From an uncultured Planktomarina sp. (GTDB taxonomy: Bacteria; Pseudomonadota; Alphaproteobacteria; Rhodobacterales; Rhodobacteraceae): 64,000 nucleotides of DNA. Every line of letters starts with the position of its first letter. The stretch's first letter is position 1. This document shows positions 1 through 64,000 of the stretch, piece by piece. The stretch spans positions 496,001 through 560,000 of the forward strand of contig CAJIZA010000001.1 in the NCBI GenBank assembly GCA_905181815.1, written 5' to 3'. A model generated the notes under the pieces. That model searched no databases, was not told where the DNA came from, and saw nothing but the letters and a program-made list of their open reading frames with translations. The position numbers were made by a program, and so were the translations under genes.

Positions 1-860
1 TTCAAACGCAGCGCATGGGCCTCCTCAATCGCGGCAAAATCAAGATAGCGGCGCCATACAAAGGGGACCATCTGATCCAGAAAATCCGCGCCAGCCTTGC
101 GGTCTCCTGCACAAACCCGCGCTTTGATAAAGGCGGCCCGCTCCCATGTACGGCCCAAGCTCTCATAATAGTCCATAGCAGAGCTCATCGCGACGCAAAT
201 CGGCGTCACCGACGGATCAGGTCTCAGGCGAAGATCCGTGCGAAATACATAGCCATACTCGGTAATGTCATTGAGAAGTTTGGTTGCCGCGCGGGTGGCC
301 CGCACCAAAATTTGGCGGCGCTGCGCAGCTTCAAAATGATCCATTTTACGGTCATCAAACATCACCACGAGATCAATATCTGAAGAATAATTGAGCTCAC
401 CCGCCCCCATTTTACCCATGGCAATGACGAACAAGCCAGTCTCTTCCGGCAGCTTGCCCGAGGCTTGATAGGGCGCCAGTGCAGCCTCAAAGGCCAAGGT
501 CACCGCTTGGTCAGCGAAATCCGTCAGGGCTTGGGTCGATTGCGCCAGTGGATAAGCTCCAGAAACTTCCGCCATGGCCAAGAAACCCGCCACCCGCCGC
601 TTGGCCCGCCGAAGTACTGGGCCGGTATTACCACCTAAATCTGAGGGCAGCACATTTTGTAGCGGCGCCGCCAGAGTCACAGCCTCAGCAAGCCAGTCTT
701 GCTCCTGGTGTAGCAGGTCGCAAAGATAGGGACTACAACCGCCAATACCAGTCAAAACCTCCGCCAAGGCGCCACTTGCGCCCCAGTCAGCCGCAAGCGC
801 TTTGCCGCGGGCGACTTCGAATGCAATGGGACTGCGTTGGATTGACTCGATAAGTGCCAT
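1..860 (-). CDS. glnE: Bifunctional glutamine synthetase adenylyltransferase/adenylyl-removase, N-terminal part (runs off the left edge)
   Basis: Adds or removes AMP on glutamine synthetase in response to PII and so tunes ammonium assimilation in the cytoplasm. About 287 N-terminal residues of a protein that is normally near 900-950 are present; the gene leaves the window at base 1. The nucleotidyltransferase signature is clear near residues 150-170 (GKMGAGELNYSSDIDLVVMF, with the paired aspartates that bind Mg-ATP), followed by RTWERAAFIKARVCAGD, also typical of GlnE. The ATG at 860 gives MALIESIQRS. The frame stays open further upstream, so a few extra residues overlapping the start of the divergent ybaK gene cannot be excluded. 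Family identity is firm; the exact start is not. Confidence 0.93.
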   Translation of the reverse strand, partial: MALIESIQRSPIAFEVARGKALAADWGASGALAEVLTGIGGCSPYLCDLLHQEQDWLAEAVTLAAPLQNVLPSDLGGNTGPVLRRAKRRVAGFLAMAEVSGAYPLAQSTQALTDFADQAVTLAFEAALAPYQASGKLPEETGLFVIAMGKMGAGELNYSSDIDLVVMFDDRKMDHFEAAQRRQILVRATRAATKLLNDITEYGYVFRTDLRLRPDPSVTPICVAMSSAMDYYESLGRTWERAAFIKARVCAGDRKAGADFLDQMVPFVWRRYLDFAAIEEAHALRL

Positions 861-905
861 AACGTCAAACTGCGGAGCAAGTGAGACAAGGTCAATGGGG
901 ACGCT

Positions 906-1373
906 ATGAGTAAAAGCTTAAAACGGGTAAAATCTGCTCTCTTTGCCGCCGATCCTTCCCTAGAGGTTATTGAGACAGGTCAGGCCACCACCGCCAAAGC
1001 GGCCGCAGATAGTTTGGGCTGTGCAGTTGATCAGATTGCAAAATCTATCCTTTTTGAAGGTGAGTTGAGCGGTCAACTTTATCTGTTTGTGACGGCCGGT
1101 GCGCGGCAGGTAGATCTGGAACTAGCGGCGCTTTTGGCCGGTGAGCCGTTGGGCAAAACTAATGCAGTACGAATCCGCGCCGTCACCGGATTTGCCATCG
1201 GGGGGGTGAGCCCCGTGGGGCACCTTACGGAAATATCTACATTTTTTGATGAGACGCTGCTCAAGTATCAGAAGATCTATGCGGCCGCTGGCACCCCCAT
1301 TCATGTATTCGGTTGCGCGCCTCAGCAGATGGCCGGTCTGTGTCAGGGACGAATTTCCGCCTTCAGCCAATAA
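906..1373 (+). CDS. YbaK/EbsC-type aminoacyl-tRNA deacylase
   Basis: A 155-residue single-domain YbaK/ProX-type protein. Members of this family hydrolyse mischarged tRNAs such as Cys-tRNA(Pro) or Ala-tRNA(Pro). The family hallmarks are seen: the hydrophobic segment QIAKSILFEG near residue 42, the glycine-rich VTGFAIGGVSPVGH loop near residues 92-105, and a short C-terminal strand. The length matches free-standing editing proteins. The ATG at 906 follows a GGGGACGCT ribosome-binding region. It diverges from glnE with only a short gap, so the two promoters must be close together or overlap. I cannot tell which mischarged tRNA is the substrate. Confidence 0.85.
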   Translation: MSKSLKRVKSALFAADPSLEVIETGQATTAKAAADSLGCAVDQIAKSILFEGELSGQLYLFVTAGARQVDLELAALLAGEPLGKTNAVRIRAVTGFAIGGVSPVGHLTEISTFFDETLLKYQKIYAAAGTPIHVFGCAPQQMAGLCQGRISAFSQ

Positions 1374-1427
1374 ATATATAAAATGACATACTCTCGTAAA
1401 AAACAATAGGTCTCTCCCACATCGCAA

Positions 1428-1446
1428 ATGTAAACATTATTTACAT
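1428..1446. promoter_or_regulatory. Perfect 7-5-7 inverted repeat ahead of the DUF2852 gene
   Basis: ATGTAAA at 1428-1434 is mirrored by TTTACAT at 1440-1446 around a 5-base centre. It lies 18 bases before the ATG at 1464 and just ahead of the ribosome-binding site GGAG. The position and symmetry suit a repressor operator, but I do not recognise the regulator. It resembles the TGT-N12-ACA class, but with 11 rather than 12 bases between the half-sites. Confidence 0.35.
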
Positions 1447-1463
1447 CCATGAAGGAGACCACA

Positions 1464-1784
1464 ATGACCACCCTTGCCCCAGAAACTACGCACCCCTCGT
1501 CAAAAGACGGATGGGTTTCGGCTTGTGGAAACTGGATGGACCACGGAGGAAAAGGCGCCAGGATCGCCACTATAATCCTTAGGTTCATCTTCTTTTGGCC
1601 CCTTGGTATCGCCCATCTGTTTTATATGATCTGGAGAAATCAAATGTTTTCAACATCTCACTTGTGTTCACGCTCAAAATTTTCTTACCGGCGCAATGCC
1701 TCTAGCGGCAGCACCGCGTTTGACGCCTATAAGGCCGACACCCTGCGCCGGCTTGAGGAAGACTGGTACGAATTTCGCCAATGA
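1464..1784 (+). pseudogene. DUF2852 membrane-associated protein, probably truncated at its C-terminus
   Basis: 106 residues from the ATG at 1464, chosen because GGAGACCACA sits directly ahead of it. A hydrophobic segment with IATIILRFIFFWPLGIAHLFY (split here as IATIILRFIFFW / PLGIAHLFY, near residues 37-57) and the later block AFDAYKADTLRRLEE identify the DUF2852 family common in Rhodobacteraceae. In relatives known to me, the RLEE block is followed by a longer amphipathic tail (FxxFLxRLRxAKDKxEFDxFM). Here that tail is replaced by DWYEFRQ and a TGA. The roughly 240 bases after the stop (1785-2029) hold no recognisable gene. Either the C-terminus has been lost or this is a divergent short member. 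Function of the family is unknown. Confidence 0.6.
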
Positions 1785-2029
1785 CACTATTGCCCGTTTG
1801 ATGGGCTTTACGCACTGCTGCATACCACCGGTACAATGATCGCCGATGGCATCAGCTTGCAAATCGTTTGGGTGATATTGGTGCTCATCACCTCCCACAA
1901 ACAGGGTTTGGTGGATCTTATTTTGGCAACGTTGGTCGTTAATCGCTCGGCTCGTCAATCGTCAAATTAGATTTAAGGCCATTTCGGAAGTACATGATCA
2001 AATCGTGTGCCGCCCATTTGGCGACCAGC

Positions 2030-2251
2030 TCACTCCCGCCCGAAGGCCACAAGCCGGGCGCGGAGGCCTGCTAGGCTTGGGTGGTCAAACTCTAAAGCGA
2101 ATATGTGCGCATGGGTTAAAAAGAAACATTCCGTATCGACATCGTCAGCCAGATCCGCCGCCTGCGTATAAAGCGTTACAAGCGCGACGCGATTATCGCG
2201 GGCATGGGCTTTGAGAATCAAAGCATCCAGAGCGGCATCCCTCTTAGCCAC
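2030..2251 (-). CDS. Small conserved-looking protein coupled to the Rieske oxygenase
   Basis: A 73-residue protein starting at the GTG at 2251, inside GTGGCTAA, so that its start overlaps the stop codon of the upstream oxygenase gene by 8 bases. This is a typical arrangement for translational coupling. An in-frame ATG at 2305 would need a 62-base overlap and is less likely. The composition is that of a helical soluble protein (ALILKAHARDN, ECFFLTHAHIFALEF, LRARLVAFGRE) with no cofactor motif or signal peptide. It reads like a small helical-repeat protein. I recall similar small proteins in Roseobacter genomes but assign no function. It may be co-made with the oxygenase. Confidence 0.6.
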   Translation of the reverse strand: MAKRDAALDALILKAHARDNRVALVTLYTQAADLADDVDTECFFLTHAHIFALEFDHPSLAGLRARLVAFGRE

Positions 2252-3395
2252 GATGGGAAGCGATTTTGCCCGCCACCCAATCGTGATAACAATGGGTCGG
2301 CTCATCCATTACCGGGCTAAAGCACCCGCCGTCAAAGGTCGGCGCGTACCGGCCCGATTGCATGCCCTCGACAACGAAAATATCTTGCTCAAAGACCTCT
2401 TTCCATTGCCGGGTATTCACCGCGCGGTTTTTCGCCTCTGTATCTTTGCTGCCATAGTATAAATGTATATGCTCAACAGTTTTATCATAAGCTTTCGGTT
2501 CAAGCACGATGGCAAAGGCATGATCACGCTGCACGCCCAAAAGCACATTGGGGTAAACGGTAATATATTCCGCACCCTCGTTCCATTTCTCAGATAAATT
2601 CGGAAAATCATGGAAGGCAGTGGAGCCATCTTCCGCCTTGAATTGCCGGTAAACGAGCGTACCCTGGCCAGAAAATTTCCCATATTCAACGATGTTGTAG
2701 TGATCCTCAAGCCGCGAATAGCTGTTGAGCCCAGGATGTACCCAGGGCAGATGATAGCTTTCGCAATAGTTTTCCACCACAAGTTTGTAATTGGCCGCAA
2801 GCTCCAGCTTAAAGCGGCTGTCCGCGCCGCCGTGGTAAAGCGAGCAGTCAAATTCGGACCAACGAGCGATGAGATCGGCATGCACCTCGGTGAATTCTGG
2901 TGCCTCGCCGGAGATGTTGATGAACACCACATCACGCCAGACATAGCTGCGCACCTCATTCAGACCGAGATCGTCGTTTACGATGCTTGGGTGGGTGTTG
3001 TGGCCCGCGCCGCCCACATGCGGGGTGGAGACCAGCTTACCCTTGGTGGAATAGCACCAAGAATGATAGGGACAGCGGATTGCCCCTTCGATGGTTTTCG
3101 CGTCATGCACCAATTGCATGCCCCGGTGGCGGCAAATATTCTCAAACACCTGCAAATCGCCCTCCTTGTCGCGGATTAACAGCAAGGGCATGCCGAGAAA
3201 TTGGATAGGTTTTGCATCGCCCGGGTTTGGCACATCTGCGCCAACGGCAAGCCCTGCCCAAGTGGCCTTGAGCACCGCTTCGCTTTCCTCGGCAAAAACA
3301 GCTGGATCGATATAATGAGCATTGGCCAACCCGTTCGCCCGCTCCACCGATTGCTGAACAGAGGTGATATCGGTTTTTATATAGTCTTTAGCCAT
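2244..3395 (-). CDS. Rieske-type ring-hydroxylating/N-demethylating oxygenase alpha subunit
   Basis: A 383-residue mononuclear iron oxygenase of the Rieske family. The [2Fe-2S] ligands are seen near residues 84-107: CRHRGM followed by CPYHSW (Cys-X-His ... Cys-X2-His). The catalytic domain shows ENYCESYHLPWVHPG, the usual bridging acidic residue and the two histidine iron ligands. Such enzymes hydroxylate aromatics or demethylate quaternary amines such as glycine betaine, carnitine or stachydrine. Substrate cannot be told from sequence alone, and no reductase gene is adjacent. The ATG at 3395 is preferred over that at 3407 because GGAG lies 6 bases ahead of it. A tandem repeat at 3497-3529 is a candidate operator. 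Confidence 0.9.
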   Translation of the reverse strand: MAKDYIKTDITSVQQSVERANGLANAHYIDPAVFAEESEAVLKATWAGLAVGADVPNPGDAKPIQFLGMPLLLIRDKEGDLQVFENICRHRGMQLVHDAKTIEGAIRCPYHSWCYSTKGKLVSTPHVGGAGHNTHPSIVNDDLGLNEVRSYVWRDVVFINISGEAPEFTEVHADLIARWSEFDCSLYHGGADSRFKLELAANYKLVVENYCESYHLPWVHPGLNSYSRLEDHYNIVEYGKFSGQGTLVYRQFKAEDGSTAFHDFPNLSEKWNEGAEYITVYPNVLLGVQRDHAFAIVLEPKAYDKTVEHIHLYYGSKDTEAKNRAVNTRQWKEVFEQDIFVVEGMQSGRYAPTFDGGCFSPVMDEPTHCYHDWVAGKIASHRG

Positions 3396-3496
3396 AGCGA
3401 TCTCCATTTACCTTGGAGCTACGCCCTAAATCAGCGGAAAACTTTTCCCAACGCGACCAAAACCCCGCCTTGGCGACGTTTTGATGTCGATTTTTG

Positions 3497-3529
3497 ACCA
3501 TACTTGACCAGCCAACCATACTTGATCAG
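3497..3529. repeat. Tandem 15-base direct repeat upstream of the Rieske gene
   Basis: ACCATACTTGACCAG (3497-3511) recurs as ACCATACTTGATCAG (3515-3529): one mismatch, period 18 bases. It lies in the 150-base gap between ilvN and the Rieske gene, about 100 bases ahead of the latter's start. Two close copies at near two-helical-turn spacing suggest a regulator binding side by side. Confidence 0.55.
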
Positions 3530-3546
3530 ATAGACGACCCGCGGTT

Positions 3547-4104
3547 TTAGCCACGCGAGAGCGCCGCCACGCCGGTGCGGGCCATTTCTGACAATCCAAG
3601 TGGGCGCATGAGCTCAGAAAAAGCATCAATTTTCTCTGGACTTCCAACAACTTCAAAGGTGAAGCTATCTAAAGTGCTGTCCACCACATTGGCGCGGAAA
3701 ACATCAGCAAGGCGCAGGGCCTCAACACGCTTTTCACCCTTGCCACTGACTTTGAACAAGGACAATTCACGCTCCACAGAGGGCCCCTCAACAGTGAGGT
3801 CATGCACGTCATATACCGGGATGATCCGACCCAACTGCGCTTTGATCTGCTCGATGATTTGCGGCGTACCACTGGTGACAATGGTAATTCGGCTAGTGTG
3901 CCCCTCGTGATCCACTTCCGCCACTGTCAGGCTCTCGATATTATAACCACGTCCCGAAAAAAGGCCGATGACGCGCGCCAAAACGCCCGGTTCATTCGCC
4001 ACAAGCACAGCCAAAGTATGGCGCTCATTAAGATCAGCATGACCAGAGCGCAGGTTATAGGCAGATTTCGACGAAGTGCCTTTTGTGATGTTCAATGCGT
4101 TCAT
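3547..4104 (-). CDS. ilvN: Acetolactate synthase regulatory (small) subunit
   Basis: A 185-residue small subunit of acetohydroxyacid synthase, which binds the catalytic subunit and confers valine feedback control in branched-chain amino-acid synthesis. The N-terminal ACT domain is plain (HTLAVLVANEPGVLARVIGLF near residues 29-49, split here as HTLAVLVANEPG / VLARVIGLF; then SGRGYNIESLTVAEVD). The C-terminal ALS_ss domain includes FRANVVDSTLDSFTFEVVG and ends LSEMARTGVAALSRG. AAGGAGAG precedes the ATG at 4104. It follows ilvI by only 11 bases, so the two form an operon under the attenuator described upstream. Some genomes name this gene ilvH; the choice between ilvH and ilvN is a naming matter here. 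Confidence 0.95.
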   Translation of the reverse strand: MNALNITKGTSSKSAYNLRSGHADLNERHTLAVLVANEPGVLARVIGLFSGRGYNIESLTVAEVDHEGHTSRITIVTSGTPQIIEQIKAQLGRIIPVYDVHDLTVEGPSVERELSLFKVSGKGEKRVEALRLADVFRANVVDSTLDSFTFEVVGSPEKIDAFSELMRPLGLSEMARTGVAALSRG

Positions 4105-4115
4105 GTGATCTCTCC

Positions 4116-5867
4116 TTAAACCAAAACCGAGCCAGAGGCGTCGATGGCGCCGTTAATGGCAGCGTCGCCCAAAAGCATTTCGTTATGCGCTTTGCCTGAT
4201 GGGATCATCGGAAAACAATTTTCATGTTTTTCCACCAAACAATCAAAGATCACTGGACCATCATAGGCCAACATTTCCTTAATGGCCTCATCGAGATCAG
4301 CCGGATCTGAACACAGGATGCCTTTGGCACCAAAGGCCTCCGCTAATTTCACAAAATCAGGCAAGGATTCCGACCAACTCTGCGAATAGCGCTCGCCATG
4401 CAGCAGCTCTTGCCATTGGCGCACCATGCCAAGGCGCTCATTGTTCAAAATGAACTGCTTCACTGGCAAGCCATATTGCATGGCCGTACCCATTTCTTGC
4501 ATATTCATCAACCAGCTGGCCTCACCAGCCACGTTGATCACCAGGCTGTTGGGATGGGCCACTTGCGCCCCGATAGAGGCCGGAACACCATAACCCATGG
4601 TGCCAAGACCGCCAGAGGTCATCCAACGATTGGGATCATTAAAGGTCAAATATTGTGCCGCCCACATCTGATGCTGTCCAACTTCCGTCGTAATATAGCG
4701 ATCATGATCTTTCGTCAGGGCTTCAAGACGCTCGAGCGCATACTGCGGTTTGATCACCTTGCTATCCGCTGCATAATCAAGGCAACGAATTTTGCGCCAA
4801 CAATCAATTTCCGCCCACCAGGTTTTCAGTGCCTTAGAATTTGTCGTACGACCACGGGCCTTCCACACTTTGAGCATATCTTCCATAACATGCGCCACAT
4901 CACCCAGGATCGGGATATCGACATGGATCACCTTGTTGATGGAGGAGGCGTCAATATCAATATGCGCTTTGGTTGACCCGGGGCTAAAGGCATCAAGCCG
5001 CCCAGTGATCCTGTCATCAAATCTTGCGCCAATATTGATCATCAGATCGCAATCATGCATCGCCATATTAGCTTCATATAGACCGTGCATGCCCAACATG
5101 CCCAACCAGTTGTCGCCGTTACCTGGGTAACTGCCGAGACCCATGAGGGTAGACGTAATCGGGAAATTTGTAGCTTCAACCAATTCGCGCAACAATTGGC
5201 TGGCAACAGGGCCTGAGTTGATAACCCCGCCACCAGTATAGAAAACAGGTTTCTCCGCGGTCTCCATCGCCTCAACTAAGGCAGTGATCGCATCAAGATC
5301 ACCTTTGAGCTGGGGGTGGTAATGCGATTTCATCTTTGCTGGCCCTTCATAGGTGCCATTGGCAAATTGCACATCTTTGGGGATGTCCACCAAAACCGGT
5401 CCCGGCCGACCAGAACAAGCCACATGAAAGGCACTATGAAGCGTGTGCGCCAGAGCGTCAGTGTCTTTGACCAACCAATTGTGTTTGGTACATGGGCGCG
5501 TGATACCAACGGTATCAGCCTCTTGAAACGCATCAGAGCCGATCATGAAGGTCGGCACCTGCCCTGTAAGTACAACCAAAGGAATGCTGTCCATCAGAGC
5601 ATCCGTTAGGCCAGTGACCGCATTGGTTGCGCCGGGGCCCGAAGTGACAAGAACCACGCCAGGCTTGCCGGTCGAGCGCGCATAGGCTTCAGCAGCATGC
5701 ACCGCACCCTGCTCGTGGCGAACCAGAAAATGCTTGATGCTATTTTGTAGAAAAATTTCATCATAAATCGGCAAAACAGCTCCGCCGGGGTATCCAAACA
5801 CCGTATCAACCCCTTGATCAATCAAGGCCTGTACCACCATTTTTGCGCCGGACATTGTTTGGGTCAT
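4116..5867 (-). CDS. ilvI: Acetolactate synthase catalytic (large) subunit
   Basis: A 583-residue thiamine-diphosphate enzyme that condenses pyruvate with pyruvate or 2-oxobutyrate, the first committed step to valine, leucine and isoleucine. It shows the three-domain plan: the N-terminal pyrimidine-binding domain with the catalytic glutamate region (FGYPGGAVLPIYDE near 24-37; VRHEQGAVHAAE near 49-60), a central FAD-type domain, and the C-terminal cofactor-binding domain (VAGEASWLMNMQEMGTA near 445-461; then LNNERLGMVRQWQ). It is fully open with a normal length. The ATG at 5867 lacks a strong ribosome-binding site (AAGTGAATTAAG), which fits control by the leader upstream. It is the first gene of ilvI-ilvN. 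Some genomes call it ilvB. Confidence 0.96.
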   Translation of the reverse strand: MTQTMSGAKMVVQALIDQGVDTVFGYPGGAVLPIYDEIFLQNSIKHFLVRHEQGAVHAAEAYARSTGKPGVVLVTSGPGATNAVTGLTDALMDSIPLVVLTGQVPTFMIGSDAFQEADTVGITRPCTKHNWLVKDTDALAHTLHSAFHVACSGRPGPVLVDIPKDVQFANGTYEGPAKMKSHYHPQLKGDLDAITALVEAMETAEKPVFYTGGGVINSGPVASQLLRELVEATNFPITSTLMGLGSYPGNGDNWLGMLGMHGLYEANMAMHDCDLMINIGARFDDRITGRLDAFSPGSTKAHIDIDASSINKVIHVDIPILGDVAHVMEDMLKVWKARGRTTNSKALKTWWAEIDCWRKIRCLDYAADSKVIKPQYALERLEALTKDHDRYITTEVGQHQMWAAQYLTFNDPNRWMTSGGLGTMGYGVPASIGAQVAHPNSLVINVAGEASWLMNMQEMGTAMQYGLPVKQFILNNERLGMVRQWQELLHGERYSQSWSESLPDFVKLAEAFGAKGILCSDPADLDEAIKEMLAYDGPVIFDCLVEKHENCFPMIPSGKAHNEMLLGDAAINGAIDASGSVLV

Positions 5868-5892
5868 CTTAATTCACTTTCATTCTTGGCAT

Positions 5893-5917
5893 AAAAAAGC
5901 CCCCAATTTCAGGGGGC
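5893..5917 (-). terminator. ilv attenuator terminator hairpin
   Basis: On the minus strand GCCCCC (5917-5912), a 7-base loop and GGGGGC (5904-5899) are followed by six T's (5898-5893). This factor-independent terminator lies between the leader peptide and ilvI, 26 bases before the ilvI start. A separate upstream hairpin (GATACC, bases 5949-5944, with GGTATC, 5935-5930) overlaps the leader stop codon. The leader's GGCAAG can pair with CTTGCC just ahead of the terminator as an alternative fold. Confidence 0.85.
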
Positions 5918-5947
5918 ATGGGCAAGGCGGATACCATGGGTCGGGTA

Positions 5948-5989
5948 TCAGCAGCGGCCCTCTTGCCGCAGGACGACGATTTTTTTCAT
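5948..5989 (-). CDS. ilv operon leader peptide
   Basis: A 13-residue peptide, MKKIVVLRQEGRC, that ends in TGA directly ahead of the attenuator hairpins of ilvI-ilvN. It carries the run Ile-Val-Val-Leu, the three end products of the pathway, which is the signature of ribosome-mediated attenuation. An in-frame ATG at 5998 would add MID, but the AAGG motif is only one base from that ATG and ten bases from the one at 5989, so the inner start is preferred. When charged branched-chain tRNAs are scarce, a ribosome stalling on these codons would favour the antiterminated fold. The mechanism is inferred from well-known ilv and leu leaders; the codons and hairpin are seen directly. Confidence 0.8.
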   Translation of the reverse strand: MKKIVVLRQEGRC

Positions 5990-5998
5990 GTCGATCAT

Positions 5999-6690
5999 GC
6001 CTTGGTTTCTTAATCTAAAATTAACTTATGGCCCGCTATTGCGAGCGTCAACCAGGTTTGTAAATTTTCTGACAAAAAAAGACCAATTTGAGGTTTTTTA
6101 TTTCGTAATGATCCGTATTTTAGAAAGAATTGAAATTCAATCGGTCACCTTATTTGGAAAAACGCTGTAGTTGGGAAAGAAGTTTTGCGTCTGCTATTAG
6201 CAATTCTTTCATCACCACAAGATTATATCGCCCACAGACGAATTGGCGCGAGACGCGGCACACCTGGCTCCGGGTCATCTCTGCGGGCTTAGGGGCTTTG
6301 GTCTGCGCGCTAAGCAGGAGGCACGGATGAAACACAAAGAAGTGATCTTTATTTCGCCAACTCGCGCAAAACGACGACGATCATGGTTGACAACACGCCC
6401 TTTTTGCAAACTATCAACTTGATAAAGTGCATTTTCTAGCAAGATTAGGCCGACGAAGCCATGACAACAGCAAACGCTTCTTACTTTTGACTTCGACGGA
6501 TCCTCGGATGTGACAGCCATGACCTGAATATGGCTTTACATAAAGCTATTCACTCTGAAATCTCCCAAAAATACCATCTACACGAATATAGTGTTGTTTG
6601 TTGCATTTTAGCTGCTATCTATAAAACTCTATTAACGATCGGTCGAAGACATATTCTATGTCGTTCGATATTTCTATGGGAGGAAAATAT
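5999..6690. other. Long intergenic region between ilv leader and TRAP operon
   Basis: About 690 bases without a convincing long gene. It must contain the minus-strand ilv promoter and the plus-strand TRAP promoter. One small open frame with a strong ribosome-binding site is listed separately at 6327. A near-perfect palindrome, TGGCTTTACATAAAGCTA (6531-6548), could be an operator for the transporter genes. The left part is AT-rich. I found no RNA gene or homology to a decayed protein that I could support. Confidence 0.5.
6327..6422 (+). CDS. Possible 31-residue small protein
   Basis: ATG at 6327 follows an excellent AGGAGG six bases upstream. The 31-codon frame begins MKHKEVIFISPTRAKRRRSW and ends in TGA. 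It is very basic in the middle and has no transmembrane segment. The only support is the ribosome-binding site and the otherwise empty location. A chance match is quite possible, so I give it low weight. Confidence 0.25.
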   Translation: MKHKEVIFISPTRAKRRRSWLTTRPFCKLST

Positions 6691-7782
6691 ATGGATCGTC
6701 GTTCTTTTCTTAAGGCCTCTGCTCTTAGCGGCGGCGCGGCTGCAGTGTCTTCACTGGCAGCTCCAGCAATCGCGGGCGGCCATGCGCGCACGCTAACAAT
6801 GGTTACATCCTGGCCCCGCGGTTTTGCGGTTCTTGACGATGCCGCGACCTATTTCAATGAAGCGGTGGACGCCATGTCTGGCGGTGAATTGATCATCGAG
6901 AAGAAAGCACCCGGTGAATTGGTTGGAGCGTTCGAAGTGTTCGACGCCGTGACCTCCGGCCAGGCCGATATGTATCACTCAGCCGATTACTACTTCCTGG
7001 GCCAGCACCCAGGTTATGCTTTCTACACAGCCGTTCCGTTCGGTGCAACGGCGCAAGAGCTGACCAATTGGTACTACCACGATGGCGGTCAAGACCTGCA
7101 CGACGAATTAGGCAGCATTTTTGGCCTGAAGTCTTTCTTGTGTGGCAACTCCGGTTCACAGTCCGGTGGGTGGTTCCGCAAAGAAATCAAATCGGCACAA
7201 GACTTGGCCGGCTTGCGGTTCCGTATGCCGGGCCTTGGTGGCCAGGTTCTGGGCAAATTGGGCGTTTCGGTGCAGAACATCCCAGGCGGCGAGCTTTATC
7301 AAGCGCTGTCCTCTGGCGCTTTGGATGGTCTTGAGTGGGTTGGACCATTTGCTGATGAACGCGCAGGCTTCCAAGAAGTCGCGAAAGTATACTACACAGC
7401 CGGCTTCCACGAGCCAGGCTCCGGGCTTGCGTGTGGAATGAACTTAGATGTTTGGAACGATTTGTCAGATCAGCACAAAGCCATCATCGACAATGCAACG
7501 AAAGCCACGACGCATTACCAACTGTCACAGACTTTGGCCAACAACGGCGCCGCTTTAGCCCGCTTGCAGGCTCAAGGAGTGCAAACACTGCAGTTCTCCG
7601 ATGATGTTTGGGATGCATTTGGCGCCGCTTCGAAAGAGGTTCTGGACGAAAATATGGGCGATGATCTCTTCGCACGTATCCGTAATTCTTTCGACACATC
7701 TCTCGCGAAATCCTCTGATTGGATCCTGAAATCAGACGGTGAATTCGTGTCTCAGCGCAACCGCGTTTTGGCCAACGGCTAA
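6691..7782 (+). CDS. TRAP transporter solute-binding protein, TakP type
   Basis: A 363-residue periplasmic DctP-family receptor for a TRAP transporter. The start at 6691 is set by GGAGG 11 bases ahead and gives a classic twin-arginine signal (MDRRSFLKASALSG ... LAAPAIAGG, cleavage near residue 30). The body has YYFLGQHPGYAFYTAVPFG, GNSGSQSGGWFRKEI and ALDGLEWVGPFADE. This set resembles TakP of Rhodobacter sphaeroides, which binds 2-oxoacids, and related receptors; the GGWFR and EWVGP blocks line the ligand pocket in that family. The ligand is therefore likely a monocarboxylate or 2-oxoacid, by family inference. It is the first gene of a three-gene transporter set, separated from the membrane subunits by a hairpin. 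Confidence 0.88.
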   Translation: MDRRSFLKASALSGGAAAVSSLAAPAIAGGHARTLTMVTSWPRGFAVLDDAATYFNEAVDAMSGGELIIEKKAPGELVGAFEVFDAVTSGQADMYHSADYYFLGQHPGYAFYTAVPFGATAQELTNWYYHDGGQDLHDELGSIFGLKSFLCGNSGSQSGGWFRKEIKSAQDLAGLRFRMPGLGGQVLGKLGVSVQNIPGGELYQALSSGALDGLEWVGPFADERAGFQEVAKVYYTAGFHEPGSGLACGMNLDVWNDLSDQHKAIIDNATKATTHYQLSQTLANNGAALARLQAQGVQTLQFSDDVWDAFGAASKEVLDENMGDDLFARIRNSFDTSLAKSSDWILKSDGEFVSQRNRVLANG

Positions 7783-7793
7783 ATCTTTATGGA

Positions 7794-7819
7794 GGGCCCT
7801 GGGAGTTCAGGGCCCTTTT
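7794..7819 (+). terminator. Hairpin between the binding-protein and permease genes
   Basis: GGGCCCTG (7794-7801), loop GGAGTT, CAGGGCCC (7808-7815), then TTTT. This perfect 8-base stem with a short T-run lies 12 bases after the binding-protein stop. It probably acts as a partial terminator or a 3' stabiliser so that the receptor is made in excess over the membrane subunits, a common arrangement in binding-protein-dependent operons. Confidence 0.75.
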
Positions 7820-7864
7820 CATGCCCGGCAATCGGGTTAAGGGTGCAAAGATTTGGGGGGATAG

Positions 7865-8761
7865 GTGTTGGACTGGTTCATCTGGTTTTTTCAAAGCCTC
7901 GTAATGGCTTTCTACAACATTGGCTATGCAATCACACATCCCGCCCTATGGCTGGATTGGACCGAGGGCAAAGCGGTCATGCGGTTCATCTATTATGGTG
8001 CCTCACAAGAGCTTTTTTTCGCGGTCCTGGCCCTATTTTTTACCCTCACTGCTCTGGGCCTGTGGCGCAACGCCATCCTTTGGGGCGCCGTTCGTGTCTT
8101 GGAGGGATTTGCCAATACCGTTGGCCGCTTTGCGGCTTGGGCTGGCCTATTGATGGTGTTGCAGCAGATTGTTATTGTCTTTATTCAACGAATTTTCCTG
8201 GAGGCACAAATCACCTTTGGATTTGGCGTTGGTTTAAGTAAGGATATCAGCTGGTACGCCGAAGAGCTTAAATTTTACAATGCGATGATCGTGTGTCTTT
8301 GCGCCGCCTATACCTTTGTTCAAGGTGGGCACGTGCGGGTAGATTTGATTTATTCAGTCGTCAGCTACCGCACCAAGCGGATTATTGATATGCTGGGCAG
8401 CCTGTTTTTCATGGTGCCTGCCGCGGTGCTCACTTGGATGTATTCCTGGTATTTTCTTTGGCGGCACCTGGTCACGCCAAAAGTGTCTGCCAGTGACACG
8501 CTGCAACGGTTGGTGGACGGAAAATCACGGGCGTTTAAGTGGAATGTTGAAACAATTGGATTTTCTCCCAATGGGTTCAACGCATATTTTCTCTTTAAAA
8601 TTTTGCTGGTGCTCTTCTGCGCCATGATCGTTCTGCAAGCTATCGCGTTTTTCTACCGGTCATATCTGGAAATGAGAGAGGGCGAAGCGTCTGAGGGCAA
8701 ATACCTCGATCGAGATCAACTTGGCGACGAAGAGGCCGAATTGGCCGCAGACATTCATTAG
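7865..8761 (+). CDS. TRAP transporter small membrane subunit (DctQ family, enlarged)
   Basis: A 298-residue integral membrane protein, well above the usual 160-200 residues of DctQ. An N-terminal extension with two or three hydrophobic segments (MLDWFIWFFQSLVMAFY; LFFAVLALFFTLTALGLW) precedes the DctQ core. The core shows FYNAMIVCLCAAYTFVQGGHVRVDLIY, split here as FYNAMIVCLCAAYTF / VQGGHVRVDLIY near residues 138-165; HVRVD is the hallmark. The tail is acidic and cytoplasmic. The start is GTG at 7865, preceded by GGGGGGATAG. It forms a unit with the large permease 11 bases downstream. Enlarged DctQ partners of enlarged DctM subunits are known among Roseobacters. Substrate follows the TakP-like receptor. 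Confidence 0.85.
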   Translation: MLDWFIWFFQSLVMAFYNIGYAITHPALWLDWTEGKAVMRFIYYGASQELFFAVLALFFTLTALGLWRNAILWGAVRVLEGFANTVGRFAAWAGLLMVLQQIVIVFIQRIFLEAQITFGFGVGLSKDISWYAEELKFYNAMIVCLCAAYTFVQGGHVRVDLIYSVVSYRTKRIIDMLGSLFFMVPAAVLTWMYSWYFLWRHLVTPKVSASDTLQRLVDGKSRAFKWNVETIGFSPNGFNAYFLFKILLVLFCAMIVLQAIAFFYRSYLEMREGEASEGKYLDRDQLGDEEAELAADIH

Positions 8762-8772
8762 GGGCTAGAGCT

Positions 8773-11127
8773 ATGATTTTTGGATTAGATGGCGTCGAAA
8801 TTGGCCTATTGATCGTCTTTCTCTGCCTATTTGGAGGAATTCTCTCAGGCTTTCCGGTGGCCTTTGCCATTGGCGGCGCGGCTGTCATCTCTTTTGGCAT
8901 TATCGCGGCTTTGGACAGCAGCGGGCTGTTGATGCACCAAGCGATTGACAAATCCTCTGCTGAGTTTGGCGCGCTGATAGGCCAAGGGATCAAAGCGGAT
9001 ACGGTAAGCCTCTTCCGATTTCCAGATTTACCACGCATTGAGGTGCCTATCTTCGCCAATGGCTGGGAAGTGGCGCTGGATCGGAATGTGTCTTTCATTG
9101 TCAACCGGATCAACGAGCGAGTCTTGGCGGGACAATCTATTGAGACACTTTTGGCAGTTTTGATGTTTGTTTTGATGGGCATCACTCTGGAACGGTCCAA
9201 AATTGCCAATGATCTTTTGACCACCATGGCGCGGGTCTTTGGCCCCCTGCCCGGTGGCCTCGCAGTCTCTGTTGTCGTTGTGGGCGCTTTCTTGGCCGCC
9301 TCAACCGGCATTGTCGGTGCGACGGTTGTCACCATGGGGCTGCTCAGCTTGCCAACCATGCTGCGCAATGGCTATTCACCGGAGCTCTCCACCGGCGTTA
9401 TCGCTGCCTCTGGTACCTTAGGGCAGATCATTCCGCCCTCTATCGTCATTGTGTTGTTGGGCACTCTAGCCGGCGATCTTTACTCGCGGGCCCAAGAGGT
9501 GCGGGCGCAGTCTTTGGGTTGTACCGATGCCTTGACCTATCTGGGCGAGCCTGCGGTGGTCTCGGTCGGCACCTTGTTCCAAGCGGCGCTTTTGCCGGGA
9601 ATATTACTGGCCGGCCTATATGCGGGCTATGCTTTTGTCTATGCGCTGATCAACCCGTCCAAGGCGCCAGCGGTCCAAATGGGTGGCAGATCTGGAGAAT
9701 CTATTGGCAGAAATCATGCGCTACAATGGTTCTTGGCCGCCCCAATCGCCTTAATCGGTGGGGCAATCCTTCTCGGGCAGGCCAATATGATTGGCTCGCA
9801 GGACATCGCAGTCTCATCACGGTCCGAACTGTCACAAGGCGCTTCCCTTCGGACCAATGTCGGGCCCGACTGCCAGGAGGCGATGATTGAGCTGCACGGG
9901 CAAGAGGCCTGGGATCTGGCCATTTCAGAACAGCTAGCGATTTCGAACGCTGGCGGTGCAGTGGAAAGTCGGGCCCTGTCTGACCAAGAGATTGAAGAAA
10001 ATATTTCGCAGCGTGTCGCAGATGCAGCACCCATTGGGCTCGGGATTGCGATTGGTTTGATCTTGATGACACTGGTTCTGACCACTGCGCGGGGCGTGGC
10101 ACCACGGAAGGACTTCAGACCGCTGGCCATCGGCTTTGCGGGCGTGGCATTAGGGCTGGTTGTGGACATCGTTTTGGTCGGTCCGCGCACATCAGCAGGC
10201 GTTACTTTGATCATTATGTTGCTGCCCATGGCGCTCATATTCTACGGGCTGCGCACTGCGGTAGCGCGTTTGGCAGAAAATGAGTTGATCCGGGTGGTAT
10301 TCCCACCGCTTATTCTCATCGTGGCGGTACTGGGCTCAATACTTGGTGGCATCACAAACCCAACGCCCGCCGCGGCTCTTGGTGCGGGCGGCGCAATCAT
10401 GCTGGCCGCCTTCCGCAAGTTAAAAGATGAGAATAAATCGCCTAAGATCGTCATCGGTTCGGCCTTCGCATTGGTGATCATGCTCTTGGTAGGGATGAAC
10501 TTTGATCTGCGCGTGCGGCAAGATGCGGTGTCATTGGAAAGCTGGGTTGCCTTCTTTGTCGCTCAGGCGGCGTATCTCTTTGCGCTCTTCGGGCTGCTCT
10601 ATGCCTGTTGGACATTGTTCCGCTCTGGCGTCCTAAGCCCAGTGGTGCGCGAGACGGCGAAGGTGACCTCTATGGTATTCACTATTTTGATTGGGTCGCA
10701 ATTGCTCAACCTTGTGGTGATCAGCTTTGGAGGCGAACACTATATCCAAGACTTCCTCAAAAGCTTTGACAGTGAATTCACAGTCTTCTTGATTGTGATG
10801 CTCGTTCTCTTTGTGCTGGGTTTTGTCCTCGATTTTCTCGAAATCATATACATCGTGATCCCCATTGTTGGGCCTGTGATTTATGGCGGAACAATGGATC
10901 CCAAATGGGTCACGATCATGATTGCAGTGAATTTGCAGACCTCATTCTTGACGCCACCCTTTGGATTTGCGCTGTTTTATTTACGCGGCGTCGCACCAAA
11001 AGAAGTCACAACTGGACATATCTACCGCGGTGTTATCCCCTTTGTTTTGATCCAAGTTTTAGGGCTGTTGCTCTTGTTCTGGTTCCCATGGGTCGTAACC
11101 ATCATCCCCAACCTCTTGGCGGGGTAA
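8773..11127 (+). CDS. TRAP transporter large permease (DctM family), oversized
   Basis: A 784-residue ion-coupled permease, nearly twice the usual 425 or so. The N-terminal membrane block (VEIGLLIVFLCLFGGILSGF) and the signature region ASTGIVGATVVTMGLLSLP with GTLGQIIPPSIVIVLLG are typical DctM. Two stretches break the core: a hydrophilic loop near residues 60-115, and a large middle insert (about residues 300-560) with a soluble loop and several additional membrane segments. The C-terminal half then completes the fold (FLDFLEIIYIVIPIVGPV split as DFLEIIYIV / IPIVGPV; TSFLTPPFGFALFYLRG). It uses a sodium gradient by family precedent. It is the last gene of the transporter set, followed by a terminator. 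Confidence 0.88.
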   Translation: MIFGLDGVEIGLLIVFLCLFGGILSGFPVAFAIGGAAVISFGIIAALDSSGLLMHQAIDKSSAEFGALIGQGIKADTVSLFRFPDLPRIEVPIFANGWEVALDRNVSFIVNRINERVLAGQSIETLLAVLMFVLMGITLERSKIANDLLTTMARVFGPLPGGLAVSVVVVGAFLAASTGIVGATVVTMGLLSLPTMLRNGYSPELSTGVIAASGTLGQIIPPSIVIVLLGTLAGDLYSRAQEVRAQSLGCTDALTYLGEPAVVSVGTLFQAALLPGILLAGLYAGYAFVYALINPSKAPAVQMGGRSGESIGRNHALQWFLAAPIALIGGAILLGQANMIGSQDIAVSSRSELSQGASLRTNVGPDCQEAMIELHGQEAWDLAISEQLAISNAGGAVESRALSDQEIEENISQRVADAAPIGLGIAIGLILMTLVLTTARGVAPRKDFRPLAIGFAGVALGLVVDIVLVGPRTSAGVTLIIMLLPMALIFYGLRTAVARLAENELIRVVFPPLILIVAVLGSILGGITNPTPAAALGAGGAIMLAAFRKLKDENKSPKIVIGSAFALVIMLLVGMNFDLRVRQDAVSLESWVAFFVAQAAYLFALFGLLYACWTLFRSGVLSPVVRETAKVTSMVFTILIGSQLLNLVVISFGGEHYIQDFLKSFDSEFTVFLIVMLVLFVLGFVLDFLEIIYIVIPIVGPVIYGGTMDPKWVTIMIAVNLQTSFLTPPFGFALFYLRGVAPKEVTTGHIYRGVIPFVLIQVLGLLLLFWFPWVVTIIPNLLAG

Positions 11128-11145
11128 ATCCGAGAACTCTCGACG

Positions 11146-11176
11146 AAAAAGGGCGCTCAATACGGCGCCCTTTTTT
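11146..11176. terminator. Bidirectional terminator between dctM and bpt
   Basis: AAAAA GGGCGC (11146-11156), loop TCAATACG, GCGCCC then TTTTTT (to 11176). A-run, 6-base GC stem and T-run make it work on either strand. It sits between the converging dctM and bpt genes. Confidence 0.88.
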
Positions 11177-11187
11177 ACGTGATGCGC

Positions 11188-12009
11188 TTACGTCTCGTGG
11201 CTATGTGTCACCTCAGGCATAGCGATTTGAGCGACCTGCTCAGAGATCGATTTGATATCACGCTGATTTTTGTCGCGACTAAAATCATCCTCTGGATCAA
11301 ATTTCCGCCACTGGCTATCTTGAAAAATCTCAACACCTTTGAAACGCGCCTTGTAGTCCATTTTTGGACTGCCAGGCACCCAATAGCCGAGATAGACGTA
11401 GGCCAAGCCAGCTTCACGCGCCATTTCGATGTGATCGAGGATCATATAGGTGCCGATCGAGTCTTGCGGGTGCGACGTATCAAAGAAACTATAGACCAAT
11501 GACAGGCCATCATCGAAGATATCTGTCAGACAAACCGCCTTAAGTTCCCCGTCCGACTGCGTATATTCCATCACACGGCTAGTCACAGGGGTTTCTTCAA
11601 TCATTGCGGCGAACTCGAAAATATCCATATCCGCCATACCGCCTTTCGCGTGGCGCACATCAAGATAGCTGCGAAACAGATCATATTGCTGTTCAGTGGC
11701 CCAAGGGGCGATGCGCCAGCGGCGCAGCGCAGCGTTGCGCCTCAAGATCCGCTTTTGCGATCTACTCGGTTGAAACTTGGCGACATCAATCCGCGCCGAA
11801 AGGCAGGCCGAGCAAGAGGCGCAGGCCGGGCGATACAGAACATTTTGTGACCGCCTGAACCCTTGTTTTGACAAACTATTGTTCAAAATTCCCGCATCCG
11901 TCCCCTGCAACGAAGTGAAAAGCTTTCGCTCCATCCGGTCCTCGAGATAGGGACAAGGTTGGGGCGCGGTAACGTAGAATTGCGAAGCTATGGGAACGGT
12001 ATGACGCAT
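11188..12009 (-). CDS. bpt: Leucyl/arginyl-tRNA-protein transferase (Bpt/Ate1 family)
   Basis: A 273-residue N-end-rule aminoacyl-tRNA-protein transferase. Bacterial members (Bpt) move leucine onto proteins with N-terminal Asp or Glu and mark them for ClpS/ClpAP. The N-terminal domain carries the expected [14 protein letters not shown] and the cysteine cluster [16 protein letters not shown] (near residues 59-74). The C-terminal GNAT-like domain includes [20 protein letters not shown], then [20 protein letters not shown] near 202-221. Both domains are complete. ATG at 12009 follows CTGGAAATC. It is transcribed away from a 200-base gap shared with the nrdJ 3' end. Bpt is favoured over eukaryotic-type arginyl specificity because that is the rule for alphaproteobacteria. 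Confidence 0.92.
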
Positions 12010-12158
12010 GATTTCCAGTTAGATTTTTTCTAAGCCTATCAATCCATGGGATAACCGCCAAGAGTGATTTTTACGATGATGCACTCAAAATGATTGCCCT
12101 CAAGATAATCTGCCCAGGCTAGTGATTTTATCAGGCAGGACAGCAATCTACGGTTCCC

Positions 12159-12186
12159 AAAAAAGGGGCCAGCAAAAGCCAGCCCC
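12159..12186 (-). terminator. nrdJ terminator
   Basis: On the minus strand GGGGCTGGC, loop TTTT, GCTGGCCCC (two G-U pairs), followed by TTTTTT (12164-12159). It begins 22 bases after the nrdJ stop. Confidence 0.88.
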
Positions 12187-12208
12187 AATAGGTTTCAATC
12201 TTATCGCC

Positions 12209-15200
12209 TTAGCTACAGCCGGATGTGCCACCGCAGGTGTTGCACTTCATACAGGTGCCGTTGCGCACCAAGGTATAATTGCCGCATTCACCGCATGGAT
12301 CGCCTTCATAGCCCTGCATTTTTGCTTTAGTCCTATCATCCATAACCGCGGCAGTTGACACCTCGGGGCCGCGTGTTGCCAACGCAACAGCCGCATCCAG
12401 CGCTACGTCCAGTGGCATTGCCTCTTCGGAGACAGCGCCTTGCATTTGGCCGCCCTGATAGACGACAAATTCTTGCGGCACCCGGTTGCGGTGATAGCCA
12501 GTGGAAACCATTTGCTTTAGCACTTCGATACCCTTGGCCGCTTTGCTCTCTTCGACAGCGCGCAGATTGGATGCCCCCTCCTCTTCCCCTCGGCCGATAT
12601 CATCAAATGATGCGCCCTCAGGTTTGACATGGGCCAGATCTTCGCGGTCGAGATAGGAGACCGCCAATTCTCGGAAGATATAATCCAAGATAGAGGTCGC
12701 ATTTTTAATACTATCGTTGCCTTGCACCATGCCAGCTGGCTCAAATTTGGTGAAGGTGAAAGCATCCACAAATTCATCAAGCGGCACACCATATTGCAGG
12801 CCTACAGAGACCGCGATGGCAAAATTATTCATCATCGCCCGGAAGCCCGCACCCTCTTTGTGCATATCAATGAAGATTTCGCCCAATTGGCCATCCTCAT
12901 ACTCACCCGTACGCAGATAGACCTTATGCCCACCGACGATCGCCTTTTGCGTATAACCCCGGCGCCGTTGTGGCATTTTCTCACGGTTGGAGCGGATCAC
13001 CTCTTTGATCAAGACTTTTTCGACGATTTTTTCGGCCAAAACCACTGCTTTTTCCTGAGCGGAACCGGTGGCAAGCACCTCTTCAGCTTCCTCATCATCT
13101 TCAACAAGCGAGGCGGCCAGAGGTTGCGAAAGTTTAGAGCCATCGCGATACAAAGCATTAGCTTTGATCCCTAAGGACCAGCTCAATTCATACGCTGCCT
13201 GACACTCCTCAATGGTTGCGTCATTGGGCATATTGATGGTTTTGGAGATTGCGCCAGAAATAAAGGACTGCGCTGCGGCCATCATATAGATATGGCTGTT
13301 CACACTCAAATACCGCTTGCCCTTTTTGCCGCATGGATTGGCACAATCAAAGATACTGTAATGCTCTTGTTTCAGATGCGGTGCACCCTCCAAAGTCATT
13401 GTGCCGCAAACATGGTCATTGGCCGCATCAATATCCGCACGGCCGAAGCCCAAATGCGTTAGCAGATCGAAGCTTGGATCCATAAGTTTGGCTTCTGGAA
13501 TACCCAGAACACCAGTGCAGAAATCTGCCCCCAGCGTCCATTGATTGAACACAAAACGGATATCAAAGGCTGAGGGCAAAGCAGTCTCAATCTTATCAAT
13601 TTCAGTCTGACCAAAGCCATGGCCAATCAAAGCCGTGTGATTGATCCCAGGCGCATTGCCCAGCGATCCATGACCCACAGCGTAGCTGACGATCTCTTCG
13701 ATTTCATTGCTGCGATAGCCTTGTTTGGCCAATGCGGCCGGCACCGATTGGTTGATGATCTTGAAGTATCCACCACCTGCAAGTTTTTTGAATTTCACCA
13801 GAGCGAAATCTGGCTCGATACCCGTTGTGTCACAATCCATGACCAGTCCGATGGTGCCGGTTGGGGCAATCACAGTGGATTGCGCGTTGCGGTACCCGTG
13901 TTTCTCCCCCAAGGCGATGGCTGTATCCCAGCTCTGTTTTGACAAGGCAACCAGGTTTTGATCCGGGCAATTTGCATGATCGAGCGGCACGGGCTTGATC
14001 GCAAGATCTTCGTAGCCGTCGCTTTCGCCATAGGCCGCATTACGATGGTTGCGCATAACACGCAGCATACTGTTGGAATTTTTCTGGTAACCTGGAAAAG
14101 GCCCCAACTCACCAGCCATTTCGGCTGAGGTGGCGTAGGCCACACCGGTCATCACAGCTGTGAGCGCGCCGCAGAGCGCCCTGCCCTCATCACTGTCATA
14201 GCCCAAACCCATATTCATCAACAGGCCACCAATGTTGGCATAGCCCAGACCCAGCGTACGGAACTCATACGAGCGTTGCGCGATCTCCTTGGAGGGAAAC
14301 TGCGCCATCAAAACGCTGATCTCGAGGGTGACAGTCCAAAGACGTGTGGCATGCACATAGTCGTCCGCCTGAAACTGACCGTTTTCAAAGAAAGTCAACA
14401 AATTCATCGAGGCCAGGTTACAGGCCGTGTCATCTAGGAACATATATTCAGAACACGGGTTGGAACCACGGATCTCCCCGTCCGCAGGGCACGTATGCCA
14501 GGCGTTGACTGTATCATGATACTGAATGCCAGGATCGGCGCAGGCCCATGCCGCATGCCCGACCTGCGCCCAAAGATCGCGCGCTTTTAGGGTCTTGGCG
14601 ACAGATCCATCGGTCCGGTTTAACAATTCCCAATCCGCGTCCTTTTGAACCGCATACAGAAACGCGTCGGTTACGCGGATAGAGTTGTTCGAGTTTTGGC
14701 CTGAGACGGAATTATAGGCCTCAGAATCCCAATCTGTGTCATAGGTTGGAAACTCGATGCTGGTATGACCCTGCTTGGCGTAATCCAACACGCGCTTGAC
14801 ATAGGTTTCCGGAATGGAGACCCGCTTCGCAGCTTTCACCGCCTCTTTCAAAGCGGGGTTCACTTTGGGATCATAAGCATCTGTTGCTGCCCCATCCCAA
14901 GATTTAATTGCTGCGAAAATCAAATTGAGCTTTTCTTCATGCATTTTGGAGCCGGCAACGATTGAGGCCACTTTCTGCTCCTCGATCACCTTCCAGTTGA
15001 TAAAATCTTCGATATCGGGGTGATCTGCATCACAGATTACCATTTTCGCCGCCCGGCGTGTGGTGCCGCCAGATTTGATCGCACCAGCGGCCCGATCCCC
15101 AATTTTCAAAAAACCCATAAGGCCGGAAGATTTGCCACCGCCCGAGAGGTTTTCACCAGCGCCGCGCAAGGAAGAGAAGTTAGTTCCGGTGCCGGAGCCG

Positions 15201-15856
15201 TATTTGAACAAGCGCGCTTCACGCACCCAAAGATCCATGATCCCGCCGTCGTTAACCAGATCATCGGATACGGATTGAATAAAGCACGCATGCGGCTGCG
15301 GGTGCTCATAGCTGCTGTCTGATTTGGTCAGCTTGCCAGTCTTGTAATCGACGTAATGATGACCCTGTGCCGGGCCATCAATCCCATAGGACCAATGAAG
15401 CCCAGTGTTAAACCATTGCGGCGAGTTCGGAGCCGCCCTTTGGGTTGCCAGCATATATCGCATCTCGTCAAAATAAGCGCTGGCGTCCTCTTCAGTGGCA
15501 AAGTAGCCACCCTTCCAGCCCCAATGGGCCCATGCGCCGGCCAGCCGGTCAAAGACTTGCTTAGCGGACGTTTCACCCCCAAATGTTGCGTTTTCTGCAG
15601 CCACACGGCGACGCAAAAAGCTCGGCATACCTGATTCTTTGACCGTCTTAGTCGCGGAAGGCACGCCTGCTTTGCGAAAATACTTCTGCGCCAAAACATC
15701 TGACGCGACCTGCGACCATGATGCCGGAACTTCTAAATCAGCAAGATGAAACACCACTGTGCCATCTGGGTTGCGAATCTCGCTGGTGGTCTTTGTGAAC
15801 TCAATTGAGCTGTACGCGTCTTGATTAGGGCTGGTAAATCGCCGTTCAATCTTCAT
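12209..15856 (-). CDS. nrdJ: Vitamin B12-dependent (class II) ribonucleotide reductase
   Basis: A 1215-residue adenosylcobalamin enzyme that reduces ribonucleotides to deoxyribonucleotides with or without oxygen. The length matches alphaproteobacterial NrdJ. Seen in order: an N-terminal region with [15 protein letters not shown], the active-site zone around [21 protein letters not shown] (split: [11 protein letters not shown] / [10 protein letters not shown]; near residues 465-485), [20 protein letters not shown], and a C-terminal zinc-ribbon-like tail with [15 protein letters not shown] and CMKCNTCGG that carries the redox cysteines. GAGGCAGAG precedes the ATG. No other reductase class is in the window. 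A NrdR-like box lies 106 bases upstream. The gene stands alone, flanked by bpt and tRNA-Pro. Confidence 0.97.
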
Positions 15857-15961
15857 GTCTCTGCCTCATTTTGCCGTTTAAATACGGCTTTCTAGATAAT
15901 CAACCAGCACTCACTTCTCTGAAACCTGTCTTGGTCCAGGGGCCTCACCGCCTAGTTCGAA

Positions 15962-15977
15962 ACACTACATTTGGTGT
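15962..15977. promoter_or_regulatory. NrdR-like box upstream of nrdJ
   Basis: ACACTACATTTGGTGT matches the NrdR consensus ACACWATATWTWGTGT at most positions and is palindromic at both ends. It lies 106 bases upstream of nrdJ. NrdR usually binds two boxes about 31 bases apart. The sequence at that spacing (AACTGATCTAGTT, 15998-16010) is only weakly similar, so a second box is doubtful. Confidence 0.6.
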
Positions 15978-16267
15978 ATTTCTTCGCTGCCACTACTAAC
16001 TGATCTAGTTTCTGTGGGCAGGTCAACGATTTTTTAACGTTTTTTAAAGGAAAAAATGCTTGACTTAAAAAACGACGTAATTTTACCCTCATGGCTGGGC
16101 CACATGGCCAGATCACCCCTCGCTCGACCCAACGCATCTTGCAAATACACCCTAGAAATTTGGGAACTTTTCCGTAGGGCTTTGCAAATTTTTAAAATTC
16201 AACGCGCTCCACCCACCAGAAGGCCGGCGAGGCCGAAGTTCTAAAGAGTGCTTGATTTGCAGAAAAG

Positions 16268-16344
16268 TGGTCGGGGCGGCGAGATTCGAACTCACGACCC
16301 CCTGTACCCAAAACAGGTGCGCTACCAGACTGCGCCACGCCCCG
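16268..16344 (-). tRNA. tRNA-Pro (anticodon UGG)
   Basis: 77 bases on the minus strand including an encoded 3' CCA. The 7-base acceptor stem pairs CGGGGCG with CGCCCCG. The anticodon stem-loop is CCTGT-TTTGGGT-ACAGG, giving anticodon TGG. The T arm has GTTCGAATC. The D arm is TGGCGCAGTCTGGTAGCGCA. All four arms fold normally. Confidence 0.97.
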
Positions 16345-16391
16345 ACACTGCGCCGTACTTAGGCAATTGGATTAAGAAAGAAAAGGGGTTT

Positions 16392-16862
16392 TCACACACA
16401 GCCGGGGGTTTTTTCGTCTCCGGCCAATCTAGCATGACGCAAAACAGTATCCGAACCTATTTTCAGAGCTGTGGCCAGCCCAGCGTTGATCTCCAAAACA
16501 TATTGCGCCGGTCCAGTTCCGCGCAATGGTGTCTCATCTCCGGGAATCGCATCTGCTCGAATATTTACCAGGCGACCCGCAGAATCGAAAAACAGTATAT
16601 CTAAAGCGATAAACGTGTTTTTCATCCAAAAGGACAGGATGCGCTCACGCTCATAAACAAACAGCATGGCAGAAAACTTGCCCAGCTGGGGCCGGTGCAT
16701 CAAGCCGCGTGCCCGCTCGGCCTCATCATCCATGACTTCGACTTGAAATTTTGCACTGCCCCAAGGCCCAGACAGGTGGACATGACCTTCCTTGCAATCC
16801 GCGGCCCCGATGCTACCAACAAAACAGATAACCGCAGCGAGGATTGCAATATATCGGTTCAT
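16392..16862 (-). CDS. DUF192 family secreted protein
   Basis: A 156-residue protein with an N-terminal signal peptide (MNRYIAILAAVICFVGSIGA, cleavage near residue 20-23), so probably periplasmic. The DUF192 core is clear: FQVEVMDDEAERARGLMHRP, then LSFWMKNTFIALDILFFD, then AGRLVNIRADAIP and QYVLEINAG. Lengths and motifs match the family, whose molecular role is not established. Its ATG at 16862 lies inside ATGA shared with the stop of the decayed cold-shock gene upstream, and its ribosome-binding site GGGAGG lies inside that dead gene. So it was the second gene of a two-gene operon and now depends on a relic for transcription and translation signals. Confidence 0.9.
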   Translation of the reverse strand: MNRYIAILAAVICFVGSIGAADCKEGHVHLSGPWGSAKFQVEVMDDEAERARGLMHRPQLGKFSAMLFVYERERILSFWMKNTFIALDILFFDSAGRLVNIRADAIPGDETPLRGTGPAQYVLEINAGLATALKIGSDTVLRHARLAGDEKTPGCV

Positions 16863-17363
16863 TCTACCCGCGCTGCCTCCCAGCTTAGGATCGCGACGGC
16901 CATAAGGCCACGGTTACCTTCCTCAACTCTCAGGGCTACCCCCTCACCAGCAACCAAACCCTAAAGTCCACAGCGCCGCAAGACATCTATATGCACAAAT
17001 ATGTCCTCAGACTTTCCGAACAAATTTGGCGAACCCAAAACCCTTGGCTTTATCGAACCATTTGATCCGCCCGGGCTGTAGCTCAATCTCCGACAGGGCC
17101 ACATAATCCAGCGCGTCCATTTTCCCCTAGCCAAACTTGTTAAATGAACTGGGAGAGGCTATAGACAAGACCTCAGAGGCCTGGGCTCCCTGATCAGAGC
17201 GATAGGCAATCGCTTTGATCTCAACGCCATCGTCAATCGAACTTTGCCAAAAGTTGCGCAGCACATTGGCGTGCAACAAAATTTCCATATTTACTTCATC
17301 AGAAACAATAAACCTAAAGCCTTTTACGAGATAAAACCAAGTAATTGTTCCGGTAAGCGTCAA
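16859..17363 (-). pseudogene. Decayed double cold-shock-domain protein
   Basis: Two cold-shock domains can be read, but the frame is broken three times. Domain 1 (from 17363, TTG, no clear ATG) reads GTITWFYLVKGFRFIVSDE and ILLHANVLRNFWQSS, with the RNA-binding KGFGF altered to KGFRF and NFGQSS altered to NFWQSS. An in-frame TAG at 17127-17129 ends it. Domain 2 continues in the same frame with GRIKWFDKAKGFGFA, then a one-base insertion in AAATTT (17022-17027) shifts the frame to FGKSEDIFVHIDVLRRCGL. A second TAG (16961-16963) follows, and then GEGVALRVEEGNRGLMAVAI to the final TGA. Intact relatives of this double-domain protein precede DUF192 genes in Roseobacters. Altered key residues argue against mere sequencing error. 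Confidence 0.85.
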
Positions 17364-17630
17364 ACCGCCATTAACAGTGTCTCGGGATATTTTTATCTTT
17401 CAATTTTAAATTGAAATATTAAATTTTTGAATAGTCAAATGGTTATGTCATGAGTTAATTTAGAGGCTCCCTCAACCATACATGCAGCGCGACCATGTAA
17501 AATTTCGCACGCCCGTGCGCCAAATGCGCCTTAACTGGCGCTGCTATTGATACGGGTGCCGCGATGGGCAAATCATCGGTGATGACGCTCTGCGACCGCC
17601 GTCTGACACCTCGGCCAAGTCAAAAACGGC

Positions 17631-18236
17631 CTAAGGGTACAAACGCTGGACATCCCAGTCCGCCTCTGGCGTGGACCGTGTCCAGCGGAAGCGATCATGT
17701 AAACGCGCCTCCCCATCGGCCCAAAACTCTAACTCGACAGGTGTAATGCGAATTCCACCCCAAAAACTTGGCCGCATTACAGAATCGCCCTGCTTTGCGC
17801 GCACAGCTTCAACTCGGTCCATTAACGCTTTCCGCGACTCGAGCGGTTGCGACTGGATCGAAGCCACAGCCCCGATCCGCGAAAGCGGCGACCGGCTCAT
17901 AAAATATTCATCTGCCAGCGGACCATCCTCCCGCTCGACAAAACCGCGACACCGGATCTGTCGACGCAGAGATTTCCAGTGAATTACAAAAGCTGCGCGC
18001 CCGGCTTCAAAGGCTTCTTGCGCTTTTTTACTCTCATAATTGGTATAAAAGACAAAAGCCCCGTCCTCGATAGACTTAAGCAACACAATCCGCGCATTGG
18101 GCATGCCGTGCGCGTCAACGGTCGAGAGCGCCATAGCATTGGGGTCATTCAACTCCCCCGCTTCCGCGTCACTCATCCAATCACGCGCCAGAGCAAAGGG
18201 ATCGTTGCCTTCGAAAATTCCAGTTCTTTTTTCCAT
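17631..18236 (-). CDS. pdxH: Pyridoxamine/pyridoxine 5'-phosphate oxidase
   Basis: A 201-residue FMN enzyme that oxidises pyridoxamine or pyridoxine phosphate to pyridoxal phosphate with oxygen. The FMN-binding blocks are plain: [22 protein letters not shown] near residues 33-54 (split: [12 protein letters not shown] / [10 protein letters not shown]), [11 protein letters not shown], and [16 protein letters not shown] near 84-99. The C-terminal dimer segment reads [17 protein letters not shown] and then LHDRFRW before the terminal RLYP. Length and end are standard. The start ATG at 18236 has no strong ribosome-binding site. It diverges from fabI with about 80 bases between. The 260 bases beyond its stop (17364-17630) are AT-rich and hold no gene I can support. 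Confidence 0.96.
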
Positions 18237-18317
18237 GTCAGAGGTAGCCTTTGGGTTGATGCATAGAGGGTGTTCGCTTAGACAATTCGTATATAATTCT
18301 CGATGGGGGAAAGTCCA

Positions 18318-19106
18318 ATGGGGCTGATGACCGGAAAACGAGGCCTAATCATGGGCCTGGCCAATGATAAATCAATCGCCTGGGGCATCGCAGAGACTTT
18401 GCGCGCCGAGGGTGCCGAGATCGGTGTGACCTATATGGGAGACGCGATGAAAAAACGCGTCTTGCCGCTGGCCGAACAACTCAATGCGACCATCGTGGCC
18501 GAATGTGACGCAGGAGATCCGGAATCAATTGCCACTTTGATGACACAAGCAAAAGACACATGGGGTCAGATCGACTTCATCGTGCACGCCATTGGTTTTT
18601 CAGACAAATCAGAGTTGCGTGGACAGTATATCAACACGTCGCGGGGCAATTTCCTGATGACGATGGATATTTCCGCCTATTCCTTCACCGCCATATTGCA
18701 AGCGGCCCAGGAGCTTTTGGCACCCGGCGCATCCTGCCTGACCATGACCTATTACGGGGCCGAAAAAGTCATGCCCAACTACAATGTCATGGGCGTGGCA
18801 AAGGCGGCTTTAGAGGCCTCCGTACGCTATTTGGCCGAAGACTTGGGGCGCAATAATATCCGCGTTAACGCGATCTCAGCGGGAACAATCAAAACTCTGG
18901 CCGCTTCCGGCATTGGCGATTTTCGTGAAATTATGAAATGGAATGAAACCAACAGCCCCTTGCGCCGCACAGTGACCCAGACGGAAGTCGGAAAATCGGC
19001 TCTTTATCTGCTGTCAGACCTCGGTTCTGGCGTGACGGGAGAAATTCTGCATGTCGATGCTGGCTACCATGTCATAGGAATGAAGGGTCTTGAGCTGCCT
19101 GAATAG
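18318..19106 (+). CDS. fabI: Enoyl-[acyl-carrier-protein] reductase (NADH)
   Basis: A 262-residue short-chain-dehydrogenase-type reductase that completes each cycle of fatty-acid elongation. The FabI-specific cofactor motif [13 protein letters not shown] is near residues 13-25, and the catalytic Tyr-X6-Lys is YNVMGVAK near 155-162. The C-terminal [16 protein letters not shown] is typical. The ATG at 18318 is chosen over 18303 because GGGGGAAAG lies directly ahead of it; the upstream start would add MGESP. It is followed by gpt at 33 bases, with no obvious terminator between them, so a shared transcript is possible. The gene is intact. Confidence 0.95.
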
Positions 19107-19139
19107 CAGGTTCAGCGATTTTAAAAGTTAGGAAACATC

Positions 19140-19643
19140 ATGTCAGATCGTCTACCACATGAAAAAGGCTTCCATGTCAGTTGGGATCAAATGCACCGAG
19201 ATTCGCGGGCACTGGCCTGGCGCCTCGATGGCAAAGGTCCGGAAGATGGCGCATGGCGCGCAATTGTGGCCATCACACGCGGCGGAATGGCCCCTGCGAT
19301 GATTGTGGCGCGAGAATTGGACGTGCGCAATGTCGATACGGTCAGCGTGAAAAGTTATCATCATCAAGAACGCGCCGATGCCGTTATCCTCAAGGCACCA
19401 GATGCTGACCTAATGGGCGATGGGGCAGGTATTTTGATTATTGATGATTTGGTTGACAGTGGGAAAACCCTGGAGCTGGTGCGCTCAGAATACCCCAAGG
19501 CCCATTTCGCTACGGTCTATGCCAAACCACAAGGCCGGCCGATGGTTGATACGTTCATCACGGAAGTTAGCCAAGACACTTGGATCTTCTTTCCATGGGA
19601 TATGGCGTTGCAATATGTGCAGCCCTATCGCGGGACCGACTGA
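19140..19643 (+). CDS. gpt: Xanthine(-guanine) phosphoribosyltransferase
   Basis: A 167-residue type I phosphoribosyltransferase that salvages xanthine and guanine to their nucleotides. The PRPP-binding loop [17 protein letters not shown] is near residues 99-115 with the two adjacent aspartates. The N-terminal [18 protein letters not shown] and C-terminal [10 protein letters not shown] match XGPRT rather than hypoxanthine enzymes. AGGA precedes the ATG at 19140. It is followed, after about 60 bases, by a nucleoside hydrolase, so together they free and recapture purine bases. Guanine versus xanthine preference cannot be judged from sequence. Confidence 0.93.
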
Positions 19644-19704
19644 TAAAGCAGACTGAAAAGTAAGGGTCACGAGTGGCTCCATAACCGCGCAGCGAGGTCA
19701 GCCA

Positions 19705-20640
19705 ATGTGCCGCGACATCATCATTGATACGGATCCTGGCCAAGATGATGCGGTCGCCATCTTACTCGCCTTGGCGTCTCCGGAGCTCAACGTTCTGGGC
19801 TTGACCTGCGTTGCGGGCAATGTGCCTTTAGAGCGCACGAGCTACAATGCGCGGCAGGTTTGTGAATTGGCAGGGCGCGCCGATATACCAGTGTTTGCCG
19901 GGTGTCGTCGCCCTATGGGCCGCGGTTTGGTCACGGCAGAACATGTGCATGGGGACAGCGGATTGGATGGGGCACCGCTGCCAGCGCCCATGATGGCAGT
20001 GCAAAGCACCCACGCCGTAGACTTTATAATCGACAGCCTCCGCGCCGCGCCGCCAAAAACCATCACCCTTTGCCCGCTTGGCCCGCTGACAAATATCGCC
20101 ACCGCCCTCGAGCGCGCGCCTGATATCGCCGATCGCATCGCGCAAGTTGTCTTGATGGGGGGGGCCTATTTTGAAGTTGGCAATATCACACCCGCAGCTG
20201 AATTTAACATCTTTGTCGACCCGGAAGCGGCCCAATTGGTGTTTCAATCTGGCTTGGATTTGGTTGTAGCCCCCCTGGATGTGACCCATAAGGCACTGAC
20301 CAGCCCAGCTTGGAGTTCTGCGCTGCGCGCCCAAAACCATCCGGTCTGCGACGTGGTGGCCGGCTGGACCGAATTCTTTGAGCGGTTTGATACCCAGAAA
20401 TATGGATCCGAAGGCGCGCCGCTGCATGATCCATGTGTCATTGCCTATTTGATCGCGCCGGAGCTCTTCTCGGGACGGAAGATCAATGTGGAGATTGAAA
20501 CCCAATCCGAGCTGACCCGCGGCATGACAGTTGCCGATTGGTGGCGCGTCACGGATCGTCCGGCCAATGCAATGTTTCTCGGGCATGTCGATGCGGTGAA
20601 ATATTTTGAGCTCATTACCCAACGCCTGGCGCGCTTGTGA
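19705..20640 (+). CDS. Inosine/uridine-preferring nucleoside hydrolase
   Basis: A 311-residue member of the IunH family that hydrolyses the N-glycosidic bond of nucleosides to ribose and base. The calcium-binding N-terminal motif IDTDPGQDDAVAIL is near residues 7-20. Later the MGGAYFEVGNITPAAEFN block (near 152-169) and the C-terminal HDPCVIAYLIAPE (near 237-249) carry remaining metal and sugar ligands. The fold is complete. GAGG precedes the ATG. Its stop TGA overlaps the ATG of selO (TGATG), so the two are translationally coupled. It lies just after gpt and is probably part of a purine-salvage unit. Base preference cannot be resolved. Confidence 0.93.
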   Translation: MCRDIIIDTDPGQDDAVAILLALASPELNVLGLTCVAGNVPLERTSYNARQVCELAGRADIPVFAGCRRPMGRGLVTAEHVHGDSGLDGAPLPAPMMAVQSTHAVDFIIDSLRAAPPKTITLCPLGPLTNIATALERAPDIADRIAQVVLMGGAYFEVGNITPAAEFNIFVDPEAAQLVFQSGLDLVVAPLDVTHKALTSPAWSSALRAQNHPVCDVVAGWTEFFERFDTQKYGSEGAPLHDPCVIAYLIAPELFSGRKINVEIETQSELTRGMTVADWWRVTDRPANAMFLGHVDAVKYFELITQRLARL

Positions 20641-22028
20641 TGCGGGCCAATTGGAACAACAGCTATGCAGCCCTACCGGCGCAAATGTTCACACGCCAAG
20701 CGCCTGTGCCAGTCGCAGCCCCTAAAGCTCTGATGCTCAATGCTGAACATGCAGAGGAGTTGGGCATCACCTTTGGTGAAGACTGGCCGCTGTTTATGGC
20801 GGGCAATCAAATTCCTCAGGGCGCAGATCCGATAGCCCAGGCCTATGCTGGCCATCAATTTGGCCATTGGAACCCGCAGCTGGGCGATGGGCGGGCGGTG
20901 CTTTTGGGCGAGGTCATCGGGCCGCAGGGACGCTTTGACATTCAACTGAAAGGTGCCGGGCGCACGGCCTGGTCGCGCAATGGCGATGGTCGGGCTTGGT
21001 ATGGGCCGGTCCTGCGCGAATATCTAATCTCTGAGGCCATGCATGCGCTCAGCATTCCGACGACCCGCGCCCTAGCCGCCGTTGCCACAGGTGAGACGAT
21101 ATTGCGTGAACAAGGCCCCCTGCCCGGCGCGGTCATCTGCAGAACAGCCTCAAGCCACATTCGGGTGGGTACATTTCAATATTTCGCTGCGCGCGATGAT
21201 ACCCAAGCGCTGGAAGCGCTCTTGCACCAAGCCATAGAGCGGCATTATCACACAGCCCAAACGGTCGAGCAGTTTTTGAGCGCAGCCGTGGCCGCACAAG
21301 CGCGCCTTGTTGCACAATGGATGGGGCTGGGCTTTATCCACGGGGTGATGAACACGGACAACAGCCATGTGGGGGGGATCACAATCGATTATGGCCCCTG
21401 TGCGTTTATGGATGAATTTGTGCCGATGAAGACCTTTAGCTCGATTGATCGGCAGGGTCGCTATGCCTATGGAAATCAACCAAATTTGGCCGCGTGGAAT
21501 ATGGCTCAACTGGCCACGGCGCTGCTGCCCTTAACTGAGGATCGCGAGGCCAGCATCGCTCGCTTTACCGAAATTGTGCAGGGCTTTGGCGATATTTTCG
21601 ACAGAGAATATGCTGCGGTTTTTGCCCGCAAGATCGGTTTGACACCCAGCCAAGAAACCGACGTTCTGGTCGATGGGTTGCTGAAAATGATGGCCAATAT
21701 TGGCGCAGATTATACGCTGTGTTTTCGCGCATTGGCCACGGGGGAAAGCCATGCGCATCTGGGTGTGCATCCCGATTTTGCCGATTGGCACGCCCGTTGG
21801 CAGGCGGCCGGACCCGCGCAGGGCGCATTGGCCCAGGTCAACCCGGCCATTATCCCACGCAATCACCTGATGGAGGCCATGATCGCCGATGCAGTCGCCG
21901 GCGATATGCAGCTGTTTCGCGCGCTGCATGAGGCGCTCAAGGCACCATTTTCGCACTGTGACAACCCCAGTTTCATCGCAGCCCCCGACCCGCAAGAGAT
22001 TGTAACACAAACTTTTTGCGGCACTTAA
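20640..22028 (+). CDS. selO: SelO (YdiU/UPF0061) protein adenylyltransferase
   Basis: A 462-residue pseudokinase-fold enzyme. Family members transfer AMP from ATP to Ser, Thr or Tyr of proteins and respond to redox stress. Typical blocks: AQAYAGHQFGHWNPQLGDGRA (split: AQAYAGHQFGHW / NPQLGDGRA, near residues 61-81), FDIQLKGAGRTAWSRNGDGRA with the ATP-contacting lysine, and FIHGVMNTDNSHVGGITIDYGP with the metal-binding Asn and Asp. The C-terminus ends in TFCGT: a cysteine near the end where eukaryotic SelO has selenocysteine. The length is slightly shorter than E. coli YdiU (478). The ATG at 20640 overlaps the nucleoside hydrolase stop; GTG at 20637 is an alternative. Confidence 0.93.
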   Translation: MRANWNNSYAALPAQMFTRQAPVPVAAPKALMLNAEHAEELGITFGEDWPLFMAGNQIPQGADPIAQAYAGHQFGHWNPQLGDGRAVLLGEVIGPQGRFDIQLKGAGRTAWSRNGDGRAWYGPVLREYLISEAMHALSIPTTRALAAVATGETILREQGPLPGAVICRTASSHIRVGTFQYFAARDDTQALEALLHQAIERHYHTAQTVEQFLSAAVAAQARLVAQWMGLGFIHGVMNTDNSHVGGITIDYGPCAFMDEFVPMKTFSSIDRQGRYAYGNQPNLAAWNMAQLATALLPLTEDREASIARFTEIVQGFGDIFDREYAAVFARKIGLTPSQETDVLVDGLLKMMANIGADYTLCFRALATGESHAHLGVHPDFADWHARWQAAGPAQGALAQVNPAIIPRNHLMEAMIADAVAGDMQLFRALHEALKAPFSHCDNPSFIAAPDPQEIVTQTFCGT

Positions 22029-22192
22029 TGTGACGCGGGATGGAAGATTTTCCACGCCTGTGACTTCCACCAATCGGACTTTTTGCATGACCAATGTGTG
22101 GGTCATCGCCGCCCGCATAGGTTTTGTGAGGTCTCGCAGGGCATTGTGTCGATTATAGGCTCGGGATAATTTATTGCCGTATTTCAGTGGTT

Positions 22193-22336
22193 TTGACCTT
22201 CTTTGTGCCGGAAGTTGAAGTCAAACCGCTAATTTTAACCGTAACCTATATTGTGGTTTTGTTCTCGATCATCGTAAAAGACCCCACCGTTGCGCCAATG
22301 GCCCGGCGGCTAGGCGATAATCCTGATCCGCGCTGA
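22193..22336 (+). pseudogene. C-terminal remnant of a cation/proton antiporter (NhaP-like)
   Basis: A 47-residue open segment reading ILTVTYIVVLFSIIVKD then PTVAPMARRLGDNPDPR and TGA. The pattern matches the end of CPA1 sodium/proton antiporters, where the membrane helix is usually followed by QGLTVAPLARRLG. Upstream in the same frame a TGA occurs at 22127-22129 and no further homology is visible, so only the last helix and tail survive. The rest of the 340-base gap between selO and the fur-type gene (22029-22369) holds nothing else I can identify. Confidence 0.6.
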
Positions 22337-22369
22337 GGTTGGCCGGGCATTTGGGGCTTGGGTGACCAT

Positions 22370-22784
22370 ATGGCGAAAAACATAATTCAAAGATGCGCAC
22401 AAAATGGGCTGCGCATGACCGAGCAACGTCGCATCGTTGCTCAAGTCTTGGAAGACTCGCAAGATCATCCCGACGTGGAAGAGCTCTATGCCCGCGCGCT
22501 GAAACTGGATCCACGGATATCCATCGCGACAGTCTACCGCTCCGTCAAATTGTTTGAGGAATCAGGCATTCTGGAAAAATTAGAATTTGGCGATGGTCGG
22601 GCGCGCTATGAGGATGCAGAGCGTGACCATCACGATCACTTGATAGATATGAACAGCGGCGAGGTGATTGAATTTATCGACCCGGATATTGAAGCGTTGC
22701 AAGAAAAAATTGCAGAGCGCTTGGGCTATCGCCTTAAAGGACATCGTTTGGAGCTATACGGCGTGCCAATTAAGCGCGGCGAAA

Positions 22785-22792
<8 letters not shown>
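22370..22792 (+). CDS. Fur-family regulator (Fur/Mur type)
   Basis: A 140-residue metal-dependent repressor. The winged helix reads GLRMTEQRRIVAQVLEDS and HPDVEELYARA, with recognition helix ISIATVYRSVKLFEESG near residues 50-66. The dimerisation domain carries the metal-binding RARYEDAERDHHDHLID and VIEFIDPDIEALQ. No CxxC zinc pair is present at the end, as in the alphaproteobacterial Fur/Mur group, where the member often senses manganese rather than iron. Mur or Fur cannot be separated by eye. The ATG at 22370 is preferred to the upstream TTG at 22358. Its stop overlaps the start of the next gene (ATGTCTGA). Confidence 0.9.
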
Positions 22793-25017
<2,225 letters not shown>

Positions 25018-25034
25018 GGCGGCAATATTCTAAC

Positions 25035-25071
25035 GGGCGGGATTTGCACGCGATATTGGCAATTCCCGCCC
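25035..25071. terminator. 13-base inverted repeat after eno
   Basis: GGGCGGGATTTGC (25035-25047) pairs with GCAATTCCCGCCC (25059-25071), one mismatch, 11-base loop. There is no T-run on the plus strand. It lies between the convergent eno and anmK genes and can fold in either transcript. Confidence 0.6.
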
Positions 25072-25096
25072 ATAGTCAAACCCGCAATGCCCCTCC

Positions 25097-25124
25097 CCTG
25101 CCTGTCTAAGGCAGGCTGATTTTT
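25097..25124 (+). terminator. Second hairpin, nested in the anmK 3' end
   Basis: CCTGCC (25097-25102), loop TGTCTAA, GGCAGG (25110-25115), then CTGATTTTT. It has a usable plus-strand T-run and would stop eno transcripts, although its right arm lies in the last codons of anmK. Confidence 0.6.
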
Positions 25125-26191
25125 CCACCACAGAGCGGCGCATTGGCCGCGGTTGTGGCGGGAAAAGACGTCGCCAGACCGCGTGCAACGCGGGCCGCGA
25201 GATAGGCGAAGGCCTGGGCTTCGAGCATATCGCCATCCAACCCGATATCATCAATGTCATACACTTTCATCGGCAATTTCATCGCCAATTGCCGCATTAT
25301 TTCACTGTTTTTTCGACCTCCACCACTGATCCAAACCTGTTTGGGTTGAACCGGCATGAGCGGCAGGGCCGCCTCGATTGCCGCGACGCATAGGGCGGTC
25401 AGTGTTGCGGCGGCATCCGCCGGGGCCAGCTGCGCCACCAGCTCCACCATGTCGCTAAAACTGTCGCGATCCAAAGATTTCGGAGCGGAACGCGAAAAAT
25501 ATGGCCGCTGCAAAAAGAGGGCAACGAGCTCTTCATCCACCCGACCGGACGCCGCCAAAGCTCCGCCCTCATCATAGGGCTGTCCAGTGGTTTTCACCAT
25601 GAAGTCATTCAAGGGCGCATTGGCCGGGCCCGTATCAAAGGCCAGCAGGCCCTGTTCGGCTGGCAAGCGGGCGTCGATCCAAGTGAGATTGCCGACACCA
25701 CCGAGATTCACAATCGCCATGGGCTCTCCAATCTGCTTGTAGCGCGCCAACGCCCAATGAAATATCGGAGCCAAGGGCGCACCCTGTCCACCGCAGGCCA
25801 CATCCTCAGAGCGAAAATCCCAAGCCACGGCCGTGCCTGCGCGCCGGGCAAATTCTGCGCCACTGCCCAGCTGATGCGTGCGGAAATTTTGCGGATCGTG
25901 GCACAGTGTTTGTCCATGAAACCCAATCAGCTCCGCCGGCGGCAATTGCGACCACGCCTCCAGATGCGCCGCCAAAATCAACTCCGATACCGGCTCCAGC
26001 CCGGGCGCGCCGGACCATTTTCCCAGCACGCTTTGTAGCATCTGGCGCTCCGCTGCGCTGTAGGGGCGATAGACACTGGGGCCGAATTCGCAAATATCCA
26101 CCCCATCTGTCAAAAGGCAGGCCGCATCCACCCCATCCAGCGAGGTGCCAGACATGAAACCCGTCACCCAAATTGGCTTATTAACGCCCAT
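25106..26191 (-). CDS. anmK: Anhydro-N-acetylmuramic acid kinase
   Basis: A 361-residue sugar kinase that phosphorylates and opens 1,6-anhydro-MurNAc, a step in recycling cell-wall muropeptides in the cytoplasm. The N-terminal [17 protein letters not shown] (near residues 8-24) is the AnmK signature, with the ATP phosphate-binding loop. The catalytic region [11 protein letters not shown] and the sugar-binding [13 protein letters not shown]-type block (here [13 protein letters not shown]) are intact, followed by [15 protein letters not shown]-terminal [13 protein letters not shown] block contacts ATP. The length is normal. It converges on eno and diverges from tyrS. No partner recycling genes are adjacent. 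Confidence 0.95.
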
Positions 26192-26257
26192 GCTCTTTCC
26201 CTATGTATTGGCTTTGACTATACACTGACCCGAAGGCCTTTGAGGAACAAGAGATCA

Positions 26258-27508
26258 ATGACATATCACCCTAAATCAGAATTCATGGCTGTCATGATGC
26301 AACGTGGCTTTCTTGCCGATTGCACAGATTATCAAGGCCTCGATGACGCCTTGAGCCGCGGGGTGACACCAGCCTATATCGGATTTGATGCCACGGCGAA
26401 GTCACTGCATGTCGGCAGTTTGATCCAGATTATGATGCTGCGCTGGCTGCAAAAAACCGGACATAAGCCCATCACCCTCATGGGTGGAGGCACAACAAAG
26501 GTGGGTGATCCGTCATTCCGCGCCGATGAACGCCCCTTGCTGACAGAGGCGCAAATTGACAGCAACATCGCCGGAATCAAAAAAGTTTTCGAGAGCTATA
26601 TCAGCTATGACGACGGCCCAACCGGAGCCTTGATGCTCAACAATGCCGAATGGCTCGACAGTCTCAATTACTTAGATTTCCTGCGCGACATTGGCCGGCA
26701 TTTTTCGGTCAATCGGATGTTGAGCTTTGAATCGGTCAAATCGCGCATCGACCGGGAACAATCTTTGAGCTTTCTTGAGTTCAACTATATGATTTTACAA
26801 GCCTATGATTTTCTAGAGCTGAACCGCCGATATGGGTGCCTCTTTCAAATGGGCGGCTCTGATCAATGGGGCAATATCGTCAATGGGATTGACCTCACCC
26901 GCCGGGTGCTGAACCATGAGATTTACGGCCTTACCTCACAGCTGATGACCACATCCGATGGCAAGAAGATGGGCAAATCCCAAAATGGTGCCGTCTGGCT
27001 CAATGCCGATATGCTCTCTGCCTATGAGTTTTGGCAATTTTGGCGCAACACCACCGATGCGGACACTGGGCGGTTTTTGAAACTTTACACTGAGCTGCCG
27101 ATTGAGGAATGCGAACGTCTTGGGGCCTTGCAAGGCTCAGAGATCAACAGCGCAAAAATCATTTTGGCCAATGAAGTCACAAGTTTGCTGCATGGGGCCG
27201 AGGCTGCAAGGACGGCAGAAGCCACCGCACGCGACGTCTTCGAAAAAGGCGGCACGGGTGATGATTTGCCCACGCTGACCCTTAATGCCGCCGATATCGC
27301 AGATGGCATTTCCATCGTTCAACTTTTGGTGAAATCTGGTTTGGCCAGCAGTGGCAAAGAGGCGAAACGCTTGATTTCTGAAGATGGGGCAAAGCTAAAT
27401 GACGCCCCGCTCAGCGACGCCAGCCTAGTGTTGCAGGCGGGCGATCTAGCAGATCCGATCAAATTATCAAAAGGGAAAAAGAAACACGCATTGGTTCAGC
27501 TGGGATGA
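26258..27508 (+). CDS. tyrS: Tyrosyl-tRNA synthetase
   Basis: A 416-residue class I synthetase that charges tRNA-Tyr. The HIGH-type motif is HVGS near residue 46-49 within [15 protein letters not shown]. The tyrosine pocket region is [17 protein letters not shown], then [16 protein letters not shown]. The KMSKS-type loop is [14 protein letters not shown] near 230-243. The C-terminal S4 RNA-binding domain follows ([20 protein letters not shown]). The ATG at 26258 is preferred to the TTG at 26240; GAGG and GAGATCA lie upstream. It overlaps the next gene by four bases (ATGA). No T-box is seen, as expected for this phylum. Confidence 0.96.
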
Positions 27509-28671
27509 CGGGCCGCACCACTCAAACCTTTGCACCACCTGTGGTAGAGGCCTATAGCTGGTTGGAGGGAAGAGATTTTTCGCAGCGCGTATTGATAAAC
27601 GTCAGTCAAGCCGCGCCCTTAGCCCCGCCCCCTGCGCCTTTGAGGTCGCATATGGCCAAGGTAATTGAGGAAGAGGACACCCATCTTTATGGGGAGGTTC
27701 TTGGGCTTCTTACTTTAAGGGAAGAATTGGCCCGCCACAGCAGCGCGCTGTATCATGGCAAAATCACAGCGGCGCAGGTAGCCATCACATCAGGATGTAA
27801 TCAAGCCTTCAGCGCGGTCGTGGCGACGCTCTGCCGCGATGGTGATCAGATCATTCTTCCCACACCCTTTTATTTCAATCATAAAATGTGGCTGGATATG
27901 AGCGGTGTGCGCTGCTGCTCTTTGCCCTGCCACGGGGATATGATCCCCGATCCAGCCGAGGCAGCGCAGCGCATTACTGCCCGCACCAAGGCCATTGTCC
28001 TAGTTACCCCCAACAATCCCTGTGGCGTAGAATATCCAGCGGAAGTCATTCAAGCCTTTTATGATCTCGCCAAATCCCACGGGCTTGCCTTAATCATCGA
28101 TGAAACCTATCGCGATTTTCACAGTCAAAGCGGTCCGCCCCATCACCTGTTTGAGCAAGAGGATTGGCAAGACACGCTCATTCAGCTCTATTCCTTTTCC
28201 AAAGCCTATCGGCTGACCGGTCATAGGGTTGGAGCAGTTGTCGCGCGTGACACGCGGCTGGCGGAGATTGAGAAATTTCTTGATACAGTCACCATTTGCC
28301 CCAGCCAGTTGGGTCAAAAAGCAGCCCTCTGGGGACTGCAAAACTTGGGTGACTGGCTGGCCAAGGAGCGGCGTAAAATCTTGGCCCGCCGGCAAGCCAT
28401 CATCGATCACTTCCCCACCCTGCAAGCGAAAGGCTGGCGTCTCATCGGGCTTGGCGCCTATTTTGCCTATCTGGAACATCCATTTGACATCAGCGCAACG
28501 GAACTTGCGCAAAAACTCGTCGAGGAGGCCGCCGTCCTCGCCCTCCCTGGATGTATGTTCGTTCCCACTGGGGATGAATATGGCCGAAGTCACATGCGTA
28601 TCGCATTTGCAAATATCAGCGCAGAAATGATCGTTGATTTATTTGACAGAATGGCACAGGTAAGCCAGTAA
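27505..28671 (+). CDS. PLP-dependent class I/II aminotransferase
   Basis: A 388-residue fold-type I aminotransferase. The cofactor residues are visible: NNPCG (substrate carboxylate loop, [11 protein letters not shown] near residues 171-181), IIDETYRDF with the aspartate that contacts the pyridine, and [15 protein letters not shown] with the Schiff-base lysine near residue 234. The conserved C-terminal arginine is in [10 protein letters not shown] start overlap of four bases with tyrS suggests translational coupling. Amino-acid specificity cannot be read from sequence; neighbours give no pathway clue. Annotation beyond aminotransferase would be guesswork. Confidence 0.9.
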
Positions 28672-28735
28672 CTGGCTTGCTGCTGTACTGTTGTTGGCTT
28701 AAGCATTTTGGAACTAAATTAAAGGGATCGCCCCA

Positions 28736-30595
28736 ATGGCTACGAAGAAAAAATCTAGTGCAAGCAAACTCGCGGTTTGGATAATCGTTGGGCTATTGAT
28801 GTTTGGCATGATAGGATTTGGGGCCGCCGGTTTCAATGGCACGCAGCGCAGCCTTGGCAAAGTGGGCGATAAGACCGTGTCCATCGCCTCCTACAGTACC
28901 GCCTTGCAAAACGAGATGGCGCAATTTCAAGAGCAAATTGGCCGCGAGATTACCCCACAAGAAATGCAAGCCATTGGCCTCGATCAACGGGCGTTGAACC
29001 GGGTGATCAGCACTCGCGCTTTGGATCAATTAGCCACAGACCTAGGCCTGTCCTTGGGCGATGCTCGCGTACGCGAACAAGTGGTTGAAATTTCAGCCTT
29101 CCAAGGGCTTGATGGTGAATTTGATCGCGAAGCTTATGCAGAGGTATTGCAGCGCAACAATCTCAAAGAGGCAGATTTTGAAACCTCCCTGCGCGAAGAC
29201 GCCGCGCGCCGTATCTTGCAAGAGGCAGTTCTAACGGGCGTCACCGCACCGGAGGCCTATGCCAAAGCCATGGTCGCCTATCTGGCCGAAACACGGGATT
29301 TCTCTTGGGCGCGCCTCACCCAGGACATATTGATCAGCCCGGCGCCAAAACCCAACGAAGAGGATCTGGTCACCTATCACAGCGAGAACCCAGCCAAGTT
29401 CACAACCTTGGCCGCAAGATCTGTCAGCTACATTTGGTTGACCCCAGCCATGTTGGCAGATGACATCGAAATCGAAGAGCGTGAATTGCGCGCTGCCTAT
29501 GAATCCCGCAGTGATGAATTTATACAATTGCCCAGCCGACTGGTCGAACGGGTGATTTTCCCCTCACAAGAATTGGCTATAAAGGCCATGGAGGCAATCA
29601 ATGAAGAGGCTACCACTTTTGAAGAGGTGGTCGAAAACCGCGGTTTGACGCTGCAAGATGTCGATCTTGGCGATGTTACAGAGGCAGAAATGGGCGCAGC
29701 CGGTCTCTTGGTATTCTCTTTGGAAGAGCCTGGCGTGGTTGGGCCAGCAGAGACGGACTTAGGCCCTGCATTATTCCGTGTTAACGCAATTTTGGACGGA
29801 AATGTGCAGAGTTATAACTCTGTGCGCGACCAATTGAACCTCGATGTCGCGTTGGATGTGGCTTCAAGCCAAATCGCAGACATCGCTGAACAGGTCGATG
29901 ATCTTTTGGCCGGTGGCGCGACCTTGGAAGACGTGGCCATTGAGACAGATCTGCAACTGGCTACTTTGGATTGGAATGTGCAATCGGAAGGCGGCATCTC
30001 TGACTATGAAGAATTCCAAACCGCTGCGGCCGCTGTCACAGCAGAAGATTTTCCAGCACTCGGAGCTTTGAGCGACAATGGTATCTTTGCCCTGCGCCTT
30101 GATGGAGAGTTGCCCGCAGAGTTGCAGCCCTTGGCGAGCGTTCAGGACGCAGTCGCCAAAAGCTGGAAAGCACAACAGATTCAGCAACAATTGCGGGCCT
30201 TGGCCGAACGCATTGCCCCGCAGGTCTCACTCGATGCGCCCCTGACCAGCTTTGGCCTGACGGAAAATCTACAAGACGATATGAACCGCAATGACAGCGT
30301 AGACGGAACGCCGTCGGCTTTGGTGATGACCGCTTTTGAAACAGAGCTGGGCAAAGCCGCGTTGCTGGACGCAGCCAAGGGCGTGATTATTCTTTTGCCC
30401 CGCGCCATCCATGCCGCGAATTTTGAAGATCCCCAAGTGCAATCGCTCCAAAGTATCTTGGGCAATCGCATCGATACGACACTGGAGCGAGATGTCTTCG
30501 AAGCCTTTAGCAATGCCGTACGCGAGTCGGTGGATGTTGAGCTCAATCAAACAACGCTGCGGTCAGTCAACAACAACCTCTTGGGCGGTGGATAA
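28736..30595 (+). CDS. ppiD: Membrane-anchored peptidyl-prolyl isomerase (PpiD/SurA-N family)
   Basis: A 619-residue periplasmic folding factor tethered by one N-terminal helix (LAVWIIVGLLMFGMIGFGAAG, split LAVWIIVGLLMFG / MIGFGAAG, residues 12-32), preceded by a basic cytoplasmic KKKSSASK. The SurA-type N-terminal domain follows (GDKTVSIASYSTALQNEM ... LNRVISTRALDQLATDLG). The region near 240-370 fits a parvulin-like domain but with weak conservation, as is common in PpiD. A long C-terminal domain follows. It helps newly exported outer-membrane proteins fold. AAGGGA precedes the ATG. trpE begins five bases after its stop, so both may share a transcript. Confidence 0.88.
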   Translation: MATKKKSSASKLAVWIIVGLLMFGMIGFGAAGFNGTQRSLGKVGDKTVSIASYSTALQNEMAQFQEQIGREITPQEMQAIGLDQRALNRVISTRALDQLATDLGLSLGDARVREQVVEISAFQGLDGEFDREAYAEVLQRNNLKEADFETSLREDAARRILQEAVLTGVTAPEAYAKAMVAYLAETRDFSWARLTQDILISPAPKPNEEDLVTYHSENPAKFTTLAARSVSYIWLTPAMLADDIEIEERELRAAYESRSDEFIQLPSRLVERVIFPSQELAIKAMEAINEEATTFEEVVENRGLTLQDVDLGDVTEAEMGAAGLLVFSLEEPGVVGPAETDLGPALFRVNAILDGNVQSYNSVRDQLNLDVALDVASSQIADIAEQVDDLLAGGATLEDVAIETDLQLATLDWNVQSEGGISDYEEFQTAAAAVTAEDFPALGALSDNGIFALRLDGELPAELQPLASVQDAVAKSWKAQQIQQQLRALAERIAPQVSLDAPLTSFGLTENLQDDMNRNDSVDGTPSALVMTAFETELGKAALLDAAKGVIILLPRAIHAANFEDPQVQSLQSILGNRIDTTLERDVFEAFSNAVRESVDVELNQTTLRSVNNNLLGGG

Positions 30596-30600
30596 CCCCA

Positions 30601-32112
30601 ATGGAACTCACACCGTCCTACGAAGAATTTGCCACAAAATATGAGGGTGGCGAAAATCAGCTGGTTTATTCACGCCTCGCAGCCGATCTCGACACGCCCG
30701 TCTCGGTCATGCTCAAATTGTCTGACGCACAGAAGGATAGTTTCATCCTAGAAAGTGTGACCGGCGGTGAAATCAGAGGCCGCTATTCAATTGTTGGACT
30801 AAAGCCAGATTTGATTTGGCGCTGCTGGGGCACGGTCAGTGAAATCAACCGCGAGGCCCGGTTTGATCGTAACAGTTTTACACCGCAGGTTGGAAATCCA
30901 CTGGACGGACTGCGCGCTTTAATTGCGGAATGTCGTATAGACATGCCTACCGATTTGCCGGCTGCGGCGGCTGGACTTTTTGGCTATCTCGGCTATGATA
31001 TGATCCGCTTGGTTGAGCATTTACCAAATATCAACCCAGATCCCATTGGCGTGCCAGATGCAGTCATGATCCGCCCAACCGTTGTGGCCGTTCTGGATGG
31101 CGTAAAAGGTGAGGTGACGCTCGTCTCCCCAGCATGGGTCAATTCCGGCCTCTCTGCCCGCGCAGCCTATGCGCAGGCTGCCGAACGGGTCATGGATGCC
31201 CTACGTGATCTCGAACGCCCCGTCAGCTCAACCCATAGAGAACTCAGCGGCGCGGCCCATGTGGGTGTGCCAGTGTCGAATTTCACCAAAGAAGGCTACC
31301 TCACGGCTGTCGAAAAGGCCAAGGATTACATAAAGGCCGGTGATATCTTCCAGGTTGTACCTGCACAACGCTGGGCGCAAGACTTCACGCTCCCCCCCTT
31401 TGCCATGTATAGGGCGCTGAGGCGCGTGAATCCCTCGCCCTTCATGTTCTTTTTTAATTATGGCAATTTCCAAATCATCGGTGCTAGCCCAGAAATTCTG
31501 GTACGATTGATGGACAATGAGGTCACTATTCGCCCCATTGCCGGAACGCGCAAGCGCGGCGGGAATGCGGAAGAAGATAAGGCCCTAGAGGCCGATCTTT
31601 TGTCCGATCCCAAAGAGCTGGCCGAGCATCTCATGCTGTTGGATCTGGGACGTAACGACGTGGGCCGGGTTGCCAAAATTGGCACCGTGCGCCCGACAGA
31701 AAAATTCTCTGTTGAGCGCTATAGCCATGTCATGCATATCGTCTCGAATGTCATCGGCGAGCTGGATCCGGCACATGATGCCGTGGCTGCGCTGTTGGCG
31801 GGCCTGCCCGCTGGCACACTCTCGGGCGCACCCAAAGTTCGGGCCATGCAAATCATTGATGAATTGGAGCCAGAAAAACGCGGCGTTTACGGCGGCGGCT
31901 GTGGGTATTTCTCCGCCGGCGGCGATATGGACATCTGTATTGCGCTACGCACAGCTGTGCTCAAAGATGGCAAGCTCTATGCACAGGCCGGCGGCGGCGT
32001 TGTCTATGACAGCGACCCTGAGGCGGAATACCAGGAGACGGTGAATAAGGCCAAGGCCGTGTGGACAGCCGCAGCCGATGCAGCAAATTTTGCCGGCAGA
32101 GGCAACGGATAG
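30601..32112 (+). CDS. trpE: Anthranilate synthase component I
   Basis: A 503-residue chorismate-using enzyme that makes anthranilate with the glutaminase TrpG, the first step to tryptophan. The N-terminal domain holds the feedback region (FILESVTGGEIRGRYSIVG, near residues 48-66). The catalytic domain shows KAKDYIKAGDIFQVVPAQRW (near 239-258), IRPIAGTRKRGG, DLLSDPKELAEHLMLLDLGR-type blocks (here LSDPKELAEHLMLLDLGRND), and GTLSGAPKVRAMQIIDELEP near 409-428. The sequence is intact. There is no tryptophan leader peptide upstream because ppiD ends five bases before. trpG is not seen in the window. Confidence 0.96.
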   Translation: MELTPSYEEFATKYEGGENQLVYSRLAADLDTPVSVMLKLSDAQKDSFILESVTGGEIRGRYSIVGLKPDLIWRCWGTVSEINREARFDRNSFTPQVGNPLDGLRALIAECRIDMPTDLPAAAAGLFGYLGYDMIRLVEHLPNINPDPIGVPDAVMIRPTVVAVLDGVKGEVTLVSPAWVNSGLSARAAYAQAAERVMDALRDLERPVSSTHRELSGAAHVGVPVSNFTKEGYLTAVEKAKDYIKAGDIFQVVPAQRWAQDFTLPPFAMYRALRRVNPSPFMFFFNYGNFQIIGASPEILVRLMDNEVTIRPIAGTRKRGGNAEEDKALEADLLSDPKELAEHLMLLDLGRNDVGRVAKIGTVRPTEKFSVERYSHVMHIVSNVIGELDPAHDAVAALLAGLPAGTLSGAPKVRAMQIIDELEPEKRGVYGGGCGYFSAGGDMDICIALRTAVLKDGKLYAQAGGGVVYDSDPEAEYQETVNKAKAVWTAAADAANFAGRGNG

Positions 32113-32229
32113 AAGTCATTATTTGACGGATGCTTAAGACAAACGTTTGATTGAAAGCGATATCAGGGCTTGTAAAAATAAGAGCCATGTATCACATTCA
32201 ATTTGTGGAATAAGTAGAGAACCCAAGCT

Positions 32230-32412
32230 GTGCTAATTGCGAGACGCGATTTTCTCAAATCCAGCGGCGGGGCCGCATTGGCCGCCAGTGGCACGCTTTG
32301 GGCGCCCCAAACGGCGCATGCGCAGCTCACTTTAGGAGATATGCGCCTCGATGTGCTCACCGATGGCAGCCTGCGCCTGCTCGGCATTGTTATCTTTGGA
32401 CCAATCCAGTGA
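32230..32412 (+). pseudogene. N-terminal remnant of a secreted metallo-beta-lactamase-fold protein
   Basis: 60 codons starting at GTG 32230. The twin-arginine signal IARRDFLKSSGGAALAASG and the start of the mature region, LGDMRLDVLTDGSLRL, match Tat-exported MBL-fold hydrolases of Rhodobacteraceae. The following frame then runs out in IVIFGPIQ and TGA, with none of the HxHxDH zinc-binding region. The remaining 200-plus residues are absent. It sits directly ahead of the ArsR-type regulator, in the position it holds in sulfur-metabolism clusters. Clearly a remnant. Confidence 0.75.
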
Positions 32413-32443
32413 AATTCGTCTTATTGACCGGTGAGGACCTTAT

Positions 32444-32824
32444 ATGTCACAGATAATAGACAGCGCGCACATGAGGCAGAACAAAACCATGGCTTTGCCG
32501 GTTTTTGACAAAAATATTAGCCCCGAAGATATGGACAAAATGGCGGGTAACGTCGTTCAAGCCGTAAACTTCCTCAAGGCGATCAGCCATGAGGGGCGGT
32601 TGATGATTTTATGCTATCTCGCCTCTGGTGAAAAATCAGTGATGGATCTTGAAGAGCTGCTCTCTGCCCGTCAAGCCGCTGTTTCGCAACAATTGTCGCG
32701 CCTACGGTTGGAGGGACTTGTAACCCCACGCCGCGAAGGCAAGGTGATTTATTACAGCCTGACCGACAAACGCTCCACGCAAATCATGGCAGTCGTCTAT
32801 GATCTCTATTGCCGGGGCTCCTAG
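32444..32824 (+). CDS. ArsR-family regulator of the BigR/SoxR (sulfur) type
   Basis: A 126-residue winged-helix repressor. The body is AVNFLKAISHEGRLMILCYLA (split AVNFLKAISHEGR / LMILCYLA, near residues 38-58), then LEELLSARQAAVSQQLSRLR with the recognition helix near 77-96, and LVTPRREGKVIYYSLTD for the wing. Two cysteines (Cys in LMILCYL and near the C-terminus in DLYCRGS) suit the persulfide-sensing BigR/SqrR group, which respond to reactive sulfur. GAGGA precedes the ATG at 32444. It is flanked on both sides by decayed genes, so its own regulon at this locus has been lost. The gene itself is intact. Confidence 0.82.
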   Translation: MSQIIDSAHMRQNKTMALPVFDKNISPEDMDKMAGNVVQAVNFLKAISHEGRLMILCYLASGEKSVMDLEELLSARQAAVSQQLSRLRLEGLVTPRREGKVIYYSLTDKRSTQIMAVVYDLYCRGS

Positions 32825-32833
32825 GACGATCAA

Positions 32834-33231
32834 ATGCTGTATACACTGTCAGAACCCGCAATTGTCGCATTGATCAGCTTAGCCACAGATTTGCTCTTTT
32901 AGACAGTGGCTTTCTCCACCATTCTGGCCGGAGTCGGTATTGGATTGATCCTTGGTGTCATCCTCGGAGCCGCGGCGGCATCCCTGAGCAAAAAGAGTTT
33001 AACTGGCAATCTTTCAACACACCCAAACAAACTGGCCGTTATTTCTTGGGCGCTGCACTCATGGGTGTGGGTGGCGTTTTGGCAGGTGGCTGTACGGTCG
33101 GTGCGGATCTAGCAGGCATCGCAAGCCTCAGTATCGCAGCCATCATTGAGCTCGCCGCAATCGCCCTAGGCGGATGGGCAATGCGGGCGCTGCTCGCCAA
33201 AAAAAAGAGTACGACTATTGGCGCGCATTAG
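32834..33231 (+). pseudogene. Broken YeeE/YedE-family sulfur transporter
   Basis: Begins at ATG 32834 with AGGA upstream (MLYTLSEPAIVALISLA). The frame then meets a TAG at 32900-32902. It continues as AGVGIGLILGVILGAAAASL, and a run of five A's (32990-32994) lacks one base. Restoring it gives EFNWQSFNTPKQTGRYFLG, then GGCTVGADLAGIASLS and a final hydrophobic helix ending at 33231. GGCTVG is the YeeE/YedE hallmark. The whole is far shorter than the usual 350 residues, so a central part also seems deleted. Three separate lesions make it non-functional. Such transporters import thiosulfate or sulfide-derived sulfur. Confidence 0.8.
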
Positions 33232-33241
33232 AAAATTGAAC

Positions 33242-33269
33242 CTCAAGGGCGGACGATACCGCCCTTGAG
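33242..33269 (-). terminator. Terminator after the hydroxyacid dehydrogenase
   Basis: A perfect 11-base stem, CTCAAGGGCGG with CCGCCCTTGAG, loop of six bases. On the minus strand it is followed by GTTCAATTTTC, a weak T-rich tail, 11 bases past the gene's stop. It also ends the broken YeeE gene from the plus side. Confidence 0.8.
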
Positions 33270-33279
33270 CGCCTCGTGG

Positions 33280-34149
33280 TTACAACGCTTGCAAGCGTTT
33301 GAACAATGACGATGTATCCCAGCGACCGCCACCCATTTTCTGCACATCTTTATAGAATTGATCGACCAAAGCGGTAACCGGCAGGCTGGCGCCATTCTCA
33401 TCGGCCGTCGCCAAACAAATTCCGAGATCCTTGCGCATCCAATCCACAGCAAAGCCATGCTCAAAATGATCGTCCAACATCGTCTCATTACGGTTGGACA
33501 TTTGCCAGCTGCCGGCAGCGCCTTGGCTGATGACCTCCACCACAGAGGCACCATCAAGACCAGCTTTGGAGGCAAAATGCAGCGCTTCTGACAGGCCTTG
33601 CACCAAACCGGCAATGGCGATTTGGTTGCACATCTTGGTCATTTGCCCCGCGCCACTCTCGCCAATCCGGCGGCAAAGCTTTGAATAAAAGGCCATCACC
33701 GGCTCCACGCGATCAAAATCCTCCTTATCACCACCGCACATTATCGACAATTGACCATTTTCAGCGCCCGCCTGGCCACCAGAAACAGGCGCATCAACGA
33801 ATGCGATGCCTTTGACGCGCGCTGCCTCATACAGTTCGCGGGTAACCGCGGCAGATACTGTGGTGTGGTCTACGAAAATGCTACCGTCTGCCATAGCCGC
33901 AAAGGCGCCATCTGGACCCAAACATACGGACCGCAAATCGTCATCATTGCCAACACAGGCCATGACCATCTCCGCACCCTTAGCGGCTTCCGCCGGGGTT
34001 GCGCCAGTTGCACCGCCATGCTCGGACGCCCAGGCACCGGCCTTTGCAGCGGTACGGTTATACACCGTGACCTGATGGCCCGCGCGCGCCAAATGCCCCG
34101 CCATAGGGTAGCCCATGACACCCAAGCCCAAGAATGTAATTTTCGTCAT
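33280..34149 (-). CDS. NAD(P)-dependent beta-hydroxyacid dehydrogenase
   Basis: A 289-residue enzyme of the 3-hydroxyisobutyrate dehydrogenase/tartronate semialdehyde reductase family. The Rossmann motif is FLGLGVMGYPMAGHLARAG near residues 6-24. The substrate-site motif is DAPVSGGQAGAENG near 116-129, with the catalytic lysine in MTKMCNQIAIAG near 166. The C-terminal dimer domain has WMRKDLGICL. The ATG at 34149 is preferred to 34161 because GGAAAAGACA lies just ahead. It follows a D-2-hydroxyacid dehydrogenase remnant and glpK on the same strand. Which hydroxyacid it oxidises is not known. A second member of this family is at 47868. Confidence 0.9.
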   Translation of the reverse strand: MTKITFLGLGVMGYPMAGHLARAGHQVTVYNRTAAKAGAWASEHGGATGATPAEAAKGAEMVMACVGNDDDLRSVCLGPDGAFAAMADGSIFVDHTTVSAAVTRELYEAARVKGIAFVDAPVSGGQAGAENGQLSIMCGGDKEDFDRVEPVMAFYSKLCRRIGESGAGQMTKMCNQIAIAGLVQGLSEALHFASKAGLDGASVVEVISQGAAGSWQMSNRNETMLDDHFEHGFAVDWMRKDLGICLATADENGASLPVTALVDQFYKDVQKMGGGRWDTSSLFKRLQAL

Positions 34150-34166
34150 TGTCTTTTCCATATCAG

Positions 34167-34418
34167 TTAAAGCCGATCACCGAGTGTTTTACCGGCGAAA
34201 AAAGCATCCAAATTTTCCAAAGCGCGAAAGCCCATTGCGTCCCGAGTCTGTCGCGTTGCACTGCCAATATGAGGAAGCATGAAAATGTTGTCAAAGCTAC
34301 TGAACGCAGGATTTCCACCTGGTTCAACTTGAAAACAATCCAAACCCGCAGCCGAAAGCTGGCCCCTATCTAAGGCGGCCATCAAGGCCGCCTCATCCAC
34401 CAAGGCGCCGCACGCAGA
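34167..34418 (-). pseudogene. C-terminal remnant of a D-2-hydroxyacid dehydrogenase
   Basis: About 83 codons match the end of glyoxylate/hydroxypyruvate reductases: CGALVDEAALMAALDRGQL, AGLDCFQVEPGGNPAF, NIFMLPHIGSATRQTRDAMG and NLDAFFAGKTLGDRL to the stop. The usual N[TS]ARGALVDE appears as SACGALVDE. The whole N-terminal two-thirds (substrate and Rossmann domains) is gone; the sequence upstream of the match is unrelated and soon becomes the glpK 3' end. The conserved PHIGSAT histidine is still present. A remnant after deletion. Confidence 0.8.
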
Positions 34419-34465
34419 CAGTTTAAAATGAAATAATATTTTAGAATAGATTAAACCTGTACCAT

Positions 34466-35941
34466 TTACACCAATGTTCGACGCACAGCATCTTTCCATC
34501 CTGCATATAGTCTCTCACGATCCTGCCCGGTCATATTTGGCTCAAAGCGACAATCACGAGCCCAGCTGTCCGCGAACCCCTGATGGTCGGGGTAAACGCC
34601 AGCGCGTGATCCGGCCAGCCATGCCGCTCCCAGAGCTGTGGTTTCCAAAACCTCGGGTCGATCCACAGGCGCTCCGATAATATCTGCAAGAAACTGCATC
34701 GTCCAATCAGACGCCGTCATGCCTCCATCCACGCGCAAAACAGCCTCTCCTGAGGTGCCCATGTCATCCTGCATTGCCAGCAGCAGATCACGGCTTTGGT
34801 AGCCTACGCTTTGCAGCGCCGCTTTCGCAAATTCCTTGGGACCGGAATTGCGGGTTAATCCAAAGATTGCGCCGCGACACTCAGGATTCCAATAGGGTGC
34901 GCCGAGCCCGGTGAATGCAGGCACAAGGTACAACGATTGTGTTGAATCAGCGGCTGCGGCCATTTCTGTGGTCTCATGCGCCGCAGAAATAAGCCCCAGC
35001 CCGTCTCGCAGCCATTGCACCACCGCCCCGGCGATAAAAATAGAACCTTCCAATGCATAGGTCGGCTTGCCGTCAAACTGATAAGCGATCGTGCCAAGCA
35101 TCCGGTTCTTCGATGTCACCAAAGTGTCGCCGGTGTTGAGCAGCGCAAAACAGCCCGTGCCATATGTCGATTTCAACATCCCCGGCTCGAAGCATGCCTG
35201 TCCAATGGTCGCGGCTTGTTGATCCCCCGCCACGCCCAAAATGGGTATACCTGCGCCGAACAAATGGGTGGTCCCAAACTCTGAGGCGCAGTCACGCACT
35301 TCGGGCAGCATCGCCGGCGGCACCTGCATCAGCGCGCAGATCTGCGCATCCCAGCAGCCTCGGCGAATGTCATAAAGCATGGTGCGAGCTGCATTGGTTG
35401 CATCGGTCACATGGGCGCGGCCTTCGGTCAGCTTCCATATCAGGTAGCTGTCCATCGTCCCAAAGAGCAATTCGCCCCGCGCCGCACGCTCAGCCGCCCC
35501 CGCAACATGAGACAGCAGCCAGTGCAGCTTGGTGGCGGAAAAATAAGGATCAAGCAAAAGGCCGGTCTTTTGCGTGATGTCCGCTTCATTGCCCTCCGCG
35601 CGCAGACGATCGCAAAATGCAGATGTGCGCCGATCCTGCCATACAATCGCCTTATGGATCGGCAAGCCAGTTTTGCGGTCCCACACCAGGGTCGTTTCAC
35701 GCTGATTGGTAATGCCGATGGCAGCGATATCTTTGGCTGTGCAGCCAGCTTGCCCCATCACACCGGCGACAACCGCTTGCACAGAGGCCCAAATTTCCTC
35801 TGCATCATGTTCAACCCATCCCGAGCGTGGGAAATATTGCTGAAATTCTTTATGGCAGGATTGGACCGGGTGCATGTCTTTATCAAAAAGAATGGCACGG
35901 CTCGACGTGGTGCCCTGGTCAATAGCCAGAATATAGGTCAT
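34466..35941 (-). CDS. glpK: Glycerol kinase
   Basis: A 491-residue FGGY-family kinase that makes glycerol 3-phosphate from glycerol and ATP in the cytoplasm. The N-terminal phosphate loop is [16 protein letters not shown] near residues 4-19; the active-site region includes [10 protein letters not shown] and [17 protein letters not shown] near 78-94; the second domain has [20 protein letters not shown] and [18 protein letters not shown]. The ATG at 35941 has GGGAG 7 bases ahead; a GTG at 35953 is the alternative. No glpF or glpD is adjacent, so it is an isolated kinase gene. Its 3' end is followed directly by the dehydrogenase remnant, suggesting the deletion brought them together. Confidence 0.95.
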
Positions 35942-36013
35942 GAGAACTCCCACCAGTTAAGGACATTTCGAATTCAAAATGTGCCGTAACCGCAGGGGCG
36001 ATGTAAAGGGCAT

Positions 36014-36724
36014 TTAGCCGCGAAATCCAGTTGCCACGACGAATTTCTCTGAGGAATTCGAGCGTGATGCAGGCGGTTTCATATTGATGACTTTGGTAAA
36101 TTTTTGCTTGAGCAGCGCTTGCAGCTCCCCTTCTGCGCCGCCAGCCAAAACCTTAGCCACAAAAGTGCCGCCTGGTGTAAGCACATCAAAGGCAAAATAG
36201 GCCGCCGCTTCGCACAGTGCAATAATGCGCAGATGGTCTGTTTGTTTATGTCCGGAAGCGGCCGCAGCCATATCCGACATCACCACATCAGCGGGCCCAT
36301 CTAGCCAGGCTTTCACCTTAGCATCCGCATCATCTTCCATGAAATCCAATACATGCATTTCCGCGCCAGGAATGCTTTCCACTTCTTGCAGATCCACGCC
36401 CAGTATCGTACCTACCCTTTTGCCCTGCCGCGTGCCCAGTGCGTTGATGCGCTTGACCGCCACTTGGCACCATCCACCCGGCGCACAACCTAAATCCACA
36501 ACCCGCACTCCAGGTACCAAAAAACGAAATTTATCATCAAGTTCTAGTATCTTGTAGGCCGCACGCCCGCGATATCCGTCCGCTTGGGCCCGCTTGACAT
36601 AGGGATCATTCAGCTGCCGCTCCAACCAAAGCGTCGACGAAAGTTTCCGCCCCCGCGCCGTTTTCACCTTGACGCGCAGATCCCGCTGACCGCGACCACT
36701 GTTATTGCCTGGAGTTTTTGCCAT
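36014..36724 (-). CDS. rlmE: 23S rRNA 2'-O-ribose methyltransferase (U2552)
   Basis: A 236-residue FtsJ-type enzyme that methylates U2552 in the A-loop of 23S rRNA late in large-subunit assembly. The catalytic tetrad elements are visible: GYRGRAAYK with the first lysine, [18 protein letters not shown] for SAM binding (near residues 72-89), [18 protein letters not shown] with the catalytic aspartate near 143-160, and [14 protein letters not shown] with the second lysine. The end [16 protein letters not shown] matches the family's final motif. GAGGCGAT precedes the ATG. It follows ppx by 6 bases and so shares its operon. Confidence 0.95.
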
Positions 36725-36730
36725 ATCGCC

Positions 36731-37846
36731 TCAGCTCTTTTGTTCGCGCAAAACACCGTCTGCGCTCATTTGTGCATAGAGTAAACCCTCGCGCAGGCCT
36801 CTATCGGCCACCGACAATTTATGAGTGGGCCAGCAGCGCAGCAAAGCCTGCAAAATTGCCGCCCCAGACATGATGAGCGCTTGGCGATCCTTGCCAATCC
36901 GCGGATCGTTTTGACGTCCGACTGGGCCCAGCCGCAGGTAATCGTGGATCACCTTGTCAATTTCAATCGAAGACATCGCCAGCCCATCGACTTTATTGCG
37001 ATCATAGCGCCGCAATCCCAAGTGGCTGGCCGCGACGGTCGTCACCGTGCCACTTGTGCCAATGATCTGGAAATGTTCCATTTTATAGGCGCGGTCATAA
37101 GGGATGAAGCTTTCCAACTTTTCCTCAAACAACAGGCTCATCAAAGCAAAGCGACCCGCGTCATCGTCCACGTCATTGAACAAATCGCGCAGGGTTGCGA
37201 CACCTAAAGGCACTGAGATCCAATCCACCACCTTGGCCCCGTATTTATTTGGACGCTCGCCCGAACGAAACCCGCGGTGCATATGCATGATCGCACGGCT
37301 GCGCAATTTGGGTTGCACATCCACCAGATCAATCCAAACTAGTTCGGTGGATCCCCCGCCGATATCGACAACTAAAAGCTGATCTGTGTCACGGGTCACC
37401 AAGGGTGCGCAGGACAAAACCGCCAACTGCGCTTCTTCCTCCGCCTTGATAATTTCCAATTTCAGGCCAGTTTCCTTGCGGATTTGCCGCATGAGCTCGG
37501 GGCCATTGGCGGCGCGCCGGCAGGCCTCTGTGGCCACCAGACGCATTTTTTTCACGCGATATTGCCGCAATTTTTGGCTGCACACCCGCAAGGCCTGCAA
37601 GGTGCGATCCATGGAGACACGGCTGAGTCGCCCACTTTCTTCCAGACCGTGCCCAAGCTGGACCGATTTTGAAAAGCTGTCCACGATCTTAAATTGCGCC
37701 CCATCCGGTTGCGCAATCAGCATGCGGCACGAATTTGTACCAAGATCCAAAGCCGCATAAAACGGATGAACCTGGGCCTTGAGGCCTGCGATTGACTCAA
37801 CCGCTTTGGGAATCGCATCCGCAGACCGAGGACGCTGTGGCGTCAT
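36731..37846 (-). CDS. ppx: Exopolyphosphatase/pppGpp phosphohydrolase family protein
   Basis: A 371-residue sugar-kinase/hsp70-fold phosphatase of the Ppx/GppA group. The N-terminal phosphate loop is ALDLGTNSCRMLIA near residues 32-45; the second loop is LLVVDIGGGSTELVWID near 157-173, the metal-binding motif with the catalytic glutamate nearby. The length (short, no C-terminal HD domain) fits the GppA-like form found in Rhodobacterales. Substrate is polyphosphate or pppGpp; sequence does not decide. AAAGGCG precedes the ATG. It leads a two-gene operon with rlmE. The 228 bases to the divergent operon contain both promoters. Confidence 0.92.
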   Translation of the reverse strand: MTPQRPRSADAIPKAVESIAGLKAQVHPFYAALDLGTNSCRMLIAQPDGAQFKIVDSFSKSVQLGHGLEESGRLSRVSMDRTLQALRVCSQKLRQYRVKKMRLVATEACRRAANGPELMRQIRKETGLKLEIIKAEEEAQLAVLSCAPLVTRDTDQLLVVDIGGGSTELVWIDLVDVQPKLRSRAIMHMHRGFRSGERPNKYGAKVVDWISVPLGVATLRDLFNDVDDDAGRFALMSLLFEEKLESFIPYDRAYKMEHFQIIGTSGTVTTVAASHLGLRRYDRNKVDGLAMSSIEIDKVIHDYLRLGPVGRQNDPRIGKDRQALIMSGAAILQALLRCWPTHKLSVADRGLREGLLYAQMSADGVLREQKS

Positions 37847-38074
37847 AATTATACGCCTTTCGAGTTTCGAGTTACCTCCAACCTAAGCTCTTCGACGGTG
37901 CCTTGCAATCGTTCATAAAGTTATTGCCAATTTTTCCAAATTATTCGCCTTTTCATACCGCTTGGGTTTTGGCATGACAGGAAGGTCGCTCCCACCGGTT
38001 CAATTGTCGAAATTCGACCCTATTTTGACATCCGTTGCACCTAGTAATCCGTGACATAGTTATGAGGAATCATT

Positions 38075-38380
38075 ATGGCAGATGTAATTGTAGTGTATTG
38101 GCGTGACATCCCGGCCCAAGTCATTGTCGGCAAGGGGCGCAAAGCGTCAAAAGTGCAATTGCCAGAGCGTTTTGAGCAGGCTATTGACCGCGCAGCCATG
38201 AAGGTCGGCGCCGAAGATACGGACGCCTATCTTGCCGATTGGCGCAAGGCCGAGCCCTATGTGGTTGATGGCGATCAGGCCGAAGTGGCTCAATCAGAAT
38301 CCGCCCGTCTAAACGCCGAATATAATCAAGAAAAAATCAAGCAACTCATTGCCAATGACGGCTGGGCCATCCAGGCCTAG
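38075..38380 (+). CDS. Virulence-factor domain protein (one-carbon operon)
   Basis: A 101-residue protein with the small virulence-factor domain (MADVIVVYWRDIPAQVIVG near the start, then RFEQAIDRAAMKVGAEDTDA and YLADWRKAEPY). The domain name is historical; in alphaproteobacteria it travels with methylene-THF reductase and methyl-THF methyltransferase genes, as here. A helix-rich C-terminus ends in GWAIQA. GAGGAATCATT precedes the ATG. TTGACA occurs at about 38024 and could be the -35 box of the operon. No membrane or signal segment. Its role in the one-carbon pathway has not been established to my knowledge. Confidence 0.85.
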   Translation: MADVIVVYWRDIPAQVIVGKGRKASKVQLPERFEQAIDRAAMKVGAEDTDAYLADWRKAEPYVVDGDQAEVAQSESARLNAEYNQEKIKQLIANDGWAIQA

Positions 38381-38421
38381 ACCCACCACCGAAGTTACCA
38401 GTTAAAAAGAAGGAGCGGCCC

Positions 38422-39348
38422 ATGGCCCTACTCAATTTTGGATCCAAAGACACCGGTGGTGAAGAGATCAACCCGGAGGTCGAAACCTTTTTGAAGGATT
38501 ACTCCGTTGAGGTGATGCCACGTACTGCGGAGAAAATTGAAGATTTCCGCGACCTTCTTCCCACAGCAACGCGCGTGTACATCGCGCACATTGAAGGTAC
38601 GCAGATTGAAGATATGGTGGCCACTGCCAAGCGCATCGCGGGCGAAGGTTTTACCGTCATGCCGCATTTCCCTGCAAGGATCATCAAAGATGAGGCCACA
38701 CTGCGCAATTGGATCGCCATGTATCAGGGCGAAGCTGGCGTTGATCAAGCCTTGTTACTCGCAGGCGGTGTGAGTCAGCCCCACGGAGATTACGACAGCT
38801 CCATGCAGTTGCTCGAAAGCGGTGCCTTTGGCGACGCGGGTTTCAAGCGTCTGCATGTGGCGGGGCATCCTGAAGGCAATAAGGATATTGATCCCGATGG
38901 CTCCATGACCAATGTCGAGGCAGCCCTGCGCTGGAAGCAGGCATTTTCAGATACATCCGACGCAGATATGGCCATTGCGACGCAGTTTTGTTTTGAAGCG
39001 GACCCCGTGATTGAATGGGCCAATGATCTGGCGGCCAATGGTATCACCCTGCCTATACACATCGGAGTGGCTGGCCCGGCAAAACTGCAAACCTTGATCA
39101 AATTTTCAATCGCCTGTGGTGTGGGCGCCTCCCTGCGGGTACTCCAACGGCGCGCCAAAGATCTTACCAAATTGCTTTTGCCCTTCACCCCGGATGAATT
39201 CTTGAGCGACCTTGCAGCCCATAAAGCCACAAATCCGGATTTTGGCATTTCGCATATACATTTTTTCCCACTTGGCGGGATTAAAACCAATTCCAAATGG
39301 GCCATCAAAAATGGTGGTACATCTGCCACTCCAGCTTCTCAATCCTAA
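38422..39348 (+). CDS. Methylenetetrahydrofolate reductase-like protein
   Basis: A 308-residue MetF-family TIM barrel, likely interconverting methylene-THF and methyl-THF. Barrel blocks include YSVEVMPRTAEKIEDF, GFTVMPHFPARII near residues 82-94, AGGHPEGN-type (here VAGHPEGNKDIDPDGS), and the FAD-site region ATQFCFEADPVIEW near 192-205. A conserved substrate aspartate region lies near TLPIHIGVAGPAKL. The sequence differs from the housekeeping MetF of E. coli and matches the Rhodobacteraceae copy found with corrinoid methyltransferase genes. AAGGAG precedes the ATG. It sits 41 bases after the virulence-factor protein and 12 bases before the methyltransferase. Likely oxidises methyl-THF from demethylation. 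Confidence 0.85.
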   Translation: MALLNFGSKDTGGEEINPEVETFLKDYSVEVMPRTAEKIEDFRDLLPTATRVYIAHIEGTQIEDMVATAKRIAGEGFTVMPHFPARIIKDEATLRNWIAMYQGEAGVDQALLLAGGVSQPHGDYDSSMQLLESGAFGDAGFKRLHVAGHPEGNKDIDPDGSMTNVEAALRWKQAFSDTSDADMAIATQFCFEADPVIEWANDLAANGITLPIHIGVAGPAKLQTLIKFSIACGVGASLRVLQRRAKDLTKLLLPFTPDEFLSDLAAHKATNPDFGISHIHFFPLGGIKTNSKWAIKNGGTSATPASQS

Positions 39349-39360
39349 GGATTTCCAAAT

Positions 39361-40425
39361 ATGACACGCACTGTTGTAGAGTCAAAAACCAAAACAGCTG
39401 TAATTGGCTTTGATAAGCCCTTCTGCGTGATTGGTGAGCGCATCAATCCAACAGGCCGCAAGATCTTAAACGCAGAGCTGGAAGCGGGAGATTATTCTCG
39501 TGTGGAAGCAGATGCCATTGCGCAAACGGCCGCCGGTGCCTCGATCTTAGACATCAACTCAGGTGCCGTATTTTCAAACAAAATGGCCGAAGATCCACGC
39601 TATGCGGATAATAATTTTGTCGAGCCAACTTTGATGCGCTCCTTGATTGAGCGGGTGCAAGCTGTGGTTGACACGCCCTTGTGCATCGACAGCTCTGTAC
39701 CAGGAGCTTTGGAAAATGGCCTGGCCGCCGCCGAAGGTCGCCCACTTCTTAACTCGGTGACAGGAGAAGAAGAGCGGATGGAAATGGTGCTGCCATTGGT
39801 GAAAAAATACAATGTGCCTGTGGTGGCCATTTCCAATGATGACACCGGCATCTCCGAGGACCCTGACGTGCGCTTTGCCGTCGCCAAAAAGATTGTTGAG
39901 CGCGCCGCAGATTTTGGCATTCCAGCCCATGATATCGTGGTTGACCCACTGGTGATGCCCGTTGGTGCGATGGGATCCGCTGGTTTGCAAGTCTTCACTC
40001 TGGTCAGGCGTTTACGTGAGGAATTGGGCGTGAACACCACCTGCGGTGCATCGAATATTTCCTTCGGCCTGCCCAATCGTCATGGCATCAACAATGCTTT
40101 CCTGCCTATGGCCATGGCCGCAGGCATGACCTCAGCAATCATGAACCCGGTCGCCTTGCCAGTCAATCAAACCAAGATTGCCGAAAAGAAAGCCGCGATT
40201 GCGGCTGCGGGCATCATCTTGCCCGAGGTTATGGACGATGAAACTTTCGTCACGCTCTTCGGCATGGGATCCATGTCAAGCAAACCGGGTAAAGAAATGG
40301 AAGCCATCCGAGCCGCCAATTTCTTGATGGATTGCGACCCAAGCGGCGGGGCTTGGATCAATTTCAATAAAATTCCCGGCAGTGATGCGGGTGGTCGCGG
40401 TGGCCGCAAGCGCCGCCGAGGCTAA
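39361..40425 (+). CDS. Methyltetrahydrofolate:corrinoid methyltransferase
   Basis: A 354-residue pterin-binding TIM-barrel enzyme that moves methyl groups between tetrahydrofolate and a corrinoid protein. The N-terminal VIGERINPTGRKILNAELE near residues 22-40 and ILDINSGAVFSN near 61-72 are hallmark pterin-site motifs; CIDSSVPGALENGL and ISNDDTGISEDPDVRF follow. The basic tail (GGRGGRKRRRG) is typical of Rhodobacteraceae copies. No corrinoid protein or trimethylamine/betaine methyltransferase lies next to it, though these are its usual neighbours. AAGGA precedes the ATG. Its transcript ends in a long hairpin that overlaps the convergent aldolase gene by coding sequence. Confidence 0.87.
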   Translation: MTRTVVESKTKTAVIGFDKPFCVIGERINPTGRKILNAELEAGDYSRVEADAIAQTAAGASILDINSGAVFSNKMAEDPRYADNNFVEPTLMRSLIERVQAVVDTPLCIDSSVPGALENGLAAAEGRPLLNSVTGEEERMEMVLPLVKKYNVPVVAISNDDTGISEDPDVRFAVAKKIVERAADFGIPAHDIVVDPLVMPVGAMGSAGLQVFTLVRRLREELGVNTTCGASNISFGLPNRHGINNAFLPMAMAAGMTSAIMNPVALPVNQTKIAEKKAAIAAAGIILPEVMDDETFVTLFGMGSMSSKPGKEMEAIRAANFLMDCDPSGGAWINFNKIPGSDAGGRGGRKRRRG

Positions 40426-41237
40426 GACTTCAACTTCCCTGCCCGACCTCTGGCCGGGCAGGGAGGTTGAAGCTGGCGCGCTTGGCCGACATTTTGCGCT
40501 AGCGCCGATTGCAAAGTCACTACATCAGCAGCGACCCCAAGAAAACACCCACCCTGTGCAATAAAGCGCTGCTGATCGTCTGGATCTAAACAAATCGTAC
40601 CGGCGCAGAGCCCCGCAGCTTTGATATCCTTCATGCCTTGCGCAATGACCTCTAACACCTCCGGATGGTTCAAATCACCCAAATGGCCCATATCCGCACT
40701 TAAATCTGCAGGGCCGATAAAGATGCAGTCAATGCCCGGCACTTTGGCAATTTGAGCAATATTGGCCATAGCGGCGCGCGTTTCGACCTGCACCATCACG
40801 CAAATCTGATCATTGGCGGTTTTGGCATAGTCCGGAATGGCATTGTAGCCACTGGCCCGCGCCAGCGCATAGCCCACCCCGCGCCGACCCTCTGGCGCAT
40901 ATTTACAGGCCTCCACTACTTGCTGCGCTTGCGCGGCGGTTTCCACCATAGGTACCAAAACGCTTTGCGCACCAATGTCCAAAACCTGTTTCAAAATCCA
41001 ATCTTCGCCCTGCGGCACACGCACCACAGCACTGGCCCCTTGCCCTGCCAATGCGCGCAGCTGCGCCGCCATCAAAGGCAGGTCATTCGGCCCATGTTCT
41101 CCGTCAATCAAACACCAATCATATCCAGCCGCTCCGGCCATCTCCGCCACCGCCGGACTGGACAAGCCCAGCCAAATGCCAATTTGCAACTCGTGGCGCG
41201 CTAGGGCAGCTTTCATTTTATTTTTGAGTGCGGGCAT
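40422..41237 (-). CDS. HpcH/HpaI aldolase family protein
   Basis: A 271-residue class II (metal-dependent) pyruvate aldolase of the HpcH/HpaI family, which splits 2-keto-4-hydroxy acids to pyruvate and an aldehyde. The barrel motifs are QIGIWLGLSSPAVAEM near residues 17-32, WCLIDGEHGPNDLP with the acidic metal ligand near 40-53, VPMVETAAQAQQVVEACKYA near 95-114, VQVETRAAMANIAQIA, and CIFIGPADLSADMGH near 165-179. Its last 17 codons lie in the hairpin that ends the opposite operon, giving an unusual proline- and basic-rich tail. AAGGAG precedes the ATG. Substrate is not determined; the sugar-acid operon at 49-52 kb could feed it. Confidence 0.88.
   Translation of the reverse strand: MPALKNKMKAALARHELQIGIWLGLSSPAVAEMAGAAGYDWCLIDGEHGPNDLPLMAAQLRALAGQGASAVVRVPQGEDWILKQVLDIGAQSVLVPMVETAAQAQQVVEACKYAPEGRRGVGYALARASGYNAIPDYAKTANDQICVMVQVETRAAMANIAQIAKVPGIDCIFIGPADLSADMGHLGDLNHPEVLEVIAQGMKDIKAAGLCAGTICLDPDDQQRFIAQGGCFLGVAADVVTLQSALAQNVGQARQLQPPCPARGRAGKLKS
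40428..40472 (+). terminator. Long hairpin shared by the methyltransferase 3' end and the aldolase C-terminus
   Basis: CTTCAACTTCCCTGCCCG (40428-40445) pairs with CGGGCAGGGAGGTTGAAG (40455-40472), with a single non-Watson-Crick position and a 9-base loop. No T-run. It begins three bases after the methyltransferase stop and lies inside the coding end of the opposite aldolase. Confidence 0.7.
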
Positions 41238-41433
41238 GATCTGCTCCTTTGATTACAGAGTTAAAATCATCTCTACGATTGCCGCGAAAAGCAAGCGCTG
41301 AGTTGTAGTACCGACAAATCCGGTTTCCCCCTGATATTGGCCCGCCTTGCCAACTATCAGGCCTAACGCCCTTGCACGAATTGTGCTAAGTAAAGTATGA
41401 AGCTGCCTGAGTGGTTTGAAAGTTGGAAAAAAC

Positions 41434-42393
41434 ATGGGACAGCACTATTTGGTCGCAGATGTGGGCGGCACCAATACCCGCGTAGCTCTGGCCAATGATG
41501 GAAAGCTGCAAACCCAAACAATTCACCGTTACCGCAACATAGATCAATCTGGCGTTGTCGGAATCTTGCAAAAATATCTTACTGAGCACGCCCCAGAGGC
41601 GCGCCTTGATGCCGTCTGTATTGACGTGGCCGGGCCTGTTGGCAATGACGAAGGTCAATTGACCAATCTCGATTGGACCGTCACGAGCGCTGAGCTCTGC
41701 GCCGCCACAGACGCAAAATTTGGCGCCATCCTTAACGATATGCAGGCCCAAGGCATGGCATTGTCGCATCTGCCCAGCACCGCCTTTAACAGCATCCTGA
41801 AAGGCACAGCCCAGAGTGGCAACCGCATGGTTGTCAATATTGGTACAGGTTTCAATTCGGCGGTGATCTTGGGCGAAGGGCCAAAACTCGCTGTGCCAGG
41901 CAGTGAAACGGGTCATGTCAATTTACCCGTGCCGAGCCCGCAGATCTATGAGCTGCATCAATTCCTAACCGAACGCTTTGGGTTCGCCTCGGCCGAAGAA
42001 GTTCTCTCTGGCCGCGGACTCGGGCATATTTATGGCTTTCTCGCAGCGCTTGACCCGCGCCAACCATTCCCGAGCTCCCATCATATTATGACCCAATTAC
42101 AAAGCGATCCTCATGCGCGCAAATCGATTGATATCATGCTGGAAGTTTTGGGCTGCGTCAGTGGCAACCTGGCACTGACACACCTGCCCTTTGGTGGTAT
42201 TTACCTCGTCGGCGGTATGGCACAAGTGTTGGCAGACTATTATCACGACAGCGCTTTTCACCGCGCCTTTGCGGCGAAGGGGCGTTTTGCTGAATTTATG
42301 GACCAATTCTCCGTACATTTGGTGCAAGACGATCACGCGCCCCTTATCGGATGCATCGCACATCTACAACATCACGGACATGACAAGCTCTGA
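41434..42393 (+). CDS. glk: Glucokinase
   Basis: A 319-residue ROK-independent glucokinase (E. coli Glk type) that phosphorylates glucose with ATP. The phosphate-binding start is YLVADVGGTNTRVALANDG near residues 4-22. CIDVAGPVGNDEGQLTNLDW near 69-88, NIGTGFNSAVILGEG and PGSETGHVNLPVPS follow, all typical. The ATG at 41434 has GGAAAAAAC directly upstream and is preferred to a TTG at 41416. It overlaps the next gene by 14 bases. An isolated sugar-entry kinase; Roseobacters often channel the product to the Entner-Doudoroff pathway (general knowledge, not seen here). Confidence 0.93.
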   Translation: MGQHYLVADVGGTNTRVALANDGKLQTQTIHRYRNIDQSGVVGILQKYLTEHAPEARLDAVCIDVAGPVGNDEGQLTNLDWTVTSAELCAATDAKFGAILNDMQAQGMALSHLPSTAFNSILKGTAQSGNRMVVNIGTGFNSAVILGEGPKLAVPGSETGHVNLPVPSPQIYELHQFLTERFGFASAEEVLSGRGLGHIYGFLAALDPRQPFPSSHHIMTQLQSDPHARKSIDIMLEVLGCVSGNLALTHLPFGGIYLVGGMAQVLADYYHDSAFHRAFAAKGRFAEFMDQFSVHLVQDDHAPLIGCIAHLQHHGHDKL

Positions 42394-43573
42394 CATTCTC
42401 CCGAACGCCCAAGTCCGCCAGCACTTCCTAGACCGTCATCAGCTGCGAAAACCACCGCTTGGCACGCGGCTTGATCAGACGCTTACGGGGCTTAATTTTG
42501 TGCAGGTCGACAGCATCAACAGCCTCGCACGGGCACATGATCTGATTCTTTGGTCCAGGCAACAAAGCTATCGCCCTCCCACATTGCGCAAAATGGTCGA
42601 CCACAGCCGCCAGGCTTTTGAAGCTTGGACACATGATGCCTCGATCTTGCCCATGGCGGCCTTTCCCCATTGGCGTCACAAATTCATCCGAGACGAAAAG
42701 CTGGTCCAAAAGCGATGGAAGGCTTGGCACCGTGGAGACTTTTTGGCACAGACCGAAAGCGTCCTAGACCAAATCGCCCGGCATGGACCTTTAGGATCGG
42801 GGGACGTCGGCGCCCAGGAACAGCGCGGAACCGGCGGCTGGTGGGATTGGCATCCCTCAAAAACCGCGCTCGAATATCTTTGGCGCACGGGCCACATCAC
42901 CGTCAGCCGGCGTGAGGGTTTCCGAAAGCTCTATGATCTTACAGAAAATGTCATCCCTAAAGATATTGGCAGCGCCCAACCGTCGTTTGACGAAAGCTTA
43001 GATTGGGCCTGCACAGGGGCATTGCGTGTGTTGGGCTTTGCCACCGCCAAAGAAATAAGCGACTTTTACGATTTTGTGACCGCCAGCGAAGCGCGGGCTT
43101 GGATCGCGCGTGGCCTTACATCAGGCGAGCTGCGCGAAATCAAAACCGAAGCGGCCAATGGCCAGCTGCGCGATCGGGTGATCTTCACGCAAGATTGGCC
43201 CAACCTACAAGAGCATTTGGCCGTCTCAAACCGTCTGCGCATTCTCAGCCCCTTTGATCCGGCCCTGCGCAACCGCGCACGCGCGGAGGAAATATTTGGC
43301 TTTTCCTATCGCATAGAGGTCTTCGTTCCGGCTGCACGGCGCCAATATGGCTATTATGTCTTCCCAATTATGGAAGGCAGCGCCCTTATCGCCCGCATAG
43401 AATTCAAGGCCAATAGAAAGAAAAATTTAATTGAAATTAAAGGTTTATGGCCCGAAGCGAAAGTGAATTTTAGCGCAGCGCGCATCGAAAGGCTTATCGC
43501 AGAGCTCAAACGCATCTGCCTTCTGGTTAAATGCCACGACATCTCTGGGATTGAGATCTTGCGGCGCATGTAA
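42380..43573 (+). CDS. AlkZ/YcaQ-like winged-helix DNA glycosylase family protein
   Basis: A 397-residue HTH_42-family protein. Biochemically studied members, AlkZ and YcaQ, unhook interstrand crosslinks or remove alkylated bases. Their catalytic motif is Gln-X-Gln or Gln-X-Asp. Here QVD is present in LNFVQVDSINSLARAHDLIL near residues 37-56, so the YcaQ-like form is suggested. Further typical blocks: EAWTHDASILPMAAFPHWRH near 80-99, LEYLWRTGHITVSRREGFRK near 173-192, RLRILSPFDPALRNRARAEE near 284-303. The C-terminal domain is complete. The ATG at 42380 overlaps glk by 14 bases. Activity is inferred from family only. Confidence 0.85.
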   Translation: MTSSDILPNAQVRQHFLDRHQLRKPPLGTRLDQTLTGLNFVQVDSINSLARAHDLILWSRQQSYRPPTLRKMVDHSRQAFEAWTHDASILPMAAFPHWRHKFIRDEKLVQKRWKAWHRGDFLAQTESVLDQIARHGPLGSGDVGAQEQRGTGGWWDWHPSKTALEYLWRTGHITVSRREGFRKLYDLTENVIPKDIGSAQPSFDESLDWACTGALRVLGFATAKEISDFYDFVTASEARAWIARGLTSGELREIKTEAANGQLRDRVIFTQDWPNLQEHLAVSNRLRILSPFDPALRNRARAEEIFGFSYRIEVFVPAARRQYGYYVFPIMEGSALIARIEFKANRKKNLIEIKGLWPEAKVNFSAARIERLIAELKRICLLVKCHDISGIEILRRM

Positions 43574-43587
43574 CGCAAGAATGGCGC

Positions 43588-46500
43588 TCAAATGTCCAGC
43601 TTGAGCGCCCCGCCCGCCTCGGCAGCTCGACTTTGGCAGAGGATGACCGTGTTTTCGCGCTGCGCCGACGAGAGCACAAAATCACGATGCTCAACCTCAC
43701 CGGACAGCAGCGTGCATTTGCACACGCCGCAAAGCCCATCGGCACATTTCACATCCACCGGTATCCCAGCCGCGATCAGCGCATCACTGGCCGATTGACT
43801 GGCCGTTACTGGAATTTTTTGCCCATTGGCCCGCTCGATCTCAAAGGGAAAGTTTTCCCATTCGGGCAACTCGGGCAGCGTAAAGAACTCCGCATGCAGC
43901 GCCGTCTCTGGATAACCAATAAAGCGGGCATGGTCTAAAATTGCGCTCATATAGGCACCTGGCCCGCAGACATACATGTGCGTTCCAGCCTCATAAGGCG
44001 GCACCGCTTGGGCAATATCGAGGCGCGTGCCCTGATCTGAGTAATGCCGGCTAACGCGATCGGCCCAAGCAAAATCGTCAAATGCCCTATCAAAGGCGGC
44101 CTTTGCCTTTTGACTGGCTGAATACATCAGCCGAAACGCCCCGCCCTGACGATGAAGCTCATGGGCAAATGCCAACATCGGCGTCACACCGATACCGCCG
44201 CCGAACAGCAAGGACAACTTGGCCGAAGCCTCCAATTCAAAGTGATTTATGGGTTTGGAGACAAAGACCCGCCGACCAGGCTCGAAAATGCGGTGCATCA
44301 ATTGCGAGCCTCCGCGCCCCTCGGGCTCCTGCAATACAGCAATTTCATAGCAGCTAAGATCGGCCGGATCGCCACACATGGAATATTGCCGTAAAAACTC
44401 AGGCGCGACAACAATGTCCAAATGCGCCCCCGCTGTCCACCGGGGTAATTCCGCGCCATCTACCGCCACAAGCCGGTATTTTTTAACGGCCCCCGGACAG
44501 TCTTCCACCTGAGCCACAGTCATTTGAATGACCGGCGATTCGTGATCATTTTGGTAAAGATGCAAATGATCCCGAGCGCCTGTGGCAGATTTCGCTTGAT
44601 AGACCTCTGCGGTGATCATGGCTTGATAGGCCTCAATTCCAGCCTCGCGGTCCATCGGCGCAGGATAGGGGTATGGGTGGGGAGCCAAGGGCGCAGGATA
44701 GACCGCCAAAGTTTGATCTTCGTATTTCAGATCCAGATTTTTTTGCAAAGAACGCGCATTGACTGGATGAGTTGTTGGGCGATACCCGCCCTCCTCGGTC
44801 AACTCCAGATCCCACCACCATTTTTTAACCGGATTGAGCGCGCCTCGTCCGGCCATATCATCCATTTTTGCCAAAACTGGTGCCATCTGCGGCACGGTCA
44901 TCGCCGCCCAGCGGAAGGGCGCTTCAGCGAAGAGCCCCTCCAAGTTCCATGGGCAGGTTTTCATGCAGCGTCCACACATAGCGCCGCCCGGGGTACTGAT
45001 GCGATAGCTGGCACATTTCTGACTGTCAGATTTCCAAATCTCATAGCCATTGAACATCAATTTCGGCCCAGCAGTAATCGCCCCGGATGGGCATTCGCGG
45101 GCGCATTTATTGCAGCTTTGGCAGAACCGCTGCAAACCAAAATCAATCGGCTTGTCATGGGCAAGTGGCAGGCTCGTGGTCACCACACCAGATTTCAACC
45201 GCGGACCCAGAAACGGGTTCAGGATTACTTCGCCAATTCGGCTCACCTCCCCCAGACCGGACAGCAAAAGCAGCGGCGGTTGCAGCACCTCACCATCCAT
45301 CACCGTATGCGCCTTGGCCGCATAGCCCAGGTTGCGAATATGTTGCGCCAAAATTCCGCCCAGAAGGGAGAACCTCAGATAGGCACGCATGGATTGCGCC
45401 ACAGAGATCCAATCATCGCCCGACGCACCTTCCATGGTTTCGAACCCTTGATCCACAATCATACTAATGGCTTGGTCATGGGGCGGGGCAATGGGTGCGC
45501 CCCGGGCGTCATGCGAATACCATGACCAGGCAGGGCAGCGCGACAGACCGGTGGCATCTATACCGAGAAAATAGCTGGCCCCTTTGATGTTATCGGCCGC
45601 CAGGTTAGGCGCAATCGGTTGGGCATGCGCCGCCGGCTCCCCGTCCTGCAAGAGCACAAATGCACCCAGCAGCCTGCGTTGCGCAGAGCTGGGCGCCGCC
45701 TTGCGCACGTAGTGACCAGCAGTCGCGCCCTTTTGCAGCGCCGGTCCCATATCGCCAAATTGCGCGCGAGCGAACATATCCGTGCGTTTGGGCACTCGGG
45801 CCACATTCGGCTCATCAATATAGGTGGTGGGGGTCTCAACGCGCTTGAGGGTTTCAAACGGATGGGCACCCTGCGCGTAGTCGCGCCGCGCATAGGGATC
45901 ATGGGAGCCACGGCTCGCGCCCCCATGGCGACCAAGACCCCAATCCAGCCCCATTCGGACGGATTTTGGCTGATCTGCGGCCAAAGGCAAATCCGGTGCC
46001 AGCGCCATATCCGTGGTGACAGCGGCCAAACCAAATCTTTGTTTCAACCAGGGATGGGTGATCTGGTCGCCCGCAACCTGTGCCAAACCGGCCTTGACCG
46101 CCAGGCGCGCCAAATCCACATCGCAGGTGGTGGCTGAATGCGCCCGAGCGCTATGCCCTAAAACTCTGATGTAATTCGCTAAAACAGTGGCAGTTTCGGC
46201 ACCCAGCAGTGCCGCACGTTCCGCCTGCGCGTCTTGAACCCAATCACAGCCGGTCTCGCCGCTTCGCGGATCGCGCCGATACGCCACCATAAAGACCAAC
46301 GCATATGCATGGTGATCCATCGGTTCTGGCTTGGCGGTCATGCTCTCTCGTAAATCCGCCATGATCATATCAATACCAGCGGCCAAAGTCTTGGTTTGGC
46401 GCGTTTGCAGCGCATGGGACAGGCGGTCGATTTGCGGGTTGCGCCGTGGCGCTTGGAGCCTGTCATCCGAGCGCAACGGCGCTATGCCGACCGTGGAAAT

Positions 46501-46788
46501 ATCATTAAAATAAGAGAAGGCTTTGAGATGGTTGGAGCGCTCTTGTGGGTCGTCGGGAATATCTGACGGCGCGGAATTTTGCGCACCATCACGCACCGCA
46601 TCCATCATAGCTTGAAACTCCGCCATAGCGGGCACCAAACTGTGACTGCCTGCGGGCCGCTCAAAGGATAGATCCGGCCATGGAGCCAGCCCCTCAAGAT
46701 CAGGCATCACCCGGCTGCGTTTTAGAATTTCCGTTGGATATCGTCCCATATGCACCGGTCGATTGCGATCAGAGAACAGCTTAGACAT
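43588..46788 (-). CDS. Self-sufficient reductive dehalogenase fused to a flavin/ferredoxin reductase
   Basis: A 1066-residue cytosolic fusion, matching the catabolic reductive dehalogenases BhbA and NpRdhA. Residues 1-690 form the B12-binding dehalogenase. It contains an internal repeat-like pair (LANYIRVLGHSARAHSATTC near 210 and LAQHIRNLGYAAKAHTVMDG near 480). Two [4Fe-4S] sets follow: CQSCNKCARECPSG near 555 and CGRCMKTCPWN near 600. No Tat signal is present, unlike respiratory RdhA. Residues about 745-975 resemble phthalate-dioxygenase-reductase (FGGGIGVTPMLAF; MYVCGPGAYM). The end is a plant-type [2Fe-2S] domain (CADGLCGVCKC near 1010). NAD(P)H would thus drive removal of halogen, probably from brominated or chlorinated phenolics (family inference). 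ATG at 46788 overlaps the XdhC gene. Confidence 0.9.
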   Translation of the reverse strand: MSKLFSDRNRPVHMGRYPTEILKRSRVMPDLEGLAPWPDLSFERPAGSHSLVPAMAEFQAMMDAVRDGAQNSAPSDIPDDPQERSNHLKAFSYFNDISTVGIAPLRSDDRLQAPRRNPQIDRLSHALQTRQTKTLAAGIDMIMADLRESMTAKPEPMDHHAYALVFMVAYRRDPRSGETGCDWVQDAQAERAALLGAETATVLANYIRVLGHSARAHSATTCDVDLARLAVKAGLAQVAGDQITHPWLKQRFGLAAVTTDMALAPDLPLAADQPKSVRMGLDWGLGRHGGASRGSHDPYARRDYAQGAHPFETLKRVETPTTYIDEPNVARVPKRTDMFARAQFGDMGPALQKGATAGHYVRKAAPSSAQRRLLGAFVLLQDGEPAAHAQPIAPNLAADNIKGASYFLGIDATGLSRCPAWSWYSHDARGAPIAPPHDQAISMIVDQGFETMEGASGDDWISVAQSMRAYLRFSLLGGILAQHIRNLGYAAKAHTVMDGEVLQPPLLLLSGLGEVSRIGEVILNPFLGPRLKSGVVTTSLPLAHDKPIDFGLQRFCQSCNKCARECPSGAITAGPKLMFNGYEIWKSDSQKCASYRISTPGGAMCGRCMKTCPWNLEGLFAEAPFRWAAMTVPQMAPVLAKMDDMAGRGALNPVKKWWWDLELTEEGGYRPTTHPVNARSLQKNLDLKYEDQTLAVYPAPLAPHPYPYPAPMDREAGIEAYQAMITAEVYQAKSATGARDHLHLYQNDHESPVIQMTVAQVEDCPGAVKKYRLVAVDGAELPRWTAGAHLDIVVAPEFLRQYSMCGDPADLSCYEIAVLQEPEGRGGSQLMHRIFEPGRRVFVSKPINHFELEASAKLSLLFGGGIGVTPMLAFAHELHRQGGAFRLMYSASQKAKAAFDRAFDDFAWADRVSRHYSDQGTRLDIAQAVPPYEAGTHMYVCGPGAYMSAILDHARFIGYPETALHAEFFTLPELPEWENFPFEIERANGQKIPVTASQSASDALIAAGIPVDVKCADGLCGVCKCTLLSGEVEHRDFVLSSAQRENTVILCQSRAAEAGGALKLDI

Positions 46789-47791
46789 GGGCCTGTCCTC
46801 GCAATTTTGCGGTAATGGCCGCCAGAATGGACAGGGCAATCTCTGCCGGGGTCCGGCTGCCGATGTCGAGCCCTACTGGCCCTTGAATCCGATCAAACGC
46901 CGCTGCGCTCACGCCGAGGTCCAACATGGACTGGCGACGCTTGGCATGGGTCCGAGATGATCCCAGAGCCCCAATATAAAATGCGTCGCTCGCAACCGCA
47001 TGTTGCAAGGCGGGTGTATCCATTTTTGGATCATGCGTGAGTGTCACAAGCGCCGTGCACCGATCCAAAGACAATCTCACCAAAGCCTCCTCTGGCCAAT
47101 CAACAATCACCTCATACCCGTCAAAACGAGCCGGGCTTGCGAAACTGTCGCGCGGATCAATGATAGTCACAAGATAGCCAGCCATCTGCGCCATTGGGGC
47201 CAAATATTGGGCAATATGCACCGCGCCAATAATCACCAGGCGCAGGGGTACTGTTTGGATATGGGTGAAGACATCACCCGAGAGTCCGCCACCCGCTTCA
47301 AAAACTGAAGGATCGGTTTGCTCTGAAATTAATTCGCGCTGCCAGCTGGACAAATCCAACCGCAATGCAATGGGCTTTCGAGCCGATTGGGCCTCAACAA
47401 GCCGCTCCAACACGGCTGGATCCATGCCCTGGCCCTGCCCCACGGGCTCGACCACCAGTTCAATCTCGCCGCCACAGGCCAGCCCGACGGCGAAAGCATC
47501 CACATCGGCAACCCCGTAGCGCAGACGCCGGCATTGCCCCGTCGCCAATGCCTCCGCCGCCTCTAAGACCACAGCCCCTTCGACACAGCCCCCCGAAACA
47601 GAGCCAAAAAAGCGGCCATCCTCACAAATGAGCATTTGAGCGCCAATGGGCCGGGGGGCAGATCCCCAGGTGGCCATAACAGTCGCCAGCGCCACTTTCT
47701 GTCCTTGCCGGTGCAGCCGCAAGGCCATTGCTGTCATATCTTCGGTGACTGCCATCTCAACTGCCCCAACATGTTCCAAATTGCTCTGCAT
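46781..47791 (-). CDS. XdhC/CoxI family protein
   Basis: A 336-residue protein with an N-terminal XdhC_CoxI domain (VALATVMATWGSAPRPIGAQ and GSVSGGCVEGAVVLEA near residues 34-84) and a C-terminal Rossmann-like domain (LRLVIIGAVHIAQYLAPMAQ; GALGSSRTHAKRR; IQGPVGLDIGSRTPAEIALS). XdhC normally binds and sulfurates molybdenum cofactor for xanthine-dehydrogenase-type enzymes, but none lies nearby. Its stop overlaps the dehalogenase start (ATGTCTAA), so it is translationally coupled to that gene. Starts at ATG 47791; TTG 47797 and ATG 47755 are alternatives, none with a strong ribosome-binding site. A role in the dehalogenase is suggested by position only. Confidence 0.85.
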   Translation of the reverse strand: MQSNLEHVGAVEMAVTEDMTAMALRLHRQGQKVALATVMATWGSAPRPIGAQMLICEDGRFFGSVSGGCVEGAVVLEAAEALATGQCRRLRYGVADVDAFAVGLACGGEIELVVEPVGQGQGMDPAVLERLVEAQSARKPIALRLDLSSWQRELISEQTDPSVFEAGGGLSGDVFTHIQTVPLRLVIIGAVHIAQYLAPMAQMAGYLVTIIDPRDSFASPARFDGYEVIVDWPEEALVRLSLDRCTALVTLTHDPKMDTPALQHAVASDAFYIGALGSSRTHAKRRQSMLDLGVSAAAFDRIQGPVGLDIGSRTPAEIALSILAAITAKLRGQAHV

Positions 47792-47867
47792 ATTCAAAGG
47801 CAGACTAAGAGCAATCGCGGCGGCCTGTCCAGTTGTGCCTCACAAACCAGCGCATTGGTCCAGCGCA

Positions 47868-48758
47868 TCACTCAGCGGTTAAGCCATTGCGGGCCAATAG
47901 CTCCAGATAGAGTGCCGCATGATCCAATCCTGCGCCATCCATCTCGTGAACTAAGCGATCAAAGCGGTCGCGGGTCTTTTGCAAAGTCGGCAAGCTCAGC
48001 CCAAAACTTTCTGCCTCGGCCAAAGCATTGTTGAGGTCTTTAAGCTGCAAAGCGCTGAGGCCACCGGGGGTGAAATCCAAATCGGTCATGCGTGCGCCGT
48101 GCAATTGTAAAATCGTGCTATCTGCGAACCCGCCTTTCAAGGCCGCACGCACGGCTGCGGGATCTGCGCCCCCTTTTTGCAGCATCAACATGGCTTCAGC
48201 CACCGCCGCAATCGTGACGCCGACAATGGCTTGATTGGCCAATTTTGCCAATTGCCCAGCGCCAATCGGTCCCACATGCACCGGCCGCCCCATGGCGCTA
48301 AGAGCGGCCGCAACAGTCTCGAAATCCTCTGGCGCGCCACCGGCCATAATCGCCAGGCTGGCCTCCTCGGCGCCTTTTGTCCCGCCCGATACGGGCGCAT
48401 CCACATAAGACACATTGAGCCGCGCCAAATCTTCAGCTGCGGCCCGCGCCTCTTCTGGCTTGATCGACCCCATCTCCACCCAGACTGTGCCGGGGCGCAA
48501 GGCTGAGCGCAACGCCTGATCGGCTTGCACCAACGCCCCGGTCGGCCCATCCGACAGCATGGAAATCACGATATCTGCCTCAGCTATCGCCTCGGCCGCA
48601 TGGTCCGCCACCACAGCCCCAAAGGCGCTTAAAGCTGCCGCCTTAGCTGCCGTTCGGTTCCAGACCGCCGTTGAAAACCCCGCCTGGCAAAGGTTCCGCG
48701 CCATGGGCGCGCCCATGAGCCCTGTTCCCAAGACTGCGATTTTCTGTTTGTTCGACAT
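47868..48758 (-). CDS. NAD(P)-dependent beta-hydroxyacid dehydrogenase
   Basis: A 296-residue member of the 3-hydroxyisobutyrate dehydrogenase family, paralogous to that at 33280. The Rossmann motif is VLGTGLMGAPMARNLCQAG near residues 9-27; the substrate site is DAPVSGGTKGAEEA near 119-132; the catalytic lysine is in LAKLANQAIVGVT. The C-terminal helix domain is intact. The ATG at 48758 follows AAGGGTCAAAGTC. It lies 76 bases upstream of the XdhC gene on the same strand, so it may start the same transcript, and it diverges from the sugar-acid operon. Substrate unknown; tartronate semialdehyde or a related hydroxyacid is plausible. Confidence 0.9.
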   Translation of the reverse strand: MSNKQKIAVLGTGLMGAPMARNLCQAGFSTAVWNRTAAKAAALSAFGAVVADHAAEAIAEADIVISMLSDGPTGALVQADQALRSALRPGTVWVEMGSIKPEEARAAAEDLARLNVSYVDAPVSGGTKGAEEASLAIMAGGAPEDFETVAAALSAMGRPVHVGPIGAGQLAKLANQAIVGVTIAAVAEAMLMLQKGGADPAAVRAALKGGFADSTILQLHGARMTDLDFTPGGLSALQLKDLNNALAEAESFGLSLPTLQKTRDRFDRLVHEMDGAGLDHAALYLELLARNGLTAE

Positions 48759-49008
48759 GACTTTGACCCTTTGCACATAATGCGGGCCTCGCCGCCCTTT
48801 GCGCATTTGTGCGGCTGGCCTTGGCAAATTGCAACCGTTTAAGTCACCGCGGTGACGCTGGACGCCCCAATCTCGCCCGCACCAGGGCCGCTACAGCGAC
48901 AGCAACAGCTGCGGTGACAAAAAATGCAAATTTGTTCAGAAATGTCATTGCCTAATGCCGGCGCGCCATGCACATTTGCCCTCTCAAAAGAAACGACAGG
49001 GGATCGAG

Positions 49009-49749
49009 ATGGGACGACTCGCAGGAAAACGCGCTTTGGTGACTGCCGCAGGACAGGGTATTGGCAGAGCCACCGCTTTGGCCATGGCCGCTGAGGGCGC
49101 CAAAGTCTTTGCCACAGACATAAACCCCGAAACTTTGGCTGAGGTACAAACCGCCAGCACTGGGCAGATTGAAACCTATGTGCTCGACGTTCTTGACCCG
49201 GCCTCTATACGGGACGGTATCGATCGCGCGCAGCCTGATATTTTGTTTAATGGCGCGGGTTTCGTGCATCACGGGTCCATAATAGATGCCAAGGAAGACG
49301 AATGGGATTTTGCCTTCAACCTCAATGTCCGCTCAATGATGCGCACCATTCAAGCCGCGCTTCCGGGCATGCTGGAACGGGGTGGCGGTTCTATCATAAA
49401 TATGTCGTCCGCCTGTTCCTCTGTTATCGGCGCGCCCAATCGCTTTATTTACGGCACTACCAAAGCTGCGGTGATAGGCCTGACCAAATCAGTAGCAATT
49501 GATTACATCAAGCAAGGGATTCGCTGTAATGCAATTTGTCCCGGCACAATTGAAAGCCCCTCCTTACACGACCGCCTGCGCGCCACTGGAGATGAGGTGC
49601 AAGCAATGAAAGACTTTGTCGCCCGCCAACCCATGGGCCGTATTGGAACAGCCGAAGAAATTGCAGCCCTTGCAGTTTACTTAGGATCGGATGAAAGTGC
49701 CTTCACTACCGCCACAACACAGGTCATTGATGGCGGCTGGTCCAACTAA
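49009..49749 (+). CDS. Short-chain dehydrogenase, probably for a 3-deoxy-2-keto sugar acid
   Basis: A 246-residue classical SDR. The cofactor motif is [19 protein letters not shown] near residues 13-31; [18 protein letters not shown] (catalytic serine) and [18 protein letters not shown] (Tyr-X3-Lys near 149-153) follow; the C-terminal CPGTIESPS and VIDGGWSN are typical. AGGGG precedes the ATG at 49009. It heads an operon with an IlvD/Edd dehydratase and an FAH hydrolase, the same enzyme trio that oxidises 2-keto-3-deoxy-L-fuconate or -rhamnonate in non-phosphorylative pathways. That assignment rests on context and general resemblance; the sugar is not proven. Confidence 0.88.
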
Positions 49750-49790
49750 TTGCAGGCGAGCAAAACTTTAACTTAACGAGGACGTTCCAC

Positions 49791-51578
49791 GTGTCAGATA
49801 ACAAACTTAAATTGCGATCCCAACAGTGGTTCAACAATCCCGACAATCAAGAGATGACAGCGCTCTATCTTGAACGCTATCTCAACTATGGTCTGACACG
49901 CCACGAGCTACAATCAGGCAAGCCAATCATTGGGATTGCCCAGACCGGCAGCGACCTCAGCCCCTGCAATCGGCACCATATTGAGCTGTCCAAGCGGGTG
50001 CGCGATGGGGTCATCGCCGCCGGCGGCACGGTGATTGAAATTCCAGTGCATCCCATCCAAGAGACAGGCAAACGCCCAACGGCGATGTTGGACAGAAATC
50101 TGGCCTATCTGTCTTTGGTTGAAACTCTATTTGGCTATCCCATTGATGGGGTTGTGCTCAATATCGGCTGTGACAAAACCACCCCGGCTTTGCTCATGGC
50201 GGCCGCTACGGTCAATATTCCAGCGATTGCCCTCTCCGTTGGCCCAATGCTCAACGGGTGGTTCGGCGGCAAACGCACAGGGTCCGGCACCATCGTCTGG
50301 AAGGCCCGAGAGATGCAGGCCGCGGGTGAAATTGATGATGACGGTTTCATGGACATGGTGGCCTCCTCTACCCCTTCTGTGGGCTATTGCAACTCCATGG
50401 GCACTGCCACGACGATGAATTCACTGGCTGAGGGTCTTGGTATGCAGTTGCCCGGCTCCGCCGCCATCCCGGCGCCCTATCGCGAAAGAGGACAGATCAG
50501 CTACCAAACCGGGCTCCGGATTGTCGATATGGTGCATGAGGATCTACGACCTGACCGCATTATGACCCGTGAAGCCTTCGAAAACGCCATTGTGATCAAT
50601 TCGGCCATAGGCGGCTCGACCAATGCGCCCATTCACCTCAACGGCGTCGCCAAACACCTCGGCGTCGCCCTGAACAATGATGATTGGCAAAACCTAGGTC
50701 ATGAGGTGCCACTTTTGGTCAATCTTCAGCCGGCGGGCGAATATCTTGGCGAAGATTTTCACCGGGCCGGGGGCGTACCAGCGGTGGTCGGCGAATTGCT
50801 CGCCGCAGGGCTGCTGCCACATCCGGATGCCAAGACGGCCAATGGCAAAACCATCGCTGAAAATTGCCGAGATTGTCGCAGCACCAATAGCGATGTGATC
50901 CGGCAAGTCGCAGCGCCAATGGTGGGAGCCGCCGGCTTCATCAATCTGAAGGGTAATCTGTTTGACAGCGCGATCATGAAAACTTCGGTGATCTCGCAAG
51001 AATTTCGCACGCGCTACCTGACTGATCCGGCCAATCCAAATTGCTTTGAGGGGCGTGCCATCGTCTTCGACGGGCCAGAGGACTTCCATCATGGCATTGA
51101 TGATCCAAGCCTCAATATTGACGAAAATTGCGTCTTAATCATGCGGGGCGCCGGTCCAATTGGCTATCCCGGCGGGGCGGAAGTGGTGAATATGCGCCCG
51201 CCCTCCTATCTTTTGACCAAGGGAATCACCTCCCTGCCCTGCTTAGGTGATGGCCGGCAATCGGGCACCTCAGGATCCCCTTCGATCCTAAACGCCTCCC
51301 CTGAAGCCGCAGATGGCGGCGGCTTGGGCCTGGTGCAAACGGGCGATATCATCCGCATTGATTTGAATGCCTGCACCGCCGATATGTTGGTCGAACCGGC
51401 CGAGCTTGAGCGCCGCAGGGCCGCTCTTGGCCCACGCCCCTTCACCCCTGACAGCCAAACCCCTTGGCAAGAATTGTTCCGCGAAAAAGTCAGGCCCTTC
51501 TCAGAAGGCATGACTCTGGACGGGGCGCATGAATATCAAGACATCGCGCGCAAACATATGCCGCGTGACAACCACTAG
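49791..51578 (+). CDS. IlvD/Edd-family sugar-acid dehydratase
   Basis: A 595-residue iron-sulfur dehydratase. The family splits into dihydroxyacid dehydratase, 6-phosphogluconate dehydratase and sugar-acid (arabonate, xylonate, fuconate) dehydratases. The N-terminal region [20 protein letters not shown] (near residues 33-52) and the SPCNRHH motif carry cluster and metal ligands; [15 protein letters not shown] (near 124-138) and [20 protein letters not shown] (near 199-218) supply other Cys ligands. [13 protein letters not shown]-type block is here [20 protein letters not shown]. The sequence fits the sugar-acid group by context. GTG start at 49791, with GAGGA upstream. Expected product: 2-keto-3-deoxy sugar acid. 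Confidence 0.9.
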
Positions 51579-51589
51579 GAGTTTTTTTC

Positions 51590-52438
51590 ATGAAGTTAGT
51601 CCGCTATGGCGAAACTGGCGCAGAGCGCCCCGGTATGATCGACCCAGCAGGCGTGTTGCGCGACCTTTCGGGTCATGTGACGGATATCGATGCAAACATG
51701 CTCGGCGATGAGGCTTTAGCCCGCCTTCGGGCACTGGATCCAAGCGCCTTACCCGCGGTCACCGGATCACCGCGCTTCGGCCCGGTTGTTGGAGATATAG
51801 GCAAGTTTCTCTGCATCGGTCTCAATTATTCCGATCACGCGGCAGAAACCGGGGCTGCCATTCCTGAACATCCCATTTTGTTTTTCAAAGCCAATTCCGC
51901 CATTGTCGGCGCCAATGATGATGTGGTCATGCCCCGCGGCTCGACCCATACGGATTGGGAGGTGGAACTCGGGGTGGTGATTGGCACGGCCGCAAAATAT
52001 GTCAGCGAAGAAGACGCTTTGAACCACGTGGCAGGCTATTGCATTGTGAACGACGTATCAGAGCGGCATTTCCAAACTCAGCTTACTGGGCAATGGACCA
52101 AAGGGAAAAGCTGCGACACCTTCGGCCCCACTGGCCCCTATCTCGTGACACGCGATGAAATTGCCAATCCACAGGCTCTGGACATGTCACTGGATGTGAA
52201 CGGCAAACGAATGCAAACCGGCAATACAGCGACCATGATCTTCACGGTTGCGCAAATTATTAGCCACCTGTCTCATCTCATGACGCTCCACCCTGGTGAT
52301 ATCATCACCACCGGAACCCCTCCAGGCGTCGGAATGGGCATGAAGCCGGATCCGGTCTACCTCAAGCCCAGCGATGTGATGGAGCTCGAAATCTCAGGCC
52401 TTGGCATACAACGCCAGACCGTGCGCCAAGACGCATAA
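51590..52438 (+). CDS. Fumarylacetoacetate hydrolase family protein, probably a diketo-sugar-acid hydrolase
   Basis: A 282-residue FAH-fold hydrolase. The metal-dependent core reads FLCIGLNYSDHAAETGA near residues 71-87, FKANSAIVGANDDVVMPRGS near 100-119, then VNDVSERHFQTQLTGQWTKGK and CDTFGPTGPYLVTRDEI near 168-200, and GDIITTGTPPGVGMG near 232-246. The acidic ligands of the divalent metal are in DWEVELGVVIG near 123-133. In the L-rhamnonate and L-fuconate pathways this enzyme cleaves the 2,4-diketo-3-deoxy acid to pyruvate plus a hydroxyacid. It follows the dehydratase by 11 bases. Operon order SDR-dehydratase-hydrolase supports that role. Confidence 0.9.
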   Translation: MKLVRYGETGAERPGMIDPAGVLRDLSGHVTDIDANMLGDEALARLRALDPSALPAVTGSPRFGPVVGDIGKFLCIGLNYSDHAAETGAAIPEHPILFFKANSAIVGANDDVVMPRGSTHTDWEVELGVVIGTAAKYVSEEDALNHVAGYCIVNDVSERHFQTQLTGQWTKGKSCDTFGPTGPYLVTRDEIANPQALDMSLDVNGKRMQTGNTATMIFTVAQIISHLSHLMTLHPGDIITTGTPPGVGMGMKPDPVYLKPSDVMELEISGLGIQRQTVRQDA

Positions 52439-52443
52439 AACAC

Positions 52444-52481
52444 GCCTCCCCACCCATTAGGCCGCTCGTGGCTGGGGAGGC
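52444..52481 (+). terminator. Hairpin after the sugar-acid operon
   Basis: GCCTCCCCA (52444-52452) pairs perfectly with TGGGGAGGC (52473-52481) around a 20-base loop. No T-run. It starts 5 bases after the hydrolase stop. Confidence 0.5.
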
Positions 52482-52506
52482 CAAAGTTTGACCCCTCTGT
52501 CCTCCC

Positions 52507-52833
52507 ATGACTTCCATTTCTACGATACGCAATCTCGGAGAGGCCATGGAAGCCGAGTTAAATCCTGCGGGCATCCCGACAGCAAAAGCCTTGCACGCAT
52601 CCGGCGCAGATGAGGCCTACCGACAATTACTCTACTTCATCGCGCGGCCGCATTTTATTGCCTATTATGTGATTAATATGGCACTCCAAGGCCGCCCATA
52701 GAATGATTGCCAAGGTGCGGAGAAAGCGGCCCTGCATCAGGTGTTCGACGCGCTTTTCGCCAAGCGCCGCAGCCTCAACGATCACGGCATTAAAAAAATT
52801 CAAGATCGCAGCAACACAGGCCGGCAGCCATAA
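52507..52833 (+). pseudogene. TfoX C-terminal-domain protein broken by one amber codon
   Basis: ATG at 52507 gives ISTIRNLGEAMEAELNPAGI, then LHASGADEAYRQLLYFIARP and YYVINMALQGRP: the TfoX C-terminal domain. A TAG at 52699-52701 stops the frame where relatives have tryptophan (GRPWND). Without it, the same frame runs on as NDCQGAEKAALHQVFDALFA to TAA at 52831-52833, which completes a domain of normal size (about 108 residues). A single TGG-to-TAG change thus explains the break. There is no good ribosome-binding site (TCCTCCC precedes), so expression may already be lost. It follows the sugar-acid operon and converges on ndk. Confidence 0.8.
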
Positions 52834-52861
52834 AAAAGGCCACACCCAGTGGGGTGCAGCC
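52832..52861 (-). terminator. ndk terminator
   Basis: On the minus strand GGCTGCACCC, loop CACT, GGGTGTGGCC, then TTTTTT (52837-52832). It starts 21 bases past the ndk stop and overlaps the end of the TfoX pseudogene. Confidence 0.88.
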
Positions 52862-52882
52862 CTGAAACCCAAGGGTTTTGAT

Positions 52883-53305
52883 TTACCCAACCAATTCAAG
52901 ACCGGAAAAGAAATAGGCGATTTCTTGTGCGGCGGTTTCTGGCGCGTCTGAGCCATGAACGGAATTTTCACCGACAGACTCGGCGAATTCTGCGCGGATG
53001 GTGCCGGCGGCAGCGTCAGCGGGGTTGGTTGCGCCCATGACTTCACGGTTTTTCGCAATGGCGCCTGCGCCTTCCAAGACCTGCGCCACGATCGGAGCAG
53101 AGGCCATGAATTCGCAGAGCTCACCGTAAAACGGACGCTCTTTATGCACCGCATAGAATTCACCGGCCTGTGCCATAGTCAAATGAATGCGTTTTTGCGC
53201 CACAATGCGCAGGCCAGCCTCTTCGAATTTAGCATTGATCTTGCCGGTCAAGTTGCGGCGGGTTGCATCAGGTTTGATGATTGAGAATGTGCGTTCCAGA
53301 GCCAT
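52883..53305 (-). CDS. ndk: Nucleoside diphosphate kinase
   Basis: A 140-residue enzyme that equalises nucleoside triphosphate pools by a ping-pong phosphohistidine mechanism. The start [18 protein letters not shown] and the active-site histidine in [12 protein letters not shown] (near residues 115-126, NxxH) are canonical, as are the mid-part [20 protein letters not shown] and [14 protein letters not shown]. Length matches the bacterial family exactly. ATG at 53305 is preferred to a TTG two codons upstream. It ends in a strong terminator. It stands alone and faces the TfoX pseudogene. Nothing unusual is seen. Confidence 0.97.
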
Positions 53306-53539
53306 GTTCAAGGGCCTTTCTGTTGCGGATTAATATTGTTCGGCGCGGTAGCATGCGACGCCCGGATTGAAAAGCCTTGATTGCATCCCGTGAGTATACC
53401 GCGCTGGGGCAGGTCTGCACAGGTGCGCGCAATCTCCTACGGTAAGCCTTATCCAGATAAATTGATTTCGAGGCAGATAAAAGATTTTTAAAACTTACCC
53501 CCGCTGAACGAAAATTGATCAAAACTGCCGTAAGGAGTT

Positions 53540-54077
53540 GGAGAAAGAAATCAGTTGGATATGGCCCGAAGCGGGCAGCCTCGACAACACCAGCCGCGCC
53601 GGGTTGATCCGGGCGCTATTACTGACCACTGGCGGTTGAAAATCCCCAGCCCGGGGACTGAGAATTTCAGCTACGTAAATCGTTGGAAAACTGGATTCTG
53701 AGTGCGAGGTAGTGCCGCTGGCGCTGCAGCAATACACCCTGACGGACGAAGTGATGCTGATGGATTGCACCCTTCCCGCATTCACCCTGGACGACACCCT
53801 CCCCACCATTTCACTACTCTGGCGGGTACAGTTGGATGGCTGGGCAAAAATCACACCAGGGCGCAACTATGAAACCTTTAGCGCCTGGCTCTGTGCGCTG
53901 GACCTGTTCATCCCACTGGATGCGTTGGGGCAGAAAAAAACATGGGCGCCCCCGGCATCGCGCGGCTGGTGGGGAGGGTGGGGCTACCGGCTGCGCTGGG
54001 TTGTCCAAATGGCAGGCTGAGTCATTACGGCCATGGGCGCGGCTGTGGTCACCGGGTTGATCGGTCGGCGGGATTGA
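53540..54077 (+). pseudogene. Decayed membrane protein upstream of the ABC-F gene
   Basis: Pieces of one protein can be read in different frames. First piece: ISWIWPEAGSLDNTSRAGL and IRALLLTTGG, then TGA. Second piece (from about 53703): DEVMLMDCTLPAFTLDDTL, TISLLWRVQLDGWAKITPG, FSAWLCALDLFIPLDALGQ and YRLRWVVQMAG, then TGA at 54018-54020 where a tryptophan is expected, followed in frame by VITAMGAAVVTGLIGRRD and TGA at 54077. The end resembles the two-helix C-terminus of membrane proteins often fused to pentapeptide repeats. At least one frame break and one nonsense codon are present. The exact left boundary is unsure. The 230 bases before it (53306-53540) hold no gene. Confidence 0.55.
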
Positions 54078-54108
54078 CCTTTGCCCCGCTTCGCGTCATG
54101 GGAGACGC

Positions 54109-55950
54109 ATGCTGAAAATCCAAGATATCACCTATGCCGTCAATGGCCGTCGCTTGTTTGAGGGCGCCAGTACAACCATTCCCACTGGCCATAAAGTGGG
54201 CTTTGTCGGCCCAAATGGCACGGGAAAAACAACGCTTTTTCGCATTATACGCGGGGAATTGGCATTGGAGAGCGGCGCGATTGAGCTGCCACGTCGAGCC
54301 AAGATTGGCGGCGTGGCACAAGAGGCACCAGCCAATGACCTGTCACTGATCGACACAGTTTTGGCTGCAGACATCGAGCGGGCAGCGCTCTTGGCCGATG
54401 CCAGCGAAGATCCAAATAGAATCGCCGAGGTGCAAACCCGTCTGGCCGATATTGATGCCTGGTCCGCCGAAGGGCGTGCCTCTGCCATTCTCAAAGGTTT
54501 AGGGTTTGACCAATCGGCCCAAAAACGCCCGTGCTCAGACTTTTCTGGCGGGTGGCGCATGCGGGTGGCCCTGGCGGCGGTTTTATTTTCAGCGCCAGAT
54601 TTTTTGCTGCTGGATGAGCCGACCAACTATCTCGATCTCGAGGGCACCATCTGGCTAGAAGCGTTTTTGGCGCGCTATCCCCACACAGTGGTGGTGATCA
54701 GCCACGACCGCGACTTGCTCAATCGAGCAGTGGGCGGGATCTTGCATCTTGAGAACAAACAATTGACCTTCTACCAAGGCAACTACGATACATTTGCCAA
54801 AACCCGCGCCGCCAAACGTGCTGTGCAAGCCGCCGCGGCAAAAAAGCAATCTGCGCAGCGCGAGCATTTACAAAGTTTTGTTGATCGCTTCAAGGCCAAG
54901 GCCTCTAAAGCCAAACAAGCCCAATCGCGCGTCAAAGCTCTCGAGCGGATGGAGCTTATCACACCACCCGAGGAAGTGGCAAAGCGGGTCTTTACCTTCC
55001 CGCAGCCAGAAGAACTTTCACCGCCAATTGTTGCCATTGAAAATGGCGCCGTAGGCTATGGCGGGCCGGATATTCTGTCTCAACTCGAACTGCGGATTGA
55101 TCAGGACGACCGCATTGCGCTACTGGGCAAGAACGGTGAAGGAAAATCCACCCTGTCGAAGTTGATTTCCAGTCGGCTCAAGACATCTGCCGGGAGGTTG
55201 GTAACCCATAACAAATTGCGCATCGGTTATTTTGCCCAGCATCAGGTCGATGAGCTCAACCTGGACGAAACACCGCTCCAACACCTGCAATCTGAACGCC
55301 CCGATCACAGCCCGGCCCGCCTGCGCGCCATGCTCTCGGGCTTTGGTCTGGGTCCCGATCAGGTCGACACAGTGGTTGCCCGCCTCTCGGGTGGGCAAAA
55401 AGCGCGCCTATCGCTCTTGCTGGCCACATTGGATGCGCCTCATATGCTGATTTTGGATGAGCCGACAAACCACCTGGATATCGAAAGTCGCGAGGCCTTG
55501 GTGCAAGCGCTGACCACATATTCTGGCGCGGTGATCTTGGTCAGCCATGACATGCATCTTTTGTCGCTCGTGGCCGACCGATTATGGTTGGTCTCTGGTG
55601 GGCGGGTCACACCGTTTGAACAGGATCTTGCGGCCTATCGCGATTTTCTTCTTGGCGGAGCTGCGCCTAAGAAATCCTCTGAAAAACTCAAAATCAAAAA
55701 GCCTGGACGCGAGCAGCGGATTACGGCTCGCAACGAGCTGAAGCGCGCAGAGGAACGCATTGAGAAAATCACAATGATGCACGGAAAGTTGCAAGAAAAA
55801 CTCGCAGATCCAAAGCTCTATGAAGATCATAATGCCGCCGACCTTGCGGTTTGGCAAAAAAAGTTTCATGAAGTGGAAACCGCCCTATCGAGGGCCGAAA
55901 AGCTATGGCTCAGCGCCAGTGAAACTGTAGAGAAATTGGAAAATGGCTAA
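54109..55950 (+). CDS. ABC-F family ATPase
   Basis: A 613-residue protein with two ABC ATPase domains and no membrane segment, so an ABC-F translation factor rather than a transporter. Domain 1: Walker A GPNGTGKTTLFRI near residues 34-46, signature FSGGWRMRVALA near 145-156, Walker B LLLDEPTNYLDLE. Domain 2: GKNGEGKSTLSKL near 341-353, signature LSGGQKARLSLLL near 426-438, Walker B ILDEPTNHLDIE. The interdomain linker is helical and basic. The C-terminal region (about 530-613) is a coiled coil (RNELKRAEERIEKITMMHGK), as in Uup/YheS. GGGAG precedes the ATG. It overlaps the marC-family gene by 8 bases. Confidence 0.92.
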   Translation: MLKIQDITYAVNGRRLFEGASTTIPTGHKVGFVGPNGTGKTTLFRIIRGELALESGAIELPRRAKIGGVAQEAPANDLSLIDTVLAADIERAALLADASEDPNRIAEVQTRLADIDAWSAEGRASAILKGLGFDQSAQKRPCSDFSGGWRMRVALAAVLFSAPDFLLLDEPTNYLDLEGTIWLEAFLARYPHTVVVISHDRDLLNRAVGGILHLENKQLTFYQGNYDTFAKTRAAKRAVQAAAAKKQSAQREHLQSFVDRFKAKASKAKQAQSRVKALERMELITPPEEVAKRVFTFPQPEELSPPIVAIENGAVGYGGPDILSQLELRIDQDDRIALLGKNGEGKSTLSKLISSRLKTSAGRLVTHNKLRIGYFAQHQVDELNLDETPLQHLQSERPDHSPARLRAMLSGFGLGPDQVDTVVARLSGGQKARLSLLLATLDAPHMLILDEPTNHLDIESREALVQALTTYSGAVILVSHDMHLLSLVADRLWLVSGGRVTPFEQDLAAYRDFLLGGAAPKKSSEKLKIKKPGREQRITARNELKRAEERIEKITMMHGKLQEKLADPKLYEDHNAADLAVWQKKFHEVETALSRAEKLWLSASETVEKLENG

Positions 55951-56584
55951 TTTGATTGATACCCTGCCGCTGATTTGGGCTTTTGCAACATTATTCGTGG
56001 TGATTGATCCGATCGGTTTGGCACCGATTTTTGTGGCCCTAACCCAAGGGATCGAGCCGACAAAGCGAAAGACCATTGGGCTGCGAGCCTGTATGATTGC
56101 CTTTGTTATTCTGGCGCTCTTTGGCTTATTTGGCGACTCTGTGTTGGGCTTTGCAGGCATCTCTATGCCAGCCTTTCAGATTGCCGGTGGAGCCTTATTG
56201 TTCTTAACCGCCATGGAAATGCTATTTGAGCTGCGCGCCAAGCGGCGCAGCACCAAAGGAGATGAGCTGGACGATGATGACCGCGATCCATCAGTCTTTC
56301 CCCTGGCCACGCCCTTGATTGCCGGGCCCGGGGCGATTGCATCGATCATTTTGTTGACCAATGAGGCACAGGGCAATCTTTTGCAGCAAATAAGTGTGAT
56401 TGTTGTAATGGGCGCGGTGGTCCTCACGGCCTTTATTCTATTCATGCTCGCAGGATTTATAGAACGCGCCTTGGGGCAAACAGGAATTTTGGTGGTCAGC
56501 CGGGTCTTGGGCATGCTATTAGCGGCGCTGGCGGTGCAATTTATCTTAAACGGATTGCTTGGCTTTAGCGCGACCCTGGGCTAA
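55943..56584 (+). CDS. MarC family inner-membrane protein
   Basis: A 213-residue membrane protein with about six helices, matching the UPF0056/MarC family. Marks include LFVVIDPIGLAPIFVALTQG near residues 19-38, the GGALLFLTAMEMLFE segment, the conserved FPLATPLIAGPGAIASIILL near 118-137 and a C-terminal LLAALAVQFILNGLLG. A charged loop (RAKRRSTKGDELDDDDRD) sits near 97-115 between helices. Function is unknown; early claims of a multidrug role were not supported for the E. coli member. ATGGCTAA overlaps the ABC-F stop. No metal or catalytic motif is visible. Confidence 0.9.
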   Translation: MANLIDTLPLIWAFATLFVVIDPIGLAPIFVALTQGIEPTKRKTIGLRACMIAFVILALFGLFGDSVLGFAGISMPAFQIAGGALLFLTAMEMLFELRAKRRSTKGDELDDDDRDPSVFPLATPLIAGPGAIASIILLTNEAQGNLLQQISVIVVMGAVVLTAFILFMLAGFIERALGQTGILVVSRVLGMLLAALAVQFILNGLLGFSATLG

Positions 56585-56617
56585 CGCAGCTCTCGTGTGC
56601 GCAATAGGAAGGCAGAC

Positions 56618-57202
56618 ATGAGCGGCGAGTCACTTGCAAGTCTTGGATATTTTGCCCTGCTGTTGGTGGCTTTGGGCGGCGCCTATTTGGCGAGCCATCG
56701 CCAATCGGTCGGCAAATCGCTGCAAATGGCTCTTGTCTGGGGGATGATTTTCCTGGGCTGCATGGCCGTTTACGGGCTCTGGGGCGATATCAGTCGGGAT
56801 TATGGCCGCAACAGCTTGCCCATCACCCAGCAGGACGGCGCCATTGCCCTGCCCCGTGCGCCCGATGGGCATTACTATGTGACAGCTGAGGTGAATGGTG
56901 CTGCAATTGATTTTCTGGTCGATACCGGGGCCAGTGATATCGTCTTATCGCGCGCAGATGCCGCCCGCATTGGGTTTGATTTAGAGAAACTGGCGTTTTT
57001 GGGCAGTGCGCGCACGGCAAATGGCGTTGTGCCCATCGCCTATAGCCGCCTCAAAACCATCCAGCTTGGTCCCTATTTGGACCAAGGAATCTCGGTCGCA
57101 ATCAATGGCGGAGAGATGGAAAAGAGCCTGTTGGGTATGAGCTACCTGGGGCTTTTCGGGCGCATTGAAATTACCCAGGATCAACTGATCCTGCGCCGCT
57201 GA
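56618..57202 (+). CDS. Retropepsin-like aspartic protease (TIGR02281 type)
   Basis: A 194-residue membrane-anchored protein. Two N-terminal hydrophobic segments (LGYFALLLVALGGAYLA; MALVWGMIFLGCMAVYGLW) lead to a periplasmic clan AA aspartic protease fold with the single catalytic motif FLVDTGASDIVLS near residues 102-114. The C-terminal LLGMSYLGLFGRIEI is typical. One such unit dimerises to form the active site. ATG at 56618 is set by AGGAAGG just ahead of it; a start at 56597 has no such signal. It lies 33 bases after the marC-family gene and may be in the same transcript. Substrate unknown. Confidence 0.88.
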   Translation: MSGESLASLGYFALLLVALGGAYLASHRQSVGKSLQMALVWGMIFLGCMAVYGLWGDISRDYGRNSLPITQQDGAIALPRAPDGHYYVTAEVNGAAIDFLVDTGASDIVLSRADAARIGFDLEKLAFLGSARTANGVVPIAYSRLKTIQLGPYLDQGISVAINGGEMEKSLLGMSYLGLFGRIEITQDQLILRR

Positions 57203-57234
57203 ACCAGCTTACTTAGAGATGTCTTGGCCGGCCG

Positions 57235-57705
57235 CTAGGCCGTGCTGGCGGGTTTTTCTGCCTGAAGTTCCCAATTGCCTTGGGCTTGGCTCCAATATTT
57301 CGCTGCGAGTCCTGCCTCTGTTAGGGACCTCCATTGCGACCGCGCCGTTTGCATGTGCAGCCCATTGTCATCTTGAAACAGGATACACACGCGCTTGCTG
57401 GCTAAGACCTCATCGGCGGTAACGGCGCTGCCACCGACACAAATCAAACAGTCGTGCTGTGCCTTGTGCCCTTCCAGCGCCAGCAACACAGGTTGATCGG
57501 CCTCTTGGGCTGCGCCGGCGAGCCCATGGGGCAGGAACTCTTCAGCGGGGCCTTGCCACAGTGCATCGTCGAGCTGACGAATCTCTGCCTCCTCGCGGCC
57601 ACGGATCAACACCCGCCAGCCATTGGCGAGACATTTGCCCAAAAGTGGGCGCAGGGCCTGATCCACCCTCTGGCGCGTGAGATGGTAAAAGTAGACCTCA
57701 CTCAC
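57235..57705 (-). CDS. holC: DNA polymerase III chi subunit
   Basis: A 156-residue protein that links the clamp loader to single-stranded-DNA-binding protein. The start GTG at 57705 gives MSEVYFYHLTRQRVDQALRP; this opening is typical of HolC, and the frame upstream of it is filler. Middle blocks ANGWRVLIRG, LDDALWQGPAEEFLPHGLAG and QPVLLALEG match the family, followed by a C-terminal helix region. It overlaps the pepA stop by 8 bases (GTGAGTGA), the pairing seen in most alphaproteobacteria. Its tail is a little longer than in E. coli. Good family match, moderate divergence. Confidence 0.88.
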   Translation of the reverse strand: MSEVYFYHLTRQRVDQALRPLLGKCLANGWRVLIRGREEAEIRQLDDALWQGPAEEFLPHGLAGAAQEADQPVLLALEGHKAQHDCLICVGGSAVTADEVLASKRVCILFQDDNGLHMQTARSQWRSLTEAGLAAKYWSQAQGNWELQAEKPASTA

Positions 57706-59188
57706 CCGGCGCGCCCTCGCCCTTATTCTCGTAATGATCCGCAATCAAACGGTTCAGGGCCCGCACACCCCATCCGGTGGCGCCCTTGGGCGCATAGGCA
57801 CTTTCTGAGGCAATGGAGGCCACGCCAGCGATATCCAGATGTGCCCAAGGCATGTCATCTTTCACAAACCGCTGCAAAAACTGCGCGGCTGTGATCGAGC
57901 CGGCTGCCCGCGTGCCCACATTTTTCATATCAGCAATGCGCGACTTGAGCATTTTGTCATAGGCCGGCGCCAAAGGCATACGCCAAGCGCCTTCGCCTTC
58001 GGCCTTCGCCGCAGTGATAAAATCCTGGGACAATTTGTCATTATTGGAAAATACACCGGCCATTTCATGGCCCAAACCGATGATGATCGCGCCGGTCAAT
58101 GTTGCCAGGTTGATCATGCCGCTGGGCGCAAAACGTTCTTGCGTGTACCAAAGAATATCGGCCAGAACCAAACGACCTTCAGCATCCGTATTGATGACTT
58201 CGACCGTGTCGCCTTTCATGGATGTGATAACATCGCCGGGGCGCACAGCATTGCCAGAAGGCATATTCTCCACCAGCCCCACAACGCCGACCACATTGGC
58301 CTTAGCCCCGCGCTGCGCCAAGGCTTTCATCACCCCCGCAACAACGCCTGCGCCGCCCATATCCATAGTCATATCTTCCATGCCGCCCGCCGGCTTCAAG
58401 GAGATGCCGCCGGTGTCAAAGACAACCCCCTTGCCGACCAGGGCAAATGGCACCTCGTCGCCGCCACCGTTCCAGTGCATGACCACGACCTTGGAGGGGC
58501 TGTCAGATCCCTGGCCCACGCACAAAAGAGTGCGCATACCAAGTTTTTCCAGCTCCGCTTCCTCCAACACGTCCACCTTGATCCCCAAATCGCTTAAAGC
58601 CGCAAGCTGCTCGGCAAAATGGCTCGTTGTCAGCACATTGGCCGGCGCGTTGGTCAGGTCACGGGTGAAAAACACCCCTTCCAATACCGCCAATTTTGCC
58701 TCAATCTCAGCCTTCTGTTCCAGCGCATCTGCCCCCATCAACTCCACATCAAAGGGAGTTGGTGTCGCATCGCTTTTTTGATCCAAATAGTCATAATTGC
58801 GCAGCGCCATGCCTTCGATTAAATCACTGATCCGCTTGAACTTGCTGAACGCAATGACGAAGCGCTCCGTGACGCTGGCCTTGGCGAGCGCCACGCCGCA
58901 GCTGCGGGCCTCAGCTTGGGTAGAATTGCGGTTGATTTTAGCCACGCTCACCGCACAGGCCATCAAGCCAGTCGGATAAGAGAGCGTCATAACTTTACCG
59001 CCCCCCAAGTCTTGAAACGCTTTGGAGTCTAAAAATCGTGCCAACGCGCCCTTGGTTGCCTTATTGATCCGCCGCCCCACCACATCCATGCGGCCGTCTT
59101 CTTGAACCAAAAGCACGATTTGCCCCTCATAGTCCTGCAAGCGATCTAATTCCAACTCAGAGATGGTAAACTTTGGCAGCGGTGTCAT
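57698..59188 (-). CDS. pepA: Leucyl aminopeptidase
   Basis: A 496-residue M17 metallopeptidase that removes N-terminal residues from peptides in the cytoplasm; E. coli PepA also binds DNA. The catalytic domain carries the two-zinc site: VGKGVVFDTGGISLKPAGGM near residues 250-269 with the catalytic lysine and aspartate, MDMGGAGVVAGVMKALAQRG, and NTDAEGRLVLADIL near 330-343, the family signature. The N-terminal domain is complete. ATG at 59188 with AAGGAACG upstream; an open extension to 59290 is unsupported. It leads pepA-holC and diverges from lptF across 120 bases that must hold both promoters. Confidence 0.95.
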   Translation of the reverse strand: MTPLPKFTISELELDRLQDYEGQIVLLVQEDGRMDVVGRRINKATKGALARFLDSKAFQDLGGGKVMTLSYPTGLMACAVSVAKINRNSTQAEARSCGVALAKASVTERFVIAFSKFKRISDLIEGMALRNYDYLDQKSDATPTPFDVELMGADALEQKAEIEAKLAVLEGVFFTRDLTNAPANVLTTSHFAEQLAALSDLGIKVDVLEEAELEKLGMRTLLCVGQGSDSPSKVVVMHWNGGGDEVPFALVGKGVVFDTGGISLKPAGGMEDMTMDMGGAGVVAGVMKALAQRGAKANVVGVVGLVENMPSGNAVRPGDVITSMKGDTVEVINTDAEGRLVLADILWYTQERFAPSGMINLATLTGAIIIGLGHEMAGVFSNNDKLSQDFITAAKAEGEGAWRMPLAPAYDKMLKSRIADMKNVGTRAAGSITAAQFLQRFVKDDMPWAHLDIAGVASIASESAYAPKGATGWGVRALNRLIADHYENKGEGAPGE

Positions 59189-59310
59189 GGGCGTTCCTTT
59201 AAAAAAATTATGGGCAAAGCCTAGCCTGTCGCATTGATTTTGACCAGATTCATGTTTCTGTTCTGTGCAATTTCCTTTAGCAGTAAACACAAGATCACTG
59301 CGGGGGCCAT

Positions 59311-60429
59311 ATGGGGCGGATCAACACATATATTCTAAAGCAATTGCTCACAATGTTTGGGTTTTTTGCATTGGTATTGGTGTTGATTTATTGGATCAAT
59401 CGCGCGGTGCGCTTATTTGATCGGCTGATTGCCGATGGCCAATCAGCATTGGTCTTCTTGGAGTTCACCTCTCTCACCCTTCCCTGGATGATTTTTGCAA
59501 TCGCCCCAATCGCCGGATTTGCCGCGGTGATCTATGTGATCCATCGCCTGGCGACAGACCGAGAGTTGGTGGTTGTGCAAACCGCTGGCCTGTCGGTGGC
59601 GCAGATTGCAAGGCCCGTTTGGAGCTTTGCCATCAGCCTTGCAATCTTAACCCTCGTACTCAGCAGCATTCTGGTTCCGATTAGCCAAGCGCAACTGCAT
59701 CAAAGGCAGATGGAAGTTGCGGAAAACCTGACTGCAAGGCTACTGACCGAAGGCAAGTTCTTAACCCCGAGTGATACCATCACCTTTTACCTGCGCCACA
59801 TCACCTCGGAAGGTCAGCTCGAAGGCGTTTTCCTCAATGATGCCTTGAGCCCAAGTAAAAATATCACCTATTCAGCGGCCAAGGCCTTTTTGGTTCGTTC
59901 AGAGGTTGGGCCGCGCTTGGTATTGATTGACGGTGTCATTCAAAACCTGGATCTCACCACCGAAAGACTGGCTGTCACGCGGTTTAATGATTTCATCATA
60001 AATATTGGCCAGATCGTCAGCCCAGGCGGCACAGCAACCAAGCGCTCAGAGCATTTCACCAGCCTGCAGCTTATCGAGCAACTCGTAAGCGCGCCCAATA
60101 TGATACAGAGCGTCCGTTTCGACATGCTTTATACGCTGCATCAGCGACTGGTTGGACCGTTGTTGTCAGTATGTCTGGTGCTGATTGGTTTTGCCGTGAT
60201 GGTCACGGCCCGTTACAGCCGTTTCGGGCTATGGCGCCCAATCCTAATGGCGGTTATTTGTCTGATTTTGGTTAAATTTGTCGAAGGCCTGTGCTTGGAT
60301 TACACCCGGCAAAATCAGGATGCACTTTGGGTTCTTTACCTGCCCCTCCTATTCGGCGCTGTGCTGTCTTACGGCATCATCATCAAGGCCGATCAAATCT
60401 GGGTCTCAGATAAGGCGCCGGATATATGA
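59311..60429 (+). CDS. lptF: LPS export ABC transporter permease LptF
   Basis: A 372-residue YjgP/YjgQ-family inner-membrane protein that, with LptG and the ATPase LptB, extracts lipopolysaccharide and sends it to the outer membrane. Layout: three N-terminal helices (LTMFGFFALVLVLIYWINRA near 12-31; MIFAIAPIAGFAAVIYVIHR; FAISLAILTLVLSSILVPI), a periplasmic beta-jellyroll-like middle (about 120-260), and three C-terminal helices (VGPLLSVCLVLIGFAVMVTA near 276-295). Its end overlaps lptG by four bases (ATGA). First gene of the export operon. All expected segments are present. Confidence 0.94.
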   Translation: MGRINTYILKQLLTMFGFFALVLVLIYWINRAVRLFDRLIADGQSALVFLEFTSLTLPWMIFAIAPIAGFAAVIYVIHRLATDRELVVVQTAGLSVAQIARPVWSFAISLAILTLVLSSILVPISQAQLHQRQMEVAENLTARLLTEGKFLTPSDTITFYLRHITSEGQLEGVFLNDALSPSKNITYSAAKAFLVRSEVGPRLVLIDGVIQNLDLTTERLAVTRFNDFIINIGQIVSPGGTATKRSEHFTSLQLIEQLVSAPNMIQSVRFDMLYTLHQRLVGPLLSVCLVLIGFAVMVTARYSRFGLWRPILMAVICLILVKFVEGLCLDYTRQNQDALWVLYLPLLFGAVLSYGIIIKADQIWVSDKAPDI

Positions 60430-61523
60430 TTTTACATTTATATTTTGCCCGCCGTTTTGCCCTGGCGTTTACCTATGTTTTGGGCGGGTTCTTGATTTTA
60501 GTCATCTTGTTGGATTTCATCGAACAATTGCGCCGGTTTCGAGGCTTGGATGTCACGCTCAGCCAAAAAGCGCATTTGGTAGCGCTCAATGTGCCGGCCA
60601 CACTCTATCAAATGCTCCCGTTGGTCACAGTGCTATGTTCAATCATGTTGTTTTTGAGCCTCGCGCGCAGTAGTGAATTGGTGGTGACCCGGGCTGCAGG
60701 GCGCTCTGCTCTCCGCGCGCTAAACGGGCCGATCCTCACATCACTGATTATCGGGCTTTTAGCGGTCGCCATCATCAACCCAATCGTCGCGGGAACGCAG
60801 AAAAAATATGAGCTGCTTTTGTCGAGTTTTTTTACATCAAGGGTCAGCGCCGTCTCCGTTTCAAGCACCGGGCTTTGGTTGCGCCAAGGGGACGACCAAG
60901 CGCAAACGGTCATACATGCCAAGCGCAGCAATTTGGATGGCACACGATTGTTTGACGTGGCGCTTTACGAATTCGACCTGAGCGGCAAGGCCACCCGGCG
61001 TATTGCAGCCACAACGGCGACGTTAGAGGATGGCTTTTGGGACCTTATCAATGCGAAAGAGTGGCAACTGGAAGCCGGCGGCAATCCAGAAGCTGGGGCG
61101 GATATGAAAAGGCAGTATAAAATTCCGACCGAATTGACCAAAGACCATATTCACGACAGCTTTGGCAGCCCTTCCTCCATTCCGATCTGGCAATTGCCCG
61201 CCTTTATTAGCCAGTTGGAAAAAGCCGGCTTTTCCGCCAGGCGCCATCGGGTTTGGTTTCATATGGAGATGGCACTGCCCTTATTTTTGACCTCTATCGT
61301 CATGATCGGCGCTGGGTTCACTATGCGACACGGCCGGCAAAATCGGACAGGTCTACGCGTACTCATGACCCTATTACTTGGCTTTGGCCTTTATTTTTTG
61401 CGCAATTTCGCCCAAATACTCGGTGAAAATGGTCAATTGCCAGAAATTTGGGCTGCATGGATTCCGCCCGTCGCAGCCATTGGCCTGTCCCTGGCGTTTC
61501 TTTTGCACACAGAGGACGGCTAG
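60426..61523 (+). CDS. lptG: LPS export ABC transporter permease LptG
   Basis: A 365-residue partner of LptF with the same six-helix plus periplasmic-domain design. The first helices carry YVLGGFLILVILLDFIEQLR near 15-34 and LVTVLCSIMLFLSLARSSEL; the periplasmic domain covers about 125-265 and the last helices include LFLTSIVMIGAGFTMRHG near 278-295. RSSELVVTRAAGRSALRAL is the usual coupling segment facing LptB. It starts within the lptF stop and ends immediately before lptD (TAG ATG), so all three are translated as a unit. Intact. Confidence 0.94.
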   Translation: MILHLYFARRFALAFTYVLGGFLILVILLDFIEQLRRFRGLDVTLSQKAHLVALNVPATLYQMLPLVTVLCSIMLFLSLARSSELVVTRAAGRSALRALNGPILTSLIIGLLAVAIINPIVAGTQKKYELLLSSFFTSRVSAVSVSSTGLWLRQGDDQAQTVIHAKRSNLDGTRLFDVALYEFDLSGKATRRIAATTATLEDGFWDLINAKEWQLEAGGNPEAGADMKRQYKIPTELTKDHIHDSFGSPSSIPIWQLPAFISQLEKAGFSARRHRVWFHMEMALPLFLTSIVMIGAGFTMRHGRQNRTGLRVLMTLLLGFGLYFLRNFAQILGENGQLPEIWAAWIPPVAAIGLSLAFLLHTEDG

Positions 61524-63659
61524 ATGAGACTACTCCTTCTGACACTCCTATGGTTGACCGGGGCACAGGCGCTTTGGGCACAAGAATCGGCTCATTTGAT
61601 TGCCGATCGTATTGAAATTTTGCCCAATGGCACCCTGCGCGCCAGTGGTTCCGTGGTGGTGTGGCATGGCGGCGTTCAGATCTTGGCCCAGGACATCTCC
61701 TATGCCAGCGGCGACGGGCGATTGTTGCTGACCGGGCCCATTAAGCTGCAAGACGGTAGCGGAACAGTGATTTTGGCAAATCAAGCCGATCTGTCACCAG
61801 ATCTTTCAGCAGGTATCATCACAAGTGCACGGATCATCTTGAGCCAGCAAGTTCAAATTGCCGCGGCGCAGATTTCCCGCGTGAATGCGACCTATAGTCA
61901 AGCCTCGCATGTCTCTGCCACCTCTTGTTTTATCTGCTCCGGTCAGACGCCACTTTGGCAAATCCGTGCCAAGCGGATCGTACATGACAGCGCAGAAAAG
62001 CAAATTTATTTTGATCAGGCACAATTGCGGGTGATGGATGTGCCCGTATTTTTCTTTCCCTATTTGCGGCTGCCCGACCCCAGCTTAAAGCGCGCCACCG
62101 GGTTTTTGGTTCCAGAGCTGACAACCTCTACGACTTTAGGGACCGCAATTCGCGTGCCCTATTTCATAAAACTAGGCGATCATCACGATATCACCCTATC
62201 GCCGATGGTCTCTTCACGCACTAAGACCCTCGGCCTGAGATATCGCCATGCTTATCGCACCGGGATCATTGAGCTTGAAGGTGCCTATTCACACGACACG
62301 ATTCTTGTTGGCCAAAATCGGGGCTATCTCTTCGGCACGGCCAATTTTGCCTTAGACACTGGCTCCGCACTCCGCGGTCAGCTGCAAAGCACTAGTGATC
62401 CCGCCTATTTATTTGAATATGATGTCAAAGAAATTGACAGGCTGGAAAACAAGATTACCTTTGAGCGCACCCAAAGAGACCGCAACATCGAGCTGCGGTT
62501 TTCCAATTATCATTCCTTGCGTGACAGCGAGAGCAATGCCACCCAACCCACTTTGGTCACCGAAGCCATCGCACAACACCGCAGCTATCCCAATGGCTTA
62601 GGCGGTGTTTTTGATCTAGAATCCAGCCTGTTGACCAGCTATCGCTCCTCCACATCGCCGGTTGACGGACCCGACAGCGGTGATGAGGTTGACGGCTATG
62701 ACACGCTGCGCCTCTCATCGCTGGCTAAATATCGCCGCGATTGGGTGCTGCCCAAGGGTGTCGTTGTAGATTTTGCCACTGAGCTGGAAGCTTCCCATTA
62801 CGTGGTGCGCCAGCACCAGGATATCGCGCCTGCAACCACCCGGATCACCGGCGGCGGCGCCCTTGGCATGCGCTGGCCCCTTGCCCGGCGGTTTGCCGGG
62901 GGCGCATTGCAGCAGCTCGAACCTCGCATCCAATTGGCCGGAGTGATCGCTGATTCAGACACCATTCCCAATCAAGACAGCACGCAGGTCGAGTTTGACG
63001 AGGGCAATCTGTTCCGCTCCAATCGCGCGCCAGGATTTGATCTCGTCGAAACCGGCACGCGCATGAATGTTGGGCTTGCCGGCCGCATTGATTATCCAAA
63101 CCAAACCAAGATTGGATGGGAGATTGGCCGAATTTATCGAACAGACAGCACCAACAGCTTCACCAATACCTCAGGTCTCAGCGGCCATGTGAGCGATTGG
63201 CTCCTCGCCGCCCATATCCAAACACCCCTTGGCATAGAATTGGTCGCGCGCACCCTGCTAGAAAATTTCGCTCGACTCAAAAAATCTGAAGTGCGCACCA
63301 GCTGGTACACCAACCAGCATCGACTAGATGCAACCTATGTTGGATTAACCGCCGATGAGGCGGAAAATCGCAATGTGGCGTTGAGCTCGCTTGCATTGAA
63401 ATGGAACTATCAATTTTTGCCCGATTGGCTCTCAACCTCAGAATTTCAATTTGACACCTCAATCGGTGAGGCGTCCAAGTTCAAATTCGGATTAGAATAT
63501 GCAAACGAATGCGTTATCATAGATTTTTCAGCCTCGCGTCGCTTTGCAACATCCGCTATACTGTCAGATAAAACTGAATTTGGTCTGAGCGTAGAACTGG
63601 CTGGATTTTCTACAGGCGTCAGAAACATAAAGAAAAGCCGTCAATGCGGCGCATCATGA
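61524..63659 (+). CDS. lptD: LPS-assembly protein LptD
   Basis: A 711-residue outer-membrane translocon that inserts LPS into the outer leaflet with LptE. A signal peptide (LLLLTLLWLTGAQALWAQ, cleavage near residue 20) precedes an N-terminal LptA/OstA-like beta-jellyroll (about 25-150; GTLRASGSVVVWHGGVQIL). The large C-terminal barrel follows with typical alternating strands (RVPYFIKLGDHHDITLSPM near 211-229; FEYDVKEIDRLENKITFERT). Two cysteines lie in SATSCFICSG near residues 130-139 and another near the C-terminus (KSRQCGAS), compatible with the disulfides needed in LptD. Start immediately after lptG. Normal length for the order. Confidence 0.92.
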   Translation: MRLLLLTLLWLTGAQALWAQESAHLIADRIEILPNGTLRASGSVVVWHGGVQILAQDISYASGDGRLLLTGPIKLQDGSGTVILANQADLSPDLSAGIITSARIILSQQVQIAAAQISRVNATYSQASHVSATSCFICSGQTPLWQIRAKRIVHDSAEKQIYFDQAQLRVMDVPVFFFPYLRLPDPSLKRATGFLVPELTTSTTLGTAIRVPYFIKLGDHHDITLSPMVSSRTKTLGLRYRHAYRTGIIELEGAYSHDTILVGQNRGYLFGTANFALDTGSALRGQLQSTSDPAYLFEYDVKEIDRLENKITFERTQRDRNIELRFSNYHSLRDSESNATQPTLVTEAIAQHRSYPNGLGGVFDLESSLLTSYRSSTSPVDGPDSGDEVDGYDTLRLSSLAKYRRDWVLPKGVVVDFATELEASHYVVRQHQDIAPATTRITGGGALGMRWPLARRFAGGALQQLEPRIQLAGVIADSDTIPNQDSTQVEFDEGNLFRSNRAPGFDLVETGTRMNVGLAGRIDYPNQTKIGWEIGRIYRTDSTNSFTNTSGLSGHVSDWLLAAHIQTPLGIELVARTLLENFARLKKSEVRTSWYTNQHRLDATYVGLTADEAENRNVALSSLALKWNYQFLPDWLSTSEFQFDTSIGEASKFKFGLEYANECVIIDFSASRRFATSAILSDKTEFGLSVELAGFSTGVRNIKKSRQCGAS

Positions 63660-63671
63660 ACGAGGTTTGAA

Positions 63672-64000
63672 ATGATCAAGATCACCCTGCGCTTAGGTCT
63701 AGCAGCTCTTGTTCTGATCGGCTCGGTCCACAGCTCAGCTCAGGCGCAAGGGCCGTTTGATCTGGTGATTTCCGTGAACAGGGCCGCCATCACCGCTTAT
63801 GAACTGAACCAACGCGAGCGGTTTTTGGAAATTTTACAGCGCTCCTCCGGTATGGCGCAGCGCGCGCGCGACACTTTGATTGAAGATCGTTTGAAAATGG
63901 CGGCCGCTGATAGGGCCGGCATTAAGTTGAGCGGGGCGCAAGTGTTCAAAGCCATGGAAGGTTTTGCCGCCAATGCCAATCTCAATCTCGACCAATTGCT
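63672..64000 (+). CDS. surA: Periplasmic chaperone SurA, N-terminal part (runs off the right edge)
   Basis: 109 codons of a SurA-type folding factor for outer-membrane proteins. A signal peptide (LRLGLAALVLIGSVHSSAQA, residues 6-25) leads into DLVISVNRAAITAYELNQRE, the standard start of the SurA N-terminal domain, then MAQRARDTLIEDRLKMAAAD. The parvulin domains would follow beyond base 64000. It begins 12 bases after lptD, the normal gene order (lptD-surA, often followed by pdxA and ksgA). ATG at 63672 has GAGG upstream. Confidence 0.9.
   Translation, partial: MIKITLRLGLAALVLIGSVHSSAQAQGPFDLVISVNRAAITAYELNQRERFLEILQRSSGMAQRARDTLIEDRLKMAAADRAGIKLSGAQVFKAMEGFAANANLNLDQL

What the first reader, a model, noticed from the sequence alone, without database searches (positions are those of the whole stretch)
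43588..47791. Self-sufficient reductive dehalogenase coupled to an XdhC-family gene
Seen: a 1066-residue protein with two 4Fe-4S motifs, a flavin-type reductase, a C-terminal 2Fe-2S domain and no Tat signal, overlapping by 8 bases the stop of an XdhC/CoxI gene. Known: BhbA- and NpRdhA-type fusions take electrons from NAD(P)H and remove halogens from phenolics. XdhC usually serves molybdenum hydroxylases, and none is present. Inference: XdhC may have been recruited for cofactor handling or protection of the dehalogenase, and the cell may debrominate marine phenolics aerobically. The dehydrogenase at 47868 may be a third member.
Basis: partly seen in the sequence, partly recalled or inferred. 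Interest (0 to 1): 0.75.

Follow-up and report, generated by a model that had tools for sequence, protein, structure and literature searches.

The report
Known-type debrominase beside carbon-monoxide-operon leftover
A marine bacterium of the Planktomarina group carries a common type of vitamin-B12 enzyme that probably strips bromine from phenols; the accessory gene next to it is best explained as a leftover from a neighbouring carbon-monoxide-dehydrogenase-type operon rather than as a partner of the dehalogenase.

Summary
Window 43588-46788 (-) encodes an intact 1066-aa self-sufficient reductive dehalogenase (TIGR02486 over cut-off; NpRdhA E=2e-150) with its iron-sulfur cysteines and Y/K/R catalytic residues, overlapping the xdhC stop by 8 bases.

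The "XdhC recruited by the dehalogenase" reading is not supported. In four sister Planktomarina genomes the locus reads HIBADH-coxG-coxS-coxL-coxM-coxD-coxE-xdhC-rdhA, so xdhC is the tail gene of a form II CO-dehydrogenase-type operon. In the window's lineage the cox genes sit elsewhere without an xdhC, leaving xdhC beside rdhA. Outside the genus, the xdhC orthologue had cox genes nearby in 12 of 19 loci examined and rdhA in 0 of 19; XdhC lay near rdhA in 0 of 98 other genera. The window lacks molybdenum hydroxylases, but the genome has four.

Fused dehalogenases of this kind occur in 149 of 394 Rhodobacteraceae genomes searched, and marine relatives are already characterised (PMC10463259, PMC13101508). 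Verdict: new member of a known kind; modest interest.

The parts
43588..46788 (-). rdhA: self-sufficient (reductase-fused) catabolic reductive dehalogenase, 1066 aa
   Evidence: TIGR02486 197 bits over cut-off 160; PDB 4ras E=2.4e-150; Foldseek best 14 hits all NpRdhA
45091..45123 (-). first 4Fe-4S motif, residues C556-C566 (CxxCxxCxxxC)
   Evidence: invariant in 11 and 30 aligned sequences
44953..44976 (-). second 4Fe-4S motif, residues C605-C612 (with C592 upstream)
   Evidence: invariant in 11 and 30 aligned sequences
43864..44541 (-). phthalate-dioxygenase-reductase-like flavin/NAD(P) domain, about residues 750-975 (boundaries approximate)
   Evidence: matches PDB 2pia, 6kbh, 7ylr and, below cut-off, flavin-reductase models; GGGIG kept
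43591..43842 (-). C-terminal 2Fe-2S ferredoxin domain, about residues 983-1066
   Evidence: PF00111 E=4.9e-9; C1015/1020/1023/1051 invariant
46781..47797 (-). xdhC: Mo-hydroxylase maturation-factor family, tail gene of the ancestral cox operon (ATG start at 47791 possible); stop overlaps rdhA start by 8 bases
   Evidence: PF02625 and PF13478; next to coxE in four sister genomes and with cox genes in 12 of 19 other-genus loci
47868..48827 (-). HIBADH-family dehydrogenase; marks the other edge of the missing cox block, not a partner of rdhA
   Evidence: PF03446/PF14833; in sister species separated from xdhC by coxG-S-L-M-D-E

Best explanation
rdhA encodes an NAD(P)H-driven, B12-dependent aryl debrominase of the self-sufficient catabolic type. 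Electrons pass from NAD(P)H to a flavin, then the C-terminal 2Fe-2S cluster, then two 4Fe-4S clusters, then the corrinoid, which removes ortho-bromine (or iodine) from phenolics, leaving phenols for ordinary aromatic catabolism (shown for a relative; inferred here). xdhC is the maturation gene of a form II CO-dehydrogenase-type operon (coxG-S-L-M-D-E-xdhC). In a Planktomarina ancestor rdhA came to lie directly behind that operon. In the window's lineage the coxS-L-M-D-E block then moved to another chromosomal place, leaving HIBADH-xdhC-rdhA. xdhC most likely still serves the relocated Mo-hydroxylase in trans; its tight coupling to rdhA is positional.
For: Enzyme; NpRdhA F291/S422/M423/Y426/K488/R552 correspond to F339/S466/M467/Y470/K532/R596 here (counted on the alignment), all invariant. 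Operon history: four sister genomes show HIBADH-coxG-S-L-M-D-E-xdhC-rdhA (L024, L026, L036, L040; Pfam of L036). The window genome and G019 carry coxS-L-M-D-E elsewhere with no xdhC beside it (L180, L281). The window CoxL is 94% identical to the sister CoxL against 86% to the best of three form II CoxL from other genera compared, consistent with a move rather than a second acquisition. G015 has xdhC with coxM and coxS at the same place (same glucokinase, aldolase and methyltransferase neighbours) and no rdhA there. XdhC orthologue in 324 of 394 family genomes against the fused RDase in 149 of 394, so at these thresholds at least 175 have XdhC without the RDase. Near rdhA, XdhC was found in 0 of 98 other genera and 0 of 76 other-genus loci. 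Window-clade XdhC keeps 99-100 of 106 columns conserved in 28 other-genus orthologues; XdhCs of the sister lineages keep 95-100.
Against: Seven of 19 other-genus xdhC loci show no cox gene within the 12-kb stretch, so the link to cox is strong but not universal; the 19 were taken mostly from the best matches, not at random. In G015 coxL, coxD and coxE are missing from the stretch, so that operon is incomplete. xdhC stayed with rdhA when the cox block left, and the tight spacing persists in the clade, so a retained link cannot be excluded. No activity was tested. Coenzyme and substrate are inferred from relatives. The structure model is mediocre (mean pLDDT 68, part of the catalytic core under 50).
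Confidence: 0.83

Rival explanations
1. XdhC was recruited to handle a cofactor (B12, flavin or iron-sulfur) of the dehalogenase or to protect it.
For: Overlapping or near-abutting genes in the 9 junctions read; pair kept in 10 of 10 readable clade genomes; xdhC stayed with rdhA when cox left.
Against: 0 of 98 other genera have XdhC near rdhA; at least four family genomes hold the RDase with no XdhC orthologue at E<=1e-50 (G026, G032, G078, G100); xdhC is the tail gene of a cox operon in sister species; two catabolic RDases of marine Rhodobacteraceae were made active in E. coli with B12-transport genes as the added helpers (PMC10463259, PMC13101508, parts read), although E. coli has XdhC-family genes of its own (control).
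Confidence: 0.05
2. The form II Mo-hydroxylase (true substrate unclear) and the dehalogenase form one pathway, for example hydroxylation and debromination of the same aromatic compound, and the shared operon in sister species reflects that.
For: Contiguous, same-strand coxG-S-L-M-D-E-xdhC-rdhA in four sister genomes; CoxL motif AYRGAGR marks form II, whose role is stated to be unclear (PMC13203968, passages); a different Mo-hydroxylase cluster follows rdhA in Ruegeria and two other genera, and a related cluster lies divergently beside the rdhA of another Planktomarina genome, G009 (L031, CoxL 66% to the Ruegeria one).
Against: CoxL-type genes lie in the flank of rdhA in 5 of 98 genera (one a weak 23% hit) against about 2 expected from 5.45 copies per genome, three of the five sharing one cluster: suggestive at most; rdhA has no recurrent neighbour (most frequent family 8 of 98); the window's lineage separated the two.
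Confidence: 0.1
3. The enzyme acts on something other than halogenated phenolics.
For: No aromatic-pathway genes recognised beside rdhA in the window clade; rdhA is widespread and mostly stands alone.
Against: Substrate and catalytic residues of NpRdhA kept; PMC10463259 states that all catabolic RdhAs characterised to date are specific for ortho-halogenated phenols; the rdhA of G006 lies beside an aromatic-ring hydroxylase, though that hydroxylase was not found near rdhA in the 98 genera; own genome has pobA and hmgA.
Confidence: 0.07

Closest known systems
JtRdhA, self-sufficient catabolic reductive dehalogenase of Jhaorihella thermophila (PMC10463259; introduction, first part of results and discussion read)
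   Same: No Tat signal, duplicated cobalamin-domain half, two 4Fe-4S clusters, fused phthalate-dioxygenase-reductase domain with 2Fe-2S; conserved catalytic Y/K/R; marine host
   Different: Sequence not compared here; this host is Planktomarina; this gene sits behind xdhC
Ros_A3X954 debrominase of Roseobacter sp. MED193 (PMC13101508; abstract, first part of results, discussion and passages read)
   Same: Marine roseobacter RDase without Tat signal; locus L119 of the same strain encodes a fused RDase 64% identical to this one (whether it is accession A3X954 was not checked)
   Different: No XdhC or cox hit in L119; reported as highly oxygen-sensitive
NpRdhA of Nitratireductor pacificus (PDB 4ras, 6zxu, 6zy1)
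   Same: RDase half, about 37% identity in the Foldseek alignment; catalytic and substrate residues kept
   Different: Lacks the fused reductase
BhbA of Comamonas sp. 7D-2 (as described in PMC10463259)
   Same: Reductase-fused catabolic RDase used in aerobic degradation
   Different: Lies in a bromoxynil-degradation cluster on a plasmid; sequence not compared here
Form II (coxSLM) CO-dehydrogenase-type operon with XdhC-family maturation gene
   Same: coxG-S-L-M-D-E-xdhC in four sister genomes; AYRGAGR motif
   Different: In the window's lineage the structural genes are elsewhere and only xdhC remains

Membership tests
Self-sufficient catabolic reductive dehalogenase (BhbA/JtRdhA type) | RDase family domain | tested here: met
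   TIGR02486 197.4 bits, cut-off 160.35; NpRdhA E=2.4e-150
Self-sufficient catabolic reductive dehalogenase (BhbA/JtRdhA type) | Duplicated cobalamin-domain half | tested here: met
   Query residues 391-537 hit the DNA encoding the N-terminal half at 27% identity, E=6e-9 (L001); both NpRdhA halves align
Self-sufficient catabolic reductive dehalogenase (BhbA/JtRdhA type) | Two 4Fe-4S motifs with all cysteines | tested here: met
   eight cysteines invariant
Self-sufficient catabolic reductive dehalogenase (BhbA/JtRdhA type) | Catalytic Y426/K488/R552 equivalents | tested here: met
   Y470/K532/R596, read from the alignment; invariant
Self-sufficient catabolic reductive dehalogenase (BhbA/JtRdhA type) | Fused phthalate-dioxygenase-reductase domain with C-terminal 2Fe-2S | tested here: met
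Self-sufficient catabolic reductive dehalogenase (BhbA/JtRdhA type) | No Tat signal | tested here: inconclusive
   N-terminus read by eye only; no predictor available
Self-sufficient catabolic reductive dehalogenase (BhbA/JtRdhA type) | B12 pocket intact in a structural model | tested here: inconclusive
   Fold matches NpRdhA (target-normalised TM about 0.72) but pLDDT is under 50 in part of the core
Self-sufficient catabolic reductive dehalogenase (BhbA/JtRdhA type) | NADPH-dependent debromination, oxygen tolerance | not testable with these tools
   needs enzyme assay
XdhC/CoxI maturation factor | XdhC_CoxI and XdhC_C domains | tested here: met
   PF02625 E=7.5e-28, PF13478 E=1.3e-39
XdhC/CoxI maturation factor | Meets an equivalog cut-off for xanthine dehydrogenase or aldehyde oxidoreductase XdhC | tested here: not met
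   TIGR02964 93.7 of 161.6 bits; NF045664 186.7 of 350 bits; filed as an XdhC-family protein only
XdhC/CoxI maturation factor | Linked to a Mo-hydroxylase operon | tested here: met
   In four sister genomes and in 12 of 19 other-genus loci; not at the window's own locus
Form II CO-dehydrogenase-type operon (sister species) | coxS-L-M order and AYRGAGR motif | tested here: met
Form II CO-dehydrogenase-type operon (sister species) | CO oxidation | not testable with these tools
   needs growth or enzyme assay; role of form II stated to be unclear in PMC13203968 (passages)

The most novel reading that the evidence does not exclude
The capture of rdhA at the tail of a form II Mo-hydroxylase operon in Planktomarina is functional: the poorly understood form II 'CO dehydrogenase' and the debrominase act on the same natural brominated aromatic compounds in seawater, and XdhC remains coupled to rdhA because both enzymes are made together under the same signal.
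Probability: 0.09. Interest if true: 0.6.

Novelty: new member of a known kind. Interest (0 to 1): 0.3.

Why it matters
It removes a tempting but poorly supported link (XdhC as a helper of a B12 enzyme) and shows how a gene pair can look like a functional unit after an operon breaks up. It also shows that fused dehalogenases, of several types, are present in 18 of 20 Planktomarina genomes searched (match at E=0) and in 149 of 394 Rhodobacteraceae genomes, which makes debromination by pelagic roseobacters worth measuring in seawater.

Tried and rejected
Rejected: XdhC as partner of RdhA. Rejected: HIBADH as third member. Tested, no clear excess: adjacency of rdhA with Mo-hydroxylases (CoxL-type hits in 5 of 98 genera, one weak, against about 2 expected). 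Led nowhere: promoter and terminator scan, at chance level; repeats at the HIBADH-xdhC junction, none; Rfam scan of the window at gathering thresholds, one tRNA only, so no cobalamin riboswitch recognised; neighbour families of rdhA in 98 genera, none recurrent (top 8 of 98, a short-chain dehydrogenase; a MarR regulator in 7 of 98); an aromatic hydroxylase beside rdhA in G006 was not found near rdhA in the 98. The structure model was too weak to judge the B12 pocket. Literature: no paper in the library holds both 'reductive dehalogenase' and 'XdhC'; the one paper holding 'reductive dehalogenase' and 'Planktomarina' has both only in its reference list; the RCA-cluster genome paper PMC10675870 has no word beginning 'dehalogen' in its main text. 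Other searches, seen as listings.

G011 (rdhA cut by the contig edge) was not counted for XdhC adjacency. Of the 149 genomes with a match (none of them Planktomarina) were fetched for neighbour analysis, also with shorter flanks at some contig ends; the others were not examined. The two sets overlap. In the tree 8 of the 11 clade A copies were used.
Full report
OBSERVATION. The open reading frame 43588-46788 on the minus strand encodes 1066 residues from an ATG. It exceeds the cut-off of the reductive dehalogenase model TIGR02486 (197 against 160 bits). Its first part matches NpRdhA (4ras, E=2.4e-150), and residues from about 750 match phthalate-dioxygenase-reductase-like proteins including 2pia. 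A C-terminal Fer2 domain is present. Counted on the alignment, the NpRdhA residues F291, S422, M423, Y426, K488 and R552 (named in PMC10463259) correspond to F339, S466, M467, Y470, K532 and R596. These, the eight 4Fe-4S cysteines and the four 2Fe-2S cysteines are invariant in 11 Planktomarina sequences and in 30 sequences from wider relatives (numbering one lower). The xdhC gene upstream carries both XdhC domains, and its TAA stop overlaps the rdhA ATG in ATGTCTAA, 8 bases.

ORGANISM. The window lies in a 2.54-Mb genome in 7 contigs. Two congeneric contigs have the lengths of records titled Planktomarina sp., and one congener is a single 3,288,122-base contig, which I recall as the size of P. 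temperata RCA23.

DISTRIBUTION OF THE ENZYME. All 20 genomes searched in the genus have some match, and 18 of 20 have a match at E=0. Among these 18, one gene is cut by a contig edge (G011), one is split between contigs (G005) and one is in two frames (G002). Eleven genomes carry the window type (75-100% identity; here clade A); seven others carry types 58-64% identical, and two clade A genomes hold a second, 56-59% copy. In a midpoint-rooted tree of 116 sequences the eight clade A copies included are monophyletic (support 1.0), while the nine other Planktomarina copies fall in several places, which suggests repeated exchange of rdhA. In the family, 149 of 394 genomes have the fused enzyme at E<=1e-250. 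Across 98 genera no neighbour family within 4 kb recurs in more than 8 loci, so the gene mostly stands alone.

THE XDHC LINK. Within clade A xdhC is immediately upstream in 10 of 10 genomes where that side can be read; in G005 it is on a contig that also holds the rdhA start. In the nine junctions read the genes overlap by 8 or 4 bases or are 2 bases apart (spacing). Outside Planktomarina, XdhC was not found within the fetched flank of rdhA in any of 76 loci or of 98 genera; these two sets overlap, and flanks are shorter at some contig ends. The sister species of clade A explain the pair. In L024, L026, L036 and L040 the order on one strand is HIBADH, coxG, coxS, coxL, coxM, coxD, coxE, xdhC, rdhA (coxL is in pieces in L024 and HIBADH in L040). 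Pfam names these genes in L036: COXG, [2Fe-2S] CoxS, MoCoBD CoxL, FAD-binding CoxM, AAA CoxD, VWA_CoxE. CoxL carries AYRGAGR, which with the S-L-M order is the form II signature (PMC13203968, passages; PMC10675870, section on CO oxidation, which states that all genomes of Planktomarina species C2 to C8 encode CODH II).

THE BREAK. In the window genome, G005, G013, G018 and G019, HIBADH lies directly upstream of xdhC. The coxS-L-M-D-E genes are elsewhere: contig C5 in the window genome (L180) and position 1.01 Mb against 1.89 Mb for rdhA in G019 (L281). Neither relocated cluster has xdhC beside it. The window CoxL is 97% identical to G019, 94% to two sister species and 86% to the best of three form II CoxL from other genera compared, so the block appears to have moved within the lineage. 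G015 (78% complete), which lacks an intact rdhA, has xdhC with coxM and coxS at the corresponding place, beside the same methyltransferase, aldolase and glucokinase genes and with no rdhA; coxL, coxD and coxE were not found in that stretch, whose contig ends inside coxS. In other genera the xdhC orthologue (324 of 394 genomes at E<=1e-50) has cox genes within the fetched stretch in 12 of 19 loci and rdhA in 0 of 19; the 19 came mostly from the best matches. Window-clade XdhC keeps 99-100 of 106 conserved columns, like the XdhC of the sister lineages (95-100), so it looks to be under the usual constraint of the family. The genome has two further XdhC-family genes and four Mo-hydroxylase large subunits, so an employer for XdhC exists outside the window.

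HOW IT MOST LIKELY WORKS. Shown: an intact reading frame, ligands, catalytic residues and domain order. Inferred from characterised relatives: NADPH reduces the flavin, electrons pass through the 2Fe-2S and two 4Fe-4S clusters to the corrinoid, and ortho-bromine or iodine is removed from phenols, for JtRdhA also in air (PMC10463259, introduction, first part of results, discussion). A marine Roseobacter RDase debrominates 2,6-dibromophenol (PMC13101508, abstract, first part of results, discussion) but was highly oxygen-sensitive, which is a caution against assuming aerobic activity. The products could feed 4-hydroxybenzoate hydroxylase (over cut-off in 11 of 20 genomes including the window's) or homogentisate dioxygenase (over cut-off in 10 of 20 including the window's). 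These pathways are not strictly tied to rdhA: G003 has clade A rdhA and neither enzyme was found in it.

STRUCTURE. AlphaFold2 on a 30-row alignment gave mean pLDDT 68. Foldseek's first 14 hits are all NpRdhA chains, target-normalised TM 0.71-0.73. The iron-sulfur region and part of the core are below pLDDT 50, so the model neither confirms nor denies the B12 pocket; the sequence evidence carries that point.

A TEST OF A WIDER LINK. In Ruegeria and two other genera a Mo-hydroxylase cluster follows rdhA, and in Planktomarina G009 a related cluster lies divergently beside it (L031). Over 98 genera, five loci have a CoxL-type gene in the flank (L201, L216, L232, L266 and, at only 23% identity, L239), against about two expected from 5.45 copies per genome (169 matches in 31 genomes) with about 15 kb of flank in genomes of about 3.8 Mb; three of the five share one cluster. 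That is suggestive at most. Because this count was corrected upward on recheck, the odds of the shared-pathway reading were raised from 0.08 to 0.10 and those of the best explanation lowered from 0.85 to 0.83.

VERDICT. A real and intact member of a known enzyme class, common in its family; the XdhC coupling is best read as the remnant of a cox operon.

Noticed in passing
L040/L021 (G002): The clade A rdhA of this MAG is in two overlapping frames (residues 1-613 and 600-1066), either a sequencing error or a broken gene.
   Followed up: no
L041 (G015 contig C6, 30392-30783): Only N-terminal (3-71) and C-terminal (1006-1066) scraps of an rdhA were found, in a neighbourhood with an aromatic-ring hydroxylase gene; G006 (L028) has an intact rdhA beside a hydroxylase of the same cluster.
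   Followed up: partly
window 42191-43573 (+): AlkZ-like DNA glycosylase gene convergent with rdhA; in L024 and L036 the corresponding stretch still aligns over most of its length but is broken into shorter ORFs, and none was found in L033 and L280.
   Followed up: partly
window 48955-52438 (+): Short-chain dehydrogenase, IlvD/EDD dehydratase and FAA-hydrolase (431 bits to 2,4-didehydro-3-deoxy-L-rhamnonate hydrolase, cut-off 500) form a sugar-acid cassette found beside HIBADH in the window's sub-clade; a relative of the first gene also lies in L040.
   Followed up: no
window 39361-40425 (+): Methyltetrahydrofolate:corrinoid methyltransferase family gene (386 bits, cut-off 259) in the same window as the B12-dependent dehalogenase.
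   Followed up: no
L201, L216, L232; L031: rdhA is followed by a coxM-coxS-coxL-like Mo-hydroxylase cluster (CoxL 88-93% identical to that of L051, Ruegeria conchae) in three genera, and a related cluster (66%) lies divergently beside rdhA in Planktomarina G009; function unknown.
   Followed up: partly
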